From contig NZ_CP059449.1 of NCBI RefSeq assembly GCF_022023855.1, positions 434,001-498,000 of the forward strand: a DNA stretch of 64,000 bases, in the 5' to 3' direction. A model generated the notes under the pieces. It saw only the letters and a program-made list of their open reading frames with translations. It did no database searches and was not told the DNA's origin. The translations under genes were made by a program, and so were the position numbers. The DNA comes from Azospirillum brasilense. Lineage in GTDB: Bacteria; Pseudomonadota; Alphaproteobacteria; Azospirillales; Azospirillaceae. Shown here one piece after another: positions 1-64,000 of the stretch (positions are counted from its first letter, which is position 1; each line of letters opens with the position of its first letter).

Positions 1-662
1 TCGTCGGCAAGGCCGCCCCCTTCGGCCCGCCGGGGCGGAGCAGCGCCATCGCCAAGTCCCCGGTGGACGGCCCGCGCGCGGTCGGCCCCGAAGGCTTCCT
101 GGACGATGAGCAGGCCGACCGCCGCGTCCATGGCGGAACGGACAAGGCTATCCACCATTACCCGCTGGACCACCACCCGGCGTGGCGGGACGAGCTGGGC
201 GCAGAAGTGCCGCTGCTCGGCCAGCCCGGTGCCTTCGGCGAGAACATTGCCACGCTGGGCCTGACCGAGGCCGACGTCTGCGTCGGCGACCGCTTCCGCG
301 CCGGCACCGCCCTGCTTGAGGTCGCCCAGGCCCGCCAACCCTGCTGGAAGCTGAACCACCGCTTCGCCGTGCCCGACATGGCCAAGCGCGTCCAGACCAC
401 CGGGCGCACCGGCTGGTACTATCGCGTGCCGGAACCCGGCCAGATCGGCCCCGGCGACCGGCTGACGCTGGTCGAGCGGCCCTACCCGCAATGGACGCTC
501 GCCCGGCTGCTCCACGTTCTCTATGTGGACACGCAGAATCGTGACGCCCTGGCCGAGATGGCCGCCCTGCCCGTGCTGGCCCAGACGTGGCGGACGCTGG
601 CCGAACGCCGGCTGACGCAGGGCGTCGAGGACTGGAGCAAGCGCCTGAACGGCGGCGACTGA
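1..662 (+). CDS. MOSC domain protein, YiiM-like (5' partial)
   Basis: The reading frame is open from base 3, so the start lies before the window; 219 residues are visible. The sequence matches the YiiM type of MOSC protein: an early GP-x-G loop, HGG-x-DKA with paired His and Tyr, a GENI motif, and the conserved Cys in QARQPCWKL expected to bind the sulfur-carrying metal or cofactor. YiiM-like proteins reduce N-hydroxylated compounds with the molybdenum cofactor. The C-terminal part carries the helical extension that follows MOSC in this subfamily. It converges on the MFS gene with a 4-bp gap. Family assignment is firm; the substrate is unknown. Confidence 0.85.
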   Translation, partial: VGKAAPFGPPGRSSAIAKSPVDGPRAVGPEGFLDDEQADRRVHGGTDKAIHHYPLDHHPAWRDELGAEVPLLGQPGAFGENIATLGLTEADVCVGDRFRAGTALLEVAQARQPCWKLNHRFAVPDMAKRVQTTGRTGWYYRVPEPGQIGPGDRLTLVERPYPQWTLARLLHVLYVDTQNRDALAEMAALPVLAQTWRTLAERRLTQGVEDWSKRLNGGD

Positions 663-666
663 TCCC

Positions 667-1842
667 TCAGCGGCGGGCGGTCGCCCACAGCACCCCCGCC
701 GCGCCCACCGCCACCAGCGCCAGGACGGCGGAGAGCAGAAGCGCCGCCGTTTCCCCGGCCCGCTCGATGATGACCGCGTAGCCCATCGGCGCCAGCGCGG
801 CGGCGTAGAAGCTCGGCACCAGCAGCCGCCCGACCGTCCGGCCGTAGCTCTGCGGGTCGAACAGCACCAGCGGCAGCGTGCCGCGCACGATCGTCGCCAG
901 CCCGGCTCCCGCCCCGAAAAGCAGGGAGAAGGCGACGCCGGCGGCCAGCACCGCGCCGCTCCACAAACCGATCAGGAAGCCGGGCAGCAGCAGGCCGCAG
1001 GCGAGCAGCGCCAGGGCGGTGGGATGCAGGCGGGACCCCGACAGCACCTCGCACAGCCGGGCCGAGGACTGGCCGACGCCGCGCACCGTGGAAATCCACA
1101 CCGCCGCCGCGGGCGCCGCCCCCAGCCCGACCAGGATGCCGATCATGTGCGCCGACATCGCCGAGGTCAGCACGCCGACCGCGGTGGTCATGACCATGTA
1201 GAACACAGGTGCCACCCAGCGCCGCCGCCGCGGGTCCGCGGGTCCGGCAGGCTCCGTCCCGGCCGGCACCGGCGGGCGCACATAGCGGTCGGACGGAATG
1301 GCCGCGTGCAGCGGGATGGTCAGAAGCGCAATGACGGCGTAGGCGACCAGCGCGCCGCGCCAGCCCCAGGCGTCGGCCATCGCCTGCCCCACCGGCCACA
1401 GCACGGTGGAGGCCAGCCCGCCCAGCAGCGTGATCTGTGAGATCGGCACCCGCGCCAGCGGGCCGCCCAGCCGGGCCAGGGCGGCAAAGGCTGCCTCGTA
1501 CAGGCTCGCCCGCATCGCCAGCCCCAGCACCAGCCAGGAGGCGTAGTAGCTCACCAACCCCGTCGAGGATGCCAGCCCCAGGCACCCCGCCGCCGTTAGC
1601 AGCGAGCCGACGACCATCACCGGGCGCCCGCCCCAGCGGTCGATGGCCCGCCCGACGCTGCCCGACACCATCCCCATGACCAGCAGAGCCGCCGTGAAGC
1701 CGCCGAAGGCCACCGGCAGGCTCAGGCCCAGGTCGGCGGCCATGGGATTCCCGAAGATGGCGATCAGGTAATAGGAAATCCCCCAGCACAGCAGCTGCGA
1801 GACGCCGAGGAACCAGACCAGCCGGCGGGTGATGTGCGACAT
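667..1842 (-). CDS. MFS transporter
   Basis: A 391-residue hydrophobic protein with about 12 predicted membrane segments, beginning with a first helix at about residues 8-30. A GxxxDRxGGR-like loop (IDRWGGRP) follows transmembrane helix 2, the hallmark of the major facilitator superfamily. It should be an inner-membrane exporter or importer; nothing in the sequence fixes the substrate. The start ATG leaves only about 115 bases to the divergent LysR-family gene, so that regulator may control it. This is the usual layout for a LysR regulator and its target. Confidence 0.8.
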   Translation of the reverse strand: MSHITRRLVWFLGVSQLLCWGISYYLIAIFGNPMAADLGLSLPVAFGGFTAALLVMGMVSGSVGRAIDRWGGRPVMVVGSLLTAAGCLGLASSTGLVSYYASWLVLGLAMRASLYEAAFAALARLGGPLARVPISQITLLGGLASTVLWPVGQAMADAWGWRGALVAYAVIALLTIPLHAAIPSDRYVRPPVPAGTEPAGPADPRRRRWVAPVFYMVMTTAVGVLTSAMSAHMIGILVGLGAAPAAAVWISTVRGVGQSSARLCEVLSGSRLHPTALALLACGLLLPGFLIGLWSGAVLAAGVAFSLLFGAGAGLATIVRGTLPLVLFDPQSYGRTVGRLLVPSFYAAALAPMGYAVIIERAGETAALLLSAVLALVAVGAAGVLWATARR

Positions 1843-1958
1843 GACGGACCAGGGGACGACGGGCCAGGGGAGGACGGAAAGCGGCAGGCACCCTAGCCAG
1901 CCGCCCGGGCACCGACAAACGACTTGTCTTCCGCCGACCGGTGAGAAAAACTCAACGG

Positions 1959-2855
1959 ATGTCCTCCCGCTTCCCGCCGCTGAACGCCCTGCGCGCCTTC
2001 GTCGCCGCCGCCCGCCATTCCAGCTTCCGCCTCGCCGCGGAGGAGCTGAACGTCACCCCCGGCGCGGTCAGCCGCCAGATCCGCAGCCTGGAGCTCTTCC
2101 TCGGCGTCCCGCTGTTCGACCGCAGCCAGCGGCAGGTCCGGCTGACCGAGGCCGGGGCGCGCTACTTCACCCGCATCGCCGACCTGTTCACCGAGATCCA
2201 GCAGGCGACCGACACGCTGCTCGACGGCGACGGGCGGCGGACGCTGCGGGTGGACTGCATCCCGACCTTCGCCATGCACTGGCTGCTGCCGCGCCTGCCC
2301 CTGTTCCAGCAGCGTTTCCCCGAACTGGCGGTGTCGCTGTCCACCGCCCCCGGCCCGATCGACATCGGCCGTCCCTTCGACTACGCCATCCGCCGCGACC
2401 CCGCCCATTTCGCCGGGCTGAAGCCGCTGCCCCTGATGCGCGAGCGATGCGTGCCGGTGTGCAGCCCGTCCCTGCCGGGGCTGGAAACGCTGCGCAGCCC
2501 CGCCGACCTGACCCGCCGGACGGTCATCACCATCCGCGCCCGCGCCGACCTGCTGCCAGCCTGGAGCACGGCCCACGGGCTGGAGCTGGACGCCTTCCGC
2601 AGCCGGATGGAGGTCGACCACACCTACTTCGCCATCCAGGCGGCGGAGGACGGGCTGGGCGTCGCCATCGTGCCGCGGCTGTTCGTGGAGCGCCCGCTGG
2701 AGACCGGGCGGCTGACCGCCCCGCTGGGGGCCGAGGGTGTGGTGTCCGGCCATTATTACCTGCTGGAAAGCCGCCAGCGCGGCCACACCGAGGCGCCGGC
2801 CTTCCCCGATTGGCTGCGCGAACAGGCCGCCGCCGCGTCAACGCAGGGCCGATAA
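1959..2855 (+). CDS. LysR family transcriptional regulator (GcvA-like)
   Basis: A winged helix-turn-helix covers about residues 1-60 (LNALRAFVAAARHSS, then VTPGAVSRQI and LFDR), followed by a LysR effector-binding domain to the end. The length, about 298 residues, is normal. The PPLNALRAF opening is typical of the GcvA/AmpR branch. I prefer the ATG at 1959; a GTG at 1941 would add six residues, and neither has a strong Shine-Dalgarno sequence. It is divergent from the MFS transporter gene, which is its most likely target. The inducer is not predictable. Confidence 0.85.
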   Translation: MSSRFPPLNALRAFVAAARHSSFRLAAEELNVTPGAVSRQIRSLELFLGVPLFDRSQRQVRLTEAGARYFTRIADLFTEIQQATDTLLDGDGRRTLRVDCIPTFAMHWLLPRLPLFQQRFPELAVSLSTAPGPIDIGRPFDYAIRRDPAHFAGLKPLPLMRERCVPVCSPSLPGLETLRSPADLTRRTVITIRARADLLPAWSTAHGLELDAFRSRMEVDHTYFAIQAAEDGLGVAIVPRLFVERPLETGRLTAPLGAEGVVSGHYYLLESRQRGHTEAPAFPDWLREQAAAASTQGR

Positions 2856-2954
2856 GGGAGAATGGCGGGGTCCTTGCCCTTGCTTTGGCGGGGCGGGGCC
2901 TTTAGTGTCCGGCCTCGAACCGTTCCCCCCACGACGCCGGATTTTCCAAGCCCC

Positions 2955-3659
2955 ATGAAGGCCGCCGTCATCGTTTTCCCCGGCTCCAACCGCGAACGCG
3001 ACGCCGTCGCCGCGCTGGAGGCCGCCAGCGGAACCAAGCCGCATCTGGTCTGGCACCGCGACACCGAACTGCCCAAGGTCGATCTCATCCTCGTGCCGGG
3101 CGGCTTCTCCTATGGCGACTATCTGCGCTCCGGCGCCATGGCGGCGCACTCGCCGATCATGCGCGAGGTCAAGGCGCGGGCCGATCAGGGCGTGCGGGTG
3201 CTCGGCATCTGCAACGGCTTCCAGATCATCACCGAGGCGGGACTGCTGCCCGGCGCGCTGATGCGCAACGCCAAGCTGAAGTTCATCTGCCGCACGGTGC
3301 ATCTGCGGGTGGAGAATACGGACAGCCCCTTCACGGCCAAGTACCGCAAGGGCCAGATCGTCCGCTACCCGGTGGCGCACGGCGACGGCAACTACTGGAC
3401 CGACGCCGAGACGGTGAAGCGGCTGGACGGCGAGGGCCAGGTGGCCTTCCGCTACGTCAGTGACGAGGGCGACGCCGCTCCGCGCTGGAACCGGAACGAC
3501 TGGAACCCGAACGGTTCGCTGGACAACATCGCCGGCATCTTCAACGCCAAGCGCACCGTGCTCGGCCTGATGCCGCACCCCGAGGACGCGGTGTCCGCCT
3601 TCCATGGCAACACCGACGGCAAGCCCATGTTCGATGGTCTGGTGGAGGCCCTGTCGTGA
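2955..3659 (+). CDS. purQ: phosphoribosylformylglycinamidine synthase, glutaminase subunit PurQ
   Basis: A class I glutamine amidotransferase of 234 residues that supplies ammonia to PurL in step 4 of purine synthesis. Visible motifs are PGSNRERD at the N-terminus, the [11 protein letters not shown] loop, the nucleophile Cys86 in LGICNGFQ, and the His/Glu pair in MPHPED near the C-terminus. The ATG at 2955 gives the standard [10 protein letters not shown] start. Its stop overlaps the purL start by four bases, which implies translational coupling. The third subunit, PurS, usually encoded just upstream, is not present here: the preceding gene is the LysR regulator. Confidence 0.96.
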
Positions 3660-5872
3660 CCACCGCGCAGCAGCCCGCAGTCTCCCTGGAGATGGCCCGC
3701 GAGTTCGGCCTGTCCGAAGGGGAATACAACAACGCCCTGGAGATCCTGGGACGCCAGCCGACCTACACGGAGTTGGGCATCATCTCGGTGATGTGGTCGG
3801 AGCATTGCTCCTACAAGTCGTCGAAGAAGTGGCTGATGACGCTGCCGACCACCGGCCCGCAGGTCATCTGCGGCCCCGGCGAGAACGCCGGCGTGGTCGA
3901 TGCCGGCGACGGCGACGCCATCATCTTCAAGATGGAGAGCCACAACCACCCGTCCTACATCGAGCCCTTCCAGGGCGCGGCGACGGGCGTGGGCGGCATC
4001 CTGCGCGACGTGTTCACCATGGGCGCCCGGCCCATCGCGAACATGAACGCGCTGCGCTTCGGCGCGCCCGAGCATCCCAAGACCCGCCATCTGGTGTCGG
4101 GCGTGGTGGCCGGCATCGCCCATTACGGCAACTGCGTCGGCGTGCCGACGGTCGGCGGCGAAACCAACTTCCACCCGGCCTACAACGGCAACATCCTGGT
4201 CAACGCGATGACCGTGGGCGTGGCCAAGGCCGACCGGATCTTCTATTCGGCCGCCGCGGGCGTCGGCAACCCGGTAGTCTATGTCGGCTCCAAGACGGGC
4301 CGCGACGGCATCCACGGCGCCACCATGGCGTCGGCCGAGTTCAGCGAGGATTCGGAGGAGAAGCGTCCGACCGTGCAGGTCGGCGACCCCTTCACCGAAA
4401 AGCTGCTGATCGAGGCCTGCCTGGAACTGATGGAGACGGACGCCATCGTCGCCATCCAGGACATGGGTGCGGCCGGTCTCACCTCCTCTTCGGTCGAGAT
4501 GGCCGGCAAGGGCGGACTCGGCATCGAGCTGGTGCTCGACGACGTGCCGATGCGCGAGGAAGGGATGACCCCCTACGAGATCATGCTCTCCGAAAGCCAG
4601 GAGCGCATGCTGATCATCCTGAAGCCCGGCCGCGAGGAGGTCGCCAAGGCGATCTTCGACAAGTGGGAGCTGGACTTCGCCGTGATCGGCACGCTGACCG
4701 ACAACGGCAAGCTGGTCATCAAGATGCACGGCCAGACCTGGTGCGACATGCCGATCGCCCCGGTGTCCAACGCCTCGCCGCTCTACGACCGCCCGTGGGA
4801 GCCGACCCCGGCCGCCGCGGAGCTGGAGGACGCCGTGCGCGCCCTGCCGGCGGACAAGTCGCTGGGCGACATCCTGGAAAAGATCATGTCCTGCCCCGAT
4901 CAGGCGTCCAAGCGCTGGATCTGGGAGCAGTATGACAGCCTCGTGAACGGCGACACCCGCTTCATGTCCGGTCAGGCCGACGCGGGCGTGGTGCGGCTGC
5001 CCGGCCAGAGCAAGGGCATCGCGGTCACCACCGACTGCACCCCGCGCTACTGCCTCGCCGACCCGGTGCGCGGCGGCGCCCAGGCGGTGGCCGAGGCCTA
5101 CCGCAACCTGTCCGCCGTCGGCGCCCTGCCTCTGGCCGTCACCGACAACATGAACTTCGGCAACCCCGAGAAGCCGCGGATCATGGGCCAGTTCGTCGGC
5201 GCCATCCAGGGTATGGCCGACGCCTGCCGCGCGCTGGATTTCCCAGTCGTGTCGGGTAACGTGTCGCTCTACAACGAGACCAACGGCGAGGCGATCCTGC
5301 CGACCCCGGCCATCGGCGCCGTCGGCCTGCTGCCGGACGCCATGATCGCCGTCGGCATCGCCTTCTGGAACGAGGGCGACACCATCCTGCTCGTCGGCGA
5401 GGGCACCGGCCATCTCGGCCAATCGCTCTATCTGCGGGAGATCCTGGGCCGCGAGGAGGGCCCGCCGCCGCCGGTCGATCTGGCGGTGGAGCGCCGCAAC
5501 GGCGAGTTCGTCCGCGGCCTGATCGCCGAGGGTCTGGTGGTGTCGAGCCACGACATCCAGGACGGCGGCCTGCTGGTCACCGTGGCCGAGATGGCCATGG
5601 CCGGCGGCATCGGCGCCAACCTGTCGGGCCTCGACGGCGCCGACGCCGGCACCCTGTTCGGCGAGGACCAGGGCCGCTACGTCCTGGCCGTCCGCGCCGA
5701 CAAGGCCGCCGCGGTGCAGGAGAAGGCCAAGGCGGCCGGCGTGCCGGTGAGCGTGCTCGGCAAGACCAACGGCACGGCCCTGACCGGCCGCGGCGGCGAG
5801 GCGATCACCATCGCCCGCCTGAAGAAGGCCAATGAGGCCTGGCTGCCCGGCTACATGGCCGCCGCCGAGTGA
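3656..5872 (+). CDS. purL: phosphoribosylformylglycinamidine synthase subunit PurL (small form)
   Basis: A 738-residue protein, the size of the small PurL that works with separate PurQ and PurS. It converts FGAR to FGAM using ATP and ammonia from PurQ. Landmarks are [10 protein letters not shown] near residue 45, SHNHPS about residue 98 with the following [12 protein letters not shown], and a second AIRS-like half with the glycine-rich GG-A-VAEA segment. It starts with GTG at 3656, inside the end of purQ. A rho-independent terminator follows about 30 bases after the stop. The next genes are bolA and grxD, a common alphaproteobacterial order. Confidence 0.97.
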
Positions 5873-5901
5873 TCGGACGCGGTTGAGGGTTCGAAGAACG
5901 G

Positions 5902-5928
5902 AAGGCCGGGCTGATGCCCGGCCTTTTC
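5902..5928 (+). terminator. rho-independent terminator after purL
   Basis: Perfect 10-bp arms (AAGGCCGGGC and GCCCGGCCTT) around a 4-base loop, followed by a T-rich tail. It lies about 30 bases after the purL stop and should end the purQL transcript. Confidence 0.85.
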
Positions 5929-5947
5929 GTTTTGGGGTGTCGGTGTT

Positions 5948-6060
5948 GCCCCCACCCTTCCCACGGCTTCGCCGCGGGCCCCTTCCCTCCCCCGCTTCGC
6001 AGGAGAGGGAGTTTCAGTCCCCTCCCCTGCGAAGCGGGGGAGGGTTAGGGTGGGGGCAAG
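5948..6060. repeat. dispersed GC-rich palindromic repeat (REP-like), copy 1
   Basis: A 113-bp palindromic block that begins TGCCCCCACCCTTCCC and ends GGGTTAGGGTGGGGGCA, with internal CCTCCCC-TGCGAAGCGGGGGAGG arms. A shorter copy with the same ends lies at 26571-26646. The copies sit between genes and can fold into long hairpins. This is typical of REP/BIME-type dispersed repeats. The rest of the 5929-6180 gap shows nothing else that can be assigned. Confidence 0.8.
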
Positions 6061-6180
6061 AGCTTCAACACCACCAAACCCTTCGCACCGCGGAATGTCG
6101 TCGCTTCTCCGGTGACAAACCCGGCCGGTCCGCCTAATTATACGGGCAGCGCCCGCATGGGCAGGGTTTGACGGAACAGG

Positions 6181-6429
6181 ATGACGGCCATGGCGATGGA
6201 AGCCGCGGTGATCGAGAAGCTCATCAGGGAAGGCATCCCGGACGCGACGGTGGAGATCGCCGACCTGCGCGGCGACGGCGACCATTACGCCGCGCTGGTC
6301 ACCTCCGCCGCCTTCAAGGGCAAGTCGCGCGTGCAGCAGCACCAGATGGTCTACGCCGCCCTCCAGGGCAGGATGGGCGGGGAGCTGCACGCCCTGGCCC
6401 TGACCACCGCCGTGCCGGAAGGCGTGTAG
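6181..6429 (+). CDS. bolA: BolA family protein
   Basis: A small BolA/IbaG-type protein of 82 residues (79 if the ATG at 6190 is used). It shows the family pattern D-x-DHY near residue 33, V-S-x-x-F-x-GKS, and the conserved His in QQHQMVYAAL. BolA proteins pair with CGFS monothiol glutaredoxins and bind a [2Fe-2S] cluster through this His and the glutaredoxin Cys. The next gene is exactly such a glutaredoxin, 60 bases downstream, so the two probably work together in iron-sulfur cluster handling. Annotation is secure apart from the choice of start. Confidence 0.93.
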   Translation: MTAMAMEAAVIEKLIREGIPDATVEIADLRGDGDHYAALVTSAAFKGKSRVQQHQMVYAALQGRMGGELHALALTTAVPEGV

Positions 6430-6489
6430 GACGGCATCCCCGCAAGACACCCCGCAAGTCACGATGACATCGTAAGAAGGCCGAGAGAC

Positions 6490-6831
6490 ATGGTTGACCA
6501 GAACGTCAAGGATCGCATCGAGCAGGACATCAAGGGCAACGATGTCGTGCTGTACATGAAGGGCACGCCCGTCTTCCCGCAGTGCGGCTTCTCCGCCGCC
6601 GTCGTCCAGGTGCTCAGCACCGTCGGCGTGAAGTTCAAGGGCATCAACATCCTGGAGGACCCGGGCCTGCGCCAGGGGCTGAAGGACTACTCGAACTGGC
6701 CGACCTTCCCGCAGCTCTACGTCAAGGGCGAGCTGGTCGGCGGCTGCGACATCGTGCGCGAGATGTACGAGTCGGGCGAGTTGCAGTCGCTGCTGGCCGA
6801 CAAGGGCGTCGCGACGGGCGCCAACGCCTGA
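6490..6831 (+). CDS. grxD: monothiol glutaredoxin, Grx4 family
   Basis: A 113-residue CGFS-type glutaredoxin. The active-site motif PQCGFS is preceded by the conserved Lys in MKGTPVFP, and the glutathione-binding elements WPTFPQLY and GGCDIV follow. These proteins carry and transfer [2Fe-2S] clusters with glutathione rather than reduce disulfides. It follows the BolA gene in the same orientation, matching the known physical partnership. A terminator-like hairpin is found about 27 bases after the stop. Confidence 0.96.
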   Translation: MVDQNVKDRIEQDIKGNDVVLYMKGTPVFPQCGFSAAVVQVLSTVGVKFKGINILEDPGLRQGLKDYSNWPTFPQLYVKGELVGGCDIVREMYESGELQSLLADKGVATGANA

Positions 6832-6857
6832 TCGGCCATCCGCCGCAGGCGTGTGAC

Positions 6858-6888
6858 AAAGGGCTCCGCCACCGCGGGGCCCTTTTCC
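6858..6888 (+). terminator. rho-independent terminator after grxD
   Basis: AAAGGGC-x-CCGC pairs with GCGG-x-GCCCTTT around a short loop, with a TTTT tail. There is one mismatch in the stem. Confidence 0.7.
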
Positions 6889-6982
6889 TTTGACGGAACA
6901 GGCCCCCGCCCACCTCTGTTTTCCCATCGACGATTCCGCGGAGGTGTCGGCACGGAGAAGACACGGATAAGGAGGCCCGGTC

Positions 6983-7417
6983 ATGGACAGGCACGTGTTT
7001 CCAGCAGCGGCGCTGCTGGCTCTGATGGCTCTTCCCGCTCTGGCGCAGGGCCAGGAAGGAACGGTGCCCAAGCAGGAGCGGCTGACCGCCTGCCGGGACG
7101 AGGTGTCCCGCTTCTCCGACCTGTTTCTGGGCGACAAGGTGGTGGCCGGCGGGCGCAACCACACCGCCCTGACCGGTGAGCAGAAGGACCGGCTGCGCGG
7201 CCTGCTGGGCGAGGCGCGGTCCGCCGCCGGCAAGGGCGATCCGGACGGCTGCGTGGACCGGCTGCGCGAGGCCCGCGCGCTGGTCCGCAATGAGGGCGTC
7301 GGCACCAACGTCCCGATCGGCCGGGGCTCGTCGGGGTCGTCCGGCGCGATGCCCCGGAACGGAGCGCCCACCGGCAGCGGAAGCGGAGGCGGCACCACAG
7401 GCGGCGGAGGGGGCTGA
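6983..7417 (+). CDS. secreted hypothetical protein with Gly/Ser-rich tail
   Basis: A 144-residue protein with a clear Sec signal peptide (about residues 1-22, ending LPALAQG), so it should be exported to the periplasm. The middle section is helical and charged. It contains two Cys residues (LTACRDE and PDGCVDR) spaced so that a disulfide is possible, and a motif of the form ALVRNEGVGTNVPIG. The last 25 residues are mostly Gly and Ser. No known family is recognised. It is flanked by grxD and by the RarD-type gene in the same direction but with no tight coupling. Confidence 0.65.
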   Translation: MDRHVFPAAALLALMALPALAQGQEGTVPKQERLTACRDEVSRFSDLFLGDKVVAGGRNHTALTGEQKDRLRGLLGEARSAAGKGDPDGCVDRLREARALVRNEGVGTNVPIGRGSSGSSGAMPRNGAPTGSGSGGGTTGGGGG

Positions 7418-7517
7418 GCGGGAAAACCCCTGCGGGAAATGCGGCATTCCCGGCGCGCAGTGCGGGCATGAGGGGGCGTTCCTATCGCCCATTTCTTGGC
7501 CATGGTAAAGGGGAGCC

Positions 7518-8522
7518 ATGGCCCAGACTCCCTCCCCCTCCTCGCCGCAGGCCGACGGGCGCAACCCCGCTACCCTGGGCTTCGCCGCCGCCCTGACCGC
7601 CTTCCTGATCTGGGGTGGGCTGGCGCCGGTCTTCTTCAAGCAGCTCGGCAACGTCGGAGCGGTGGAGGTCGTCGCGCACCGGGTGCTGTGGACGGTGGTG
7701 CTGGTCGGGCTGTGGCTGGTACCGATGCGCGGCCTGTCCGGCATCCTGCGCGGGGTGGGGAGCTGGCGGCGCCTGGGCATCTTCCTGGTGACGACCGCGC
7801 TGATCGGCAGCAACTGGACCATCTTTATCTGGGCCGTGAACAACGGCCATATGGTCCAATCGAGTCTCGGCTATTACATCAACCCGATCATCAACGTCCT
7901 GCTGGGCATCGCCTTCCTTCAGGAGCGGCTGTCGAAGCGGCAGGGCGTCGCCGTGCTGATCGCGGCGGCGGGCGTCCTGAGCCTCGTCCTGTCCTACGGG
8001 GAGGTTCCCTGGGTGGCGCTGTCGCTGGCCTTGACCTTCGGCGTTTACGCGCTGGTGCGCAAGAAGGCGGCCATCGACCCGCTGATCGGGCTGCTGGTGG
8101 AAACGGTGCTGCTGGTTCCGCCGGCCATTGCCTATCTGCTGTGGCTGAACGCCCAGGGCCTGGGGAGTTTCGGCGCGCACGGGCTGGGCACCGACCTGCT
8201 GATCATCCTGACCGGCCCGGTGACCGCCATCCCGCTGGTGCTGTTCATGGTCGGCGCCGCCCGGCTGAAGCTCTCGACCATCGGCATCCTGCAATACATC
8301 AGCCCGACCGGGCAGCTTCTGCTGGGTGTCGCGGTCTATGGGGAGGCCTTCACCTCCTCGCACCTGCTGGCCTTCGGCTGCATCTGGGTGGCCCTGGCGC
8401 TCTATTCGGCGGACGCGCTGTTCACCCACCGGGCCGCCCGCGCCGAGGCCCGCGCTGAACAGAACCGGGCCGAGCAAAACCGGGCGGAGCAGGCCCGCGC
8501 CGCCGCCTGCCGCGCCGATTGA
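7518..8522 (+). CDS. rarD: EamA family transporter RarD
   Basis: A ten-helix drug/metabolite transporter-superfamily protein. The RarD signature is visible in the first helix (AFLIWGGLAPVFFKQL), in the V-A-HR-LW segment, and in the SNWTIFIWAVNNGH-x-x-x-SSLGYYINP block. Length is 334 residues against roughly 300 for the family. The excess is a hydrophilic C-terminal tail made of short AEQNR-type repeats encoded by 15-base near-identical units (about 8454-8498). RarD was named for chloramphenicol sensitivity, but the substrate is not settled. Start ATG 7518 follows a GGGGAGCC ribosome site. Confidence 0.85.
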   Translation: MAQTPSPSSPQADGRNPATLGFAAALTAFLIWGGLAPVFFKQLGNVGAVEVVAHRVLWTVVLVGLWLVPMRGLSGILRGVGSWRRLGIFLVTTALIGSNWTIFIWAVNNGHMVQSSLGYYINPIINVLLGIAFLQERLSKRQGVAVLIAAAGVLSLVLSYGEVPWVALSLALTFGVYALVRKKAAIDPLIGLLVETVLLVPPAIAYLLWLNAQGLGSFGAHGLGTDLLIILTGPVTAIPLVLFMVGAARLKLSTIGILQYISPTGQLLLGVAVYGEAFTSSHLLAFGCIWVALALYSADALFTHRAARAEARAEQNRAEQNRAEQARAAACRAD

Positions 8523-8528
8523 GGTGAC

Positions 8529-9200
8529 TCAGGCCCGCGGCGCGAGGCCGTGGGCCATGGTGTGGGCGAGCGTCCGCACCACCTCGTTGACACGGTCCGG
8601 GCAGCGCCCGAACACCACCTGATCGAGGAAGCCCAGCCCGAAGCTGAGTGTGGCGATGCCCGCCGCGACGTGGGCGAGGTCGGCGTCCGCCGCGATCGCC
8701 CCGCGCTCGCGGAAGATCTCCAGCCGGCTGAGCAGGCAGGGGATGCGGCTTTCCGACAGGGTGCGCGCCATCTCGTTCGCGATGTCCGGATCGACCAGCG
8801 CGCGCGCCAGCATCACCCGCGTGAAGTCGCGGCACTTCCAGGCGTGGCGGAGCTGGTGCAGCAGAAACGCCGCCAGATCCTCCTCCAGATCGTCGCCGGG
8901 CGGCGGCATGGCGCAGCCGCTCCCCTCCTCGCGCCCGTAGCGTTCCACGACGGCCAGCAGCAGGCCGGCCTTGCCCGAGAAATAGCGCTGGATCAGCTGC
9001 TCGTTCACGCCAGCACGGCCAGCGATGTCGCGCGTGGTCGCGGCGTCGAAGCCGCGCTCGGCGAACACCATCTTGGCCGCGTCCAGCAGGACGCCCTTGG
9101 TCGCCTCGCGGTCGCGCTTGCGCGCGGGCGCGTCGGCCCCGGCGGCGCAACAGCCGTCGTCAACAGCCGGGGCGGTGGCCGGGGTGTCGGTCTTGTCCAC
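8529..9200 (-). CDS. TetR family transcriptional regulator
   Basis: The N-terminal helix-turn-helix reads TKGVLLDAAKMVFAERGFDAATTRDIAGRAGV, typical of TetR, followed by an all-helical ligand domain. I place the start at GTG 9200, which has a GAGAGGG ribosome site eight bases upstream; longer in-frame starts would run into the operator region. A Cys-Cys pair lies just before the DNA-binding domain. It is divergent from an old yellow enzyme gene, as NemR is next to nemA, and two palindromes lie between them. This suggests a repressor of that enzyme that responds to electrophiles, which is inference. Confidence 0.85.
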   Translation of the reverse strand: MDKTDTPATAPAVDDGCCAAGADAPARKRDREATKGVLLDAAKMVFAERGFDAATTRDIAGRAGVNEQLIQRYFSGKAGLLLAVVERYGREEGSGCAMPPPGDDLEEDLAAFLLHQLRHAWKCRDFTRVMLARALVDPDIANEMARTLSESRIPCLLSRLEIFRERGAIAADADLAHVAAGIATLSFGLGFLDQVVFGRCPDRVNEVVRTLAHTMAHGLAPRA

Positions 9201-9254
9201 GATACAGGCCCTCTCACTGGCCACCGATCCGTGCGGCGGCTGAAATGATAATAG

Positions 9255-9312
9255 GTATGCACGCACATACTTGACAAGCCCGGATGGCGCTGGCAAGTAT
9301 GTACCCACATAC
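9255..9312. promoter_or_regulatory. two TetR-type operators overlapping a promoter
   Basis: Two near-identical 16-bp palindromes, GTATGCACGCACATAC (9255-9270) and GTATGTACCCACATAC (9297-9312), share the form GTATG-y-AC-x-x-ACATAC. Between them lies TTGACA (9271-9276), with an AAGTAT -10 candidate 18 bases later that runs into the second palindrome. Binding of the neighbouring TetR protein would block transcription of the flavin oxidoreductase and probably of its own gene. Confidence 0.75.
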
Positions 9313-9406
9313 ATACCGGGCGCCGCCCAACCCGCGGAACCCCGGACCCCACTTTGGGACGCCCCAACGTGGGACCCGATTTTTGAATCGAGAGGGCAAC
9401 CGCATC

Positions 9407-10510
9407 ATGACCACCGCCGATCTGTTCACGCCGCTGCGTCTTGGCTCCATGGAGCTGCCGAACCGCGTCATCATGGCGCCGATGACCCGCAGCCGCGCGG
9501 GCGAGGGCAACGTCCCCACACCGCTGATGGTCGAGTATTACGGCCAGCGCGCCTCCGCCGGCCTCATCATCACCGAGGCGACGCAGGTTTCGGCCACCGC
9601 CCAGGGCTATCCCAGCACGCCGGGCCTCCACACCGACGCGCAGACGCTCGCCTGGCGCCGCATCGCGGAGGAGGTCCACGCCAAGGGCGGGCTGATCGCC
9701 GCGCAGCTCTGGCACGTCGGCCGCATCTCCCACACGGAGTTCCAGCCGAACGGCGCCCTGCCGGTCGCCCCTTCGGCGATCGCCGCCGCCGGCGAGTCCT
9801 ACACCAGCAAGGGTCTGCTGCCCTTCCCCACCCCGCGCGCCCTGGAGACCGACGAGATTCCCGGTTTGGTCAAGGCCTTCGCCGACGCCGCCAAGCGCGC
9901 GGTGTTCGACGCCGGTCTGGACGGGGTGGAGATCCACGGCGCCAACGGTTATCTGATCGACCAGTTCCTGCGCGACCGCAGCAACAAGCGCACCGACCGC
10001 TACGGCGGCGGCGTGGAGAACCGGGCGCGCTTCCTGCTGGAGATCGTGGACGCGGTGACCACCGCCGTCGGCCCCGGCCGGGTCGGCGTCCGGCTGTCGC
10101 CGACCGGCACCTTCAACGACATGGCGGACAGCGACCCGCGGGCGCTCTATACCCACGTCACCGAGGCGCTGAACCCCTTCGGCCTCGCCTTCCTGCACGT
10201 CATCGAAGGCCAGCCGGGCCACCACATGGCCCCGCCGGGAGGCGCCCCGCACCTCGCGGCGGAGCTGCGCCGGATCTTCAAGGGTCCCTTCATCATCAAC
10301 GGCGGCTACAGCAAGGAGCAGGCCGAGGCGGCCATCGCCGCCGGCGCGGCGGACGCGGTGAGCTTCGGCGAGCCCTTCATCGCCAACCCGGACCTGCCGG
10401 AGCGCTTCCGCCGCAACGCGGCCCTGAACGCGCCGGACAAGGCCAGCTACTACGGCGGCGACGCCCGCGGCTACACCGACTATCCGGCGCTGGAAACGGC
10501 CGACGCCTGA
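9407..10510 (+). CDS. old yellow enzyme family alkene/NADH:flavin oxidoreductase
   Basis: A 367-residue FMN-dependent TIM-barrel enzyme. It has the opening LFTPLRLGSMELPNRVIMAPMTRSRA, the EATQVS segment, the active-site Trp-His in QLWHVGR, the FMN-contact HGANGYLIDQF, and SNKRTDRYGG. It resembles NemA and other ene-reductases that reduce activated alkenes, nitro compounds or N-ethylmaleimide with NAD(P)H. The ATG at 9407 has an AGAGGG ribosome site. The divergent TetR regulator and its two operators point to inducible detoxification of electrophiles. A strong terminator follows. Confidence 0.93.
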   Translation: MTTADLFTPLRLGSMELPNRVIMAPMTRSRAGEGNVPTPLMVEYYGQRASAGLIITEATQVSATAQGYPSTPGLHTDAQTLAWRRIAEEVHAKGGLIAAQLWHVGRISHTEFQPNGALPVAPSAIAAAGESYTSKGLLPFPTPRALETDEIPGLVKAFADAAKRAVFDAGLDGVEIHGANGYLIDQFLRDRSNKRTDRYGGGVENRARFLLEIVDAVTTAVGPGRVGVRLSPTGTFNDMADSDPRALYTHVTEALNPFGLAFLHVIEGQPGHHMAPPGGAPHLAAELRRIFKGPFIINGGYSKEQAEAAIAAGAADAVSFGEPFIANPDLPERFRRNAALNAPDKASYYGGDARGYTDYPALETADA

Positions 10511-10554
10511 TCCCTCTCCCCCGCGGGGATTGCCCCCGATCCCCGCACCTCAAG

Positions 10555-10584
10555 GCCGGGACCCGCAAGGGTTCCGGCTTTTTT
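10555..10584 (+). terminator. rho-independent terminator after the old yellow enzyme gene
   Basis: GCCGGGACCC pairs with GGGTTCCGGC around a GCAA tetraloop, followed by six T residues. One of the clearest terminators in the window. Confidence 0.9.
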
Positions 10585-10602
10585 CTATGAAAGCCGGCAG
10601 CT

Positions 10603-10937
10603 CTATCGCGGCAGAAGTCCAGAGGTCACCGCGGTCACGGCCAGCCGATCGGCCTCAGCCAGCATGCCGAGTCCATAGAACACCAGATCATCCTGAAGCG
10701 TAAAAAGCTTGCAGCGGAACTTGCAGGATTTCTTCAGACCAGCCTCGGCATAAGCGGTCAGTTCAACATCCGAAGGCCACGCGCTGTGCGCAGCGCTCGT
10801 GACCATGCCGCACGGGATGTGCCATGAGCCTGCTGAAAGTCCGCCGATGAGAGAACCAGCGCGGGCCGCCGCTTGGCTGTACCGAGGTCCGTGAAGGGAA
10901 AGGGAAGGACCACCACGGACCAGCGGTCAAAGATCAT
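10603..10937 (-). pseudogene. PemK/MazF-like toxin, frameshifted
   Basis: Two overlapping frames together make a complete type II toxin of about 111 residues. The first half (MIFDRWSVVVLPFPFTD, KRRPALVLSS) runs to about 10810; the second half (MVTSAAHSAWPSD onward to the end) is in a different frame. Joining at CATGGCACATCC near 10820 with one inserted base would give the expected QAHGHIPCGMVTSA transition. MazF/PemK proteins are ribosome-independent mRNA endonucleases. The frameshift should inactivate it, unless it is a sequencing error or programmed slip. It overlaps the antitoxin gene by 11 bases, the normal coupled arrangement. Confidence 0.65.
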
Positions 10938-11163
10938 CAAACGCCTCGTCGTCCTCGGGCAAGGCCCATTCCGACAGACCGCCTTCCAGCCCTTTCAGAT
11001 AAGCGGTATCCACGATGGGCGCCTTGCGGATCACCGCCTGCCCGTCCTTCACGGAAAACAGGATCGGGTCGCCTTCCTTCAAGCCCAAGGCGTCGCGGAC
11101 GTCCTGGGAAATGAACGCCCTGTTGTCGGCGGCCAGCCGCGAGATGTGCATTGCCGTCTCCAT
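10927..11163 (-). CDS. AbrB/MazE-like antitoxin
   Basis: A 78-residue protein starting at the ATG at 11163 (METAMHISRL). Residues 5-48 look like an AbrB/SpoVT swapped-hairpin DNA-binding domain (NRAFISQDVRDALGLKEGD, then ILFSVKDGQAVIRK), and the acidic C-terminus (LPEDDEAFDDL) would bind and neutralise the toxin. It lies immediately upstream of, and overlaps, the PemK/MazF-like gene. It would both neutralise the toxin and repress the operon. The antitoxin is intact although the toxin is not. Confidence 0.78.
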   Translation of the reverse strand: METAMHISRLAADNRAFISQDVRDALGLKEGDPILFSVKDGQAVIRKAPIVDTAYLKGLEGGLSEWALPEDDEAFDDL

Positions 11164-11217
11164 CGCCCAGTGCTTCACGACAGTAGCACCGGCGGCCACA
11201 ACCGCCCATCCCAAACG

Positions 11218-11248
11218 AAAAAGGCCGCGCCCGGAGGCGCGGCCTTTC
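11218..11248 (-). terminator. rho-independent terminator of rpsD
   Basis: Read on the minus strand, AAAGGCCGCGCC pairs with GGCGCGGCCTTT and is followed by a T run. It lies about 23 bases beyond the rpsD stop. Confidence 0.85.
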
Positions 11249-11270
11249 GCATGTCGGCTGGGCCGAACGG

Positions 11271-11885
11271 TCAGCGCGAGTAGAACTCGACGACCAGGTT
11301 CGGTTCCATCTGGACCGGGTACGGAATGTCGGCCAGCAGCGGGACGCGGACGAAGCGGCCCTTCAGGGCGCCCGTGTCGACTTCCAGGTAGTCCGGGGTA
11401 TCGCGCTCACCCGAGGCGGTGGCCTCGAGGATGAGGGCCATCTGCTTGGACTTGGCGCGCACCTCGATGGTGTCGCCTTCCTTGATCTGGGCCGACGGGA
11501 TGTTCAGGCGGCGGCCGTTGACCAGGATGTGGCCGTGGTTGATGATCTGGCGCGCGGCGAACGGGGTCGGCGCGAACTTCATGCGGTAGACCACCGCGTC
11601 CAGGCGGCGCTCCAGCAGGCCCACCAGGTTCTCGCCGGTGTCGCCCTTGCGGCGCACGGCCTCGGCGTAGATGCGGCGGAACTGCTTCTCGCCGATGTTG
11701 CCGTAGTAGCCCTTCAGCTTCTGCTTCGCCATGAGCTGCAGGCCGTAGTCGGACGGCTTCTTGCGGCGCTGGCCGTGCTGGCCGGGGCCATACTCACGCT
11801 TGTTGATCGGCGACTTGCCACGGCCCCAGAGGTTTACGCCGAGGCGGCGGTCGATCTTGTACTTGGACTGTTGACGCTTAGCCAT
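11271..11885 (-). CDS. rpsD: 30S ribosomal protein S4 (uS4)
   Basis: A 204-residue primary 16S rRNA-binding protein. The ATG at 11885 gives the standard alphaproteobacterial start [16 protein letters not shown]. Other landmarks are [19 protein letters not shown], the S4 RNA-binding domain around residues 94-155 ([21 protein letters not shown]), and a C-terminal VEFYSR. It is a single gene with its own near-consensus promoter (11997-12026) and terminator, not part of a large ribosomal operon. Confidence 0.98.
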
Positions 11886-11996
11886 TTTGGTCCTCGATGG
11901 AACACGAGTTGGTTTTGTCCCGGTAGTTCCACGGAACAGGCCGCGGACGGGGCGCAAACAAGAGGCACGCCCGCTTTCCCAGGAGTGAAGGCGCGC

Positions 11997-12026
11997 ACTA
12001 TACGGATTCGGCGCGCGCCTTGTCAA
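11997..12026 (-). promoter_or_regulatory. sigma-70-type promoter of rpsD
   Basis: On the minus strand TTGACA and TATAGT are separated by 18 bases and end 111 bases before the rpsD ATG. This is close to the consensus and suits a highly expressed ribosomal gene. Confidence 0.75.
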
Positions 12027-12054
12027 ACCATGAGTCGTGTCGAACCACGAAGCG

Positions 12055-12351
12055 TCAGCAGCACTCGTCCTCGAGCTGGCGCAGCATGGCCAGACCCTCC
12101 TCGTCCTCATACTCTTCGAACAGGTCGGAGATGTAATAGACGTTGGCGCAGAGCAGGCACAACCCGTCCGCCTGACGCTTCAACGGATCGTCGGCCACGG
12201 CCAGCTTCGCCCGGAAGCGTTCCCAGAAGGCGTTGGTCTTGGCCGGATCATCGATGTGCATGTACAGGCGCTCGATGATGCGGCGGGAGTTGCCCTCGCA
12301 GTCGATGCCCTTGAAGGAGACGTAGCGGTCGGGAGTGTCGGTTGCGTCCAC
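12055..12351 (-). CDS. cowN: N2-fixation sustaining protein CowN
   Basis: A 98-residue protein that matches CowN by its signature [14 protein letters not shown] near residue 8, the [15 protein letters not shown] segment near residue 32, and an acidic C-terminus ([22 protein letters not shown] region). CowN lets diazotrophs fix nitrogen in the presence of carbon monoxide by protecting nitrogenase. It is the last of four same-strand genes after trmJ, an RcoM-like CO sensor and a 70-codon unknown. In Rhodospirillum rubrum cowN expression has been reported to respond to CO through RcoM. I saw no clear -24/-12 or NifA site directly upstream. Confidence 0.93.
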
Positions 12352-12505
12352 GGTCGTGTTTCCTGCGGAAGAGGCTTGTATTGACCTCTCTCATCGCGGA
12401 TGGCGGGTCTGGGAACAAGACCCGCTGCACGAATGGCGGGCGGACAGCGTGAACGGCGGGTGTCCTGCGCGAACGGTTCGCGCTCTTACCATTCAGGCTG
12501 CCCAT

Positions 12506-12718
12506 TCAGGCCGCGTGCGACAGCTCTTCCTCGGTGAAATCCAGCAGCGTGTTCAGCCGCTGCGGGGTCAGCGCCTCGATCCCCTCGTGCCACATCACCT
12601 CGCCGAACAGGGCGTGCAGAGCGGCGAGACGCTCCGGCGCGAGCCCGGTCAGGCGGTCGCCGTAATACTCCACCACGAGCTGGTCCACATAGGCGTGGTC
12701 GTCGTCCAGGAAAGCCAT
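12506..12718 (-). CDS. small hypothetical protein between rcoM and cowN
   Basis: A 70-residue acidic, helical protein (MAFLDDDHAYVDQLVVEY start; TEEELSHAA end) without signal peptide or membrane segment. I do not recognise a family. It has a plausible ribosome site (GAGGAGAT, six to seven bases before the ATG) and normal codon use. It lies 154 bases before cowN and 156 bases after the RcoM-like gene, all in one direction. The position suggests it may belong to the CO response or to nitrogenase protection. That is inference from context only. Confidence 0.6.
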   Translation of the reverse strand: MAFLDDDHAYVDQLVVEYYGDRLTGLAPERLAALHALFGEVMWHEGIEALTPQRLNTLLDFTEEELSHAA

Positions 12719-12874
12719 GGCCGTATCTCCTCGTCATCCTGGCGCCCACCCGATGCGGGCGCCGGCCATGGCTTTGTTCTACGCCTGCGGCGGCACCGGA
12801 CGATTGAGGCGGATCAACCGCCACCGGAAGTCACAGGCAGGCGTAAACAACCCTGATGCGCGTAAGGGGAAAGG

Positions 12875-13588
12875 CTAGAGAGCCAACAGTTTCTTCAACT
12901 GCTCGATCCGGCCGCGGCTGACCGGCACGCGGGGGGAGCCGGGGGCGGCCATGACGAAGGCGGCCCGCCCGTCGCTGCGGTCGATGGCCTGGGCGTGGCG
13001 CAGGTTGACCAGATAGCGGCGGTGCGCCCGCACGAACTGCCGCCCGTCGAGCCGCGCCTCCAGCTCCGACAGCGAGAGCGAACAGAAGAAGGCGCCGTCC
13101 GCCGTGTGGACCCGCGTGTAATGGCCGTCGGCCTGCACATAGACCGCGTCGGCGGGATCGATCAGAACCACGCCCTGGCGCGTCGTGATCGGCAGCTTCA
13201 CCAGCGGCGTGACCGGTTCGGGCGCCGCGTCCACGGGCGGCGGCGGAGCCGGCTCGGGAAGCGCCTTCCCGTTCACCTCGAACAGCATCAGGGCCAGCGC
13301 GGCCCCGCCGCCCGGCGGCAGGGCTGTCGCCTTCACCACGATGGTCCGCCCCGGCAAGGCAACCATCATGGAGCTGGCCGCCGCCGGGGAGTCCGGGTCG
13401 TGCGCCGCGGCCAGCAGCAGTTCCACCTTGGCGCGGCTGCCCGGCGGGTGCAGGTCGTGCAGGCTGGCTCCCAGCAGCGGACGGTCGCGCCCCAGCATCC
13501 GCGCCACGGAGGCGTTGACCGACACCACGCGCCGGTCGCCGTCGAGCAGGACGAGGCCAACGTCCATATGCTGCAAGGTGTATTCCAT
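12875..13588 (-). CDS. rcoM: RcoM-like CO-sensing PAS-LytTR transcriptional regulator
   Basis: A 237-residue protein with an N-terminal PAS domain (about residues 5-105) and a C-terminal LytTR DNA-binding domain (about 130-235; DPADAVYVQADGHYT, FVRAHRRYLVN). This is the RcoM architecture. From memory of Burkholderia RcoM, the PAS heme ligands are a His in a QLHPEKSR segment and a Met in a following MM pair. Here LHPPGSR places His47, and SSMMVALPG gives Met74/75, at the matching places. RcoM proteins bind CO at heme and activate CO-responsive genes. The nearby cowN strongly supports this reading. ATG 13588 fits the PAS start, though its ribosome site is weak. Confidence 0.85.
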   Translation of the reverse strand: MEYTLQHMDVGLVLLDGDRRVVSVNASVARMLGRDRPLLGASLHDLHPPGSRAKVELLLAAAHDPDSPAAASSMMVALPGRTIVVKATALPPGGGAALALMLFEVNGKALPEPAPPPPVDAAPEPVTPLVKLPITTRQGVVLIDPADAVYVQADGHYTRVHTADGAFFCSLSLSELEARLDGRQFVRAHRRYLVNLRHAQAIDRSDGRAAFVMAAPGSPRVPVSRGRIEQLKKLLAL

Positions 13589-13629
13589 GGGGCAGTATAG
13601 GCAGCGATTAGCCCCGGAAGGGAAGAGGG

Positions 13630-14400
13630 TTACGGTTCGCCCTTGCGCCGTCCGGTCAGCGCCGCGACGACGCCGTGGAAGGTGCGGACCTCCTGCTCGG
13701 TCATCTGCATCCGCTCCAGGGCGTTGCGCAGCGTGCGGACCATGGAGGGGCGCTTCTCCGGCGAGGTGAAGAAGCCGGTGCGGTCGAGGTCGCCTTCCAG
13801 ATGCTCGAAGAAGTTCAGCAGCTCCGCCTTGGTCGCCGGGCGGGTCTGGCCGGTGTGCAGCACGCGGTCCGGCGGGGTCTCGCCGGTCTGGAACCATTCG
13901 TAGCCGATCAGCAGGACCGCCTGCGCCAGATTGAGCGAGGAGAAGGCGGGGTTCAGCGGAACGGTGATCAGCGTTGAAGCCAGCGTCAGGTCGTCGTTGA
14001 CCAGACCGGTGCGCTCCGGCCCGAACAGCACGCCGGTCTTGTGCCCGGAGTCGACATGGGCGCGCAGCTCCGTCGCCGCGACGCGCGGGGTGACGAACTC
14101 CTGGATCATCCCGCGGGTGCGGACGGTGGTGGCGAAGACCACGTTCAGGTCGGCCACGGCCTCCGCCGTCGTGTCGTAGAGTTTCGCCCCGTCCAGCACC
14201 GGATCGGCGCCCGACGCCGCAGCCACCGCCTTCTCGTTCGGCCAGCCGTCGCGCGGCTTCACCAGACGCAGCTCGGTCAGGCCGCAATTGAGCATGGCCC
14301 GCGCGCAGGCGCCGATGTTCTCGCCGAGCTGGGGCTGCACGAGGATGATGGTCGGGCCGCCCAGGACGGAGGGCCGGTTGGGGTCTTTGCCGGAGGTCAT
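13630..14400 (-). CDS. trmJ: tRNA (Cm/Um32) 2'-O-methyltransferase TrmJ family
   Basis: A 256-residue SPOUT-class RNA methyltransferase. The three SpoU motifs are present: LGENIGACARAMLNCGL near residue 25, LFGPERTGLVNDDL near residue 125, and LNLAQAVLLIGYEW near residue 157, which together form the trefoil knot and bind S-adenosylmethionine. The C-terminal extension (about 175-256) is the helical tail of TrmJ. It is expected to methylate position 32 of the tRNA anticodon loop. It is 41 bases upstream of rcoM and 16 bases downstream of... the opposite end of cimA's 3' end, so neighbouring genes are tightly packed. Confidence 0.9.
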   Translation of the reverse strand: MTSGKDPNRPSVLGGPTIILVQPQLGENIGACARAMLNCGLTELRLVKPRDGWPNEKAVAAASGADPVLDGAKLYDTTAEAVADLNVVFATTVRTRGMIQEFVTPRVAATELRAHVDSGHKTGVLFGPERTGLVNDDLTLASTLITVPLNPAFSSLNLAQAVLLIGYEWFQTGETPPDRVLHTGQTRPATKAELLNFFEHLEGDLDRTGFFTSPEKRPSMVRTLRNALERMQMTEQEVRTFHGVVAALTGRRKGEP

Positions 14401-14416
14401 GATCTGAACTTTGGTC

Positions 14417-16021
14417 TCAGCTTCGCGGTGTTGCGCCGCCTTTAAACAGCTTGAATGTGTAACTGTCCACCAGCGCCTCCATCGACGCCTCGATGATGTT
14501 GGTGGAGACGCCCAGCGTCGACCATTCCTGCCCGTCGCCGTTGCGCGAGCGGATCAGCACGCGCGGCATGGCGCCGGTGCCGTCCTTGGCCGCCAGGATG
14601 CGCACGCGGTAGTCGGACAGCTTCACCCCGCCGAGCAGCGGGTACAGAGGCTCCAGCGCCTTGCGCATCGCGGTGTCCAGCGCGTTCACCGGGCCGTTGC
14701 CCGACGCCACCTCGTGATACTCCTTGCCGCCGATCTTCACGCGGACGACGGCTTCGGACTCGACCACCAGCTCGCCCTTGGCGTTGTAGCGGCGCTCGTC
14801 GGTGACGTGGAAGCGCTTCAGGGTGAAATAGTCCGGCACCTCGCCCAGCTCGCGGCGGACCAGCAGCTCGAAGCTGGCCTCGGCGGTGTCGTAGGCGTAG
14901 CCCTCGGTGTCGCGCTGCTTCACGAGGTCGAGCAGGCGGTTCAGCCGCTCGTCCTTCGGGTCCACGGCCATGCCCATCTCGCGCAGCCGCGCGATGACGT
15001 TGGCGCGGCCCGCCTGGTCCGACATGACGATCTGACGGCGGTTGCCGACCGCCTCCGGCTCGACATGCTCGTAGGAGGACGGGTCCTTCTCCACGGCGGA
15101 GACGTGCAGCCCGCCCTTGTGGGCGAAGGCGCTGGCGCCGACGTAGGGGGCGTGGCGGTTCGGCGCGCGGTTCAGCCGCTCGTCGAACTTGCGGCTGATC
15201 TCGGTCAGCAGCGGCAGGTCGGCGGGCCGGATGCCGACGTCGTAGCCCATCTTCAGCATCAGCGACGGGATCAGCGACACGAGGTTGGCGTTGCCGCAGC
15301 GCTCGCCCAGCCCGTTGATCGTCCCCTGCACCATCCGCACCCCGGCCCGCACCGCGGCCAACGAGTTGGCGACGGCGTTCTCGGTGTCGTTGTGGCAGTG
15401 GATGCCCAGCCGGTCGCCGGGGATGCCGTGCTCCTGGATCACTTGGCGGACGATCTCGTCGATCTCATGGGGCAGCGTGCCGCCGTTGGTGTCGCACAGC
15501 ACGACCCAGCGCGCCCCGGCCTCGTAGGCGGCCTTGATGCAGGACGCGGCGTAGGCCGGGTTGCGCTTGTAGCCGTCGAAGAAATGCTCGGCGTCGAACA
15601 GCGCCTCCCCCTTGGCGGCGTTCAGCGCGGCGATGCTGTCGGCGATCAGCGCGATGTTCTCATCGCGCGGGATGGCCAGCGCCACGTCGACGTGGAAATC
15701 CCAGGTCTTGCCGACGATGCAGACGGCGCGCGCCTTCGACTGGATCAGGGCGGCGAGCTGCGGGTCGTTCGCGGTGCTGCGGCCGGGACGGCGGGTCATG
15801 CCGAAGGCGGTGAAGGTCGAGCGGGCGAGGTCCGGCGCCTCGGCGAAGAACTGGTCGTCGGTCGGGTTGGCGCCGGGCCAGCCGCCTTCCACATAGTCGA
15901 TTCCCAGCCGGTCGAGGTCGCGGGCGATGGCGATCTTGTCGGCGACGGAGAAATCCACGTCCTGGGTCTGCGCCCCGTCGCGCAGCGTCGTGTCGTACAG
16001 ATGGATGCGTTCGCCCGTCAT
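14417..16021 (-). CDS. cimA: citramalate synthase
   Basis: A 534-residue enzyme of the isopropylmalate/homocitrate synthase family. It starts MTGERIHLYDTTLRDGAQTQ, where the DTTLRDG motif carries catalytic Arg and metal-binding Asp. The TIM barrel also has DYVEGGWPGAN and the HCHNDTENAVAN metal site. The C-terminal LeuA-type regulatory domain (about residues 400-525) is complete. The length and the VEGGWPG motif place it with CimA, which condenses pyruvate and acetyl-CoA to citramalate for isoleucine synthesis. A longer in-frame reading upstream of 16021 exists but does not look coding. Confidence 0.9.
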   Translation of the reverse strand: MTGERIHLYDTTLRDGAQTQDVDFSVADKIAIARDLDRLGIDYVEGGWPGANPTDDQFFAEAPDLARSTFTAFGMTRRPGRSTANDPQLAALIQSKARAVCIVGKTWDFHVDVALAIPRDENIALIADSIAALNAAKGEALFDAEHFFDGYKRNPAYAASCIKAAYEAGARWVVLCDTNGGTLPHEIDEIVRQVIQEHGIPGDRLGIHCHNDTENAVANSLAAVRAGVRMVQGTINGLGERCGNANLVSLIPSLMLKMGYDVGIRPADLPLLTEISRKFDERLNRAPNRHAPYVGASAFAHKGGLHVSAVEKDPSSYEHVEPEAVGNRRQIVMSDQAGRANVIARLREMGMAVDPKDERLNRLLDLVKQRDTEGYAYDTAEASFELLVRRELGEVPDYFTLKRFHVTDERRYNAKGELVVESEAVVRVKIGGKEYHEVASGNGPVNALDTAMRKALEPLYPLLGGVKLSDYRVRILAAKDGTGAMPRVLIRSRNGDGQEWSTLGVSTNIIEASMEALVDSYTFKLFKGGATPRS

Positions 16022-16348
16022 TGCCGCCGCCCGAAGATATTGGTCGCCCGAAGGAAGGTCATAGGACTGTCCGGAGGGGACTGTCCGGAGGGCCGGAAGA
16101 ATGGACGATGCGCTTCGCCAGCTCAATGCTTTTGATCGAACCTGCCAGGAATGCGGGGCTTTGCCGCGCCGGACATAGGCGCGCAATGGAGGTAATAGGA
16201 CAAATGTACTGACCGAACAAACCATCGTCTGTGCTACACAGCCGCCCCTCTGCATGGCGCCCATCTCACGGGTGCGGTACTCTTTTCTGGCCGGACGCCT
16301 GTTGGTCTGTATGATCACCGGCCCTTGTGAACGGATGGATTGGACACA
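16022..16348. other. divergent intergenic region cimA / response regulator
   Basis: A 327-bp region without a convincing gene, holding the divergent promoters of cimA and of the response regulator. The one striking element is a perfect tandem duplication of the 14-mer GGACTGTCCGGAGG at 16064-16077 and 16078-16091, which starts 42 bases before the cimA ATG. It could be a protein-binding site or part of the leader. No attenuator structure is obvious. Confidence 0.5.
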
Positions 16349-16762
16349 GTGACTCCCGCGGGTGACGACGACCAGGACAAGCTCGTCATGGTGATCGACG
16401 ACGAGCGGACGGTTCTGCAGGCCCTCAACCTCCTGCTGGAGATGTGGGGGTACCGGGTCGTCACCGCCGAAAGCGAGGGCGAAGCCGTCGACCGCCTGTC
16501 CCTCGCCGGGGAAACGCCGCACGCTATCCTGGCCGACTACCGCCTGCGCGAAGGGCGCACCGGCGTCCAGGCCATCGACCGCATCCGGGCGGAGGCCGGG
16601 GCCGAGGTGCCCGGCGTCATCATCACCGGCGACACCTCCACCGAAGGGCTGCGCGACGCCCGCGCCCGCGGGTTGACCGTCCTGCAGAAACCGGTGCTGC
16701 CACCCCATCTCCAGGCGGTTCTGACCAAGGTGCTGCGGGAGCAGCCCGCCGGCACGGCATGA
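16349..16762 (+). CDS. response regulator, receiver domain only
   Basis: A stand-alone CheY-like receiver of 137 residues. The acidic pair (VMVIDDERT), the phosphoacceptor Asp in ILADYRLREG, the Thr of IITGDTST and the Lys of VLQKPV are all in place. No output domain follows. The start is taken as GTG 16349; a TTG at 16340 would add three residues. Its stop overlaps the ATG of the downstream sensor kinase by ATGA, so the two are co-translated and very probably form a pair. Targets are unknown. Confidence 0.85.
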   Translation: MTPAGDDDQDKLVMVIDDERTVLQALNLLLEMWGYRVVTAESEGEAVDRLSLAGETPHAILADYRLREGRTGVQAIDRIRAEAGAEVPGVIITGDTSTEGLRDARARGLTVLQKPVLPPHLQAVLTKVLREQPAGTA

Positions 16763-18633
16763 CGGGCCGGACCGGCATGGACCTTCCGTTACCACCGGCG
16801 CCCGCCGCGCCATCCAAGCCAAGGCACAACGAGCCGAAGCGCAAGCGCACCGCCGTTCCCGACGGACGGCTCTTCCGTTCCTGGGAAAGCTGGGTGGTCT
16901 TCGGGCTGGGGCTGCTGCTGACCGGCCTCGCTTGGTGGCTGCTGGCCGAGCAGAACCACCGGCTGGCCGAGGCGCGTTTCCGCGCGCTCGCCCGCGACCT
17001 GGCGGGCGACGTCACGGCGCGGCTCGACACCTATGAACAGATGCTCCAGGGCGCCGTAGCGATGGTGGACGCCGGCGGCGGGCAGGTCAGCCGCACGGAA
17101 TGGCGGGCCTACGTCACCGGCCTGCATGTGGAGGACCGCTATCCCGGCATCCAAGGCATCGGCTACGCCAAGCGCGTGAAGGCTCTCGACCGGGAGCAGC
17201 ACGAGGCGTCGCTGCACGCCGCCGGCTTCTACAGCTACCGCGTGACGCCGGAGGGGGAGCGGCCCGAATATTTCCCCATCATCTACATCGAGCCCTTCGC
17301 CAGCCGCAACCTGCGGGCCTTCGGCTTCGACATGCACGCCGAGCCAACCCGCCAAGCCGCCATGGAGCGCGCCCGGAGCACCGGCACCGCCGCGGCAACC
17401 GCCCGGCTGCGGCTGGTCCAGGAAACCGAGGAGGACGTGCAGCCCGGCTTCCTCATCTATGTGCCCGTCTACGACCAGGCCCTGCCGCTGACCACCGCCA
17501 ACGACCGGCGCGAGGCGCTGCTGGGCTTCGTCTACAGCCCCTTCCGCGCGCACGACCTGATGCGCAGCATCATGGGCCAGGGCGCGTCCCAACTGCTGGA
17601 CATCCGTGTCCATGACGGGACGGAGGCCACGTCGGACTCCCTGATGTTCGATTCCGCGATCGCCCAGGACGCCGCTTTTCAGGAGGTTCTCTACGTCGAG
17701 GTGTTCGGCCGTCCCTGGACGCTCGTCCTGTCCGGCACCCACGCCTTCGAGGAAAGCGTCGCCAGCGCCACGCCGCGGGCGGTTCTGTTCGCCGGCCTGA
17801 TCATCACCCTGCTTCTGGTCGCCACCGTCAACTCCGTGCTCCAGGACCGCGACCGCATGGCAGAGCTGCGCCGCAGCTACGACGCGCTGGCGCTGGCGCG
17901 GGCCGAGGCGGAGCAGGCCAACGCCGCCAAGTCGCGCTTCCTCGCCGCCGCCAGCCACGACCTGCGCCAGCCGCTCCAGACGCTGGGCATTTATCTGCAC
18001 ATGATCGGCGAACAGGCGGACAGCCCCCGGCTGCGCAAGCTGGTGGACGCCGCCCGCGACGGGTTCGAGGCGACGCAGCGCCTGCTGAACTCGCTGATGG
18101 ACATCGCCACGCTGGAAACCGGCGTGATCAGCCCTCAGCTGTCCGAGCTGGACCTGCCCGTCTTCTTGGAGCGCATCTGCGAGGAAGGCCGGCTGGAGGC
18201 CGCCGGCAAGGGGTTGGGCTTCCGCGTCACCTGCGGCGGCGCCCGCGTGACGACCGACCCGGCGATGCTGGAGCGGATCGTCCGCAACCTGCTGAGCAAC
18301 GCGCTGAAATACACGCCCAGCGGCACCATCCGGGTAACCTGCCGACAGGCGCGCGGATTCACCGCCATCAAGGTGCAGGACACCGGCCCCGGCATCCCGC
18401 AGGACCGGTTGCATCTGATTTTCGAGGACTTCTACCAGATCGGCAATCCGGAGCGCGACCGGCGCAAGGGCCTCGGCCTCGGCCTCGCCACCGTGGCGCG
18501 GCTCAGCCGGCTGCTCGGCTACCGGGTGCGGGTGCTGTCGCGCCCGGGACGCGGCGCCATCTTCCTGGTCGAGATTCCCGACGAGGCGCCCGGCCCCCAC
18601 CAGACCACCGAGACCTTGACGTCCGTGGCCTGA
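16759..18633 (+). CDS. CHASE-domain sensor histidine kinase
   Basis: A 624-residue membrane kinase. TM1 spans about residues 44-64 and TM2 about 341-361, enclosing a periplasmic CHASE sensor domain (GIQGIGYAKRV, PIIYIEPF, and the GFVYSPFRA end). The cytoplasmic part has HisKA with the phosphoacceptor His in AASHDLRQPLQTL near residue 399, then HATPase with N box NLLSNALKYTP, G1 DTGPGIP and G2 GLGLGLATV. It has no receiver domain of its own; the partner is the preceding single-domain regulator, with which it overlaps. CHASE ligands are small molecules of diverse type, so the signal cannot be named. Confidence 0.92.
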   Translation: MTGRTGMDLPLPPAPAAPSKPRHNEPKRKRTAVPDGRLFRSWESWVVFGLGLLLTGLAWWLLAEQNHRLAEARFRALARDLAGDVTARLDTYEQMLQGAVAMVDAGGGQVSRTEWRAYVTGLHVEDRYPGIQGIGYAKRVKALDREQHEASLHAAGFYSYRVTPEGERPEYFPIIYIEPFASRNLRAFGFDMHAEPTRQAAMERARSTGTAAATARLRLVQETEEDVQPGFLIYVPVYDQALPLTTANDRREALLGFVYSPFRAHDLMRSIMGQGASQLLDIRVHDGTEATSDSLMFDSAIAQDAAFQEVLYVEVFGRPWTLVLSGTHAFEESVASATPRAVLFAGLIITLLLVATVNSVLQDRDRMAELRRSYDALALARAEAEQANAAKSRFLAAASHDLRQPLQTLGIYLHMIGEQADSPRLRKLVDAARDGFEATQRLLNSLMDIATLETGVISPQLSELDLPVFLERICEEGRLEAAGKGLGFRVTCGGARVTTDPAMLERIVRNLLSNALKYTPSGTIRVTCRQARGFTAIKVQDTGPGIPQDRLHLIFEDFYQIGNPERDRRKGLGLGLATVARLSRLLGYRVRVLSRPGRGAIFLVEIPDEAPGPHQTTETLTSVA

Positions 18634-18746
18634 CAGCCTCCGGTCCTTTTGGCAATCACCGACGCCACGTAGTCCCGGCACGGTTGGGAACAGCCGCGCC
18701 GGAACCGGTGATCACCGAGTCGGCGATTGCCAAATCCGGGACCGGA

Positions 18747-19211
18747 TCACGCCGTCGCCGGCCGGGCCGACCGGGCGCGCATCAGCATCCACACCGCCGA
18801 CACGCCGGCCAGCTTGGACGCCAGGCTGGCCGCCCAGACCGTCGGATCCCAGATGCCGAGCATGCCGAAGAACAGCGCCGTGTCCACCGGCACCGACAGG
18901 GCGGCGCTGATCCACAGCCGGTCGCGCAGCGGGCGGCGGGTGACGGTGAAGACGCCCCAATCGATCAGCTCCGACACCGCGAAGGCGGTGACGCTGGCCG
19001 TCGCGACGAAGGGGTCGGCCAGCAGGAAGGACAGCAGCGTGGCGGCCAGCATGGCGGCCAGCGACCAGTGGCCGTAACGGACCTGGACCATGTCGCGCAG
19101 GATGAAGATCAACCCGGCCCAGCAGGACCACACCAGATCCAGATGCGGCGCCAGGCTGAAGGCGTAGTTGATGGCGAGTACGCTGCCAATGTAGGCGGCG
19201 AGCCAGAGCAT
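18747..19211 (-). CDS. VUT family membrane protein
   Basis: A 154-residue protein with about five membrane helices, similar to the VUT/YhhQ family (putative queuosine-precursor or vitamin uptake). Recognisable pieces are DLVWSCWAGLIFILRDMVQ and the SVTAFAVSELIDW-x-VFTVTRR loop. It is shorter than the roughly 220 residues of YhhQ itself but fits the short VUT form. The ATG at 19211 has a GGAGGA ribosome site nine bases upstream, which decides the start. The window also holds queC, so a link to queuosine metabolism is possible but not shown. Confidence 0.75.
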   Translation of the reverse strand: MLWLAAYIGSVLAINYAFSLAPHLDLVWSCWAGLIFILRDMVQVRYGHWSLAAMLAATLLSFLLADPFVATASVTAFAVSELIDWGVFTVTRRPLRDRLWISAALSVPVDTALFFGMLGIWDPTVWAASLASKLAGVSAVWMLMRARSARPATA

Positions 19212-19497
19212 GACGGAATCCTCCAAAAGCCACCCGCGGAAATACGGGCGCGAACGACGGCGCCACCCGCGTGAATGCGAGCGCTCCGCAGCGGTCTTGT
19301 AACAGGTTCAGGCCATCGCCGTGAACCCTTGCGTCGTGAACCCGCGGCGCGCCGGTGCGGACGGAGCGCAACCGCCAAGAACGGCTTACCCCCACCTTGG
19401 TTCCCCGAATGCGCCGCCGTTCCTAGCGCGTCCGGACGATGCCCCGGCGCGTTCGTTCGGAGAGGCGAGACGAAAGAGACCCCGAAAGGTGAGGGCG

Positions 19498-20721
19498 ATG
19501 ACGGCGGCGGGCGTATCAATTGGAATGGGCGGCACACGGGATCACGCGCTGGACGCGGCGCGCAGCCTGCTGATGATCCTCGGCGTGCCCTACCACGCGG
19601 CGCTGATCTACACGCCGGGCTACGACTGGGTGATGAACTCGCCCGACGGCATCGCCTGGATCGGGCTGTTCGCGGATTTCATCCACAGCTTCCGCATGCC
19701 CGCCTTCTTCCTGATCTCCGGCCTGCTGATCACCCACAGCCTGCGCCGGCACGGACCGCGGGCGGTGCTGACCTCGCGCGCCTCGCGGCTGCTGGTGCCG
19801 CTCGTCGCCATGGCGGCGACGTTGAACGTCGCGCAGTTGTGGATGGAAAGCCGCGCGGTCGACCCCGGCCTGGCCGCGGGGGAGTTCCTCACCCAGACCA
19901 TCCCCGCGGCCTTCTGGAGCGGCGGGCTCGTCTATCACCTGTGGTTCCTGGTCGAGCTGTTCATCAGCGTGCTGGCGCTCTGCCTCACCTACCCGCTGCT
20001 GGTTGCGCTGCACCGGCGGATGGCGGAGCGCGCGCCGGGGCTGGCCCGCTGGCTGGCCGATCCGCCGGACTGGCTGCCACCGCTCCTGCTCAGCCTCGTC
20101 ATGATGGGGGTGCTGGGCTTCGACAACATCTCCGACCGGCTGGTGATGCCGCTGGTGCCGACCAACTCCACGGCGGTGAGCATCGTCACCTCGGCGGGCT
20201 TCTTCGCGGTCGGGGTGCTGATCGCCCATTGGCCGGGCGGCGCCGCGCGCTACGCCAAGGCGAGTTGGGGGGTGGCGCTGACCTATCTGGTCTGCTTCAC
20301 CATCCACATCGGCATGGTCGGCGTGGAAAAGCCCATGCCGGTGCGCTTTCTCGACGAGGCGTTGCGCGCCGTCGCCGCCTGGTCGGCCTTCCGCTTCGTC
20401 CTCGGCCTGACGCAGTCCTTCTTCTCGGCGGAGAGCCGCCGGGTGCGTGCGCTGTCGCAGGCCTCCTACACGATCTACCTGCTGCACCATCTGGTGGTCA
20501 TGGCCGCCGGCTTCGCCCTGCTGGCCGTCACCGCGCCGCCGCTGCTGGAGTTCGCCGCGATCACCACGGTCGGCCTGTTCGTGCCGCTGGCGGTCCATCA
20601 CGGGCTGGTGCGCCGCTCGCCGGCGCTACGCTTCCTGATGAACGGCGTCCCGCTGGGGGAAGCGAAAAAGCAAAGCGGTCCGGCGCGCAGCCGCGAGGCG
20701 ATGGCGCGCCGGACCGGTTAG
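19498..20721 (+). CDS. acyltransferase family 3 membrane protein
   Basis: A 407-residue protein with about ten membrane helices. The N-terminus has DAARSLLMILGVPYHAAL, and a FRMPAFFLISGLLI segment follows near residue 60, both diagnostic of the acyltransferase-3 family (OafA/OpgC-like). A late SYTIYLLHHLVV block is the usual C-terminal family mark. Such enzymes O-acylate exported polysaccharides or glucans at the inner membrane. The ATG at 19498 follows AAAGGTGAGGG. The 3' end contains a long inverted repeat that probably serves as terminator for the convergent cysS gene. Confidence 0.85.
   Translation: MTAAGVSIGMGGTRDHALDAARSLLMILGVPYHAALIYTPGYDWVMNSPDGIAWIGLFADFIHSFRMPAFFLISGLLITHSLRRHGPRAVLTSRASRLLVPLVAMAATLNVAQLWMESRAVDPGLAAGEFLTQTIPAAFWSGGLVYHLWFLVELFISVLALCLTYPLLVALHRRMAERAPGLARWLADPPDWLPPLLLSLVMMGVLGFDNISDRLVMPLVPTNSTAVSIVTSAGFFAVGVLIAHWPGGAARYAKASWGVALTYLVCFTIHIGMVGVEKPMPVRFLDEALRAVAAWSAFRFVLGLTQSFFSAESRRVRALSQASYTIYLLHHLVVMAAGFALLAVTAPPLLEFAAITTVGLFVPLAVHHGLVRRSPALRFLMNGVPLGEAKKQSGPARSREAMARRTG
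20677..20715 (-). terminator. terminator hairpin of cysS inside the acyltransferase 3' end
   Basis: Perfect 12-bp arms (GGTCCGGCGCGC at 20677-20688 and GCGCGCCGGACC at 20704-20715). On the minus strand the hairpin is followed by GCTTTGCTTTTTCG, a T-rich tail, so it fits termination of cysS transcripts while lying in the coding end of the opposite gene. Confidence 0.65.
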
Positions 20722-20725
20722 AGCG

Positions 20726-22099
20726 TTACGCCCGCTTCCAGGTCGTGCCTTGCGGGCCGTCCTCCAGGACGATGCCGAGGTCGGCCAGCTCCTTGCGGAT
20801 GCGGTCGGCCTCCGCGTAGTTCTTGGCCTTGCGGGCGGCCAGTCGGTCGTCGATGCGCTGCTGGATGTCGGCGTCCGAGAGGGCAGCGGCCCCCTTCGGC
20901 GCCCAGCGGAACCATGCCTCCGGATCCTGCTGGAGCAGGCCCAGCGCCTCCCCGGCGGCGCGCAGCGCGCCCTTGGCGGCGGCCTTTCCCGCCTCTCCCG
21001 TCGCCTTGTTCACCGCCGAAGCAAGCTCATGCAGGTGGGAGATGGCGAGCGGGCTGTTGAGATCGTCCTCCAGCGCGGCCAACACGTCGAACGGCAGTTC
21101 GGCGTCCGCCGGGGCGGGCTCGCCGCGCAGCGCCTGATACCAGCGGTCGAGCGTCGCCTTGGACTGCTTCAGCCCCTCGCGGGTGAAGTCCAGCGGCTGG
21201 CGGTAGTGCGCGCTCAGCAGCGTCAGGCGGATGGCCTCGCCGGGGAATTCGTCCAGCAGATCGTGCACGGTGAAGAAGTTGCCCAGCGACTTGGACATCT
21301 TCTCGCCCTCGACGGTCACGAAGCCGTTGTGGACCCAGTAACGGGCCAGCGGCTCGCCGCCGTGGGCGCAGCGACTCTGGGCGATCTCGTTCTCATGGTG
21401 CGGGAAGATCAGGTCCAGCCCGCCGCCGTGGATGTCGAAGGTGACGCCTAGATGCTCCTTGGCCATGGCCGAGCATTCGATGTGCCAGCCGGGCCGGCCG
21501 CGGCCCCACGGGCTGTCCCAACCGGGCTGGTCGGCGGCGCTCGGCTTCCACAGCACGAAGTCGGAGGAGTCGCGCTTGTAGGGGGCGACCTCGACGCGGG
21601 CGCCGGCGATCATCTCGTCCAGCGAGCGGCGGGAGAGCTGCCCGTATTCCGCCATCGACGGCACGGAGAACAGCACGTGCCCTTCCGCGGCGTAGGCGTG
21701 GCCCCGCTCGATCAGCAGCCCGATCAGCGCGACCATGTGCGAGATGTGGTGCGTGGCGCGCGGCTCGATGGTCGGGCGCAGCGCGTTCAGCGCGTCCATG
21801 TCGGCGTGGTAGAGGTCCGCGGTGCGCTTGGTCAGCGCCTCGATCGGCTCCCCGCTGTCGCGCGAGCGGTCGATGATTTTGTCGTCCACGTCGGTGATGT
21901 TGCGGACGTAGGTCACCGCCGGGTACAGCCGTTGCAACAGCCGGAACAGCAGGTCGAACACCACCACCGGGCGGGCGTTGCCGATGTGCGCGGTGTCGTA
22001 GACCGTGGGTCCACACACATACATGCCCACCCGGTCCGGACTCATCGGCTCGAAGCGTTCCTTGCGGCGGGTCAGCGTGTTGTAGAGGTCCAGCGGCAC
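20726..22099 (-). CDS. cysS: cysteinyl-tRNA synthetase
   Basis: A 457-residue class I aminoacyl-tRNA synthetase. The HIGH motif appears as HIGN in [17 protein letters not shown], which also carries the first zinc-binding Cys. The KMSKS motif is intact in [11 protein letters not shown], and zinc ligands lie in MAKEHLG/ECSAM and HHENEIAQS. Length is normal. It is 34 bases downstream of gltX in the same orientation, and the two probably share a promoter in the gltX-ipdC gap. This gltX-cysS pair next to ipdC is known from A. brasilense. Confidence 0.97.
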
Positions 22100-22133
22100 G
22101 GCGCCATGTCTCCTGTATGGGGTCTTCGAGATC

Positions 22134-23477
22134 TTACGCGGTCTCTCCCGCGAGGCGTTTTTGCGCGCGGGTTCGGCCGATCAGGGGTAGCAGGTTCTTC
22201 AATTCCGGTCCATGGTCCCGCCCGGTGAGGGCGCGGCGCAGGGGGAGGAACAAATCCTTGCCCTTCCGGCCCGTCTTCGCCTTCACCGCACCCGTCCAGG
22301 TGCCCCAGGTGGAGAGGTCCCACGGCTCCTCCGGCAGCAGGGCCGCCGCCTCGGCCAGGAAGGCGGGATCGTCCGCCACCGGGGCGACCGGCGCGTAAGT
22401 CACCGCCCACCAGTCGCGGGCCTCGGCGACGCGCGACAGGTTGGGGCGCACCGCCTCCCAGAAGGCGGCGTCGGCCTCCGCCAGGCCGAGCGCGGCCAGT
22501 TCCCCGGACACCCGCTCGAAGGGCAGCAGGTGGAGGATGCGGGCGTTCAGCCGCAGCAGCTCCTCCGGGTCGAACTTCGGGGTGGCGCGGGACACCTTGG
22601 CGATGTCGAACTCGGCCACCAGCTCGTCCAGCGTCAGCCGCGGCTCGATGGCGTCGGAGGTGCCGAGCTTGGCGAGCAGGCTGGCCAGCGCCATCGGCTC
22701 GATCCCCTCCTCCTCGCGCAAGCTGGCCACCGACAAGCTGCCCAGCCGTTTGGACAGGCCCTGTCCCGCCGCGTCGGTCAGCAGCGGCAGATGGGCGAAG
22801 ACCGGGACCGCTCCACCAACCGCTTCGAAGATCTGGATCTGCACCGCCGTGTTGGCGACGTGATCCTCGCCCCGGATGACGTGGGTGATGGCGAGGTCGG
22901 CGTCGTCCACCACGCTGGTCAGCGTGTAGAGCGGGCGCCCGTCCTCGCGGATCAGCACGGGATCGCTGAGAGCGGTCCCCTCGAAATGCACCGGCCCGCG
23001 CACGAGGTCGGTCCATTCGACCGGCGTGTGCTCCAGCTTGAAGCGCCAGTGCGGCTTGCGCCCCTCCGATTCGAGGCGGGCGCGGTCGGCGTCGCCCAGG
23101 CGGAGCGCCGCGCGGTCGTAGATCGGCGGACGGCCTTGCGACACGAGGCTGGCGCGCTTGAGGTTCAGTTCCTCCGGCGTCTCGTAGCAGGGGTAGAGCC
23201 GCCCGCTGGCCTTCAGCGCCGCGGCCACCTCGTCATAGCGGCCATAGCGGTCGCTTTCCCGCGCGAAACGGTCCCAGGTCAGACCGAGCCAGGTCAGGTC
23301 CCGCTCGATCCCCTCCGCATATTCCGGCTTGGAGCGCTCCTCGTCGGTGTCGTCGAGGCGCAGCAGGAAATTGCCGCCCGCCTTGCGCGCGAACAGCCAG
23401 TTGACCAGCGCGAGGCGCACATTGCCGACATGGAGGAGACCGGTCGGGCTGGGGGCGAAGCGGACGGCGACGGACAT
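22134..23477 (-). CDS. gltX: glutamyl-tRNA synthetase
   Basis: A 447-residue class I synthetase. The start at ATG 23477 gives [19 protein letters not shown] with an HVGN version of HIGH. The KMSKS motif is replaced by GLSKRLGS, common in alphaproteobacterial GluRS. Alphaproteobacteria often carry two GluRS paralogs, one of which charges tRNA-Gln for the amidotransferase route; which one this is cannot be told from sequence alone. It is followed by cysS and is divergent from ipdC across a 275-bp region. Confidence 0.95.
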
Positions 23478-23647
23478 GCGGGCATCATTCGAAAGTCGGG
23501 AACAGGGCGGCAGTCGTAGCACGCCGCGCGCCGGTCCGAAAGACGCCCATCGGACGCCAAGGGAGGCGCCAAGGGGGACGCCCCAGGGCCTATCGCCTTT
23601 GGCGACAAATCCTTGTCCCACTCCTCCACAATTTCCGGCGCAAACGG

Positions 23648-23703
23648 ATTGTTTCGAATGAAACAATTCTTGCGCGGAGCGGTGGCGGAGGCGATGCTGT
23701 CCC
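23648..23703 (+). promoter_or_regulatory. ipdC auxin-responsive promoter elements
   Basis: A perfect palindrome with 8-bp arms, ATTGTTTC and GAAACAAT, around GAAT lies at 23648-23667. A TGTCCC box lies at 23698-23703. Both match the elements described for the IAA-inducible A. brasilense ipdC promoter; TGTCCC resembles a plant auxin response element. They end 50 bases before the ipdC ATG. Confidence 0.85.
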
Positions 23704-23752
23704 CCTGTGCGGGTTTTCGACCCGCAAAACCAATTGGAACGGGAGAGCGGCC

Positions 23753-25390
23753 ATGAAGCTGGCCGAAGCCCTGCTGCGCGCGCTGAAGGATCGCGGCGCA
23801 CAGGCCATGTTCGGGATTCCGGGCGATTTCGCCCTGCCCTTCTTCAAGGTGGCGGAGGAAACGCAGATCCTGCCGCTCCACACGCTGAGCCACGAGCCAG
23901 CGGTCGGCTTCGCGGCGGACGCGGCGGCGCGCTACAGCGCGACGCTGGGGGTGGCGGCGGTCACCTACGGGGCGGGCGCCTTCAACATGGTGAACGCGGT
24001 GGCCGGCGCCTACGCCGAGAAGTCGCCGGTCGTCGTCATCTCCGGCGCGCCGGGCACGACGGAGGGCAACGCCGGCCTGCTGCTGCACCACCAGGGCCGC
24101 ACGCTGGACACGCAGTTCCAGGTGTTCAAGGAGATCACCGTCGCCCAGGCCCGGCTGGACGACCCGGCCAAGGCCCCGGCGGAGATCGCCCGCGTGCTGG
24201 GAGCCGCCCGCGCCCTGTCGCGCCCGGTCTATCTGGAAATCCCCCGCAACATGGTCAACGCCGAGGTCGAGCCGGTGGGCGACGACCCCGCCTGGCCGGT
24301 GGACCGCGACGCGCTCGCCGCCTGCGCGGACGAGGTGCTGGCGGCCATGCGCGCGGCCACGTCGCCGGTGCTGATGGTCTGCGTCGAGGTCCGCCGCTAC
24401 GGGCTGGAGGCCAAGGTGGCGGAACTGGCGCAGCGGCTGGGCGTGCCGGTGGTGACCACCTTCATGGGACGCGGCCTGCTGGCCGACGCACCAACCCCGC
24501 CGCTCGGCACCTACATCGGCGTCGCCGGCGACGCGGAGATCACCCGGCTGGTCGAGGAGTCGGACGGTCTGTTCCTGCTCGGCGCCATCCTCAGCGACAC
24601 CAACTTCGCGGTGTCCCAGCGCAAGATCGACCTGCGCAAGACCATCCACGCCTTCGACCGGGCGGTGACGCTGGGCTATCACACCTACGCCGACATCCCG
24701 CTGGGCGGGCTGGTGGACGCGCTGCTGGAGCGGCTGCCGCCGTCCGACCGCACGACCCGTGGCAAGGAACCCCACGCCTACCCGACCGGTCTTCAGGCGG
24801 ACGGCGAGCCGATCGCCCCGATGGACATCGCCCGCGCTGTCAACGACCGCGTCCGCGCCGGGCAGGAGCCGCTGCTGATCGCCGCGGACATGGGCGACTG
24901 CCTGTTCACCGCCATGGACATGATCGACGCCGGGCTGATGGCGCCTGGCTACTACGCGGGCATGGGCTTCGGCGTGCCGGCGGGCATCGGGGCGCAGTGC
25001 GTGTCGGGCGGCAAGCGCATCCTGACCGTGGTCGGCGACGGCGCCTTCCAGATGACCGGGTGGGAGCTTGGCAACTGCCGACGGCTTGGCATCGACCCCA
25101 TCGTGATCCTGTTCAACAACGCCAGTTGGGAGATGCTGCGCACCTTCCAGCCCGAATCCGCCTTCAATGACCTGGACGACTGGCGGTTCGCCGACATGGC
25201 GGCGGGCATGGGCGGCGACGGCGTCCGCGTGCGCACGCGGGCGGAACTGAAGGCGGCGCTGGACAAGGCCTTCGCCACGCGCGGGCGCTTCCAGCTGATC
25301 GAGGCGATGATCCCCCGCGGCGTGCTGTCCGACACGCTGGCCCGATTCGTCCAGGGGCAGAAGCGACTGCACGCCGCGCCCAGGGAGTAG
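23753..25390 (+). CDS. ipdC: indole-3-pyruvate / phenylpyruvate decarboxylase
   Basis: A 545-residue thiamine-diphosphate-dependent decarboxylase, the key enzyme of indole-3-acetic acid synthesis by the indole-3-pyruvate route. The length and sequence fit A. brasilense IpdC. The cofactor-activating Glu is E48 in LSHEPAV, the N-terminal loop is FGIPGDF, and the GDG...NN thiamine-pyrophosphate motif runs from [15 protein letters not shown] to ILFNNASWE. The enzyme also acts on phenylpyruvate. It has its own promoter with auxin-type elements. No iaaC gene follows, unlike the Sp245 arrangement, so the gene is probably monocistronic. Confidence 0.97.
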
Positions 25391-25592
25391 GCGCGGGCGC
25401 CGCGTCCGCAGGCTGGCGGCCAGCCACCCAACGATCGGGCTGGCCCGCTAAGCCGTTGTCGCGCTTGCGCTGGAGCGAGGTGCCGAAGCGAAATACCCCC
25501 TTCGGCACCGCCGCGGCGCAACAATTCGTTAACCATAAAAGCCCACCCTGTCCCTGCTTTCGGGCGGAATTGATTCAGGGACGAGGACGGCG

Positions 25593-26162
25593 ATGACCTG
25601 CATTGTTGGCTTGGTGGACGGCGATCGTGTGTGGATGGGCGGTGACAGCGCGGGCGTGAACGGCCTGGACATCACCGTGCGCGCGGACACCAAGGTGTTC
25701 CGCAACGCCGACCTGCTGATCGGCTTCACCAGCAGCTTCCGCATGGGCCAGCTTCTGCATTACCGGCTGGAGCCGCCGCACCGCGACCCCGAGGCCGACG
25801 TCTTCCGCTACATGGTCGTCGATTTCGTGGACGCCGTGCGCGGCTGCCTGAAGGACGGCGGCTACGCCCACCGCTCCAACGACGTGGAGACCGGCGGCAC
25901 CTTCATGGTCGGGTACGAAGGACGCCTCTTCTCCATCCAGTCCGACTATCAGGTGGGCGAGGCGGTGCGCGGCTATCACGCCATCGGCTGCGGATCTGAC
26001 TACGCGCTGGGCTCGCTCGCCTCCACGGTCGGCCTGCCGGCGGAGGAGCGGGTGCTGAAGGCCCTGGAATGCGCCGAGCTGTTCAGCGGCGGCGTGCGCG
26101 CGCCCTTCACCATCCAGTCGATGGTCCGCCGCCCGCATCTAGCGTTGACCGAAGCCGCATAA
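25593..26162 (+). CDS. proteasome/HslV-like Ntn hydrolase family protein
   Basis: A 189-residue protein that begins MTCIVGLVDGDRVWMGGDSAG. If the initiator Met is removed, Thr2 becomes an N-terminal Thr, and Asp18 (GGDS) and Lys34 (ADTKVF) fall exactly at proteasome positions Asp17 and Lys33 counted from that Thr. The C-terminal half has AIGCGSDYALGSL, like the GSG-x-Y-A-L-GA element of proteasome beta subunits. It is therefore probably an N-terminal-nucleophile peptidase or a relative. No ATPase partner is adjacent. It is not HslV itself. The substrate is unknown. Confidence 0.7.
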   Translation: MTCIVGLVDGDRVWMGGDSAGVNGLDITVRADTKVFRNADLLIGFTSSFRMGQLLHYRLEPPHRDPEADVFRYMVVDFVDAVRGCLKDGGYAHRSNDVETGGTFMVGYEGRLFSIQSDYQVGEAVRGYHAIGCGSDYALGSLASTVGLPAEERVLKALECAELFSGGVRAPFTIQSMVRRPHLALTEAA

Positions 26163-26180
26163 AGCCACAACAAAATTAAG

Positions 26181-26224
26181 GACTTCCCGCGCCGTTTTCG
26201 CCATCCGGCAAGACGGCGCGAAGT
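26181..26224. other. hairpin after the Ntn hydrolase gene
   Basis: ACTTC-CC-GCGCCGT pairs with ACGGCGC-GAAGT around a 17-base loop. There is no T run, so it could be a factor-dependent terminator or mRNA-stabilising structure. Confidence 0.45.
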
Positions 26225-26319
26225 CGTGCCCGCACCGCGGCAAACTGTGTTATAGGGACGCCGCTCCGTCCCAAAGAGATGGAGAACAAAAAGACCATAA
26301 ATACAGTGGGTGCTAGAGA

Positions 26320-26559
26320 ATGGTGGACCAAACTGTTGGTGATGCGGATCGTTTGATTGGCGAAGATTCGCGTGATGTCTCGGGCTTGGTGCATGGCCTG
26401 CCGGCTTACTGCAATTCGCCTTACTTCGTGTTTCCAGCGCTGATCCTTCTGCTGATCATGCCACTGTCGATCATTTTCCACCCGTCCTGGATCGTTCCGC
26501 TGGCCGAACTGTACGCGGTCGGCATGATGGTGACGATCATCCGCCTGACGCGCGGGTGA
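26320..26559 (+). CDS. small hypothetical membrane protein
   Basis: A 79-residue protein with a hydrophilic N-terminus (about residues 1-30) and two hydrophobic helices (about 36-52 and 58-75) joined by a short HPSW turn. It ends in the basic RLTRG. No family is recognised. It stands alone between the Ntn hydrolase and nadE, followed at once by a palindromic repeat. Confidence 0.6.
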   Translation: MVDQTVGDADRLIGEDSRDVSGLVHGLPAYCNSPYFVFPALILLLIMPLSIIFHPSWIVPLAELYAVGMMVTIIRLTRG

Positions 26560-26570
26560 ACTGCGGGTCT

Positions 26571-26646
26571 TGCCCCCACCCTTCCCATGCTGCGCATGGG
26601 CCCCTTCCCTCCCCTGCGAAGCGGGGGAGGGTTAGGGAGGGGGCAA
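26571..26646. repeat. dispersed GC-rich palindromic repeat (REP-like), copy 2
   Basis: A 76-bp shorter version of the element at 5948-6060. The same TGCCCCCACCCTTCCC start, CCTGCGAAGCGGGGGAGGGTTAGGG core and GGGGGCA end are present. It lies in the gap between a small membrane protein gene and the 3' end of nadE and may act as a transcript end structure for both. Confidence 0.8.
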
Positions 26647-26668
26647 TGCGCTTTACTCCCTCAACACC

Positions 26669-28333
26669 TCACGCAATGCTCCCGAACCCGTTGGTGATCG
26701 GATAGCGCCGCTCGCGGTTGAACAGCCGCGGTGTGATCTTCGGGCCGGGAGGCGCTTGGCGGCGCTTGTATTCGGCCAGATGCAGCATGCGCCAGACCAT
26801 GTCCACCACCTCCGGCGCGTGCCCGCGGGCGACGATCTCCGCCACGCCCAGATCCTTCTCCACCAGACAGCGCAGAATGTCGTCCAGCGCATCGTAGGGC
26901 GGCAGCGTGTCCTGGTCAGTCTGGCCGGGCTTCAGCTCCGCGGTCGGGGCCTTGATCAGCACCCGCTCCGGAACGACGCGCCCCGCTGGGCCGAGCGCGC
27001 CCTCCGTCTGATGCGCGTTGCGCCAGCGCGCCAGCGCGTAGACCGTCGTCTTGTAGACGTCCTTCAGCACGGCGTAGCCGCCGCACATGTCGCCGTAGAG
27101 CGTGGCGTAGCCGACCGACATCTCCGACTTGTTGCCGGTGGACAGCACCATGGGGCCGAACTTGTTGGACAGCGCCATCAGCGTGACGCCGCGGGAGCGC
27201 GCCTGGATGTTCTCCTCCGTGGCGTCCGGATCGCGCCCCGCGAAGGCCGGCAGGAGCATCCGCTCGAACGCATCCATCGCCGGGACGATGGGAACGGTGT
27301 CCAGCTTGCAGCCCAGCAACTCCGCCGTTTCCGCGGCGTCGTCCAGGCTGTCCTGCGCGGTGTGGGGCGACGGCATCATCACGCCGTGCACCCGCTCGGC
27401 GCCCAGGGCGTCCACCGCGATGGCCGCCGACAGCGCCGAATCGATGCCGCCCGACAGGCCCAGGACGACGCCGGGAAAGCGGTTCTTGGTCACATAGTCG
27501 CGCAAGGCCAGCACCAGCGCCGCGTAGATCGACTCCAGACCCTCCGGCGGGGCGACGCACTCCGTGTCGGCGCAACTCCAGACATCGTCCTCGCCGCGCT
27601 CCCAACGGGTGATCAGCAGATGCTCGGTGAAAGCGGGGGCCTGCGCGACCAGCCGGCAATCGGCGCCCAGCGCGAAGCTGGCACCGTCGAAGACCAGCTC
27701 GTCCTGTCCGCCCACCTGATTCACGTAGAGCAGCGGCAGGCCCGACTCGGTGACCCGCCGCACGGCAAGCTGCACGCGCTGGTCGTGCTTGTCCAGCTCG
27801 AACGGGCTGCCGTTGGGGACCACCAGGATCTCCGCCCCGCTTTCCGCCAGCGTCTCGATCACGTCGGTGGACCACATGTCCTCGCAGATCGGAACACCCA
27901 GCCGCACGCCGCGGACGTTGATCGGGCCGGGCAGCGGACCGGGGACGAAGACGCGCTTCTCGTCGAAGACGCCATAGTTTGGCAGGTCCACCTTGAAGCG
28001 GGTCGCCGCGACCGTTCCGCCGTCGAGCAACAGGGCGGCGTTGTGGCGTTTGTCGCCGTCGCGCCAGGGCGCGCCGACCAGCAGGGCCGGGCCACCATCC
28101 GCCGTCTCGGCGGCGAGTTCACGCACCGCCTGCTCCACCACGTCCAGGAAGAAGGGCTTCAGCACCAGATCCTCCGGCGGGTAGCCGGTCACCGCCAGCT
28201 CCGGGCAGACCACAAGGTCGGCGCCGCGCGCGGCGGCCTCCGCCCGCGCGTCGCGGATGCGATCGATGTTGGCGGCGATGGCGCCGACGGTCGGGTTGAT
28301 CTGGGCCAGCGCGATGGAGAAGTGGTCGGTCAT
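26669..28333 (-). CDS. nadE: glutamine-dependent NAD+ synthetase
   Basis: A 554-residue two-domain enzyme that amidates nicotinic acid adenine dinucleotide to NAD+. The N-terminal nitrilase-type glutaminase (residues 1 to about 255) has the Glu in CPELAVTGYPPEDL, a Lys in the FKVDLPNYGVFDE region and the nucleophile Cys in VPICEDMW. The C-terminal synthetase has the PP-loop GLSGGIDSAL and TGNKSEMSVGY. The length is standard for the glutamine-using form. It is a single gene, divergent from the FAD/Rieske oxidoreductase. Confidence 0.96.
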   Translation of the reverse strand: MTDHFSIALAQINPTVGAIAANIDRIRDARAEAAARGADLVVCPELAVTGYPPEDLVLKPFFLDVVEQAVRELAAETADGGPALLVGAPWRDGDKRHNAALLLDGGTVAATRFKVDLPNYGVFDEKRVFVPGPLPGPINVRGVRLGVPICEDMWSTDVIETLAESGAEILVVPNGSPFELDKHDQRVQLAVRRVTESGLPLLYVNQVGGQDELVFDGASFALGADCRLVAQAPAFTEHLLITRWERGEDDVWSCADTECVAPPEGLESIYAALVLALRDYVTKNRFPGVVLGLSGGIDSALSAAIAVDALGAERVHGVMMPSPHTAQDSLDDAAETAELLGCKLDTVPIVPAMDAFERMLLPAFAGRDPDATEENIQARSRGVTLMALSNKFGPMVLSTGNKSEMSVGYATLYGDMCGGYAVLKDVYKTTVYALARWRNAHQTEGALGPAGRVVPERVLIKAPTAELKPGQTDQDTLPPYDALDDILRCLVEKDLGVAEIVARGHAPEVVDMVWRMLHLAEYKRRQAPPGPKITPRLFNRERRYPITNGFGSIA

Positions 28334-28477
28334 GGCGGCGTCGTCCGGTGAAGCGGCGGATCGGCGACACCGTAACAGCCGGAGGCCGGGGGCGGAAGCG
28401 GCGCACGGCCGCAGCGGAACCGCCCCATCGCACGCTGTGTTGCCAAGAACAGGATTCCAACAGAAGGATGACCGGTC

Positions 28478-30046
28478 ATGCAAAAGTCCGGGCAGGGCTC
28501 CGGTGCCACGACCTCCGTCTGGAAGGACCGCGGCGGGGCGGCGATGCCCGCCGGGACGGTCGCTCCGACCGCCGCGGCGCTGGGCGCCCTGCGCCCTGAT
28601 GTGATCGTCGTCGGGGCAGGCATCGCCGGGGTGACCACCGCCTATCTGCTCCAGCGCTCCGGCAAGTCGGTTCTGCTGCTGGACGATGGACCGCCGGGCG
28701 GCGGCGAGACCGGGCGCACCACGGCGCATCTCTCCAACGTCATCGACGACCGCTTCACCGAGATCGAACGGTTGCACAGCGAGTCCGGCGCGCGCATGGC
28801 CGCGGACAGCCACGGCGCCGCCATCGACACCATCGAGCGGATCGCCCGCGAGGAGGGCATCGACTGCGGCTTCGCCCGGATCGACGGCTATCTGATGCTG
28901 GCGCCGGGGCAGGATCCCGCCGGGCTGGACCGCGAGCGCGACGCCGCCCGCCGCGCCGGGCTGGACGATGTCGAGCGGCTGGACGCCCCGCCGATCCAAC
29001 ATCCCGGCCCCTGCCTGCACTTCCCCCGGCAGGCACGCATCCACGCGCTGGATTATCTGGCCGGGCTGACCCGCGCCTTTCTGGCGCGCGGCGGCGCGCT
29101 GGCCAGCGGGGCGCATGTCTCCACGATCCGGCAGGACGGGGAGCGCGTGCGCGTCGAGGCCGGGCCGGACCACGCGATGGTCGAGGCCGCCGCGGTGGTC
29201 GTCGCCACCAACTCCCCGATCAGCGACCGCTTCGCCATCCATTCCAAGCAGGCGCCCTACCGCACCTACGCGATCTCCGTCCGGGTGCCGAAGGGCAGCG
29301 TGCCCGACGCCCTCTATTGGGACACGCTCGACACCTATCATTATGTGCGGCTCCAGCCGGAGGCGGACCACGACCGGCTGATCGTCGGCGGCGAGGACCA
29401 CAAGACCGGCGAGGCCCGCGACATGGCCGAGCGCTGGGCCGCGCTGGAGGCCTGGACGCGCGCGCATTTCCCCCAGGCCGGGGCGGTCGAGCACCGCTGG
29501 TCCGGGCAGGTGATGGAGCCCTTCGACGGGCTGGCCTTCATCGGCCCCGACCCGGCCTATGGCGGGCGGGTCTTCGTCGCGACCGGCGACAGCGGCATGG
29601 GCATGACCCACGGCACCATCGCCGGGCTGGTCCTGTGCGAGCTGATCCACGGCAGCGGCAGCCCGTGGGCCGCGCTGTACGATCCCGGCCGCAAGATGAC
29701 CAACAAGCTCGGCACCTATCTGCGGGAGAACCTGGACGTGGCCCGCCACTTCCTGCCCTACGTCCAGGGGCCGGAGTTGGAGGGGGAGGACCGCATCGAG
29801 CCCGGCCAGGGCGCGGTCCTGAAATCGGGGGTCTGGCCCGTCGCTGTTTTCCGCGACGAATCGGGGACGCTGCACCGCCGCTCCGCCATCTGCCCCCATC
29901 TGAAATGCGTGGTGCGCTGGAACCCCGGCGAGCGGAGCTGGGACTGCCCCTGCCACGGCTCCCGCTTCGCCGTGGACGGGACGGTTCTGAACGGTCCGGC
30001 CACCCAGCCCCTCGCGCCCGTGGAGGACTCCGCAAGCAAAAACTGA
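28478..30046 (+). CDS. FAD-dependent oxidoreductase with C-terminal Rieske domain
   Basis: A 522-residue fusion. Residues about 35-390 form a DAO-type FAD domain, opening with VVGAGIAGVTTAYLLQ and an R-TTAHLSN segment, and ending GDSGMGMTHGTIAGL. Residues about 425-515 are a Rieske [2Fe-2S] domain with CPHLKC and CPCHGSRF cluster ligands. This architecture matches the YhfW/Bacillus-type oxidoreductases. Electrons should pass between the Rieske cluster and FAD; the substrate is unknown. No signal peptide, so cytoplasmic. It has its own promoter region shared with nadE. Confidence 0.85.
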   Translation: MQKSGQGSGATTSVWKDRGGAAMPAGTVAPTAAALGALRPDVIVVGAGIAGVTTAYLLQRSGKSVLLLDDGPPGGGETGRTTAHLSNVIDDRFTEIERLHSESGARMAADSHGAAIDTIERIAREEGIDCGFARIDGYLMLAPGQDPAGLDRERDAARRAGLDDVERLDAPPIQHPGPCLHFPRQARIHALDYLAGLTRAFLARGGALASGAHVSTIRQDGERVRVEAGPDHAMVEAAAVVVATNSPISDRFAIHSKQAPYRTYAISVRVPKGSVPDALYWDTLDTYHYVRLQPEADHDRLIVGGEDHKTGEARDMAERWAALEAWTRAHFPQAGAVEHRWSGQVMEPFDGLAFIGPDPAYGGRVFVATGDSGMGMTHGTIAGLVLCELIHGSGSPWAALYDPGRKMTNKLGTYLRENLDVARHFLPYVQGPELEGEDRIEPGQGAVLKSGVWPVAVFRDESGTLHRRSAICPHLKCVVRWNPGERSWDCPCHGSRFAVDGTVLNGPATQPLAPVEDSASKN

Positions 30047-30173
30047 TAAAACCCTTCGAAATCGAAGAGTTTCGACCGGGCGTTGCAGGAGCCCTGCGAC
30101 GAATTAACCTGTGGTAAAGGACTCCGGTACGATCATACCCTTACGGCGAAACGATCACGCGCGGGAGGCGGCG

Positions 30174-31157
30174 ATGTATTACTCGGAAATGTCCGGACCG
30201 ACAGGGACGACCAGCACGGTCCTGCAACAGGCGAACAACGCCAAGAAGGCAACCGAGAGCAAGGCCGCGGACGGCGCCAAGGCCGCCGCCGCGACCACCA
30301 CCGCCGACGCCGCGACTCCCGCGAAAAGCGCCAGCCCGGCCTACACGATCAGTCAGTCGATGGAAAACCTGCTCGACAACCTGTCGGGCAAGAAGCCTGC
30401 CGCGGCGGGTGCCGACGCCGGAGCGGCGGGCGACGCGGCCGCCGGCGGCAAGACCGGCTCCCAGGCGATGGCCGACCGGGCCAAGCAGGCCGAGCAGATC
30501 ATGCAGAAGGCGCTGGAGCAGTCCAAGGGCCTCTCCGGCCTGTTCGAGAAGGCCATCGACAACATGGCCGGCGATCTCGGCAGCCTGCTCGGCGGGCTGG
30601 GCATGTCGGACGACGACGTGAAGGGCGCCGTCGGCGATTTCGGCAGCGCCATGAAGGACAAGCTGAAGTCCATGGATTTCAGCCAGATGGGCATGAGCAT
30701 GGAGGAGGCCCGGTCGCAGTGGTCCATCGAGTCCCGCGGCATGGAGCTGACCATCCAGGATGGCGACAAGTCGGTCCGCATCTCCTTCGCCAAGTCCACC
30801 CTGGACTTCACCCGCGAGGACCGCGGGCTGGCGGCCACGCTGAACGCGGACGGCTCGGGCAGCGCCATGTTCTCCGCCGCCACGACCAAGGTGTCCGGCA
30901 AAGCCACCGGCATGATCGTCCGAGCCAACGGCTTCAGCGATGACGAGATCAAGGGCGTCCTGGAAAAACTGAACGGCATGGCCGCGAAGGGCGGGATGAA
31001 CGGCCTCGGCGCCCTGACCCCGACCAAGAGCGCCGATGGCGTGATGCACCTGAACCTCGACCTGTCGCAGCCCATCCCCGGCCTGACCGACGGCAGCAGC
31101 GCCGCCAAGGGCGCCGCCGCAGCGGAAGCGTCCCAGAAGGTGGACATCAAGGCGTGA
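30174..31157 (+). CDS. hypothetical protein, Ala/Gly/Lys-rich
   Basis: A 327-residue protein starting at ATG 30174, chosen because GGGAGG lies seven bases upstream. The first 100 residues are low-complexity (Ala, Thr, Lys, Asp). Residues about 100-180 are helical and Met-rich (LSGLFEKAIDNMAGDLGSLL, MKDKLKSMDFSQMGMSMEEA). The C-terminal half looks like beta structure (ELTIQDGDKSVRISF). No signal peptide, no membrane segment, no recognised family. Codon use matches its neighbours. It stands alone between the Rieske oxidoreductase and a SnoaL-like gene. Confidence 0.7.
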   Translation: MYYSEMSGPTGTTSTVLQQANNAKKATESKAADGAKAAAATTTADAATPAKSASPAYTISQSMENLLDNLSGKKPAAAGADAGAAGDAAAGGKTGSQAMADRAKQAEQIMQKALEQSKGLSGLFEKAIDNMAGDLGSLLGGLGMSDDDVKGAVGDFGSAMKDKLKSMDFSQMGMSMEEARSQWSIESRGMELTIQDGDKSVRISFAKSTLDFTREDRGLAATLNADGSGSAMFSAATTKVSGKATGMIVRANGFSDDEIKGVLEKLNGMAAKGGMNGLGALTPTKSADGVMHLNLDLSQPIPGLTDGSSAAKGAAAAEASQKVDIKA

Positions 31158-31291
31158 GGAGGGGCGGGCTGTTTTCCCGGAAGGGACGCCCGCAAAAGGG
31201 GTGCGATCTGTGATAACGGGGGCCGGCGCTTGCCGTCGAGCCGGCTCCCTGTATAGAAGCGGCTTTCGCTGTTTCGGAGATTCGCTTCCCC

Positions 31292-31726
31292 ATGACCGAC
31301 CGCCCCACGACCGACCGCAACGCCGTTCTGGCCGCGAACCGGGCTTTCTACCAAGCCTTCACCGGGCGTGACTTCCCCGCCATGGACCGGCTGTGGGCCT
31401 CCCGCCTGCCCGTGTCCTGCATCCATCCCGGCTGGACCATCCTGTTCGGCCGGGAGGCGGTGGTGTCGAGTTGGCAGGACGTTCTGCGTTCCCCCCGCGG
31501 CCCAGCGGTGCAGGCACGCAACGAACGCGTCAGCCTGTACGGCGACACCGCCGTCGTCCTCTGCGAGGAGATCGTGGGAGACGCGGTGCTGGCGGCGACC
31601 AACCTGTTCGCGCGCGAGGACGGCGAGTGGCGGCTGGCCCACCATCAGGCCGGACCGATCGCCGAACCCGCCTCGCAAATCCTGACGCCTCCCGACCGCC
31701 TGCCGCCCGGCGGCCTGCTGCACTGA
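31292..31726 (+). CDS. SnoaL/NTF2-like fold protein
   Basis: A 144-residue protein with the cone-shaped NTF2 pattern: an N-terminal helix ANRAFYQAFTGRDFPAMDRLW, then CIHPGWTILFGREAVVSSWQ, and strands ending in ATNLFAREDGEWRLAHHQAGP. Such proteins include SnoaL-like isomerases, scytalone dehydratase relatives and DUF4440-type proteins, often of unknown activity. Its 3' end faces the convergent serine hydrolase gene with a 26-base gap. Confidence 0.8.
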   Translation: MTDRPTTDRNAVLAANRAFYQAFTGRDFPAMDRLWASRLPVSCIHPGWTILFGREAVVSSWQDVLRSPRGPAVQARNERVSLYGDTAVVLCEEIVGDAVLAATNLFAREDGEWRLAHHQAGPIAEPASQILTPPDRLPPGGLLH

Positions 31727-31752
31727 CGGCGGCCCTCTTCCCCCTCGCGCGC

Positions 31753-32937
31753 TCAGCGTCGCTCCGCCGCCCTCTCCAACTGCCAGATCAGATCGCCCAC
31801 CACCCGGTCGGCGGTGATCCGCTCGGGGTCGCTGTTGGTCAGTGCCACCGCGGCCCAGCGATGGGCGCGTGAGAAGGCGATGTAGGCGTTGAAGCCGCCG
31901 GTGGAACCGGAATGCCAGAGGATCGGCGTGCCATCCGCCGCCCAGGCGACGAACCAGCCCAGCGCCATCGCCCCCTGCCCCAGCGCCCCCGGGTCGCGCA
32001 GCGCCCGCCCGTCCACCTGCACCGACTGGGCGAGCGCCAGCGTCCCCGCGGTCTCCTCGTCGCAGGCGGCCTTTCCCAGGCCGGTGCAGTCGCCCATGTT
32101 GGCGCGCAGCCAGCGCAGCAGGTCGTCGGCGGTGGAGTAGAGGCCGAAGGAGGGCTGCATGGCCGGCGCCTCCCAATCGGGGACCACCTGCCCGCGGGCG
32201 TGGCCCACCGCCTTGCGGGCGCGCTGCCCGGCCGTGGGCGTCAGGGTGGTGTCGGTCATGCCGAAACGGTCGGTGACCACCCGTTTCAATAGGGTCTCGT
32301 AGGGAATGCCGGAGGCGGTGGACAGCGCCTCGCCCAGCACCGCCATGCCGACGTTGGAGTAGCGGAAGCGCGTGCCCGGAGGCACCGTCAGGCTGAAGCC
32401 GGACAGCCACGCCCCCACCTCTTCCCGCGTCAGCGGCTTGTAGGGGTTGCGCGGGTCCTCCAGCCGGCTCCACGAGAAGCGCGGTGTCTCCGGCACGTTG
32501 GGCAGCCCGGCCGTGTGGGTGGCGAGGTCGAGCAGGCGGATCGGCGTGCCGTCGAAGTCCGGGGCGTGGACCGGCTTGGGCAGATGGCGGGCCAGCGGGT
32601 CGGTCGGGGCGACGCGCCCGGCGCGGATCAGCTCGGCCAGGATGGTGCCGGTGAAGGGCTTGGTCAGCGAGGCGATCTGGAACAGGGTGCGCCCGTCCGG
32701 CGGGCCGCCGTCGGGCCGCCCGCTGTCGCCGCGCCCGACGACGAGGCTGCGCCCGTCGCGAATCACCCCAACGACGATGCTGCCCGCCCCCGCCTCGGCA
32801 AGCCGCCGGTCGGCCAGCGCGGTCACCGCCTCCCGCAGACGGTCCGGGGCCACTCCATCCGCCGGGGCCGGGGCCGTCGCCCAGACGGTGAGCGTAAGAA
32901 ACGACACGACACCGAGCACCGGCCCCCGCATCCCCAC
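31753..32937 (-). CDS. serine hydrolase, beta-lactamase / class C PBP family
   Basis: A 394-residue exported enzyme with a signal peptide (about residues 1-27, ending APADG). The catalytic motifs are SLTK (SxxK) near residue 92, YSN (YxN) in RFRYSNVGMAVLGEAL, and HSG (the KTG equivalent) in WHSGSTGGFNAYI near residue 344. This fits periplasmic AmpC-like beta-lactamases, esterases and D-amino peptidases. Which of these it is cannot be read from sequence. It is not accompanied by an AmpR regulator. Confidence 0.85.
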   Translation of the reverse strand: MGMRGPVLGVVSFLTLTVWATAPAPADGVAPDRLREAVTALADRRLAEAGAGSIVVGVIRDGRSLVVGRGDSGRPDGGPPDGRTLFQIASLTKPFTGTILAELIRAGRVAPTDPLARHLPKPVHAPDFDGTPIRLLDLATHTAGLPNVPETPRFSWSRLEDPRNPYKPLTREEVGAWLSGFSLTVPPGTRFRYSNVGMAVLGEALSTASGIPYETLLKRVVTDRFGMTDTTLTPTAGQRARKAVGHARGQVVPDWEAPAMQPSFGLYSTADDLLRWLRANMGDCTGLGKAACDEETAGTLALAQSVQVDGRALRDPGALGQGAMALGWFVAWAADGTPILWHSGSTGGFNAYIAFSRAHRWAAVALTNSDPERITADRVVGDLIWQLERAAERR

Positions 32938-33072
32938 CCTCCGTCATCGGCGCGCGGAATGGGCGCGCTGAGGGAAGAGTGGGAAGCGGTCCCGCCCGGC
33001 GGTACGCCCGCGGACGGACATCACGCCAACGGAGCAGGCCGCGCCGGGCGGGTTAGGCCGGTAAGAAGCGGT

Positions 33073-34764
33073 CTACTCGGTCGGTATTTCCGCCAGCGGC
33101 GGGCGGCGGTCCTTGACGATGGTCAGCGGCACGTCGTCGGCGGCGACCTCGATGATCGGCTGGCCGCCCAGCAGACTTGGGCACTGCTTGACCTGGGTGA
33201 AGGCCATGAAGAAATCGGCCTTGCGCCAGTCCAGACCGGTGCCGTTGACCAGCTTCAGCCAGGGCGGCAGCTCGAAGCGCACGGCCAGCGTGTTGCCGCA
33301 GACCGAGAGGGTGTACTGGCGCGGCGGCGCCTTGCCGCCATTCTCGCGCTCCACCAGCGCGACCAACTCGGCCAGAGCCTCGTGCTGGGAGTTGCCCCAG
33401 TAATCCAGCTCGAACCGGCCCTCGGCGCCCTTCACCCCCCCAGTGAACTGGTTGTAGTAGACGTACTGGTTCGGGTGCATGGCGCCGAGCTGCCACGCGT
33501 ACAGCACGGCCACCGCGATGGCCGCCGCCCCGTACGCCTGTCCCGTACGCCTGCCCAACTCCTCGGCCCCGCTCCACAGCCGGTCGAAGGCGATGCCGGC
33601 CAGCACCGCCATCGGCGGCGCCACGAACAGGAAATGGCGGATGCCGTTGTAGACGGACGGGCGCATCAGCATGAACAGGATCACCGGCAGGAAGGCCGCC
33701 AGCGCCAGCGGTACCCAGCGCACCGCGCCGAAGGCGCCCTCCACGCTCCGCCAGCCGCCGCGCACCACCCAGAGGGTGGCCAGCACCACCGCAGCCAGGG
33801 TGCCCAGCAGAACCGCCTCCGGCAGCTTCACCCCCAAATAGACCGGCAGGTAGAGCGCCGGCGGGGCGGCGGAACTGACCATCTGCCCCATGAACAGCGT
33901 CTGGATGTCGATGGGGAAGTGCGAGACGACGCGCAGCGCCTCCAGCGGATTCAGCGGCTTCTGCACCGCCCAGGGCCAGAACAGCGCCATCACCGCGTAG
34001 GCCAGCGGAATGGCCGGCAGCAGGGGCGGCACGGAGCGCCGGACGACGCCCAGCGCCGGCCGCAGCCCGCCCTGCCACGCCACCAGCACCACATAGAGCG
34101 CCAGCGCCACCGCGAGGTAGAAGCCGGCCAGCACCCCGCCCACCCGGATCGACAGGGTCAGGCCCAATGCCAGCCCGAACTTCAGCACGGCGCTGCGGCG
34201 CGGCGCCGGCATCTGGCCGATGATGCGGGTGGCAAAATAGAGCGTCCACACCATGCCCGCGGCGAAGGGCACGTCCTTGGTGTTGTTGAACATGGCGCCG
34301 TAATAGACGCCGGACAGCGCCAGCAGCGCCGCCGCCAGGAACCCCGCCCGCGGCCCGGCCAGCAGCCGGGCATAGCGCCAGCAGCCGGCGATGCCCAACA
34401 CCCCGACCAGCGCGCAGAGCAGATGGCGCGTCTCGTACTCTTCGAACGGCGAGATCGGAACCACCAGGGCGGTCACCAGATCAAACAGCCCGCCATACAG
34501 GTACAGGTCCTTGAAATGGAAGGCCGACCGGTCGGTGAAACCGGACAGGTAGAAGGACAGCAGCTTCTTGCCGTAGATGTGCTGCACCTCCTCGTCGGTG
34601 CTGATTCCGTAATTCTGGAAGGTCAGCGCGGCGAGGATGATCAGGCACAGCAGAAGCGCGCGTGCCATGTCGTCCCACAGGGCGCCGGCACGGCGTTGCG
34701 ACAGGGCGCCCGCCGGGGACGTCGCCCCGAGGGGATTCAAGCCGAGCGGCGGCATCAGGCTCAT
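33073..34764 (-). CDS. glycosyltransferase family 39/ArnT-like membrane protein
   Basis: A 563-residue polytopic protein with about 11-12 membrane helices and an acidic pair after the first helix (TDEEVQHIYG), as in GT-C enzymes that use polyprenyl-phosphate sugars. The C-terminal about 130 residues are soluble and should be periplasmic. The ATG at 34764 overlaps the stop of the upstream GT2 gene by four bases. The pair looks like a two-step system: the GT2 enzyme charges undecaprenyl phosphate, and this protein transfers the sugar to an outer acceptor. The acceptor is unknown. Confidence 0.8.
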   Translation of the reverse strand: MSLMPPLGLNPLGATSPAGALSQRRAGALWDDMARALLLCLIILAALTFQNYGISTDEEVQHIYGKKLLSFYLSGFTDRSAFHFKDLYLYGGLFDLVTALVVPISPFEEYETRHLLCALVGVLGIAGCWRYARLLAGPRAGFLAAALLALSGVYYGAMFNNTKDVPFAAGMVWTLYFATRIIGQMPAPRRSAVLKFGLALGLTLSIRVGGVLAGFYLAVALALYVVLVAWQGGLRPALGVVRRSVPPLLPAIPLAYAVMALFWPWAVQKPLNPLEALRVVSHFPIDIQTLFMGQMVSSAAPPALYLPVYLGVKLPEAVLLGTLAAVVLATLWVVRGGWRSVEGAFGAVRWVPLALAAFLPVILFMLMRPSVYNGIRHFLFVAPPMAVLAGIAFDRLWSGAEELGRRTGQAYGAAAIAVAVLYAWQLGAMHPNQYVYYNQFTGGVKGAEGRFELDYWGNSQHEALAELVALVERENGGKAPPRQYTLSVCGNTLAVRFELPPWLKLVNGTGLDWRKADFFMAFTQVKQCPSLLGGQPIIEVAADDVPLTIVKDRRPPLAEIPTE

Positions 34765-35909
34765 GAAGGGCGGTCCTCGCTTCCGGGCCGGCGCCAAGCG
34801 CCTGCATTGGCCCCCGGATTGGCCGCTGGATTGGGTGCCGGAACCGCGGCCTCATCCTCGAAACCGTGCGCGGAACGGACGATGTAGAGGGGGCGCCCCT
34901 TCACCTCGTTGAACACGCGGCCCAGATAGTCGCCGATGACCCCCAGCGTGACGAGCTGGATGCCGCCCATGAACAGCACCGCGGCCAGCAGCGATTCATA
35001 GCCGGGCACATCGATGCCGTAGATCAGGGTGCGCAGCAGGCGCAGCAGGATGTAGACGAAGGCGAAGCCGGAGATCGCCATGCCCACCAGACTCCACACC
35101 CGCAGCGGAAAGGTGGAGAAGGCGGTCAGACCGTCGAAGGACAGGCTGAGCAGCTTCAGGAAGCCCCATTTGGTGTCGCCGCCGGCGCGCTCCCCCTGCT
35201 GGTAGGGGATGCTGGCCTGACGGAAGCCGACCCAGGCGAAGATGCCCTTCATGAAGCGCGTGCGTTCCGGCATGCGGTTGATGACGTCGACCACCCGGCG
35301 GTCCATCAGCCGGAAGTCGCCGACCTCGCGCGGCAGCTTGACCTCCGACAGGTTGTCGAAGATCCAGTAGAAGGCGCGGGCGAACACCCGGTGCTTCAGG
35401 CTCTGCCCCACCCGCGCGTGGCGCACGGCGACGACGACGTCGTAGCCCTCGCGCCATTTGGCGAGGAACTGCGGCAGCAGCTCCGGCGGGTGCTGGAGGT
35501 CGGCGTCCATCGGCACCACGGCGTCGCCGGTGGTGTGGCGCAGACCGGCCGACAGGGCCAGCTCCTTGCCGAAGTTGCGCGACAGGTCGACCACTTTGAC
35601 CCGCGGGTCGTCGTCATGGACGTCGAATAGGCGGTCGAGCGTGTCGTCGCGGCTGCCGTCGTTGACGCAGACCACCTCCCATTCGGCGTCCAGCCGGTCG
35701 AGCACGGGCACCAGCCGCTCGAACAGCGCCGCGATGTTGGGACCTTCGTTGTAGAAGGGGATCACCACCGACAGGCGCCCCCGCTTCGTGCGGGCGGAGC
35801 GCGACGGCTTCGGGGCGGAAGCGACGTCACCGGTGGTGGGGTTGGGGGCGGGGTTGGCGGAAGCCGCCAGAGTGGGCGCGTCAGTCGTGGGCGCGTCGGT
35901 CAGGGACAT
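34761..35909 (-). CDS. GT2 family polyprenyl-phosphate glycosyltransferase (GtrB/DPM1-like)
   Basis: A 382-residue protein. After a Pro/Ala/Thr-rich N-terminal stretch of about 50 residues comes the GT-A domain, with LSVVIPFYNEGPNIAAL, VNDGSRDDT and the metal site MDADLQHPPELL. DFRLMDRRVVD and RFMKGIFAWVGFRQ are typical of GtrB/ArnC-like enzymes. Two C-terminal membrane helices follow (about residues 270-340). It should add a sugar to undecaprenyl phosphate on the cytoplasmic face. It is coupled by overlap to the GT39-like gene that would use the product. Confidence 0.88.
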   Translation of the reverse strand: MSLTDAPTTDAPTLAASANPAPNPTTGDVASAPKPSRSARTKRGRLSVVIPFYNEGPNIAALFERLVPVLDRLDAEWEVVCVNDGSRDDTLDRLFDVHDDDPRVKVVDLSRNFGKELALSAGLRHTTGDAVVPMDADLQHPPELLPQFLAKWREGYDVVVAVRHARVGQSLKHRVFARAFYWIFDNLSEVKLPREVGDFRLMDRRVVDVINRMPERTRFMKGIFAWVGFRQASIPYQQGERAGGDTKWGFLKLLSLSFDGLTAFSTFPLRVWSLVGMAISGFAFVYILLRLLRTLIYGIDVPGYESLLAAVLFMGGIQLVTLGVIGDYLGRVFNEVKGRPLYIVRSAHGFEDEAAVPAPNPAANPGANAGAWRRPGSEDRPS

Positions 35910-36312
35910 GGCCGGCCGTTGGGTCAAATGATCACGAGCCGGGTCGGAGGGGTCCAGGCAGGCGTCCCCGGCGGGGCGCTTCGCCCTTTGGCATATAGCA
36001 CGATACATGTGGATGAGCAAAACGCCTCTATTGTGACCATCCACGGCCTAAGCCGTGACCAGCACGCCGCTGGAACCGGCGCCGGAACGGTCCGTCGCTG
36101 GTGGGCTAACGCCACGGTCCCGACAAATATTCCAAGGCCCTGCGAAACCGCCAGAACCCGGAAGGATAAGGACATCCCCATGGGTGCGCGAACGGCTCCG
36201 CCCGCCCGTCTTTGGGGACCGGAAACCGGTTGGCACACTTAATGAATTGGTAAGCCGACACTGCCATGTTTTGCATCTAAACCATTCAGCCTCATCCGGA
36301 GTTTTCCCGACC
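35910..36312. other. divergent intergenic region GT2 / chemoreceptor
   Basis: About 400 bp without a convincing gene. It must contain the promoters of the minus-strand glycosyltransferase operon and of the plus-strand chemoreceptor. I found no clear sigma-54 or flagellar sigma-28 site. GC content drops just before the receptor start (AATTGG, TTTTGCATCTAAACC). A small palindrome ACCGGAAACCGGTT lies at about 36219-36232. Confidence 0.4.
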
Positions 36313-38322
36313 ATGAGCCTGTTCAACCATCTGCGGGTCGGCACCAAGATCACGGCGGCGAACGCCGGGGTTCTCCTCTTCCTGGTCGCCATCGGCGGCG
36401 TCGGAGTCTACGCGCTGACCGACGCGAAGGACGGCTTCGCGACCTATCAGACGCTGGCCCGGCAGACCACGGAGGTTGGACGCATCCAGGCGACGATGCT
36501 GGAGGTCCAGCTCCAGGCCAAGACCTTCCTGCTGACCGGCAGCGAGGAGACCGCCCACACGGTGGACTCACTGGCCGCCGATCTCGACGGGCGGATCGAC
36601 GAGGCCAAGACCCTGTTCACCGAGCCGACGCTGAACCGCACGGTGACCCAGATGGACAACGAACTGGGCCAATACCGCGAGGCCTTCACCCGCATCATGG
36701 AGTTCCAGGCGACCCGCAACGAGGCGTCGGCGGAGCTTCTGGACCTCGGGATCAAGATGGAGAAGGCGCTCAGCGGCGTCATGGACAGCGCCTACGAGGA
36801 CGGCGACACCGAGGCCGCCTATCAGGCGGGCATGGCGTCCCGCCATTTCCTGTCCGCCCGCAACGCCGTCAACCGCTTCCTGACCGACGGTTCGACGGAG
36901 AGCGCCGACAGCTTCCGCAAGGAGCTTCAGAGCGCCCGCGAACGCGGCAACGCGATGCTCGCCAAGCTGACCGAGCTGGAGCGCCGTCGCGGCGCCTCGT
37001 CCTTCCTGGCCTACCAGCGCGTCTTCGCCACCCAGTTCGAGAAGGTCGTCGTCGCCACCACCAAGCGGGACGAGCTGGTCTCGCAGGTGCTGGAGACGCT
37101 CGGCCCGACCGTCAACGCGCGGGTCGAACAGCTGCGCGACGCCAGCGCCCGCCAGCAGGCGGCGCTCGGCACCACCGCCACGGAGAACATCGACCGCGCC
37201 CGGACGATGACCACCGCCGCCGCCGCGGTCGCCGTCCTGCTCGGGCTGATCTCCGCCCTGATGATCGGGCGCGGCCTGTCGCGGCCCATCGTGTCGATGA
37301 CCGACACCATGACCCGTCTGGCCGGCGGCGACCGCCGGGTGGACGTGCCCGGCCTGGGCCGCGGCGATGAGATCGGCGGCATGGCCAAGGCCGTCGAGGT
37401 CTTCAAGCACAGCCTGATCGACGCCGACCGCATGGCCGCCGAGCAGGCCGCCGAGCATGCGACCCGCCGGGAGCGGTCGGAGCGCATCGACTCCCTGACC
37501 CGCGAGTTCGACCGCATGGTGATGGAGGTGCTGTCCCGCGTCTCCTCCGCCGCCACCCAGCTCAACAGCACGGCCCAGGGCATGTCGGTCACCGCCGAGC
37601 AGACCACCCGGCAGGCCAGCGCCGTCGCCGCCGCATCGACCCAGGCCACCGCCAACGTGGAGACCGTCGCCGCCGCCGCGGAGGAGCTGACCAGTTCGAT
37701 CCAGGAGATCAGCCGGCAAGTCGCCCAAAGCAACAGCATCGCCGGGCAGGCGGTCAGCACCGCCGAACGGACCGACACCACCGTGCGCGGGCTGGTCGAC
37801 GCTGCCCAGCGCATCGGCGAGGTGGTGCAGCTCATCAACGACATCGCCAGCCAGACCAACCTGCTGGCGCTGAACGCCACCATCGAGGCCGCCCGCGCGG
37901 GCGAGGCCGGCAAGGGTTTTGCCGTCGTCGCGTCGGAGGTCAAGAGCCTCGCCAACCAGACCGCCAAGGCGACGGAGGACATCTCCGGCCAGATCGCCGG
38001 CATCCAGCAGGTCAGCCGCGAGGCCGCCGGGGCAATCGCCGAGATCGGCCGCGTGATCGGCGAAATCAGCCACATCTCCACCACCATCGCCGCAGCGGTC
38101 GAAGAGCAGGGTGCGGCCACCCAGGAGATCAGCCGCAACGTCCAGCAGGCCGCCCGCGGCACGCAGGAAGTTTCGGGCAACATCGCCGGGGTGACCCAGG
38201 CGGCGGAAGCCACCGGCGACGCCTCCCGCCAGGTGCTCGACGCCGCCGACGGGCTGAGCGGCGAGGCCGAGGGGCTGCGCGGTTTCGTCTCCCGCTTCCT
38301 GACCGACATGCGGGCGGCCTGA
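36313..38322 (+). CDS. methyl-accepting chemotaxis protein
   Basis: A 669-residue chemoreceptor. TM1 covers about residues 15-36 and TM2 about 298-318. Between them is an all-helical periplasmic sensor of about 260 residues, which looks like a helical-bimodular (HBM) domain. A HAMP domain (about 318-372, [24 protein letters not shown]) leads into the signalling rod. The conserved hairpin tip reads [40 protein letters not shown], given here only as the family landmark in parts: [10 protein letters not shown] and [10 protein letters not shown]. No CheR-binding pentapeptide is present at the C-terminus. The ligand is unknown. A terminator follows. Confidence 0.95.
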
Positions 38323-38336
38323 TGGTCTCGTCTTCA

Positions 38337-38373
38337 CCCCCCTCCATCCGATTGCGATGGAGGAGGGGTTTTT
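38337..38373 (+). terminator. rho-independent terminator after the chemoreceptor
   Basis: CCCCTCCATC pairs with GATGGAGGGG-type sequence around a 7-base loop, followed by five T residues. Confidence 0.85.
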
Positions 38374-38438
38374 CTTGCGCCGCGCCGGCCCTGTTGGGCA
38401 AATAGGGTCATTGCGCACCCCGGAATGCTTTTCCCATC

Positions 38439-39077
38439 ATGATCCTGACCCCGATCCCGGCCGAGACGATGCCGGAGGCCCTGGCGACCTTCGAGCGCCT
38501 GCTGGCCGGCAAGCCCCTGCCCCTCGCCGCCTTCCGGCGCATCGCCGCGACGTGGCCGGTGCCCGGCGGCGTCGACACGCCGGAGCAGCGCGCCGAAGCG
38601 GTGCGGCTGGCTCACGCCCACGGCATCGGCACGCTGGACGAGCCGCCGAACGCCTCCTTCATGTGGGACGGCGAAGTCATCCGCACCGACGTGGAATCGA
38701 CGGTCATCGTTCATGAGGTCGCCCATTGGCTGGTCGCCGCGCCCGAGCGCCGTCCGCTCTACGACTTCGGCCTGGGGCCGGGGCCGGAGACGACGCTGCG
38801 CAAGGAGGCGCGCAGCCAGCAGAAGCTGACCTTCGAGGAATGCATGCACGAGGAGCAGCAGACCTCCCTGCTCGGCGTGCTGTGGGAGGCCGAGCTGGGC
38901 CAGCCGGCGATCCTCGCCTTCCTGGAGCAGAACTGGATGGAGCGCTGGGAGCGGGAGAGCACCGCCGCCTTCTTCATCCGCCACGTCGAGGAACTCTTCA
39001 CCCGCGGCCTGATCGACGCCGAAGGCCGCCCGTCCACGGCGCGCGCCTGGGCGGACGGACGGCTGCGGGCTGCCTAA
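38439..39077 (+). CDS. putative zincin-like metalloprotein (HExxH)
   Basis: A 212-residue soluble protein with VIVHEVAHWLV near residue 90, an HExxH zinc-protease motif preceded by a conserved-looking acidic strand (RTDVESTV). A possible downstream Glu ligand lies in FEECMHEEQQTSLLGV. No signal peptide, so it is cytoplasmic. I do not recognise a named family; the HExxH may be catalytic or only structural. It lies between the chemoreceptor and the ABC transporter genes with no tight coupling. Confidence 0.7.
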   Translation: MILTPIPAETMPEALATFERLLAGKPLPLAAFRRIAATWPVPGGVDTPEQRAEAVRLAHAHGIGTLDEPPNASFMWDGEVIRTDVESTVIVHEVAHWLVAAPERRPLYDFGLGPGPETTLRKEARSQQKLTFEECMHEEQQTSLLGVLWEAELGQPAILAFLEQNWMERWERESTAAFFIRHVEELFTRGLIDAEGRPSTARAWADGRLRAA

Positions 39078-39128
39078 AATCTGCACTGCCCATAAATCAA
39101 TCATAAATCCCCTGGAGGCTGGACCGTC

Positions 39129-40295
39129 ATGACCCGCAACCTGCTTACGCTGGCCTCCGCGCTGGCCCTGCTCGCCACCCCGGCGGCGGCGGACACGCTG
39201 AAGATCGGCATGATCACCACCCTGTCCGGCCCCGGTGCGGGCCTGGGCATCGACATCCGCGACGGCTTCGCGCTGGCGGTGGAGCATGCGGGCGGCAAGC
39301 TGGGCGGGCAGGACACCCAGGTCATCGAGGCGGACGACCAGCAGAAGCCCGACGTCGCCGTCGGCCTCGCCAACCGCATGGTCGAGCGCGACCGCGTGCA
39401 GGTGGTGACCGGCGTGGTCTGGTCGAACCTCGCACTGGCCATGCTGCCGACGCTGGCCGGTGGGCAGACCTTCTTCATCAGCCCGAACGCCGGCCCGTCG
39501 CAGCTGGCGGGCGCGCAGTGCAACCCGTATTTCTTCAACGCCGCCTACCAGAACGACCAGATTCACGAGGCCGTGGGCAAGCACGTCCAGGACGAGGGCT
39601 TCAAGAAGGTCTATCTGATGGCCCCCAACTACCCAGCGGGCAAAGACGGTCTGGCCGGCTTCAAGCGCTACTACAAGGGCGAGGTCGCGGGCGAGGTCTA
39701 CACCCAGGTCGGGCAGCTCGACTACGCGGCGGAGCTGGCGCAGCTCAAGGCCGCGGCGCCGGCCGCCGTCTACGTCTTCTACCCCGGCGGCATGGGCATC
39801 AACTTCATCAAGCAGTACGAGCAGGCCGGGCTGAAGGGCGCCGTGCCGCTGTTCGGCCCCGGCTTCTCCTTCGACCAGGACATCCTGGCGGCGGTCGGCG
39901 AGTCCGCGCTCGGCGTGAAGAACTCCGCGCAGTGGAGCCCCGACCTCGACAACGCCGCCAACAAGAAGTTCGTCGCCGACTTCAAGGCCAAGTACGGGCG
40001 CATCCCGTCCATGTACGCCGCCCAGGGCTACGACACGGCGCTGCTGATCGACACGGCCGTGAAGGCGGTCGGCGGCAACCTGAAGGACAAGGACAAGCTG
40101 CGCGCCGCCCTGGCCTCGGCCAAGCTCCAGAGCCTGCGCGGCGAGGTGGCCTTCAACACCAACCACTACCCGATCCACAACATCTACCTGCGCGAGGTGG
40201 TCAAGGGTGCCGACGGTGCGGTGACCAACAAGACCGTCGCCACGGTCTTCACCAACCACGCCGACGCCTACGTCAAAGACTGCCCGATGAAGTGA
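39129..40295 (+). CDS. branched-chain amino acid-type ABC transporter substrate-binding protein
   Basis: A 388-residue periplasmic binding protein of the Leu/Ile/Val (peripla_BP_6) family. A Sec signal peptide occupies residues 1-21 (cleaved after ATPAAA). The mature start TLKIGMITTLSGPGAGLGIDIRDG is typical, as are the SPNAGPSQLAG and NPYFFNAAYQND ligand-loop segments. The ligand may be an amino acid, urea or an aromatic acid; family members vary. It is 22 bases before the livH-type permease gene, so these two form one unit. The rest of the transporter is 4 kb downstream. Confidence 0.9.
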   Translation: MTRNLLTLASALALLATPAAADTLKIGMITTLSGPGAGLGIDIRDGFALAVEHAGGKLGGQDTQVIEADDQQKPDVAVGLANRMVERDRVQVVTGVVWSNLALAMLPTLAGGQTFFISPNAGPSQLAGAQCNPYFFNAAYQNDQIHEAVGKHVQDEGFKKVYLMAPNYPAGKDGLAGFKRYYKGEVAGEVYTQVGQLDYAAELAQLKAAAPAAVYVFYPGGMGINFIKQYEQAGLKGAVPLFGPGFSFDQDILAAVGESALGVKNSAQWSPDLDNAANKKFVADFKAKYGRIPSMYAAQGYDTALLIDTAVKAVGGNLKDKDKLRAALASAKLQSLRGEVAFNTNHYPIHNIYLREVVKGADGAVTNKTVATVFTNHADAYVKDCPMK

Positions 40296-40317
40296 GGCGC
40301 AGGCAGGACGCCGGAGA

Positions 40318-41232
40318 ATGGACGCGCTCCTCCTCGTCGAACAGGGGCTGAACGGGCTTCAGCTCGGCGTGATGCTGTTCCTGATGGCCGCCGGGCTGAC
40401 GCTCGTCTTCGGCATCATGGACCTCATCAACCTCGCCCACGGCACCTTCTACATGGTCGGCGCCTACCTGACGGCGGCGCTGGTCCCGGTGCTGGACAGC
40501 TTCCCGCTGGCGCTGGCGGCGGCGGTGCTGCTGACGGCGCTGCTCGGGCTGGTGGTGGAGGCGGTGGCGCTGCGCACGCTCTACCGCCGCGACCACCTGG
40601 ATCAGGTGCTGGCGACCTTCGGGCTGATCCTGTTCTTCAACGAGCTGGTGAAGATCGTCTTCGGCCCGGTCCCCATCTTCCTGAACCCGCCGGCGGCGCT
40701 GGCCGGAACGGTGGACCTGTTCGGGCTGAAATACCCGGCCTTCCGGCTGGCGATCCTCGCGGTGGGCATCGCCGTGGCGGTGTTCCTGTGGCTGCTGATC
40801 GCCCGCACGCGGGTCGGCATGCTGATCCGCGCCGGTGCCACCAACCGCGAGATGGTGATGGCGCTGGGGGTGGACGTCCGGCGGCTGTTCGGGCTGGTCT
40901 TCGCGCTGGGCTGCGGACTGGCCGGGCTGGCCGGCGCCATGGCCGGGCCGGTGCTGGCCGTTCAGGTCGGCATGGGCGAGCAGATCCTGATCCTGACCTT
41001 CGTGGTCATCGTGATCGGCGGCATCGGCTCGATCCGCGGGGCGCTGGCCGGCGCCCTGCTGGTCGGCATGGTGGACACGCTGGGCCGCGCCCTGCTGCCC
41101 GCCGCCTTCCGTCTGGTGATGGACGCCGCCAACGCCAGCGCCGCCGGGGCCGCGCTCGCCTCCATGGCGATCTACGTGCTGATGGCGGTGGTCCTGGCGA
41201 TCAAGCCCAAGGGTCTGTTCCCGGCACACTGA
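40318..41232 (+). CDS. livH: branched-chain amino acid ABC transporter permease LivH
   Basis: A 304-residue membrane protein with about eight helices. LVFGIMDLINLAHGTFYMVGAY at residues 29-50 is the LivH signature, and the cytoplasmic EAA-like loop appears as ATNREMVMALGVDVRRLF. It forms the channel with LivM. It follows the binding-protein gene closely. Its stop codon is immediately followed by a 161-bp inverted-repeat element, and then queC on the other strand, so the operon ends here instead of running into livM. Confidence 0.92.
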   Translation: MDALLLVEQGLNGLQLGVMLFLMAAGLTLVFGIMDLINLAHGTFYMVGAYLTAALVPVLDSFPLALAAAVLLTALLGLVVEAVALRTLYRRDHLDQVLATFGLILFFNELVKIVFGPVPIFLNPPAALAGTVDLFGLKYPAFRLAILAVGIAVAVFLWLLIARTRVGMLIRAGATNREMVMALGVDVRRLFGLVFALGCGLAGLAGAMAGPVLAVQVGMGEQILILTFVVIVIGGIGSIRGALAGALLVGMVDTLGRALLPAAFRLVMDAANASAAGAALASMAIYVLMAVVLAIKPKGLFPAH

Positions 41233-41393
41233 GGTTCGGGATTCTTGGGGGCAACAAGGGCTTCACGGATTTTTCTGATCCGTGCGCAGCGCGAGACGTT
41301 TCGGCGAGCGCGCGCTGGGCACAGGCAAAAAGAAATCCATGCCTAAATCCGCGAAATCCGTGAAGTCCCTGTTGCCCGCCGAGAATCCGAACC
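41233..41393. repeat. 161-bp inverted-repeat (MITE-like) element between livH and queC
   Basis: The first about 40 bases (41233-41272, GGTTCGGGATTCTTGG...TTCACGGATTT) are the imperfect reverse complement of the last about 40 (41354-41393). The element starts on the base after the livH stop and ends one base before the queC stop codon. The interior is about 80 bp without an ORF. It could be a miniature inverted-repeat transposable element, a REP doublet or a bidirectional terminator. Confidence 0.75.
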
Positions 41394-41394
41394 C

Positions 41395-42090
41395 TCACCG
41401 CGGCCCGTAGGCCACCGGATCGACCAGCCCGGCCTCCTGGAAGCCTTTCAGCCGCAGCAGGCAGCTGTCGCAGGAGCCGCAGGCGGTGCCGTCGGGCGCC
41501 GGGTCGTAGCAGGAGTGGGTCAGGCCGTAATCCACCCCCAGCTCCAACCCACGGCGGATGATGCCCGCCTTGTCGAGGGTCATCAGCGGGGCGTGGATCT
41601 TGAACCGGCTGGTCCCCTCCACCCCCGCCTTGGTGGCGAGGTTCGCCATGGTCTCGAAGGCGGCGATGTATTCGGGGCGGCAGTCCGGATAGCCGGAATA
41701 ATCCAGCGCGTTCACGCCGATGAAGATGTCCGACGCATTCAGCGTCTCCGCCCAGGCCAGCGCGAAGGACAGGAACACCGTGTTGCGCGCCGGGACGTAG
41801 GTCACCGGGATGCCCGTCCCCAGGTCGGCCGCGCTGGCGTGCTTGGGCACGTCAATGGCGTCGGTCAGCGCGGAGCCGCCGAAGGCCCGCAAGTCGATGT
41901 CGGCGATGACGTGGCGGTCCACCGCCATGGCCGCGGCGACGCGCTTGGCCGCTTCCAGCTCCACCGCGTGGCGCTGCCCATAGCGGAAGCTGAGCGCGTT
42001 CAGCCGGTACCCCTGCTCGCGCGCGATGGCCAGCACCGTCGTCGAATCCAGACCGCCGCTGACCAGCACCACCGCATTCTTCGCGTTCAT
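41395..42090 (-). CDS. queC: 7-cyano-7-deazaguanine synthase QueC
   Basis: A 231-residue ATP-dependent enzyme that converts 7-carboxy-7-deazaguanine to preQ0 on the path to queuosine. The PP-loop [16 protein letters not shown] is at residues 8-23, and [14 protein letters not shown] follows. The zinc-binding Cys set is near the C-terminus ([22 protein letters not shown]), spaced as in QueC. It is a single gene inserted in antisense between the two halves of the liv transporter. Confidence 0.96.
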
Positions 42091-42343
42091 GTCTCAATCC
42101 TTTTCCATGGCTACTGGCCTTTCCCATGGCCACACGGCCGGCCCGGCATAATCCCATCCTTGTCCATGGGTCAACGCCGACGGCAGACGCCGCGCAACAT
42201 CCCCGTGGCCGGATCGAAAAAACCTCAGGCTGTTAACGCTTCGGAAATTCCCGTTAGGGCATTGTTGTTGACACGACGAACTTTCAGAAAGCAGGCATAG
42301 AACCGGCACCGCGACCTCCGCCGGTTGCAGGGGAGACATCGCC

Positions 42344-43720
42344 GTGAATGCAGTCCAACCGCCGCCCAGCGCCCAGGACGAACACGCGGAATCGCCCTGC
42401 ACTGGCCCCACCTGTGACTGCACCGGCGCCGCCAAGGCGGCGGATTGCCAATCCTCCTGCCATCTGAACGACGCGGCCTTCCGGGACCGCGCGAAGGAAA
42501 TCCTGTTCAGCGGACGGGTCATCACTGCCGGAGCGGTGCATCTGATCGGTCTGGAGGACATCCGGGCCCAGCTCGGCGACCGCTGGGAGCGGGTAAAGGA
42601 GCGGGTCCAGATCTACACCACCCGCCTGCTCGAAAAGATGCTCTCTCCTCACGACGTGTGGTTCCGGCACGGCGAGGCCCAATTCATCATCGTGTTCGCC
42701 CACGCGGACATACAGGCGGCCCAGCTGATCTGCGGGAAGATCGTCGAAGACCTTCATCAGGCCTTGCTGGGACACAGCGACACCAGCCAGATCATCGTCA
42801 AGACCGCGCTGGTGGAAATCGACGGCAGCGTCGCGGTCGGCAGCGCACGGTTGGACGACTTGCTGCTCCACGCGGCCTACCCTTCGGAACGACCGTCCGC
42901 CAAGCCGCAGCCCGGGAAGCGGTTCGAGGAGAGGCAGCGCCTGTCTCTGACGGATTTCGCGCTCGGGAACGGTGAGCCGCCGCCGCGGCCCAAGGTGCTG
43001 TTCCGCCCGGTCTACGATGTGCGAAACAAGGTGATCTCCACCTACACCTGCCGGCCGGATCTCCACACCTGCCGGCACATCAACCAGATCACCGCGGATG
43101 ACGTCCTGCAGGAGGAGGCCATCTTCGATTACGACATGGAGACCCTGTGCCATGCCGTCCGCACCTACAATGAGCTGTACAAGAACAAATTCCGTTACGC
43201 CCAGACCATCCCCGTCCATTTCGAGACCCTCGCCTCGGTGCGGCGGCGGCGGGAGTATCTCCAGTCCTGCCGGATGATCCCCAATTGCCTGATCCCCTTC
43301 CTGGCCTTCGAGCTGGAAGGATTGCCGCAAGGCATTCCAAACGGCCGGCTGGCCGAGATGGTCACCATGCTGCGCCCCTTCGGCCGCGCCACCATCATTA
43401 TCCTGAGGGAGGAAACCCCCGACATCGCGGTTTACGCCAACGCCGGCGTCAAGGGCGTCGGGCTGGCCATGGATTTCCGGGACGGCGATCAGCGCTGCAT
43501 CGACAAGATCAACGCCTTCTGCCCCATCCCACGCAAACACGGTCTGTTCGCCTATCTGGACGGCATCCGCAACATCGAACAGTTTCAGGCGGCGATCGAA
43601 GCCGGGGCGGCCTATGTCAGCGGGCCCGTGGTCGGCAAGGATTCCGACGTTCCCGAACACATGCGGCGCTGCACCGAAAAGCAGATGCTGATGAGGGCCA
43701 GAGTCAAGGCACGGCGCTAG
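42344..43720 (+). CDS. degenerate GGDEF-EAL family protein, paralog A
   Basis: A 458-residue soluble protein. Residues about 45-180 resemble a GGDEF domain whose active-site loop is degenerate (VWFRHGEAQFIIVFAHAD in place of RYGGDEF). Residues about 220-440 resemble an EAL phosphodiesterase without the EAL triad or the metal ligands (VLFRPVYDVRNKVISTY; late FAYLDGIRN-x-x-QFQAAIEAGAAYVSGPVV). It is probably catalytically dead and may bind a nucleotide or a partner. It starts at GTG 42344 with a GGGGAG ribosome site. The N-terminus holds six Cys in about 45 residues, not shared with paralog B, which follows directly. Confidence 0.7.
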   Translation: MNAVQPPPSAQDEHAESPCTGPTCDCTGAAKAADCQSSCHLNDAAFRDRAKEILFSGRVITAGAVHLIGLEDIRAQLGDRWERVKERVQIYTTRLLEKMLSPHDVWFRHGEAQFIIVFAHADIQAAQLICGKIVEDLHQALLGHSDTSQIIVKTALVEIDGSVAVGSARLDDLLLHAAYPSERPSAKPQPGKRFEERQRLSLTDFALGNGEPPPRPKVLFRPVYDVRNKVISTYTCRPDLHTCRHINQITADDVLQEEAIFDYDMETLCHAVRTYNELYKNKFRYAQTIPVHFETLASVRRRREYLQSCRMIPNCLIPFLAFELEGLPQGIPNGRLAEMVTMLRPFGRATIIILREETPDIAVYANAGVKGVGLAMDFRDGDQRCIDKINAFCPIPRKHGLFAYLDGIRNIEQFQAAIEAGAAYVSGPVVGKDSDVPEHMRRCTEKQMLMRARVKARR

Positions 43721-43921
43721 CCGGCATAGGCACGTTCGGAAAAGGACGCTTCTTTTCGCATAGACCGTCTGCAAAGGCCGGCCCCACGCTTTCGTTAACG
43801 CATTAGCAAGTGCGAAAGGATCATGCTGTTTGTGCAGTCGATCCATTCAAGTTCGCACCCATTCCAGGGCTGCCCTGCCTTTGGGTTCGCGCTCCCCACA
43901 ACCGGAAAGGGAAGCTCGGCC

Positions 43922-45295
43922 ATGGTCACACACCATCCCTCCGGTCCGGACAACGCCCCACCGAAACACGACGACGGCCTCATCCCGTCCTTGGCTCCGT
44001 CCTCCACCCAATCGATCGACGAGTCCTTCAAGGAACGCGCCCGGCAGATTCTGACGCACAGCCAGACGGTCACCGCGGGGTCCGTCCACCTGATCGGCCT
44101 CGATGAGATCCGGAATGAGCTGGGCGACCGCTGGGGAAGCGTAAACGAGCGGGTGCACGTCTACACCGAGCGCATGCTCAAGAAGGTGCTGTCGCCGCGC
44201 GACGTCTGGTTCCGCTATGGCGAGAACCACTACATCATCGTCTTCGCCCAGGCCGACCGGAAGGCGGCGCAACTGACCTGCAGCAAGGTGATGGAAAGCC
44301 TGCACCAAGCGCTGCTGGGCCACGCCGACACGCGGCGCATCACCGTCAAGACCGCGGTGGTCGATGTCGGCGGCGGGGTCGCCCTGGACACCGCGCGGCT
44401 GGCCGACCTGCTCAAGGACGCCGTCCACAAGCCGGAAGGCGCCGCGCCGGCTTCTCCCGCGGCGGCGGACGGCGCCATTCCGGCGGCGGAGGCGCGGCAC
44501 CCGCACTGGACCGAGATGCCGACGGACACCATCACGCCGCAGAGCCGGCCCAAGGTGCTGTTCCGTCCGGTCTTCGACGTGAAGCACAAGGTGGTGTCGA
44601 CCTACTGCTGCCGCACCGATGCGGACACGGCCCGCTATCTGAACCTGATGGACTCCTTCGACCCGGAGCGCGAGGAGACCGTCTTCGACCTCGACATGGA
44701 GACGCTGAGCCTCGCGGTCAGCACCTACAACGAGCTGTACGCCAACAAATTCCGCTACGCCCAGACCATCCCCGTCCATTTCGGCACGCTCGCCTCCAGC
44801 CGGCGGCGGCGTGAATACATCCAGGCCTGCCGGATGATCCCGCGCGTGCTGATGCCCTTCCTGGCCTTCGAGCTGGACGGGCTGCCGGCCGGCGTTCCCT
44901 ATGGGCGGCTGGCGGAGATCGTGGCGATGCTGCGCCCCTTCGCCCGCGCCGCCATGGTCATCCTGCACGACGACGCGGGCGACCTGTCGGTCTACGCCAC
45001 CGCCGGCGTCAAGGGGGTCGGACTGCGGCTGGACGGGCGGGAGGACGAGCCGCACATCCTGGAGCGGGTGCAGACCTTCTGCCCCGGACCGCGCAAGTTC
45101 GGCATGTTCGCCTACGTGGACGGCATCCGAAACCCGGTGGAGCTGGAAGCGGCGGAGGCCGCGGGCGCCGCCTATCTGAGCGGCCCCATCATCGGCGAGG
45201 ACTCGGAGGTGCCGGAGCACATGAAGCGCTGCACCGAACGCCAGCTCCTCCAGCGGTCGCGGCGGCGGCGCCACCACGACACGCCCTGGGGGTGA
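43922..45295 (+). CDS. degenerate GGDEF-EAL family protein, paralog B
   Basis: A 457-residue paralog of the preceding gene, collinear over nearly the whole length. Shared blocks include GSVHLIGLDEIRNELGDRW, VWFRYGENHYIIVF, RPKVLFRPVFDVKHKV, ETLSLAVSTYNELYANKFRYAQTIPVHF, RRRREYIQACRMIP and the FAYVDGIRNP C-terminal part. The GGDEF loop is RYGENHY and the EAL triad is missing, so cyclic-di-GMP synthesis or hydrolysis is unlikely. ATG 43922 gives the same length as paralog A; an upstream ATG at 43823 would add 33 residues of unlike sequence. A basic C-terminus (RSRRRRHH) follows the domain. Confidence 0.7.
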   Translation: MVTHHPSGPDNAPPKHDDGLIPSLAPSSTQSIDESFKERARQILTHSQTVTAGSVHLIGLDEIRNELGDRWGSVNERVHVYTERMLKKVLSPRDVWFRYGENHYIIVFAQADRKAAQLTCSKVMESLHQALLGHADTRRITVKTAVVDVGGGVALDTARLADLLKDAVHKPEGAAPASPAAADGAIPAAEARHPHWTEMPTDTITPQSRPKVLFRPVFDVKHKVVSTYCCRTDADTARYLNLMDSFDPEREETVFDLDMETLSLAVSTYNELYANKFRYAQTIPVHFGTLASSRRRREYIQACRMIPRVLMPFLAFELDGLPAGVPYGRLAEIVAMLRPFARAAMVILHDDAGDLSVYATAGVKGVGLRLDGREDEPHILERVQTFCPGPRKFGMFAYVDGIRNPVELEAAEAAGAAYLSGPIIGEDSEVPEHMKRCTERQLLQRSRRRRHHDTPWG

Positions 45296-45416
45296 GCAGG
45301 CGGGGCTAAGCGGGCGGGCACCCGCCGTCGGCGCGACCTTTTGTGTTCAAGCCCGCCCATCTGTGCGAAAAGACGGGCCTACCGATTGGTTGACCGCCCC
45401 TCTTTTCCGGCCCTCC

Positions 45417-46432
<1,016 letters not shown>

Positions 46433-46436
<4 letters not shown>

Positions 46437-47206
46437 GCCGCCCGCTATCGAGCCCCCCCCTTCTGAGCACCGATTCGCTGGTCAAGCGCTTCGGCGGGCT
46501 GGCCGCCACCGACGGCCTCTCGCTGTCCGTCGCGGAGGGGGAGCTGCACGCCCTGATCGGCCCGAACGGAGCGGGCAAGACCACCCTGATCGGCCAGCTG
46601 TCGGGGGAACTGACCCCCGATTCTGGAACCATCCTGTTCGACGGGCGCGACGTGACCCGCCTGCCCGTGCACAAGCGGGCGCAGCGCGGGCTGGCGCGCA
46701 GCTTCCAGATCACCTCGATCTTCCCCAGCTTCACCGCGCTCGACAACGTGGCGCTGGCGGTGCAGGCCCACGCCGGGCACAGCTTCCGCTTCTGGCGCGA
46801 CGCCGGGTGCGACCGGCGGCTGGCCGACCCCGCCCGCTCCGTGCTGGAACGGGTCGGGCTGGGCGACCGGGCCGACACCCGCGCCGACGCGCTGGCCCAT
46901 GGCGAGAAGCGGCAGCTTGAGCTGGCGATGGCTCTGGCGACCGGGCCGCGGCTGCTGCTGCTCGACGAGCCGATGGCCGGCATGGGGCCGGAGGACTCGG
47001 CCCGCATGGTCGAACTGCTGCGGGAGCTGAAGGGCGGCGTGACGATCCTGCTGGTGGAGCACGACATGGACGCCGTCTTCGCGCTGGCCGACCGCATCAC
47101 CGTTCTGGTGCGCGGCAAGGACCTCGCTAGCGGTACCCCGGAGCAGATCCGCAACGACCCGGCGGTGCGCGAGGCCTATCTCGGCGACGAGCTGGAGGTG
47201 GCCTGA
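46433..47206 (+). CDS. livG: branched-chain amino acid ABC transporter ATP-binding protein LivG
   Basis: A 257-residue ABC ATPase. Walker A is GPNGAGKTT, the Q-loop region is ARSFQI, the signature is replaced by a LAHGEKRQLELAMAL segment typical of LivG, and Walker B is LLLLDEPMAGM followed by the H-loop His in VEHDMD. It overlaps livM by four bases and shares one base with livF. It energises transport together with LivF. Confidence 0.95.
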
Positions 47207-47907
47207 TGCTGCGCGTCGCCAACCTGACCGCCGCCTACGGCTCCAGCCAGGCGCTGTTCGGCATGGAGCTGTCCGTCGACGCCGGCGAGGCGGTGACCCT
47301 GATGGGCCGCAACGGCATGGGCAAGACGACGACCATCAAGGCCATCATGGGCCTCGTGGCGCCGACCGGCGGCTCCATCGCCTTCGAGGGCACGGAGATC
47401 GCCGGCCGCCCGCCGCACCGCATCGCGCGGGCCGGCATCGCTCTGGTGCCGGAGGGGCGGCAGGTCTTCCCCACCCTGACCGTGCGCGAGAACCTGATCG
47501 CCACCGCCGCCAACCGCTTCGGGCGGTCCGATCCCTGGACGGTGGAGCGCGTGCACGCCCTGTTCCCCCGGCTGGCCGAGCGCGCCGGCAACCTCGCCCG
47601 CAACCTGTCGGGCGGGGAGCAGCAGATGCTCGCCGTCGGGCGCGCCCTGATGACCAACCCCAAGCTGCTGATCCTCGACGAGGCGACGGAGGGGCTGGCC
47701 CCGCTGGTCCGCCAGGAGATCTGGGACTGCCTCGCCCGCCTGAAGGATGAGGGGCAGGCAATCTTGGTGGTGGACAAGAACGTGCACGCCCTCGCCGCCC
47801 TGGCCGACCGCCATCACGTCATCGAGAAGGGGCGGCTGGTGTGGTCCGGCAGTTCCGCCGCCCTGCTCGCCGACCCCACGTTGAAGGAGCGCTATCTTGG
47901 CGTCTGA
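47206..47907 (+). CDS. livF: branched-chain amino acid ABC transporter ATP-binding protein LivF
   Basis: A 233-residue ABC ATPase with Walker A GRNGMGKTT, Q-loop LVPEGRQVFPTLTV, signature NLSGGEQQMLAVGRAL and Walker B LLILDEATEGLAP. The VPEGRQVF motif is diagnostic of LivF. The H-loop carries VDKN in place of the usual VEQN/VEHD. The TGATG junction with livG and the overlap with the next gene, an alpha/beta hydrolase, suggest one operon. Confidence 0.95.
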   Translation: MLRVANLTAAYGSSQALFGMELSVDAGEAVTLMGRNGMGKTTTIKAIMGLVAPTGGSIAFEGTEIAGRPPHRIARAGIALVPEGRQVFPTLTVRENLIATAANRFGRSDPWTVERVHALFPRLAERAGNLARNLSGGEQQMLAVGRALMTNPKLLILDEATEGLAPLVRQEIWDCLARLKDEGQAILVVDKNVHALAALADRHHVIEKGRLVWSGSSAALLADPTLKERYLGV

Positions 47908-48739
47908 CCCCCTGTTTTCCGGCATGACCGCCGCCGAGATCGACCGCCAGTACAATTTCCGCAAGCTGGTGCCGGAGCACCCGGCCTATTTCGCCCGCTG
48001 GCAGGCGGAGAGCGAGGCGGTGCGCGCCCGGCTCGGCGGGCGCTATGACATTCCCACCGGCCCGCACCCGCGCCAGCGCGCCGACGTCTTCCCGGCCGGA
48101 GAGGGCGCGCCGGTGCTGGTCTTCATCCATGGCGGCTACTGGCGGGCCCTGTCGAAGGACCTGCATTCCTTCATCGCCGCGCCCTATGTGGAGCGCGGGG
48201 TGGCGGTCGTCCTGCTCGGCTACGGCCTGTGCCCGGACGTGACGATGGACGAGTTGTGCGGCCACGCCCAGGCCGGGCTGGACTGGGTGATCGCCAACGC
48301 GGCCAGCTTCGGCGGCGTTCCCCGGCGGGTAGTGGTGTCCGGCCATTCGGCAGGCGGCCACCTGACGGCCAAGCTCGTCTCGGAGAATCGCGACCGCGTG
48401 GCCGGCGGCATCCCGATCAGCGGCCTTTACGACCTGGAACCGATGCTCGGCTTCGAGGTGAACGAGCAGCTGCGGCTCAATCCCGACTCGGCGCGACGGC
48501 TGAGCCCGATCCACGCCGTTCCCGCCCCGGCCCCGCTGCTGATGCCGGCGCTGGGCGGCCTTGAGACCGACGCCATGCACCGCCAGCAGGCCGACTACGC
48601 CCTGGCCTGGGCCGCGCAGGGCAACGCGGTGCGGGAGATCGTGGAGCCGGGCGCCGACCATTTCAGCGTGGTCGACCGCTTCGCCGAACCGGGCAGCCTG
48701 CTGTTCGAGGCGGCGCTGGCGATGCTCAAGGACAGCTGA
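47897..48739 (+). CDS. alpha/beta hydrolase, esterase/kynurenine-formamidase-like
   Basis: A 280-residue soluble hydrolase. The oxyanion motif is FIHGGYWRAL, the nucleophile Ser lies in VSGHSAGGHL (GHSAG), the His in GADHFSV. The sequence N-terminal to the HGG motif (TAAEIDRQYNFR) is typical of the kynurenine formamidase-like branch. A TTG at 47897 has an AAGGAG ribosome site seven bases upstream and overlaps livF; ATG 47924 is the alternative start. Operon position next to a transporter suggests it processes an imported ester or amide. That is inference. Confidence 0.82.
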   Translation: MASDPLFSGMTAAEIDRQYNFRKLVPEHPAYFARWQAESEAVRARLGGRYDIPTGPHPRQRADVFPAGEGAPVLVFIHGGYWRALSKDLHSFIAAPYVERGVAVVLLGYGLCPDVTMDELCGHAQAGLDWVIANAASFGGVPRRVVVSGHSAGGHLTAKLVSENRDRVAGGIPISGLYDLEPMLGFEVNEQLRLNPDSARRLSPIHAVPAPAPLLMPALGGLETDAMHRQQADYALAWAAQGNAVREIVEPGADHFSVVDRFAEPGSLLFEAALAMLKDS

Positions 48740-48765
48740 GAGACGCCCCAGGCCTGAAACGAAAA

Positions 48766-48795
48766 AAGCCTTCCCGGTTGGGAAGGCTTCTTCGT
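48766..48795 (+). terminator. rho-independent terminator after the liv operon
   Basis: Perfect 10-bp arms AAGCCTTCCC and GGGAAGGCTT around a short loop, with CTTCGTT following and an A-run before, so it could work in both directions. It marks the left edge of core sequence before the accessory island. Confidence 0.85.
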
Positions 48796-48903
48796 TGTCG
48801 GTTTCAGGCTTGGATGGGAGTGAGGCAGAGGGACGGGCTCGATTTGGCACCTATATTTGGGAGCACGGGCCGGCATTATGTGGGAACGATCCGTGAAATC
48901 AGC

Positions 48904-49091
48904 CTATGTGTGAGAGGAGTTCGTTGTATCTTCCACCGAGGGCGGCTTGGCAAAGGCGCTCTTCGGATCGACCCCGGCGAGCAGTTGATCGAGCAGCTGG
49001 TCCGGGATGCTGGGCTGTTTGCGTCGTGCCATACAGGGCCTCCTTCGGTCCCTCGGTTATGGCCCGTACACGGAATTCCTCACAGTCCCTA
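48904..49091 (-). mobile_element. IS256 family transposase remnant (5' end only)
   Basis: On the minus strand, ATG 49032 opens a 42-residue reading (MARRKQPSIPDQLLDQLLAG and a little more), which is the standard N-terminus of IS256-family transposases, preceded by a GAAGGAGG ribosome site. After about 28 residues the homology stops and a stop codon appears at 48904. Just upstream, around 49071-49090, the minus strand reads GGGACTGTGAGGAATTCCGT, which looks like the family's terminal repeat. The remaining about 350 codons are missing. Confidence 0.65.
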
Positions 49092-49474
49092 TCTGGCCCG
49101 CTGCTGGGCGCCGCGGGGCGGCGACCTGCGCATCCCGGCACCCGGGTTGGCGCGCCGCCGGGCTGCTCGGGGCCTGGAACGCGGTAAGCCGGCAGAGGTT
49201 GGTGCATACCAGCGCCACCAAACACTCAAGCGACTTCATCGCGCTACTCGTATGGGCCGACAAAAATGTCTGCACGTAAATAGTATGTAACCGATTGATA
49301 TTTATCGTAATTGCGATTCGGCTCAGCGGAAAAGTTTGCGCATGTTGTGCTTGACTCCGAGTTTAGATTGTCGTATGCAAACAAGTTTTCCCATGTAAGT
49401 ATATTATACTTGTGCGAGTAAATTGCGCTCATGCGGAGAGCGTAGCTAGAAATCTCCATCGCGCTGCAGTGCAG
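49092..49474. other. gene-poor, AT-rich left part of the island
   Basis: No supported gene. The first about 160 bases are GC-rich without a good reading frame; from about 49260 the sequence becomes AT-rich (TAAATAGTATGTAACCGATTG and similar). This abrupt base-composition change separates the IS remnant from the RADAR operon and is typical of an acquired segment. Confidence 0.4.
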
Positions 49475-51790
49475 TCAGATGGTGAGGAATGTGCTTTCGT
49501 ATCCACACTCTCGTAGCTTCTCGATCAAGAGAAGCGCCTCTGGCAATGTCTTTTCTTTCTGCTTTACGATTGTATCGAGCAGGATGGCGAATTCCTGATC
49601 CAGTCTCGTGGCAAACACACCTGGGTCATCGGTATTTACGGATATACGAGCGCGTCCTTCGGTCATCTTCAGGATGTTGAAGGCAGGATGCTCCTGCATG
49701 TTTTTCACCGCGCCGGTGGTCATGTTGCTGGTTGGGTTGATTTCCAGGCAAATTCCCCGTTCATACATTTTCTCACAGACCACCTTTTGGGCATGAGCGA
49801 TCCGAGGCGCTTGTGCGTTCAGGACGGCAATGGATTTGCTGCCGGCTATACTGTCTCGCTTTCTCTGAACCTCCCGGTTCCACGTTTCGTGGGCGAAGAG
49901 GTGGACCGGGTCGTCCATGCTTCCCTGCCCCTCGGGTGTAGGACGCGGCGGCAAGTGCGTGCGTTCGTCGGCAAGGAGTTCCAGCACGCTGACCGGGATC
50001 ACCTTTCCATAGATTGCCTGGCTCAGCTTGCAGATCTCTCGATCGATGTCGGCGAGATCCGCGGGAGGTAGCGCGCCCGCAACCAGCAGCGTCTTGCGCA
50101 GCCAAACCAGATCGTCGAGCAGCACACCTTGGGGCATCTGAATGCGCGAGTGGTTTCTTGCCAGCCACATCGGCGTGTCGAGGCCCAGCGCCAGCCCATG
50201 TCCGATGCGGTCACGCTGCTCCAGCAGATGGGTAACCAGCAGGTCAATGTGTCGGAGGCCTGTGACGACGTGGAAAAAATCCTCTCCGGCATGGTAGGTC
50301 TGACCGAGGCGGGGCAACGTGAAGGAGTGGACGTGCAGGCCACGGTCCGATAGCCGGCTCCAGTGCTCCGGAACGATTCTTTCTGCGCTGTCTGGAGTCG
50401 CAAGCGGTCCGACGTCGCCGCGCAGCAGCCGCAGGAACGGAATGAAGATGTCTGGGGCGCAGCCCCGTTCGAGGTTCGCGACATCCAAGCCGACGATCGA
50501 GGACGCCAAAGCTGGGTGCTTGTGACGAAAGAGGTGGAGGATGGCAGTCTTGCGGTCCAGGTCGGCCCGCAGACTGCCAAAATGGCCAAGATTAGTAGAT
50601 CGAGCCTTGGGATTGCGGATGAAGTGGACGACGAAGCCGATGTCGTACGGCCCATCCAAACCGTTCCGTACCTGCTTCCAGTTCCGCATGTACTGGAACC
50701 ATTTGACGGCTTTATCCTTGGGAGCGATCCTCAACTCGAGGCGTCTGGTCGAGGGGCATTCCAGGGCGAGATCGGCCAGTCGGCGCATTCTCTGGCGGAG
50801 AGCCCGCGGCGCCTTGACGGCGCGTTTCTCGCTCAGGGGTTCAGCGCGGTCGAGGTATTCGCGGAAGCGCGACAATCCGGCACCGGAGCCTGGAAACTGC
50901 TGCTGCTCGGACAGGAAGATGCTCTTCGCGACGAGGTATTGATCGAAGCCCTTCTCGAAATCCTGGTTTTCGTCCCCGTGGAGACGATTGTATCCTGCGA
51001 GTAGGCGCTGCCAGGAATGCATGAGAAACCAGCGTTCCTGATACAGATGCTCGGCCGAACTGGCGGTTCGGGATGCCTTGGGAACGTCGAGGCTTTCCCG
51101 CCAGTGCCGAAGTGTGCGCCGCCGGAACGTCATGGCATCCTGGATGAGATCCCGTTCCCACAGCCGGTTCGACAGGCGCTCGCCGTTGCTCCGGATCTCC
51201 TCCAATTTGGCGTCATTGTAGCGCGGAACCGCTTCGAGTCGGACGTCCTCAGCCATGAGCCTCGCCCACAGCACCGGAACGGGATCGCTCGCCTCGAAGT
51301 GCACGTGGGTGTCGGCCAGCCCGCGGGCGCAGATCGTGCTCAAGTCGGGGTCCCAGATGCCGGGAAACACTCGCCACTTGGAAAGCGCCTGCAGGGACTT
51401 GTCAATGTTGCAGGGGGCGGGAGACTGCCCCAACAGGTTCAGCGTCACCAAGGCGTCATGGTCCAACCGCGCCATTGCCGACCGCCAGTTCGCCAGCGAC
51501 GGGCGTGCGATCCGCGGCTCGCAGGAATAGACCTTGACGTCGATGTCGCCGCTGGTCAGCACTGCGCTCCACCAGTCGGTCAACCGCCGGTGCTTGGCGA
51601 AGAAGTCCTCGACAGCAACCTCGATTACCTCCTGATGACGCTCCGGGTTGCGGTGCAGGAGATGGTTGGCGAAGTGCCTGGCCATCTCCAACGGCCCGGG
51701 AAGCTCGACGGTTCCCCACGAGAGCCGTGCGCGCCATCGGATCAACTCGATCGCGAGATCAAGCCGGCTTATCCCCAACAAGCTGCTCAT
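49475..51790 (-). CDS. rdrB: RADAR defence system adenosine deaminase RdrB
   Basis: A 771-residue protein with the metal-dependent adenosine deaminase motifs spread as in RdrB: THVHFEAS (His162, His164), TYHAGED (His500, Glu503), IGHGL (His531), EINPTSNM near residue 684, and SVNTDDPGVF (Asp721, Asp722). Long inserts separate the first and second motifs, as in RdrB and unlike the about 340-residue housekeeping enzyme. In RADAR it converts adenosine or ATP species to inosine forms during phage infection. ATG 51790 has an AGGAAAG ribosome site and overlaps the rdrA 3' end by 32 bases. All metal and catalytic residues seem present. Confidence 0.92.
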   Translation of the reverse strand: MSSLLGISRLDLAIELIRWRARLSWGTVELPGPLEMARHFANHLLHRNPERHQEVIEVAVEDFFAKHRRLTDWWSAVLTSGDIDVKVYSCEPRIARPSLANWRSAMARLDHDALVTLNLLGQSPAPCNIDKSLQALSKWRVFPGIWDPDLSTICARGLADTHVHFEASDPVPVLWARLMAEDVRLEAVPRYNDAKLEEIRSNGERLSNRLWERDLIQDAMTFRRRTLRHWRESLDVPKASRTASSAEHLYQERWFLMHSWQRLLAGYNRLHGDENQDFEKGFDQYLVAKSIFLSEQQQFPGSGAGLSRFREYLDRAEPLSEKRAVKAPRALRQRMRRLADLALECPSTRRLELRIAPKDKAVKWFQYMRNWKQVRNGLDGPYDIGFVVHFIRNPKARSTNLGHFGSLRADLDRKTAILHLFRHKHPALASSIVGLDVANLERGCAPDIFIPFLRLLRGDVGPLATPDSAERIVPEHWSRLSDRGLHVHSFTLPRLGQTYHAGEDFFHVVTGLRHIDLLVTHLLEQRDRIGHGLALGLDTPMWLARNHSRIQMPQGVLLDDLVWLRKTLLVAGALPPADLADIDREICKLSQAIYGKVIPVSVLELLADERTHLPPRPTPEGQGSMDDPVHLFAHETWNREVQRKRDSIAGSKSIAVLNAQAPRIAHAQKVVCEKMYERGICLEINPTSNMTTGAVKNMQEHPAFNILKMTEGRARISVNTDDPGVFATRLDQEFAILLDTIVKQKEKTLPEALLLIEKLRECGYESTFLTI

Positions 51791-54641
51791 GGATCTTTCC
51801 TGCCGGGACGCGGCCGATGTCGAGGAAACGGGCAATCAGATCGACTTTTTCCGTGAGCGACGCATCCGCGGCGATCGTGGTTTTCAGCCTCTCGAACTCG
51901 GCGAGTTGGTCTTTGAGCCATTCCGCCGTGTCGGTTAGGTCAGCGGCAATGGCGTCCAGGTGGAAGGTTGCGTCCGGAAAGTTCCAGGTCAGCAGGTCTT
52001 CCGGTTGCAGCATATCCTCCGGCTGGGTGGGGTAAACATCCTTGCCTTCGGGTCTGCCCCACGCGCGGACCTTGATGTTCGCCATGGTCTGAACAAGTGG
52101 CGGCTTTTCGCTGGGTGCGCGCAACTGCGTCAGCTTGTCTGCGGCCGCAATCATCAGCTTACGAACGGATGTCCACACCGAGACGGCGGTGTCGTCATCG
52201 AGCGGCCCGTCGCCGATCCAGAACAACCCGCGCGCGATTGGGACTAGGCTCCAGACGTGCAGAATGAACGTGCGGGGACTGCGATCCTGCACTGATTCTG
52301 CCAGATTAACCAGCATCTTAAGCCGGCATTGGGAGCGATTGCCGGGAGAGGGGCTCAGTGAAATGCCGATCGGCAATGTTGTTTGTGGGTAGTGAATTGC
52401 TTTGAAGTCGTTTCCTAGACGGGCCAAGTGGGCCGAGAGAACCCACATAACGACGAGGAAGTGCCTCTGCCTTTCAGCTTCCGCTGCGTTCCGTATCAGG
52501 TCCCGGGCGAACTGAGAAAAGCTTAGAGCAATATCACCGAGGGCAGCGAGATCGCGCCAAATGTCGCCAATGTCCGCGTGGCCGCGAGAAAGTTGGCTGT
52601 CAATCTTGACGCACAGCGCGTCCCAGGTGGATATCCCATCTCCTTTCACATGTGAGAAGACCCATGCATGCTGCATGAATGTCGTTGTGACGTCCCGGTA
52701 GCGGATTCCGTCTTGTAATAATTCGAAAGGTACCGTTTCGCGCGCTTTCCCTCGTGCAATGGCCTTCTCGACCGTGTTCCACCTTGAGAATGCCAAAACA
52801 TCGGTGCGGTTTATTTCCTCAAACGGCTTACTAAGATCTGGGTGGTAGATGTACTTGCTCTCCGAGGACACCTCCAGCATCAGGCTGTCGAGGTAACGGA
52901 GCTGAAACACGTAGAGGCAGGACCAGGGGAGAAATGACCGCTGGTAGTATCCAGCGATTCCGTATCGTGCTTCAGGGAGGTCGTTCCGCCTCTCCGGTGG
53001 CAGTATCCTGGCAAAATGGGCTGGGATCCAATGTGAAAGGGCTTCTACACCCCTGGCATCCAACTGGTTGCCGCCAATATGGACATCGAGCCAATAGTCA
53101 CAGACGCTTTGGGAGTACGTCCCTCCCGGCATGTATTGTTTCGTATCGTCGGCGAGCCAGCCGCTTACCATTTGTTCGGCCAGAATGGCTTCGCCGATGT
53201 GGTCAGTTTCCTTCATGGCGGCGCGCAAGTCGCGTGCCTTGTGATAACCGAGCAGAAGCGTTGGTAAGGGTTTGTGGTCAGCGCGCGGAAACAGATCGCC
53301 GGTGCGGCGGTATTGGTCGTAGAAGACTCCATCGAGGAAGCTGACCAAACCTCGAACCGAGTCCACGAATAGCGCGCTGTGCTCCGACGTGGCAAACCAC
53401 CATTCCAGGGCCAATCGTAGGCTTTCGGCAGCCCTCTCCGGCTCGGTATGAGTCTTGGCAGCCAGCGCATGGGCAACGAACTGGCTGACAAAGATTTCCG
53501 TTAGGGTTCGCTCCTTGGGAAGGGATTCGAGGTGGGAGCGGTCCGGTATCGACAAGCGGTGCCGGCGGCTCGGCGGGAGCGTTTTGTCGATTTCCGCCAG
53601 CACAACATCGGTTGTGTCACTCCACAGACTGAATAAGCGTCCCGCCCGAGCGTCGATGGGCTCGGCCTGATCGAGGACGCGGAGGGCTTTGATGAGGTCT
53701 GGGTTCTTGCTGAATCGCTGCCGGGCTATCTCACGGGATAGGCGCCCGACATCCGCGGCTATAATGGTGACGACCCGCGGGTGCGCAAGGTACTGCCGGA
53801 CATCGTTGAGAATTCTGTCTCCACCATACGGAGCCAAGTCCGTATCGTCGAATACCAGGACGAGCAACTCGCAATTGACCACTTCGAGCAGAGCGTCGAC
53901 GAAACCGTGCCACGCCTCAATGCGCTGGTAGGCGTAGATGTTGTAGGTAGCCCGGTTGCGGGCGTAGTCCTTGAAGTCCAGAGCGTCGTTGACGAGAGCC
54001 GTCTGCCCCTGGCTGTGAGCGAACGTCCAGCCGACATGGACCTCGTCCCTGAGCTCGTTCAGGGTCGCCTGCAACTCCTTTTGCCGTCGGCTGTCGCCAT
54101 GCTCCGCGTCGAGTCGGCGCAGGAGTTCATCCTCGATTTCGGCCAGAACGGCCTCCATCGGCATCTCATGCTCGAGCATGCTGCTGGGGATGATGATGGG
54201 TTGCACGAGAGCGGTGCGGCGGGTGGTCTCGATCTCAAGCGTTTCGAACCCGAGCTTCACCACTCCCGGATCCCGGTCCGTCTGATTCGGCAAGCCGCGG
54301 AGCGTCAATGCGTTGAGAATTTCCTTGATCTTCAGAAGCGTGGTCGTCTTGCCACTGCCGCGTTCACCGTCAATCACCAACACGTTGTGGGGCTGTTGAT
54401 GGCGCCCGTTGCGCCGACGCCATCGTGGGCTGATGCGGTCCCCATTCGCGTCCTTGTAGAATTTCGTTTCTTCCTTCCCAGCCTGACGGTGATGCCGGAC
54501 CGCCTGCGCCTGGACTCCCAGCACAACGCGTTCCACAGCCTGCTGCTGTTCGGGATAAAGGTCCGCAAGTTCCTGTTGCGGCAGCGCTGCCTTCGACAGC
54601 TCACTGAGCCGTTCGATCCATTTTTTGTCGGCCGAAGGCAT
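51759..54641 (-). CDS. rdrA: RADAR defence system ATPase RdrA
   Basis: A 960-residue AAA+/STAND-type ATPase. Walker A is GERGSGKT at residues 92-99, preceded by HNVLVIDGE; Walker B is LLVLVFDDTDLAP near residues 259-271; a sensor-1-like strand VVTIIAADVGRLSR follows. The remaining about 650 residues are helical and contain no known domain that I can name. This is the size and layout of RdrA, which assembles with RdrB to sense phage infection. The two genes overlap, so are co-translated. ATG 54641 follows GAGAGGGG. GC content and codon use are less biased than in the flanking core, consistent with transfer. Confidence 0.92.
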   Translation of the reverse strand: MPSADKKWIERLSELSKAALPQQELADLYPEQQQAVERVVLGVQAQAVRHHRQAGKEETKFYKDANGDRISPRWRRRNGRHQQPHNVLVIDGERGSGKTTTLLKIKEILNALTLRGLPNQTDRDPGVVKLGFETLEIETTRRTALVQPIIIPSSMLEHEMPMEAVLAEIEDELLRRLDAEHGDSRRQKELQATLNELRDEVHVGWTFAHSQGQTALVNDALDFKDYARNRATYNIYAYQRIEAWHGFVDALLEVVNCELLVLVFDDTDLAPYGGDRILNDVRQYLAHPRVVTIIAADVGRLSREIARQRFSKNPDLIKALRVLDQAEPIDARAGRLFSLWSDTTDVVLAEIDKTLPPSRRHRLSIPDRSHLESLPKERTLTEIFVSQFVAHALAAKTHTEPERAAESLRLALEWWFATSEHSALFVDSVRGLVSFLDGVFYDQYRRTGDLFPRADHKPLPTLLLGYHKARDLRAAMKETDHIGEAILAEQMVSGWLADDTKQYMPGGTYSQSVCDYWLDVHIGGNQLDARGVEALSHWIPAHFARILPPERRNDLPEARYGIAGYYQRSFLPWSCLYVFQLRYLDSLMLEVSSESKYIYHPDLSKPFEEINRTDVLAFSRWNTVEKAIARGKARETVPFELLQDGIRYRDVTTTFMQHAWVFSHVKGDGISTWDALCVKIDSQLSRGHADIGDIWRDLAALGDIALSFSQFARDLIRNAAEAERQRHFLVVMWVLSAHLARLGNDFKAIHYPQTTLPIGISLSPSPGNRSQCRLKMLVNLAESVQDRSPRTFILHVWSLVPIARGLFWIGDGPLDDDTAVSVWTSVRKLMIAAADKLTQLRAPSEKPPLVQTMANIKVRAWGRPEGKDVYPTQPEDMLQPEDLLTWNFPDATFHLDAIAADLTDTAEWLKDQLAEFERLKTTIAADASLTEKVDLIARFLDIGRVPAGKIHEQLVGDKPA

Positions 54642-54753
54642 GCGGTGCCCCTCTCGCTTTTGATGCGGCGAGAGAATACCCGCGGAACGGGTTCAATATC
54701 AACACGCCAAGTCCAAAAAGGAGTTGGGCGGTTGGGTGTCAGCCTAACTCGCG

Positions 54754-55221
54754 TCAGCGGGCAATCTGGGCCATCCAGCGGCGGCGTGGCCGGGCAGGTG
54801 ACGACCTCCGGGCGACGTCATAGACGACATCCAAGAGTATGTTGTCCTGCCGTGCCGCATCCCGGGCAATCCTGGTCTGGCCGCGGTTGGTGGGTGCGCG
54901 GCTGGGAGACACTTCGTTGAAGTCGTCTATTACGACCACTTGAAGGTTGGGGCGGCGGCGCATCAGCGAGTCTAGGACCCGCCAGCATTCCTGGCCCAGG
55001 CGGCCGTACCAGGAGTCGGTGACGATCACGTCCGGCTTGTGACGGTCAACGGCCTCCACGGCATATTCGGGGGCGCTCAGGCGTACGACGTCGACGGGCT
55101 GTCTGCGGCTATGGGACAGCTTGTCGCTCAGTGCGGCCAAACTGAAAGGGTCCTCGCTAATGACCAGAACCTTTGGATGGGTGCTGTCCACGGCGTGCTG
55201 GCTGCGAAGCTGGGGGATCAT
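54754..55221 (-). CDS. receiver-like protein upstream of RADAR
   Basis: A 155-residue protein with a CheY-like fold in residues about 15-100: beta-1 KVLVISEDP with an acidic pair, beta-3 PDVIVTDSW with a candidate phosphoacceptor Asp69, and VVVIDD as beta-4. The usual Thr/Ser and Lys of a receiver are not evident, and a basic C-terminal tail (RPRRRWMAQ) follows. It is in the same direction as rdrA, 112 bases upstream. It may be an accessory or regulator of the RADAR operon, or an unrelated orphan. I know of no RADAR subtype described with such a gene. Confidence 0.6.
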   Translation of the reverse strand: MIPQLRSQHAVDSTHPKVLVISEDPFSLAALSDKLSHSRRQPVDVVRLSAPEYAVEAVDRHKPDVIVTDSWYGRLGQECWRVLDSLMRRRPNLQVVVIDDFNEVSPSRAPTNRGQTRIARDAARQDNILLDVVYDVARRSSPARPRRRWMAQIAR

Positions 55222-55537
55222 GGCGTCCTATCCCTCTCGAGTTCCTGACAGAACAACAGAACCCGACTGTCGGTTCCTAGCCTCAGCGCATGCCATCATG
55301 GACCCAAACTCCCGAGGAAGCGAGGAAGCTAGCGATTGGCCGGCTGTAACGCAAGGCCGCTTTGCAGGGAAACCCGCAGCAATTTGAGGCATTTGGTTGC
55401 ATGTCCACGCTTCACTTGCTACGATTTATCCATTGTGCAGGGGTTTGCCCCCGATTGCAAGTGGGTAATCCACCAGACTTTGTGTCTGCCTCGCCTGAGA
55501 TGCGAGCCCTAGCCCCCATTCCTTGTGGTGTCAAATC
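55222..55537. other. divergent intergenic region in the island
   Basis: A 316-bp gap between the receiver-like gene (minus) and the 140-residue gene (plus). It must hold promoters for both. A 7-bp inverted pair CACTTGC (55413-55419) and GCAAGTG (55457-55463) is spaced 37 bases apart and could be an operator. No RNA gene is recognised. Confidence 0.4.
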
Positions 55538-55960
55538 ATGTCCGCCTTTTCAGGAAAGCAGGCCCGGGAGCTCACCGAGGTCACGGAGGAGGAGTTCAAG
55601 CACTGGCGCAAGGTGCTGTCGGGCGTGCCGGCGCTTGTAGGAAAGCGGCCCAAGCTACGATATTCCCATTTGATCCTCTTGAGTGTCGTGAAGGAACTTA
55701 CGCAGTTGGGCTTATCCATAAGTCCCATACGATCTCAAATCGAGCGGATCGCCCTGGAAATGGAAACAAAACCGCCCGCGGATCTAAAGAGCCAAGTGCT
55801 CGTGCTCAGTGGGGCCGGTGCCGCGTTGAAGACGGCGTCATCTGGGCGGGTGCAATTTGCCGTCGACGACCCCGCCACAGTGTTCCTGGCCATGGGCCCA
55901 ATCATCGCGCGTCTGGATGGCCGCATTCAGGGCGGCAGCGAACCGATGCTGCCGTTCTAA
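55538..55960 (+). CDS. hypothetical protein, possible HTH regulator
   Basis: A 140-residue protein. Residues about 10-60 (VTEEEFKHWRKVLSGVPAL then YSHLILLSVVKELTQLGLSISPI) are helical and recall the N-terminal part of a MerR-type winged helix, but no family can be assigned with confidence. The C-terminal half is short strands ending PMLPF. The ATG at 55538 is preferred over a TTG 15 bases upstream. It is divergent from the receiver-like gene, with IS remnants after it. Confidence 0.5.
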   Translation: MSAFSGKQARELTEVTEEEFKHWRKVLSGVPALVGKRPKLRYSHLILLSVVKELTQLGLSISPIRSQIERIALEMETKPPADLKSQVLVLSGAGAALKTASSGRVQFAVDDPATVFLAMGPIIARLDGRIQGGSEPMLPF

Positions 55961-56041
55961 CACTACTTTGGCAGTCTCCACGTGAGCAGGTGAGCTGATC
56001 GCTGTTGAACAGCTTAGTCCTTCCGGTCGTCCTGCAAGACC

Positions 56042-56525
56042 TCATCCACATTCCGCAACTCGATTGGTGTCCGGTGGTGACACGTCCTTGGCGGCATACA
56101 CCGTGAGCTGGGCGGCCAGCTTGGTTTTCGTGAGGTCGCACGGACTGGGCGGCCGATAGGCCGGGTTGGCCAGGTCGGGTTTGTCGGCGACGCGCTCACG
56201 GACGACGTCGTTGGGGGAGCGGCCGGTGAGGACGCGCTGTCGGCGGGCGTTGTAGGCGAGCCGGTAGCCGTTCAGCAGGCGCTCCAGGGCTTCGTGAGTG
56301 CCGATGCACATACCAGCACCTCCCGTCCGATGCGGCCGTTGAAGCGTTCGACCATGCCGTTGGTTTGCGGCGTGTAGGGCTTGGTCGTGCGGTGCTGCAC
56401 GCTCAGGGCGCGGCAGGCGGCCTCGAAGCCGTCGGCGGTGAAGCAGCTGTCGCGGTCGGTCAGGACGTAGGTGACCTGGAAGGGAAAGGCGGCGACGGCC
56501 TCTTTGAGGATTCGCCATCCGCAAG
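56042..56525 (-). mobile_element. IS481 family transposase remnant, frameshifted
   Basis: On the minus strand one frame reads VTYVLTDRDSCFTADGFEAA and TTKPYTPQTNGMVERFNGRIGRE, the second Asp and Glu regions of an IS481 DDE transposase. The rest (IGTHEALERLLNGYRLAYNA, LTGRSPNDVVRERV) is in another frame from about 56310. The N-terminal DNA-binding part and first catalytic Asp are absent. It cannot be active. Confidence 0.75.
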
Positions 56526-56835
56526 CTGATGCACGAGGCGAGTTGCCGGGACGGCCGCGACCCGGACACTCTGTCCTTTCTCGACGCCGTGCGTGTCATC
56601 CGGCGCAACATCCCGTTCGACGCCGCGCTTTCCCCCTGAAGACCAGGAGCGCCGGCATCGCTCCGTCCTCGACGAGATCATCGCCCATCCCGCCGACCAA
56701 AGCCGGGACCGGCGAGCCCCACGCGCCGTCAAACGTAAAATGAGCAACTTTCCAACCCGGTGCCGGGCAGGACCCCGGCCCATCGCCCGGAAATCCTGCC
56801 ATTATCCAGACTACATCCAGATCAAATCCACCTGA
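56505..56835 (+). mobile_element. IS4-type transposase remnant
   Basis: The plus strand reads KLMHEASCRDGRDPDTLSFL and AVRVIRRNIPFD to about 56640, then, after a frame change, RSVLDEIIAHP and AVKRKMSNFPTR. These match the C-terminal end of IS4-type transposases (HEAA-x-DPDRLSFxxAxRVxRR, then RGVKRKMSNFP). It abuts the IS481 remnant, which points to nested insertion followed by decay. Confidence 0.65.
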
Positions 56836-56980
56836 ACGGTATTGCGGCTAGGCGCCCTTTGATCCAGCAGCTATAGTCCTGAATGGCCCAACAGACTGGG
56901 TCACAACAACGTTCCGCCATCAAACAACTAAAGGCGAAAGCGACACATATCCCAAGCGCTTTCCCATTGCACCGCTCTGG

Positions 56981-57811
56981 TTATCGGCTCTGGTGTCCGC
57001 CGCGGTAGCTGCAGTGGCCGTCGCGCGCAATGACGACATAGTCAGCAAGACGGATGCCCAACGCATGTCCCCCAGCCTCAAGCGCCTTGGCCGAAGACCG
57101 ATCATCCACGGATAGGCGCGCGCTTCCCCGAACCTGCCCACGCGCGACGATCAAGGCCGCCGCATCCAGCTCGAGTGCCCGACGGAGGATCTCACGCGGG
57201 TAGATTTCGACCGTGCCGGCGGTGCCGACCTGATGTCGCTCATCTGTGATAAGGTGGTGCTGCGCGTCCAGATAGAAGGCGCGGACCTGATCGACCCGTT
57301 CCCGCGCCAGCCTCATCTGGCAATAAGTCAGGAGAGCCGGGGTCGTGGCGAGCAGCGGCTGATGCACCGTCTCCTGCCACGCCAGCCGGGCCGCCACTTC
57401 CCAGACCAGTCGCATGGAGAGAAGCCCACGCTCGTCGAGGCGCGCGATCTGCCGCAGGCGCGGTGTCGACGCGGCCATCACATCGGTCAAGCTCCCGAAA
57501 TGATGCAGCAGCCGATCAGCGAGACGGTCTGCGTCGGCCTCTTTCCCCTCCGTCGTCAAGGCCAGCAGATGAGCCAGGAGCTGGCCATCGGGAATCGCCT
57601 CGAAGCCGCGTGCCTGCAGGCCAACCCTTTGAGGCTGCTCCGCCGTCGACGGGCGACACCGGGTGCTGCTCTTCGCGGGGCCACTTCGGCCACCCCGGGC
57701 GGGATCGCCTCCCTGGACACCCGGCACCGAGTCTCGGGCGTCCGCCGGGGGCTGGGGACGATGGGTGGCTGCGCCACCCATCTCCACATCGGTTCCCTCC
57801 AGCATCGTCAC
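56981..57811 (-). CDS. RadC-like protein lacking the JAMM metal site
   Basis: A 276-codon reading with RadC features: RLADRLLHHFGSLTDVMAAS (helix-hairpin-helix region), VDQVRAFYLDAQHHLITDE, GTAGTVEIYPREILRRALEL, and a C-terminal LGIRLADYVVIARDGHCSYR. The segment that should carry the JAMM residues (VHNHPSGDP) reads VARGQVRGSA instead, so the metal ligands are gone. The first about 80 residues are low-complexity and probably not genuine. RadC-like genes are frequent passengers of mobile elements. It may be a decayed copy. It overlaps the P450 remnant by four bases. Confidence 0.55.
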   Translation of the reverse strand: MTMLEGTDVEMGGAATHRPQPPADARDSVPGVQGGDPARGGRSGPAKSSTRCRPSTAEQPQRVGLQARGFEAIPDGQLLAHLLALTTEGKEADADRLADRLLHHFGSLTDVMAASTPRLRQIARLDERGLLSMRLVWEVAARLAWQETVHQPLLATTPALLTYCQMRLARERVDQVRAFYLDAQHHLITDERHQVGTAGTVEIYPREILRRALELDAAALIVARGQVRGSARLSVDDRSSAKALEAGGHALGIRLADYVVIARDGHCSYRGGHQSR

Positions 57812-58200
57812 GCCGGCCGGGGCTGGACAATCTCAGGGATCATCCATAGTCCGTCGCGCGGCCGGATGGTAAGCGTCACCATGGCTTCCGGCAGTGAGCC
57901 CGGGATCAGCGAAAAGCGGAAACGCTGCAGCAAAGTGGCCAGGACGATCTGCATCTCCATCATGGAGAAGTGCGCCCCGAGGCAGCGGCGCGGCCCGCCG
58001 CCGAAGGGGAAGTAGGTGAATTTGGACGTGCCCCGCGGCTCACCATTGCGGAAGCGCTCGGGATCGAAGCCTTCGGGGTTGGGCCAGTGGGCCGCGCTGC
58101 GATGCACGACGTACGGCGGCATCATCACCACCGTGCCCGCGCGGATCGGAATGCCCTGCACGACGTCGTCGGCCACCGCCTGGCGGGAAATGGTCCAGAC
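57808..58200 (-). pseudogene. cytochrome P450, C-terminal fragment
   Basis: The minus-strand frame from about 58200 reads VWTISRQAVADDVVQGI, GTVVMMPPYVVHRS, PEGFDPERF and the heme-binding loop FGGGPRRCLGAHFSMMEMQ, where the Cys ligates heme. This is the last about 130 of roughly 450 residues. The gene is cut upstream exactly where IS66-like sequence begins. Without the I-helix and N-terminal domain it cannot be a working P450. Confidence 0.85.
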
Positions 58201-58202
58201 GG

Positions 58203-58331
58203 CAGGACGACGTGCTGGCGCGCATCAACGACATGCCCCAAACCCGCCTGCGCGAACTCCTGCCCCGGGAATGGAAGGCAATCCGCGAGCAGACATAAGC
58301 TGCCTGACTGCGGCACTCAGCGGATGCTTAC
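58203..58331 (+). mobile_element. IS66 family remnant (transposase end and right terminus)
   Basis: The plus strand reads DDVLARINDMPQTRLRELLP to a stop at 58298, matching the C-terminal end of the IS66 transposase (DVLARI-x-x-x-x-RL-x-ELLP). The sequence GCTTAC at 58326-58331 fits the GTAAGC terminal repeat of IS66 in reverse. The insertion point coincides with the break in the P450 gene. Confidence 0.6.
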
Positions 58332-58542
58332 CGATTTACCGTATTTTCCGGTACCCTATCGCTTGGTTGATTGGAATAGAGGTAGTACCAAATTGGGCTG
58401 ACCCACACGCTATCAGCGCCTTACGCGACAAGTAACCCAAGCTTTTGGGGCCTTATGTAGCAACCGCCACCCGCTAAACCTCCCGTCCTGACGCGCCCGC
58501 CCGTACCCTTCCGCCGGTTGACTGGGCAGAAAGGGTACCGAA

Positions 58543-58764
58543 ATGGCCGAACCACACGTCGTAAGCGCCTTGCGCGACAAGCGGGCCGAGATTTCCGGGG
58601 TGATCGAGGACATGGAGCGGCGGGGTGCATGTGGACGCCGTGCTGCGGCTCTACATGCCGGACCTGGAGCCGGAGAGCATCGCGCCGAAGGCTGAGCTGA
58701 TGTGGTGGAAGGGCCATCCACCACATCAGCTCAGCCAGCTGGTAAATGACAGCACGTTCCCTTG
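58543..58764 (+). pseudogene. broken small hypothetical gene
   Basis: ATG 58543 opens MAEPHVVSALRDKRAEISG and VIEDMERR. The reading then changes frame to VHVDAVLRLYMPDLEPESIAPK, as if a short internal piece were lost. The two parts together look like the start of one helical protein of unknown function. A second shorter copy of the start (DPHAISALRDK then a stop) lies at about 58399-58434. The 3' end runs into a 20-bp-arm hairpin. The remaining sequence between 58332 and 58871 has no other supported gene. Confidence 0.5.
58690..58736. repeat. long perfect hairpin (20-bp arms)
   Basis: Bases 58690-58709 are the exact reverse complement of 58717-58736, with a 7-base loop. There is no T-tail. 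It lies at the end of the broken gene and just before the TnsB-subtilase chimera, so could be a fold-back scar, a bidirectional terminator or part of a mobile-element end. Confidence 0.75.
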
Positions 58765-58871
58765 AACGCAAATCGCCTGATGGTGCATCGACTGACACAC
58801 CCGAATCGAGAGCGTCTGGCTCCTCTCCGATTTTCAATACAGGAAGCTATAAGCGCGCGTCTCATTGCAAC

Positions 58872-60800
58872 TCATGTGCGGACATCAACCTTAATCGGCA
58901 TGCCGGCCAGTGCAACCAGCGCTTTGTTCCGGGCCTTAGCTAGACTGGCCATATGGATTTGAGCTGCCTGATAAATATCCTGACGCGCCTCGGGAGCAAC
59001 AATGCTGATAATCAGAGAGTAACGGACAGGAATGCCGGTATATTCTCCGTTAGGATAATCCGCCCACCAACCCGACTTTGGGTAGATCTTTATTCCTCCC
59101 TGGCGTGCTAGATCTTCTGCACGCCCCCGCCAACGGTCATGATGAATAGTGCCCCTTTCCCGAAGATGAGACTTGAGATCCCAGCCATCCTCGGTCCGCC
59201 CAGGCGGCTTGCTCTTACGGAGATCGGCAAGCACCTTGTTCTTACGTCTCACTACGTCAATGTCGTCGTCATCTGGCCCTTTGAGGTCAAACGCTAAGCG
59301 GTGACTGCAATATCGACTCGGGTCTCCTGTTGAGGCCGCTCTTACGTCTGGCTCAACAAAATAAGATAGTGTTACTCGAAGTTCTACTTGGGTTCCCCCC
59401 ATACTCTTCAAAGCATCAACCGGCCATGGAAGCTCATAGTATTTAAGCTCGCTGATCGAAACTCGGCCATCCTGGAATTTAAATGGCACCAATTCATCTT
59501 GGACAACCATGGTTAGCCTATCTGTCGCACTTTTATGTGCAACATCCTCACTAGGCACACCCCAACCATACATTCCCAGCAGCCACTCCGCTCGTGCGGA
59601 AGCTGCCAAATGGGCAACACGCGCCCGCATGGCTGACGTCCAATTGGCTGAATGAACAATCAATCCACGGACAGTTTCTGGCCAATAGACTGGATACCGC
59701 GCCATAATACGGCCGGCTATGCCTGATATAGCTGCTGTCGCAGCACTCGTTTCACCCAGTGTCGCAAAGCGAAATTTACTATCATTGTTTGTTGTAAGAA
59801 CTAAAAGCTCGGCAAGTTGCTCCGTTGCATCGTGCCCGTCGGGTGAAATGTCGGAGTGGATCATGCGCGGCTTGCCCCACACCGGCCACTCGCCCTTGAT
59901 GCCGAGTCGTTCCAACTCCGCCGCCTTGTCCAGCATGCCGTGGCAGAGGCACAGCCCCACCGCGAAGGCGCTGGGATGGTCCAGCGACAGGTGATAGCCG
60001 ACCACCATGCGGCTGAAGACGTCGATGGCCAGCGTCAGCCAGGGGCGGCCGATCGGCAGGCGCATCTCCTCGTCCAGCACAATGATGTCCAGCAACGTGT
60101 GGTCGATCTGCACGACGGCGAGCGGCGAGTCGGCGCCGGGGAACTCGCCCTTGACCCGCCCGAACTTGTCGTGTGCCGCCTTGCGGCCCTCCCGCTTCAG
60201 CACCTTCTCCCGGGGATTGATGGCCCGCAGGCGCTTGCGGATCGTGCTGCCGGCCGGCTTGGCCAGCTTGGCGGCCCGGCACCGGCGGTGCACCTCCAGG
60301 ATCACCTCCTCGCCGGTGACCTTCTGCTTGGACAGGTAGAGGTCCTTGATGACGCTGTCGATCACGGACTCGACGGCGGTATCGAGCCGCTTGGGCATGG
60401 ACCGGCCCTTGCGCCGCGGGGCGAGGTCGGACATCAACCGCCGGCCTTCGTAGGTCTTGATCCAGCGGTAGAGGGTCGAGAGGCCGACACCGTGCTGCTC
60501 AGCCACCCGTTTGACGTCCTCCTGGCTGCGGCGCTCGCATCGGACCAGCGGCTTGATGATCGCGAAACGGCGCTTAGCCTCAGCCAGGTCGTCCTCGGGA
60601 AGGCTGTCCAAGGCCCGCGTCGGTTCCGGCTTCGCGTCGCCGTCCGGATGGGACAGCTTGGAGACGGGCACCACCTGCGTTTCCTTCGTCTCGGCGTCCT
60701 CGATCAGAACCGACGAGGCGGTGACCGCTTCCAGGATGGTGCAGGACCGCCCCCGCAGCTTGACCGCCGCCCCAGAGCTGAAGCTGAACCGCGCCGTCAT
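58872..60800 (-). CDS. chimeric TnsB/TniA transposase fused to subtilisin-family (S8) C-terminus
   Basis: A 642-residue open frame with two unrelated halves. Residues 1 to about 317 are a TnsB/TniA-type transposase: N-terminal helix-turn-helix regions (VGLSTLYRWIKTYEGRR), then the integrase core with first catalytic Asp in VVQIDHTLLD (Asp233) and second in RMIHSD (Asp317). Directly after Asp317 the sequence changes to a subtilase C-terminal half: ISPDGHDATEQLAEL, then the catalytic-Ser segment LGETSAATAAISG (Ser352), ARYPVYWPETVRGLIVHSA, and about 250 more residues. The third transposase acidic residue and the protease Asp/His are missing. GC content drops at the junction near 59850. Confidence 0.8.
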   Translation of the reverse strand: MTARFSFSSGAAVKLRGRSCTILEAVTASSVLIEDAETKETQVVPVSKLSHPDGDAKPEPTRALDSLPEDDLAEAKRRFAIIKPLVRCERRSQEDVKRVAEQHGVGLSTLYRWIKTYEGRRLMSDLAPRRKGRSMPKRLDTAVESVIDSVIKDLYLSKQKVTGEEVILEVHRRCRAAKLAKPAGSTIRKRLRAINPREKVLKREGRKAAHDKFGRVKGEFPGADSPLAVVQIDHTLLDIIVLDEEMRLPIGRPWLTLAIDVFSRMVVGYHLSLDHPSAFAVGLCLCHGMLDKAAELERLGIKGEWPVWGKPRMIHSDISPDGHDATEQLAELLVLTTNNDSKFRFATLGETSAATAAISGIAGRIMARYPVYWPETVRGLIVHSANWTSAMRARVAHLAASARAEWLLGMYGWGVPSEDVAHKSATDRLTMVVQDELVPFKFQDGRVSISELKYYELPWPVDALKSMGGTQVELRVTLSYFVEPDVRAASTGDPSRYCSHRLAFDLKGPDDDDIDVVRRKNKVLADLRKSKPPGRTEDGWDLKSHLRERGTIHHDRWRGRAEDLARQGGIKIYPKSGWWADYPNGEYTGIPVRYSLIISIVAPEARQDIYQAAQIHMASLAKARNKALVALAGMPIKVDVRT

Positions 60801-61450
60801 GCGTCTCCTCCCTGGGGATGCCGGAGCATGGTTCGCATGGTGATCGGCCGGTCGAGGTCGACCACGAGTTCAAAGTGCGCGATCAGGGTCCACAGGCTGG
60901 GCAGCACCCGCGCGCGATCTGCCGCGTTACCGGCGACGCAGTCGGCCAGTTCCTGCACGGTGATCGGCGCCTCCGCTGCCACCTTGAGCAGCCTGTCGCG
61001 GAACGCCGGGTCCGCCGGACGGTCGCGAAAGGGCAGCAGAAACGTGGCGTTCTCCAGCCGTGGAGTGCGGATCTCCTTTTCAGTCGCCAGCGTGAAGACC
61101 CATCCACGCTCCGCGGCGAATCGGCGGGCTGCGGCGAAGCGCTCTTCCAAGGTGCCCGCCAGCAGGTGCGGATCGGTGGAGTATTTCACCTCCACGAGCA
61201 GCGGCGGTCGACCGGCGCCACGGTAGGTGACCAGGAAATCCGGGACATAGCGGCGCTTCGTTCCCCGGCCGATGCGGTATTCGATGCGCACCGGCTGCTC
61301 TTCGACACCGACGACGTCGCGATCAAATCGCTGCAGCAGGGCGAAGTCCCGCTCCAACGTAGATTCGACCGCGACCGATGCCCGGCCGGATCCCATTGGA
61401 ACCCGACCTGAGACACTGCGGTAACAGAGACCGATCTTGCGGACCGGCAT
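60797..61450 (-). CDS. tnsA: Tn7-like transposon endonuclease TnsA
   Basis: A 217-residue protein with the type II restriction-enzyme-like core of TnsA: ESTLERDFALLQRFD near residue 29, RRYVPDFLV with Asp71, and LLVEVKY with Glu87 and Lys89 as the remaining active-site residues. A C-terminal winged-helix part (about 135-215) follows, which in Tn7 contacts TnsC. TnsA makes the 5' strand cuts so that the element moves by cut-and-paste. Its stop overlaps the tnsB start by four bases, the usual tnsAB coupling. All catalytic residues seem intact although the partner is truncated. Confidence 0.9.
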   Translation of the reverse strand: MPVRKIGLCYRSVSGRVPMGSGRASVAVESTLERDFALLQRFDRDVVGVEEQPVRIEYRIGRGTKRRYVPDFLVTYRGAGRPPLLVEVKYSTDPHLLAGTLEERFAAARRFAAERGWVFTLATEKEIRTPRLENATFLLPFRDRPADPAFRDRLLKVAAEAPITVQELADCVAGNAADRARVLPSLWTLIAHFELVVDLDRPITMRTMLRHPQGGDA

Positions 61451-61507
61451 GCGCCACCTCCCGGATTCAACCCTAGAGGACTCGCAACGACACTTTCTCT
61501 CGCTGCA

Positions 61508-62803
61508 TCAGCATACACGCATAGCTGGCATATTCAATTCCTTGCGCACCAGCCGGTCCAGCCAGACTGCGACACCTTCTCCCGAGCGGTGCGCGGCCAG
61601 ACGCGCCGCCTCCTTCACCTCGGCCGAAACGCCGTCCAGCTTCCAATAGCGCCCCTTTCCCCACGGCGCGGTTTCCGCCGCGGGTTCGGCCATGACGTTC
61701 AAGGGTTTCCGCCTGGTGCCGGCAAGATCGACCAGGTTGCGATAGGTCGGCTTCACGCCGCGCCGTTCGAGGACGGCTTTGGCCGACGAGAGTTCTTGTC
61801 GGGAGGCCGGAGCAAGCGCTTCCTTGAGGTGCCAGTCAACGGCATGGACGAAGGCGAACGGCAGAGCCTCCGCAAAATTCGTCCGGATATGGTTGCGCGT
61901 CATGCCGACACCGCGTGCGGCCTCGACGAAACGGTGCGGCCAGTCGCCCATCAGGTGATGCGCCATCGCGACGATCACGCACCGGGCCCGCGGCGTCAGC
62001 AAGGCACCGTCGCGAGCACGCGGCAGCGTCTCTGGCGGCACCGCCAAGCGCGGCTCACGGGCTCCGACCCAGGCTCGGAGAGCGTAGGCGTGTTGACCAC
62101 CGGCGATCAGGCGCGCGACCAACGCGAGGATGCGCAATATTGTAAAGGAGTAGACCGGCCCATAGTCACCCAGCTGCCGCCAGCCCTGGGCAAGAGTCTC
62201 CAGCAGGTCCTCCCGCTCCGGAGTGGGATCGAGAGGCGGCGGGTCACTGGCGAAGTGCCGGACGTCGGCGCCGCAGGACCAGCAGCAGACCCCGTCGTGC
62301 CGGTCCTGCCGGAGAACGCTGAACGGTTCGTTGCACGCGGGACAGCGGTCGAGCAGCAGGCGGTTGTGCGTCGGGCAGACCGTGAGGAAGGCGAGGCGCC
62401 ATTCGAGGCGCAGAAACGGCACGGCGTCCTCGGCGAGGCACAGCGGGCAAACCTGTTGGCCGAAGCATCGCTTCGCCTTTTCCCGCCCGGCCGGCGGGAG
62501 CCAGTCCAACCTACCGAGACCGTCGTCCCGCTCGAACGCTATCCCGGCCCACCGGCGGAAGGTGGATTGCTCCAGCGCCGCCACCGAGGCCCCGGTCTTG
62601 TCGGCCATCATGCTCAGCAGGTGGAAGTCGGCGTAACAGTCCAGGTCGCGCGGATTGCGGTCGCCGCCGGGTTGGAGAATTCGGTACAGGTCCGCCGGCC
62701 GGAGCCCATTGCCAGCCGCAACACGGGCGAACCAGGACGAGAAGGACTCACCTTGCAGGAGTGCGGGGCGTCCCGGCCAGAGGTCTTTGGCGATCGGCGG
62801 CAT
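61508..62803 (-). CDS. tniQ: TniQ/TnsD family target-selection protein
   Basis: A 431-residue protein with an N-terminal TniQ domain: LLQGESFSSWFARVA-AGNGL near residue 15, and a zinc-binding set with CPLC (Cys119, Cys122), CPTHNRLLLDRCPAC (Cys143, His146, Cys154, Cys157) and CCWSCGA. The C-terminal part contains helix-turn-helix-like helices (RKPLNVMAE, VAVWLDRLVRKELN) that could read a target. It lies 57 bases before tnsA in the same direction and about 385 bases from tRNA-Ser(CGA), a plausible attachment target. A tnsC gene is missing. Confidence 0.88.
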   Translation of the reverse strand: MPPIAKDLWPGRPALLQGESFSSWFARVAAGNGLRPADLYRILQPGGDRNPRDLDCYADFHLLSMMADKTGASVAALEQSTFRRWAGIAFERDDGLGRLDWLPPAGREKAKRCFGQQVCPLCLAEDAVPFLRLEWRLAFLTVCPTHNRLLLDRCPACNEPFSVLRQDRHDGVCCWSCGADVRHFASDPPPLDPTPEREDLLETLAQGWRQLGDYGPVYSFTILRILALVARLIAGGQHAYALRAWVGAREPRLAVPPETLPRARDGALLTPRARCVIVAMAHHLMGDWPHRFVEAARGVGMTRNHIRTNFAEALPFAFVHAVDWHLKEALAPASRQELSSAKAVLERRGVKPTYRNLVDLAGTRRKPLNVMAEPAAETAPWGKGRYWKLDGVSAEVKEAARLAAHRSGEGVAVWLDRLVRKELNMPAMRVC

Positions 62804-63188
62804 CCGAAACCTCCCGAACCGTTGAGCCTTATGGCCTCATGATCGGGAACGGCGGCTCGCGTGTCTTGGAGGCGTCCGGGCAATCGCCACATGCCTCCCG
62901 CCGCACACCGCCGTATGATTAGGTCTCTAAGGACTCCACTCTGACGGCGATCCCTTTAGGCGAGAGGGATCCGAAAACCGCATGCGCGGGCGCACGCCGG
63001 CCTTTGGAGGACGCGCAATGCTGTCTGAGCGCGCAGCAGGCGCGTCAACCCGTTGGAACTGCTTGTGTTTTGGGGAGATCGACGGTTCGGAACCGCCTCG
63101 CTTATGCGTGATGCATTCTCACGTATAAGCGGCAAGTGTCACTTAAAGGGGAAAGCGACATTCGTTTGAGCGTTCGCTCGAATGAGAG
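62804..63188. other. region between tniQ and tRNA-Ser, candidate transposon end
   Basis: About 385 bp without a supported gene. GCTTATGCGTGA (63100-63111) and TCACGTATAAGC (63119-63130) form a near-perfect inverted pair. Read from the tRNA side on the minus strand, a TGTCGCTTTCCCC sequence begins at about 63163, similar to the TGT-starting ends of Tn7/Tn5053-type elements. Just before it, a hairpin with CATTCGAGCG and CGCTC-x-CGAATG arms may be the tRNA terminator. The element end is therefore placed only tentatively. Confidence 0.4.
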
Positions 63189-63278
63189 TGGCGGATGGGG
63201 GGAGATTCGAACTCCCGATACCCTCGCGGGTATGCCGCATTTCGAGTGCGGTGCATTCAACCGCTCTGCCACCCATCC
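63189..63278 (-). tRNA. tRNA-Ser (CGA)
   Basis: On the minus strand the gene begins GGATGGGTGGCAGAGCGGTT and ends GTTCGAATC...CCCATCC-G-CCA. The 7-bp acceptor stem pairs. The anticodon loop CTCGAAA gives anticodon CGA. The long variable arm (between ATGCGG and the T arm, with ACCCGCGAGGGT) is typical of serine tRNAs. The CCA end is encoded. It marks the right boundary of the accessory island. Confidence 0.95.
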
Positions 63279-63378
63279 GCTGCCCCGTTTCCGGGGTGGC
63301 GCGGAACCTACCCAAAAGCTTTTGGGGATGCAAGCCCTTGTTTGCAGGAAAATGAACGGGAAAATGCCACCATGCCTG

Positions 63379-63406
63379 TTGACTCCCGGTGGCCCATCAG
63401 TTAAAT
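63379..63406 (+). promoter_or_regulatory. candidate promoter of rplU-rpmA
   Basis: TTGACT (63379-63384) and TTAAAT (63401-63406) are separated by 16 bases and lie 81 bases before the rplU ATG. The match is reasonable but spacing is one base short. Confidence 0.45.
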
Positions 63407-63487
63407 CCCCGCTCTCACGAACGGGCTTGCACCTCAAACGGTGGGCGAGCGGCCCTTCCGTTTGTTTTGAGATAGGCAGTGACGACG

Positions 63488-63805
63488 ATGTTTGCAGTGA
63501 TCCGCACCGGCGGCAAGCAGTACAAGGTCGCCAATGGCGACGTGATCCGCGTTGAGAAGCTCGAGGCCGAGGCCGGCGCTTCCATCACGCTCAACGACGT
63601 GCTGATGGTCAGCGACGGCGGCAGCACCACCCTTGGCACCCCGACGGTTGCCGGCGCTGCTGTGACCGCCGAGATCGTCGCCCAGGATCGCGGTCCGAAG
63701 ATCATCGTCTTCAAGAAGAAGCGCCGCCAGAACTACCGCCGTAAGAACGGCCACCGCCAGGACCTGACCGTCCTGCGCATCACCGGGATCAACGGCGCCG
63801 CCTGA
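63488..63805 (+). CDS. rplU: 50S ribosomal protein L21 (bL21)
   Basis: A 105-residue ribosomal protein starting [26 protein letters not shown], the standard L21 N-terminus; an in-frame GTG at 63479 would add three residues and is less likely. The basic [17 protein letters not shown] stretch near the C-terminus binds 23S rRNA. It is followed 33 bases later by rpmA, the universal rplU-rpmA order. Confidence 0.98.
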
Positions 63806-63838
63806 ACGGCCGCCGACCAGTCACAGGAGTAACTCCCC

Positions 63839-64000
63839 ATGGCCCATAAAAAAGCAGGCGGCTCCTCGCGCAACGGCCGCGATTCCGCTGGCCGCCGCCT
63901 CGGCGTGAAGCGTTTCGGTGGCGAGAACGTCGTCGCCGGCAACATCATCGTCCGTCAGCGCGGCACGAAGTTCCACCCCGGTGAGAACGTCGGCATCGGC
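63839..64000 (+). CDS. rpmA: 50S ribosomal protein L27 (bL27), 3' partial
   Basis: The first 54 codons are visible: [39 protein letters not shown] and [10 protein letters not shown]. This is L27, whose N-terminus reaches toward the peptidyl transferase centre. The ribosome site CAGGAG lies about nine bases upstream. The gene runs off the end of the window. Confidence 0.98.

Follow-up and report, generated by a model that had tools for sequence, protein, structure and literature searches.

RADAR is a known phage defence system built from an AAA+ ATPase, RdrA, and a large adenosine deaminase, RdrB. In the assembled complex, heptamers of RdrA are docked onto a dodecamer of RdrB, and (d)ATP is converted to (d)ITP during infection (PMC9994260). 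RADAR systems generally have little sequence identity to one another, 22-28% in the conserved parts, and the authors of the cryo-EM study regard the trigger of the system as an open question (PMC9994260). Published subtypes comprise rdrAB, the Csx27-associated rdrABC, and the SLATT-associated rdrABCD (PMC7699616). Insertion of Tn7-like transposons downstream of tRNA genes, with defence genes as cargo, has also been described (PMC8649781); the main text of that study makes no mention of RADAR.

The locus described here lies in a window of 64,000 nucleotides from Azospirillum brasilense (contig NZ_CP059449.1, positions 434,001 to 498,000), and all coordinates below are those of this window. The locus is very probably an intact RADAR operon of a rare divergent clade, carried as cargo of a Tn7-like element at a tRNA-Ser site; its defensive role, activity, and assembly are what we infer. 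RADAR itself is already known, and what is new here is the clade, its insert, and the receiver-like neighbour; the carrier is precisely mapped.

The rdrA-rdrB operon

The two genes are adjacent and co-directional on the minus strand. The ATPase gene rdrA occupies 51759-54641 and the deaminase gene rdrB 49475-51790, with an overlap of 32 bases at 51759-51790. A preliminary description of this DNA had given the proteins as 960 and 771 residues long, the overlap as 32 bases, and both genes as intact, all of which proves accurate: the open reading frames encode exactly 960 and 771 amino acids, remain open throughout, and keep every catalytic residue. A chance pair of open reading frames was dismissed, because the two frames are large, co-directional, and homologous over their full length to a solved complex. 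A single RdrB-like gene is present in the genome (G000; 7.39 Mb, 8 contigs). Among 79 relatives, about 73 have an rdrA-like gene immediately upstream of rdrB, and gene order and overlap-type coupling are the same as in E. coli RADAR (P0304799.3; 8FNV/8FNT/8FNW, 8HR7).

As single sequences, both window proteins match known families weakly. RdrA matches PADLOC RdrA at 8e-7 and the PDB by phmmer at 4.5e-4, and RdrB matches PADLOC RdrB at 2e-22 and the PDB by phmmer at 3.5e-19. Profiles built from 68-72 homologues reach E. coli RdrA at E 1.7e-90, covering its residues 14-920, S. suis RdrA at E 5.5e-20, and E. coli RdrB at E 4.5e-148, and each of these matches spans the greater part of the protein. 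The predicted RdrB structure (pLDDT 91.7, pTM 0.93) matches E. coli RdrB (8fnv/8hr7) over its full length, with Z 34 over approximately 655 residues and 18-21% identity in the structural alignment. For the RdrA model, all RdrA structures lead with Z 20-24, and the next fold follows at Z 11. The S. suis SS993 system (8FNU) resembles the window in its RdrA fold (Z 20), whereas its sequence is different and no receiver is reported there. The preliminary description had identified the pair as RADAR and had proposed a profile search and a structural comparison as checks. Both searches return the known RADAR proteins, the deaminase active site is present, and the identification of the operon as RADAR is supported by profile, fold, and catalytic residues alike.

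The NCBIfam equivalog cut-offs are missed by both proteins (RdrA, 50 bits against 600; RdrB, 117.5 against 800). These cut-offs are not a membership test, since one Pantoea RdrB, although it aligns with the functional E. coli RdrB along the entire length (1675 bits), scores only 114.6 bits on the NCBI RdrB model.

RdrA is an AAA+ ATPase with a predicted four-helix crown insertion like that of its E. coli counterpart. In RADAR, RdrA carries a helical crown insertion that follows the second strand, and a C-terminal lobe made of helices. The Walker A motif had been placed at residues 92-99, where GERGSGKT is indeed found, and the Walker B motif near 259-271, where D265 and D266 lie. The window residues G97, K98, T99, D265, D266, sensor 1 D297, and sensor 2 R430 correspond to G81, K82, T83, D221, D222, D253, and R377 of E. 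coli RdrA, and G97, K98, D265, D266, and R430 are invariant in 68 aligned RdrAs. The crown helices (161-254) are predicted with pLDDT above 90, and the C-terminal lobe is helical in the model with low confidence (pLDDT below 60). The model is good in the AAA+ part only, and RdrA aligns poorly outside the ATPase domain.

A divergent RADAR clade

Scanning 85,000 species genomes yielded 79 loci, and the RdrB tree has 79 rows. In this tree the window RdrB falls in a seven-member proteobacterial clade (SH-aLRT 100) on a long stem. The other members are an uncultured Rhodospira (48% identity), Thalassospira lucentensis, and MAGs assigned to Magnetococcales, Rhodospirillaceae, Thiotrichales, and Sulfuricella. 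The other Azospirillaceae RADARs whose neighbourhoods were examined are much more distant from the window. About 1,050 genome scans with a clade profile, covering the order, class, phylum, and two other orders and including many genomes of the earlier search, revealed no additional member; one locus recovered (L188) was the Rhodospira locus (L058) again. The preliminary description was correct as to the identity of the pair and overlooked the divergent clade, the receiver-like neighbour, and the single mapped element discussed below.

No RdrB relative was found in IMG/VR by scans with two RdrB alignments, and none among annotated phages by tblastn, so that carriage by phages is unsupported at that sensitivity. 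In plasmids, tblastn returned nothing for RdrA and seven matches for RdrB, mostly unnamed RADAR pairs. Complete plasmid pairs annotated only as hypothetical occur in Rhizobium phaseoli (L041), R. leguminosarum (L042), Cetobacterium (L043), Pantoea (L044), and Aureibacter (L046). The Aureibacter pair is followed by a SLATT-domain gene. Downstream of the R. leguminosarum pair is an adenylosuccinate-synthetase-like gene (L042:10115-11716), a purine-metabolism neighbour of an ATP deaminase, and a metallophosphoesterase gene lies further on.

The receiver-like gene upstream of rdrA

A gene for a protein of 155 amino acids lies at 54754-55221 on the minus strand, 112 bp upstream of rdrA and co-directional with it, and is a candidate third component of the system. 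Its product keeps the acid pair (E23/D24) and the phospho-Asp (D69) of receiver domains; the usual switch Thr and Lys are missing. It matches the Pfam receiver at E 0.003, under the cut-off. A profile of three sequences reaches CheY, NtrC, and Spo0F structures with a best E of 3e-4, and hhalign relates the window protein to the clade receivers with 85.5% at E 5.7e-6. From this profile evidence the product is best described as receiver-like. Receivers were detected by Pfam, because phmmer with receiver queries was too insensitive and missed the clear receiver of Sulfuricella (L062).

Each of the five clade members for which upstream sequence is available has a receiver next to its RADAR genes, and their genomic contexts are unrelated; the contigs of the other two begin at rdrA or rdrB. 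In Thalassospira, the receiver lies 130 bp upstream, and the receiver gene, rdrA, and rdrB form an isolated trio with leuS on one side and an unrelated gene on the other. The Rhodospira homologue (L058; 37% identity to the window protein) lies beside rdrA on the opposite strand, in divergent orientation. The Sulfuricella (L062) and Rhodospirillaceae MAGs have the same longer order, histidine kinase-receiver-X-rdrA-rdrB. Their receivers are clearer (Pfam 1.4e-15 and 6e-5, respectively), their kinases are multi-pass membrane proteins (HATPase_c 1e-12 and 9e-12), and gene X encodes roughly 200 amino acids. In Sulfuricella, an endonuclease/exonuclease/phosphatase-family gene (L062:10244-11254) directly follows rdrB.

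A serious contender, though one we place short of even, is that the operon is an ordinary two-gene RADAR and that the receiver-like gene is an unrelated neighbour without a role. The window receiver is degenerate and separated from rdrA by its 112-bp gap, the Rhodospira copy is inverted, and validated RADAR systems function as two genes (PMC9994260). Against this reading stand the conserved kinase-receiver-X-rdrA-rdrB order of two distant genera and the distribution of the receiver itself. Beside its presence in every informative clade member, the receiver family has at most two matches among 120 upstream ORFs of 65 non-clade RADAR loci, a bound that follows from its absence among the best 25 matches listed. 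The contrast has p of about 2e-6 even if the two matches lie in different loci, a value that is uncorrected for relatedness and has n=5.

We hold as a hypothesis that the receiver-like protein regulates RdrA and RdrB as their partner, and propose that it derives from a complete histidine kinase-receiver module that two relatives still possess. Ancestrally, the module may have worked as a kinase-to-receiver switch, of which the window may carry a kinase-less pseudo-receiver. A fuller and distinctly more tentative scenario is a kind of RADAR fed by a two-component system, in which a membrane histidine kinase would sense infection damage and phosphorylate the receiver, which would turn on RdrA and RdrB; the sub-clade of the window would have lost the kinase, its receiver would have become a pseudo-receiver adaptor, and the system would have spread as Tn7-like cargo. 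The rdrABC and rdrABCD subtypes likewise carry extra genes beside rdrAB. There the extra genes encode Csx27 or SLATT proteins, whereas here the additional gene encodes a receiver-like protein, accompanied in two relatives by a membrane histidine kinase. A search of the open-access literature found no RADAR with a two-component system.

The RdrB active site and the clade insert

All deaminase metal and catalytic residues had been reported as present in RdrB, and each can be assigned: the zinc ligands H162, H164, H500, and H531, together with E503 and D721, are identical in all 72 homologues aligned. The counterparts of the His tetrad and the catalytic Glu in E. coli RdrB are H152, H154, H498, H530, and E501, and the deaminase zinc site is the same. 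The deaminase fold carries insertions beyond those of a plain deaminase. Identification as a plain adenosine deaminase was rejected, the best such structure giving Z 24 over approximately 311 residues against Z 34 for E. coli RdrB. The CRISPR-associated deaminase Cad1, of which ATP-bound structures are known, has a deaminase domain of the same superfamily (Z ~23); unlike the window RdrB, it has a CARF domain and lacks an RdrA partner, and it was rejected as it matches the deaminase core only.

The window system differs from E. coli RADAR in an insert before HxGED, a shorter insertion 3, a triple glutamate that is not seen in the alignment, and the upstream receiver-like gene. Insertion 3 is about 17 amino acids shorter than the median of other RdrBs. 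The triple glutamate (595-597) that E. coli RdrB requires at its 3-fold interface is not seen at the aligned position in the window protein, and this position is also not conserved across the 72-row family alignment. Assembly of an RdrB shell (dodecamer) is accordingly uncertain. The insert lies between R457 and T498 in the window protein, just before the catalytic HxGED, and is 35-49 residues long in all seven clade members. In the 65 non-clade sequences the same stretch measures 6-24 residues, and an insert of 35-49 residues occurs in none.

By analogy with the described systems, RdrA would form an ATPase ring that docks on the RdrB shell; when infection is sensed, RdrB would deaminate (d)ATP to (d)ITP, and the (d)ITP would poison the nucleotide pool and stop phage growth. 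Homology, fold, and active sites point to ATP-to-ITP deamination at this locus, and by the same homology the window RdrA and RdrB would assemble and the operon would defend against phages. It is conceivable that the pair is instead a RADAR relative with another substrate, such as (d)AMP, a modified phage nucleotide, or RNA, owing to the clade insert. Such a change is unlikely. The insert sits immediately before HxGED in every clade member and in no other sequence, and the substrate does not follow from a deaminase fold by itself; E. coli RdrB, a producer of ITP and dITP (PMC9994260), nevertheless has the same active-site residues and overall fold.

The Tn7-like carrier element

The RADAR operon is contained in a Tn7-like element of 14,365 bp at 48796-63160, whose tips are TGTCGGTTTC and TGTCGCTTTC. 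The element is flanked by the 5-bp target duplication TTCGT on the left (48791-48795) and on the right (63161-63165). The attachment site is a tRNA-Ser (CGA) gene at 63189-63278 on the minus strand, and the insertion lies 23 bp beyond its 3' end. In at least six congeners (G749, G751, G756, G746, G747, and G784) the empty site is uninterrupted and TTCGT is present once; in congeners the left flank runs up to window position 48796 and the right flank continues from 63161. Both tips recur, with other cargo, in two sister elements of congeners, one at a tRNA-Gln (G775) and one at a tRNA-Ser GGA (G773; target duplication GCAAA). In G769, the tns end has a 90%-identical counterpart at the same tRNA-Ser.

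The transposition genes are on the minus strand. The target selector gene tniQ (61508-62803; Pfam TniQ, E 3e-28) and the endonuclease gene tnsA (60797-61450; TnsA_N, E 1.8e-19) are intact. At 58872-60800, an in-frame fusion joins the N-terminal part of tnsB to the C-terminal portion of an IetS-family subtilase (PADLOC IetS, E 1e-13), with the breakpoint at about 59849; the fusion marks a deletion between the transposase and a second defence system. No tnsC is found after the tnsB fusion in the element. A congener has a sister element (L153) whose TnsA/TnsB/TnsC/TniQ set is intact. The window element has the TGT...ACA tips and the 5-bp duplication, and the full TnsA-TnsB-TnsC-TniQ/TnsD set is lacking; with TnsB truncated and TnsC absent, it is therefore a defective rather than a complete element and can probably not move by itself. 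It shares TnsA, TnsB, TniQ, the TGT...ACA ends, the 5-bp duplication, insertion just downstream of a tRNA, and defence cargo with the Tn7-like transposons of PMC8649781; unlike those, it lacks tnsC and half of tnsB. RADAR thus reached this site as the cargo of a Tn7-like element, which contains a fragment of the second defence system as well.

Two more Tn7-like elements occur in the same genome (G000:C1:235737-238671 and G000:C2:274879-277813; L154 and L155). Both score identically against the window tns genes, at 46-57% protein identity. Full-length frames for TnsA, TnsB, a TnsC-like protein, and TniQ are present in the C1 copy, and the C2 copy has a tRNA-Gln next to it. These elements are possible helpers in trans for the window element. 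No tns genes were found in the roughly 8-kb flanks of other RADAR loci with TnsA, TnsB, and TniQ of the window as queries, a search that distant Tns proteins would escape.

An isolated 18-bp copy of the right tip (TGTCGCTTTCGCCTTTAG) at 56928-56945 forms a truncated second end within the element. It is identical to the tip of the G773 sister element, and it suggests a nested or tandem insertion that was later deleted. A C-terminal cytochrome P450 fragment (57808-58176, minus strand) overlaps a RadC-family gene (56981-57811, minus strand), both within the element. The IS scars noted in the preliminary description are indeed there, an IS481 scar at 56068-56510 and an IS66 scar at about 58208-58335, and they have near-DNA matches to Azospirillum and Indioceanicola plasmids, which agrees with an Azospirillum host as named in that description. 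The description had also placed the operon by a Tn7-like remnant next to a tRNA. TnsA, TniQ, and part of TnsB are confirmed, although the single tRNA-Ser lies 8.5 kb from rdrA and it is the end of the element that comes within 23 bp of it. The supposed defence island is one Tn7-like element whose ends are mapped.

The decay of this element, with its truncated tnsB, absent tnsC, IetS and P450 fragments, and IS scars, would suit a RADAR-derived pair that no longer defends and persists under relaxed selection as a decaying passenger of a broken transposon. We judge this improbable, since the reading frames of rdrA (960 codons) and rdrB (771 codons) are uninterrupted and retain every catalytic residue, whereas neighbouring cargo is truncated. 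That IS scars and genomic debris gathered near a tRNA by chance, with no single mobile element involved, is scarcely credible despite the several IS remnants and gene fragments, and is refuted at the sequence level by the exact empty sites in congeners, the 5-bp duplication, and the tips common to sister elements at other tRNA genes (tRNA-Gln and tRNA-Ser GGA).

Implications for RADAR biology

Public models miss much of RADAR diversity, to the extent that even a close homologue of the experimentally proven E. coli RdrB falls under the NCBI cut-off. The window locus documents RADAR as Tn7-like cargo with base-pair boundaries. The receiver of the clade, joined in two members by a membrane histidine kinase, is a concrete candidate for the RADAR trigger, and the receiver gene could help to reveal how RADAR senses infection.
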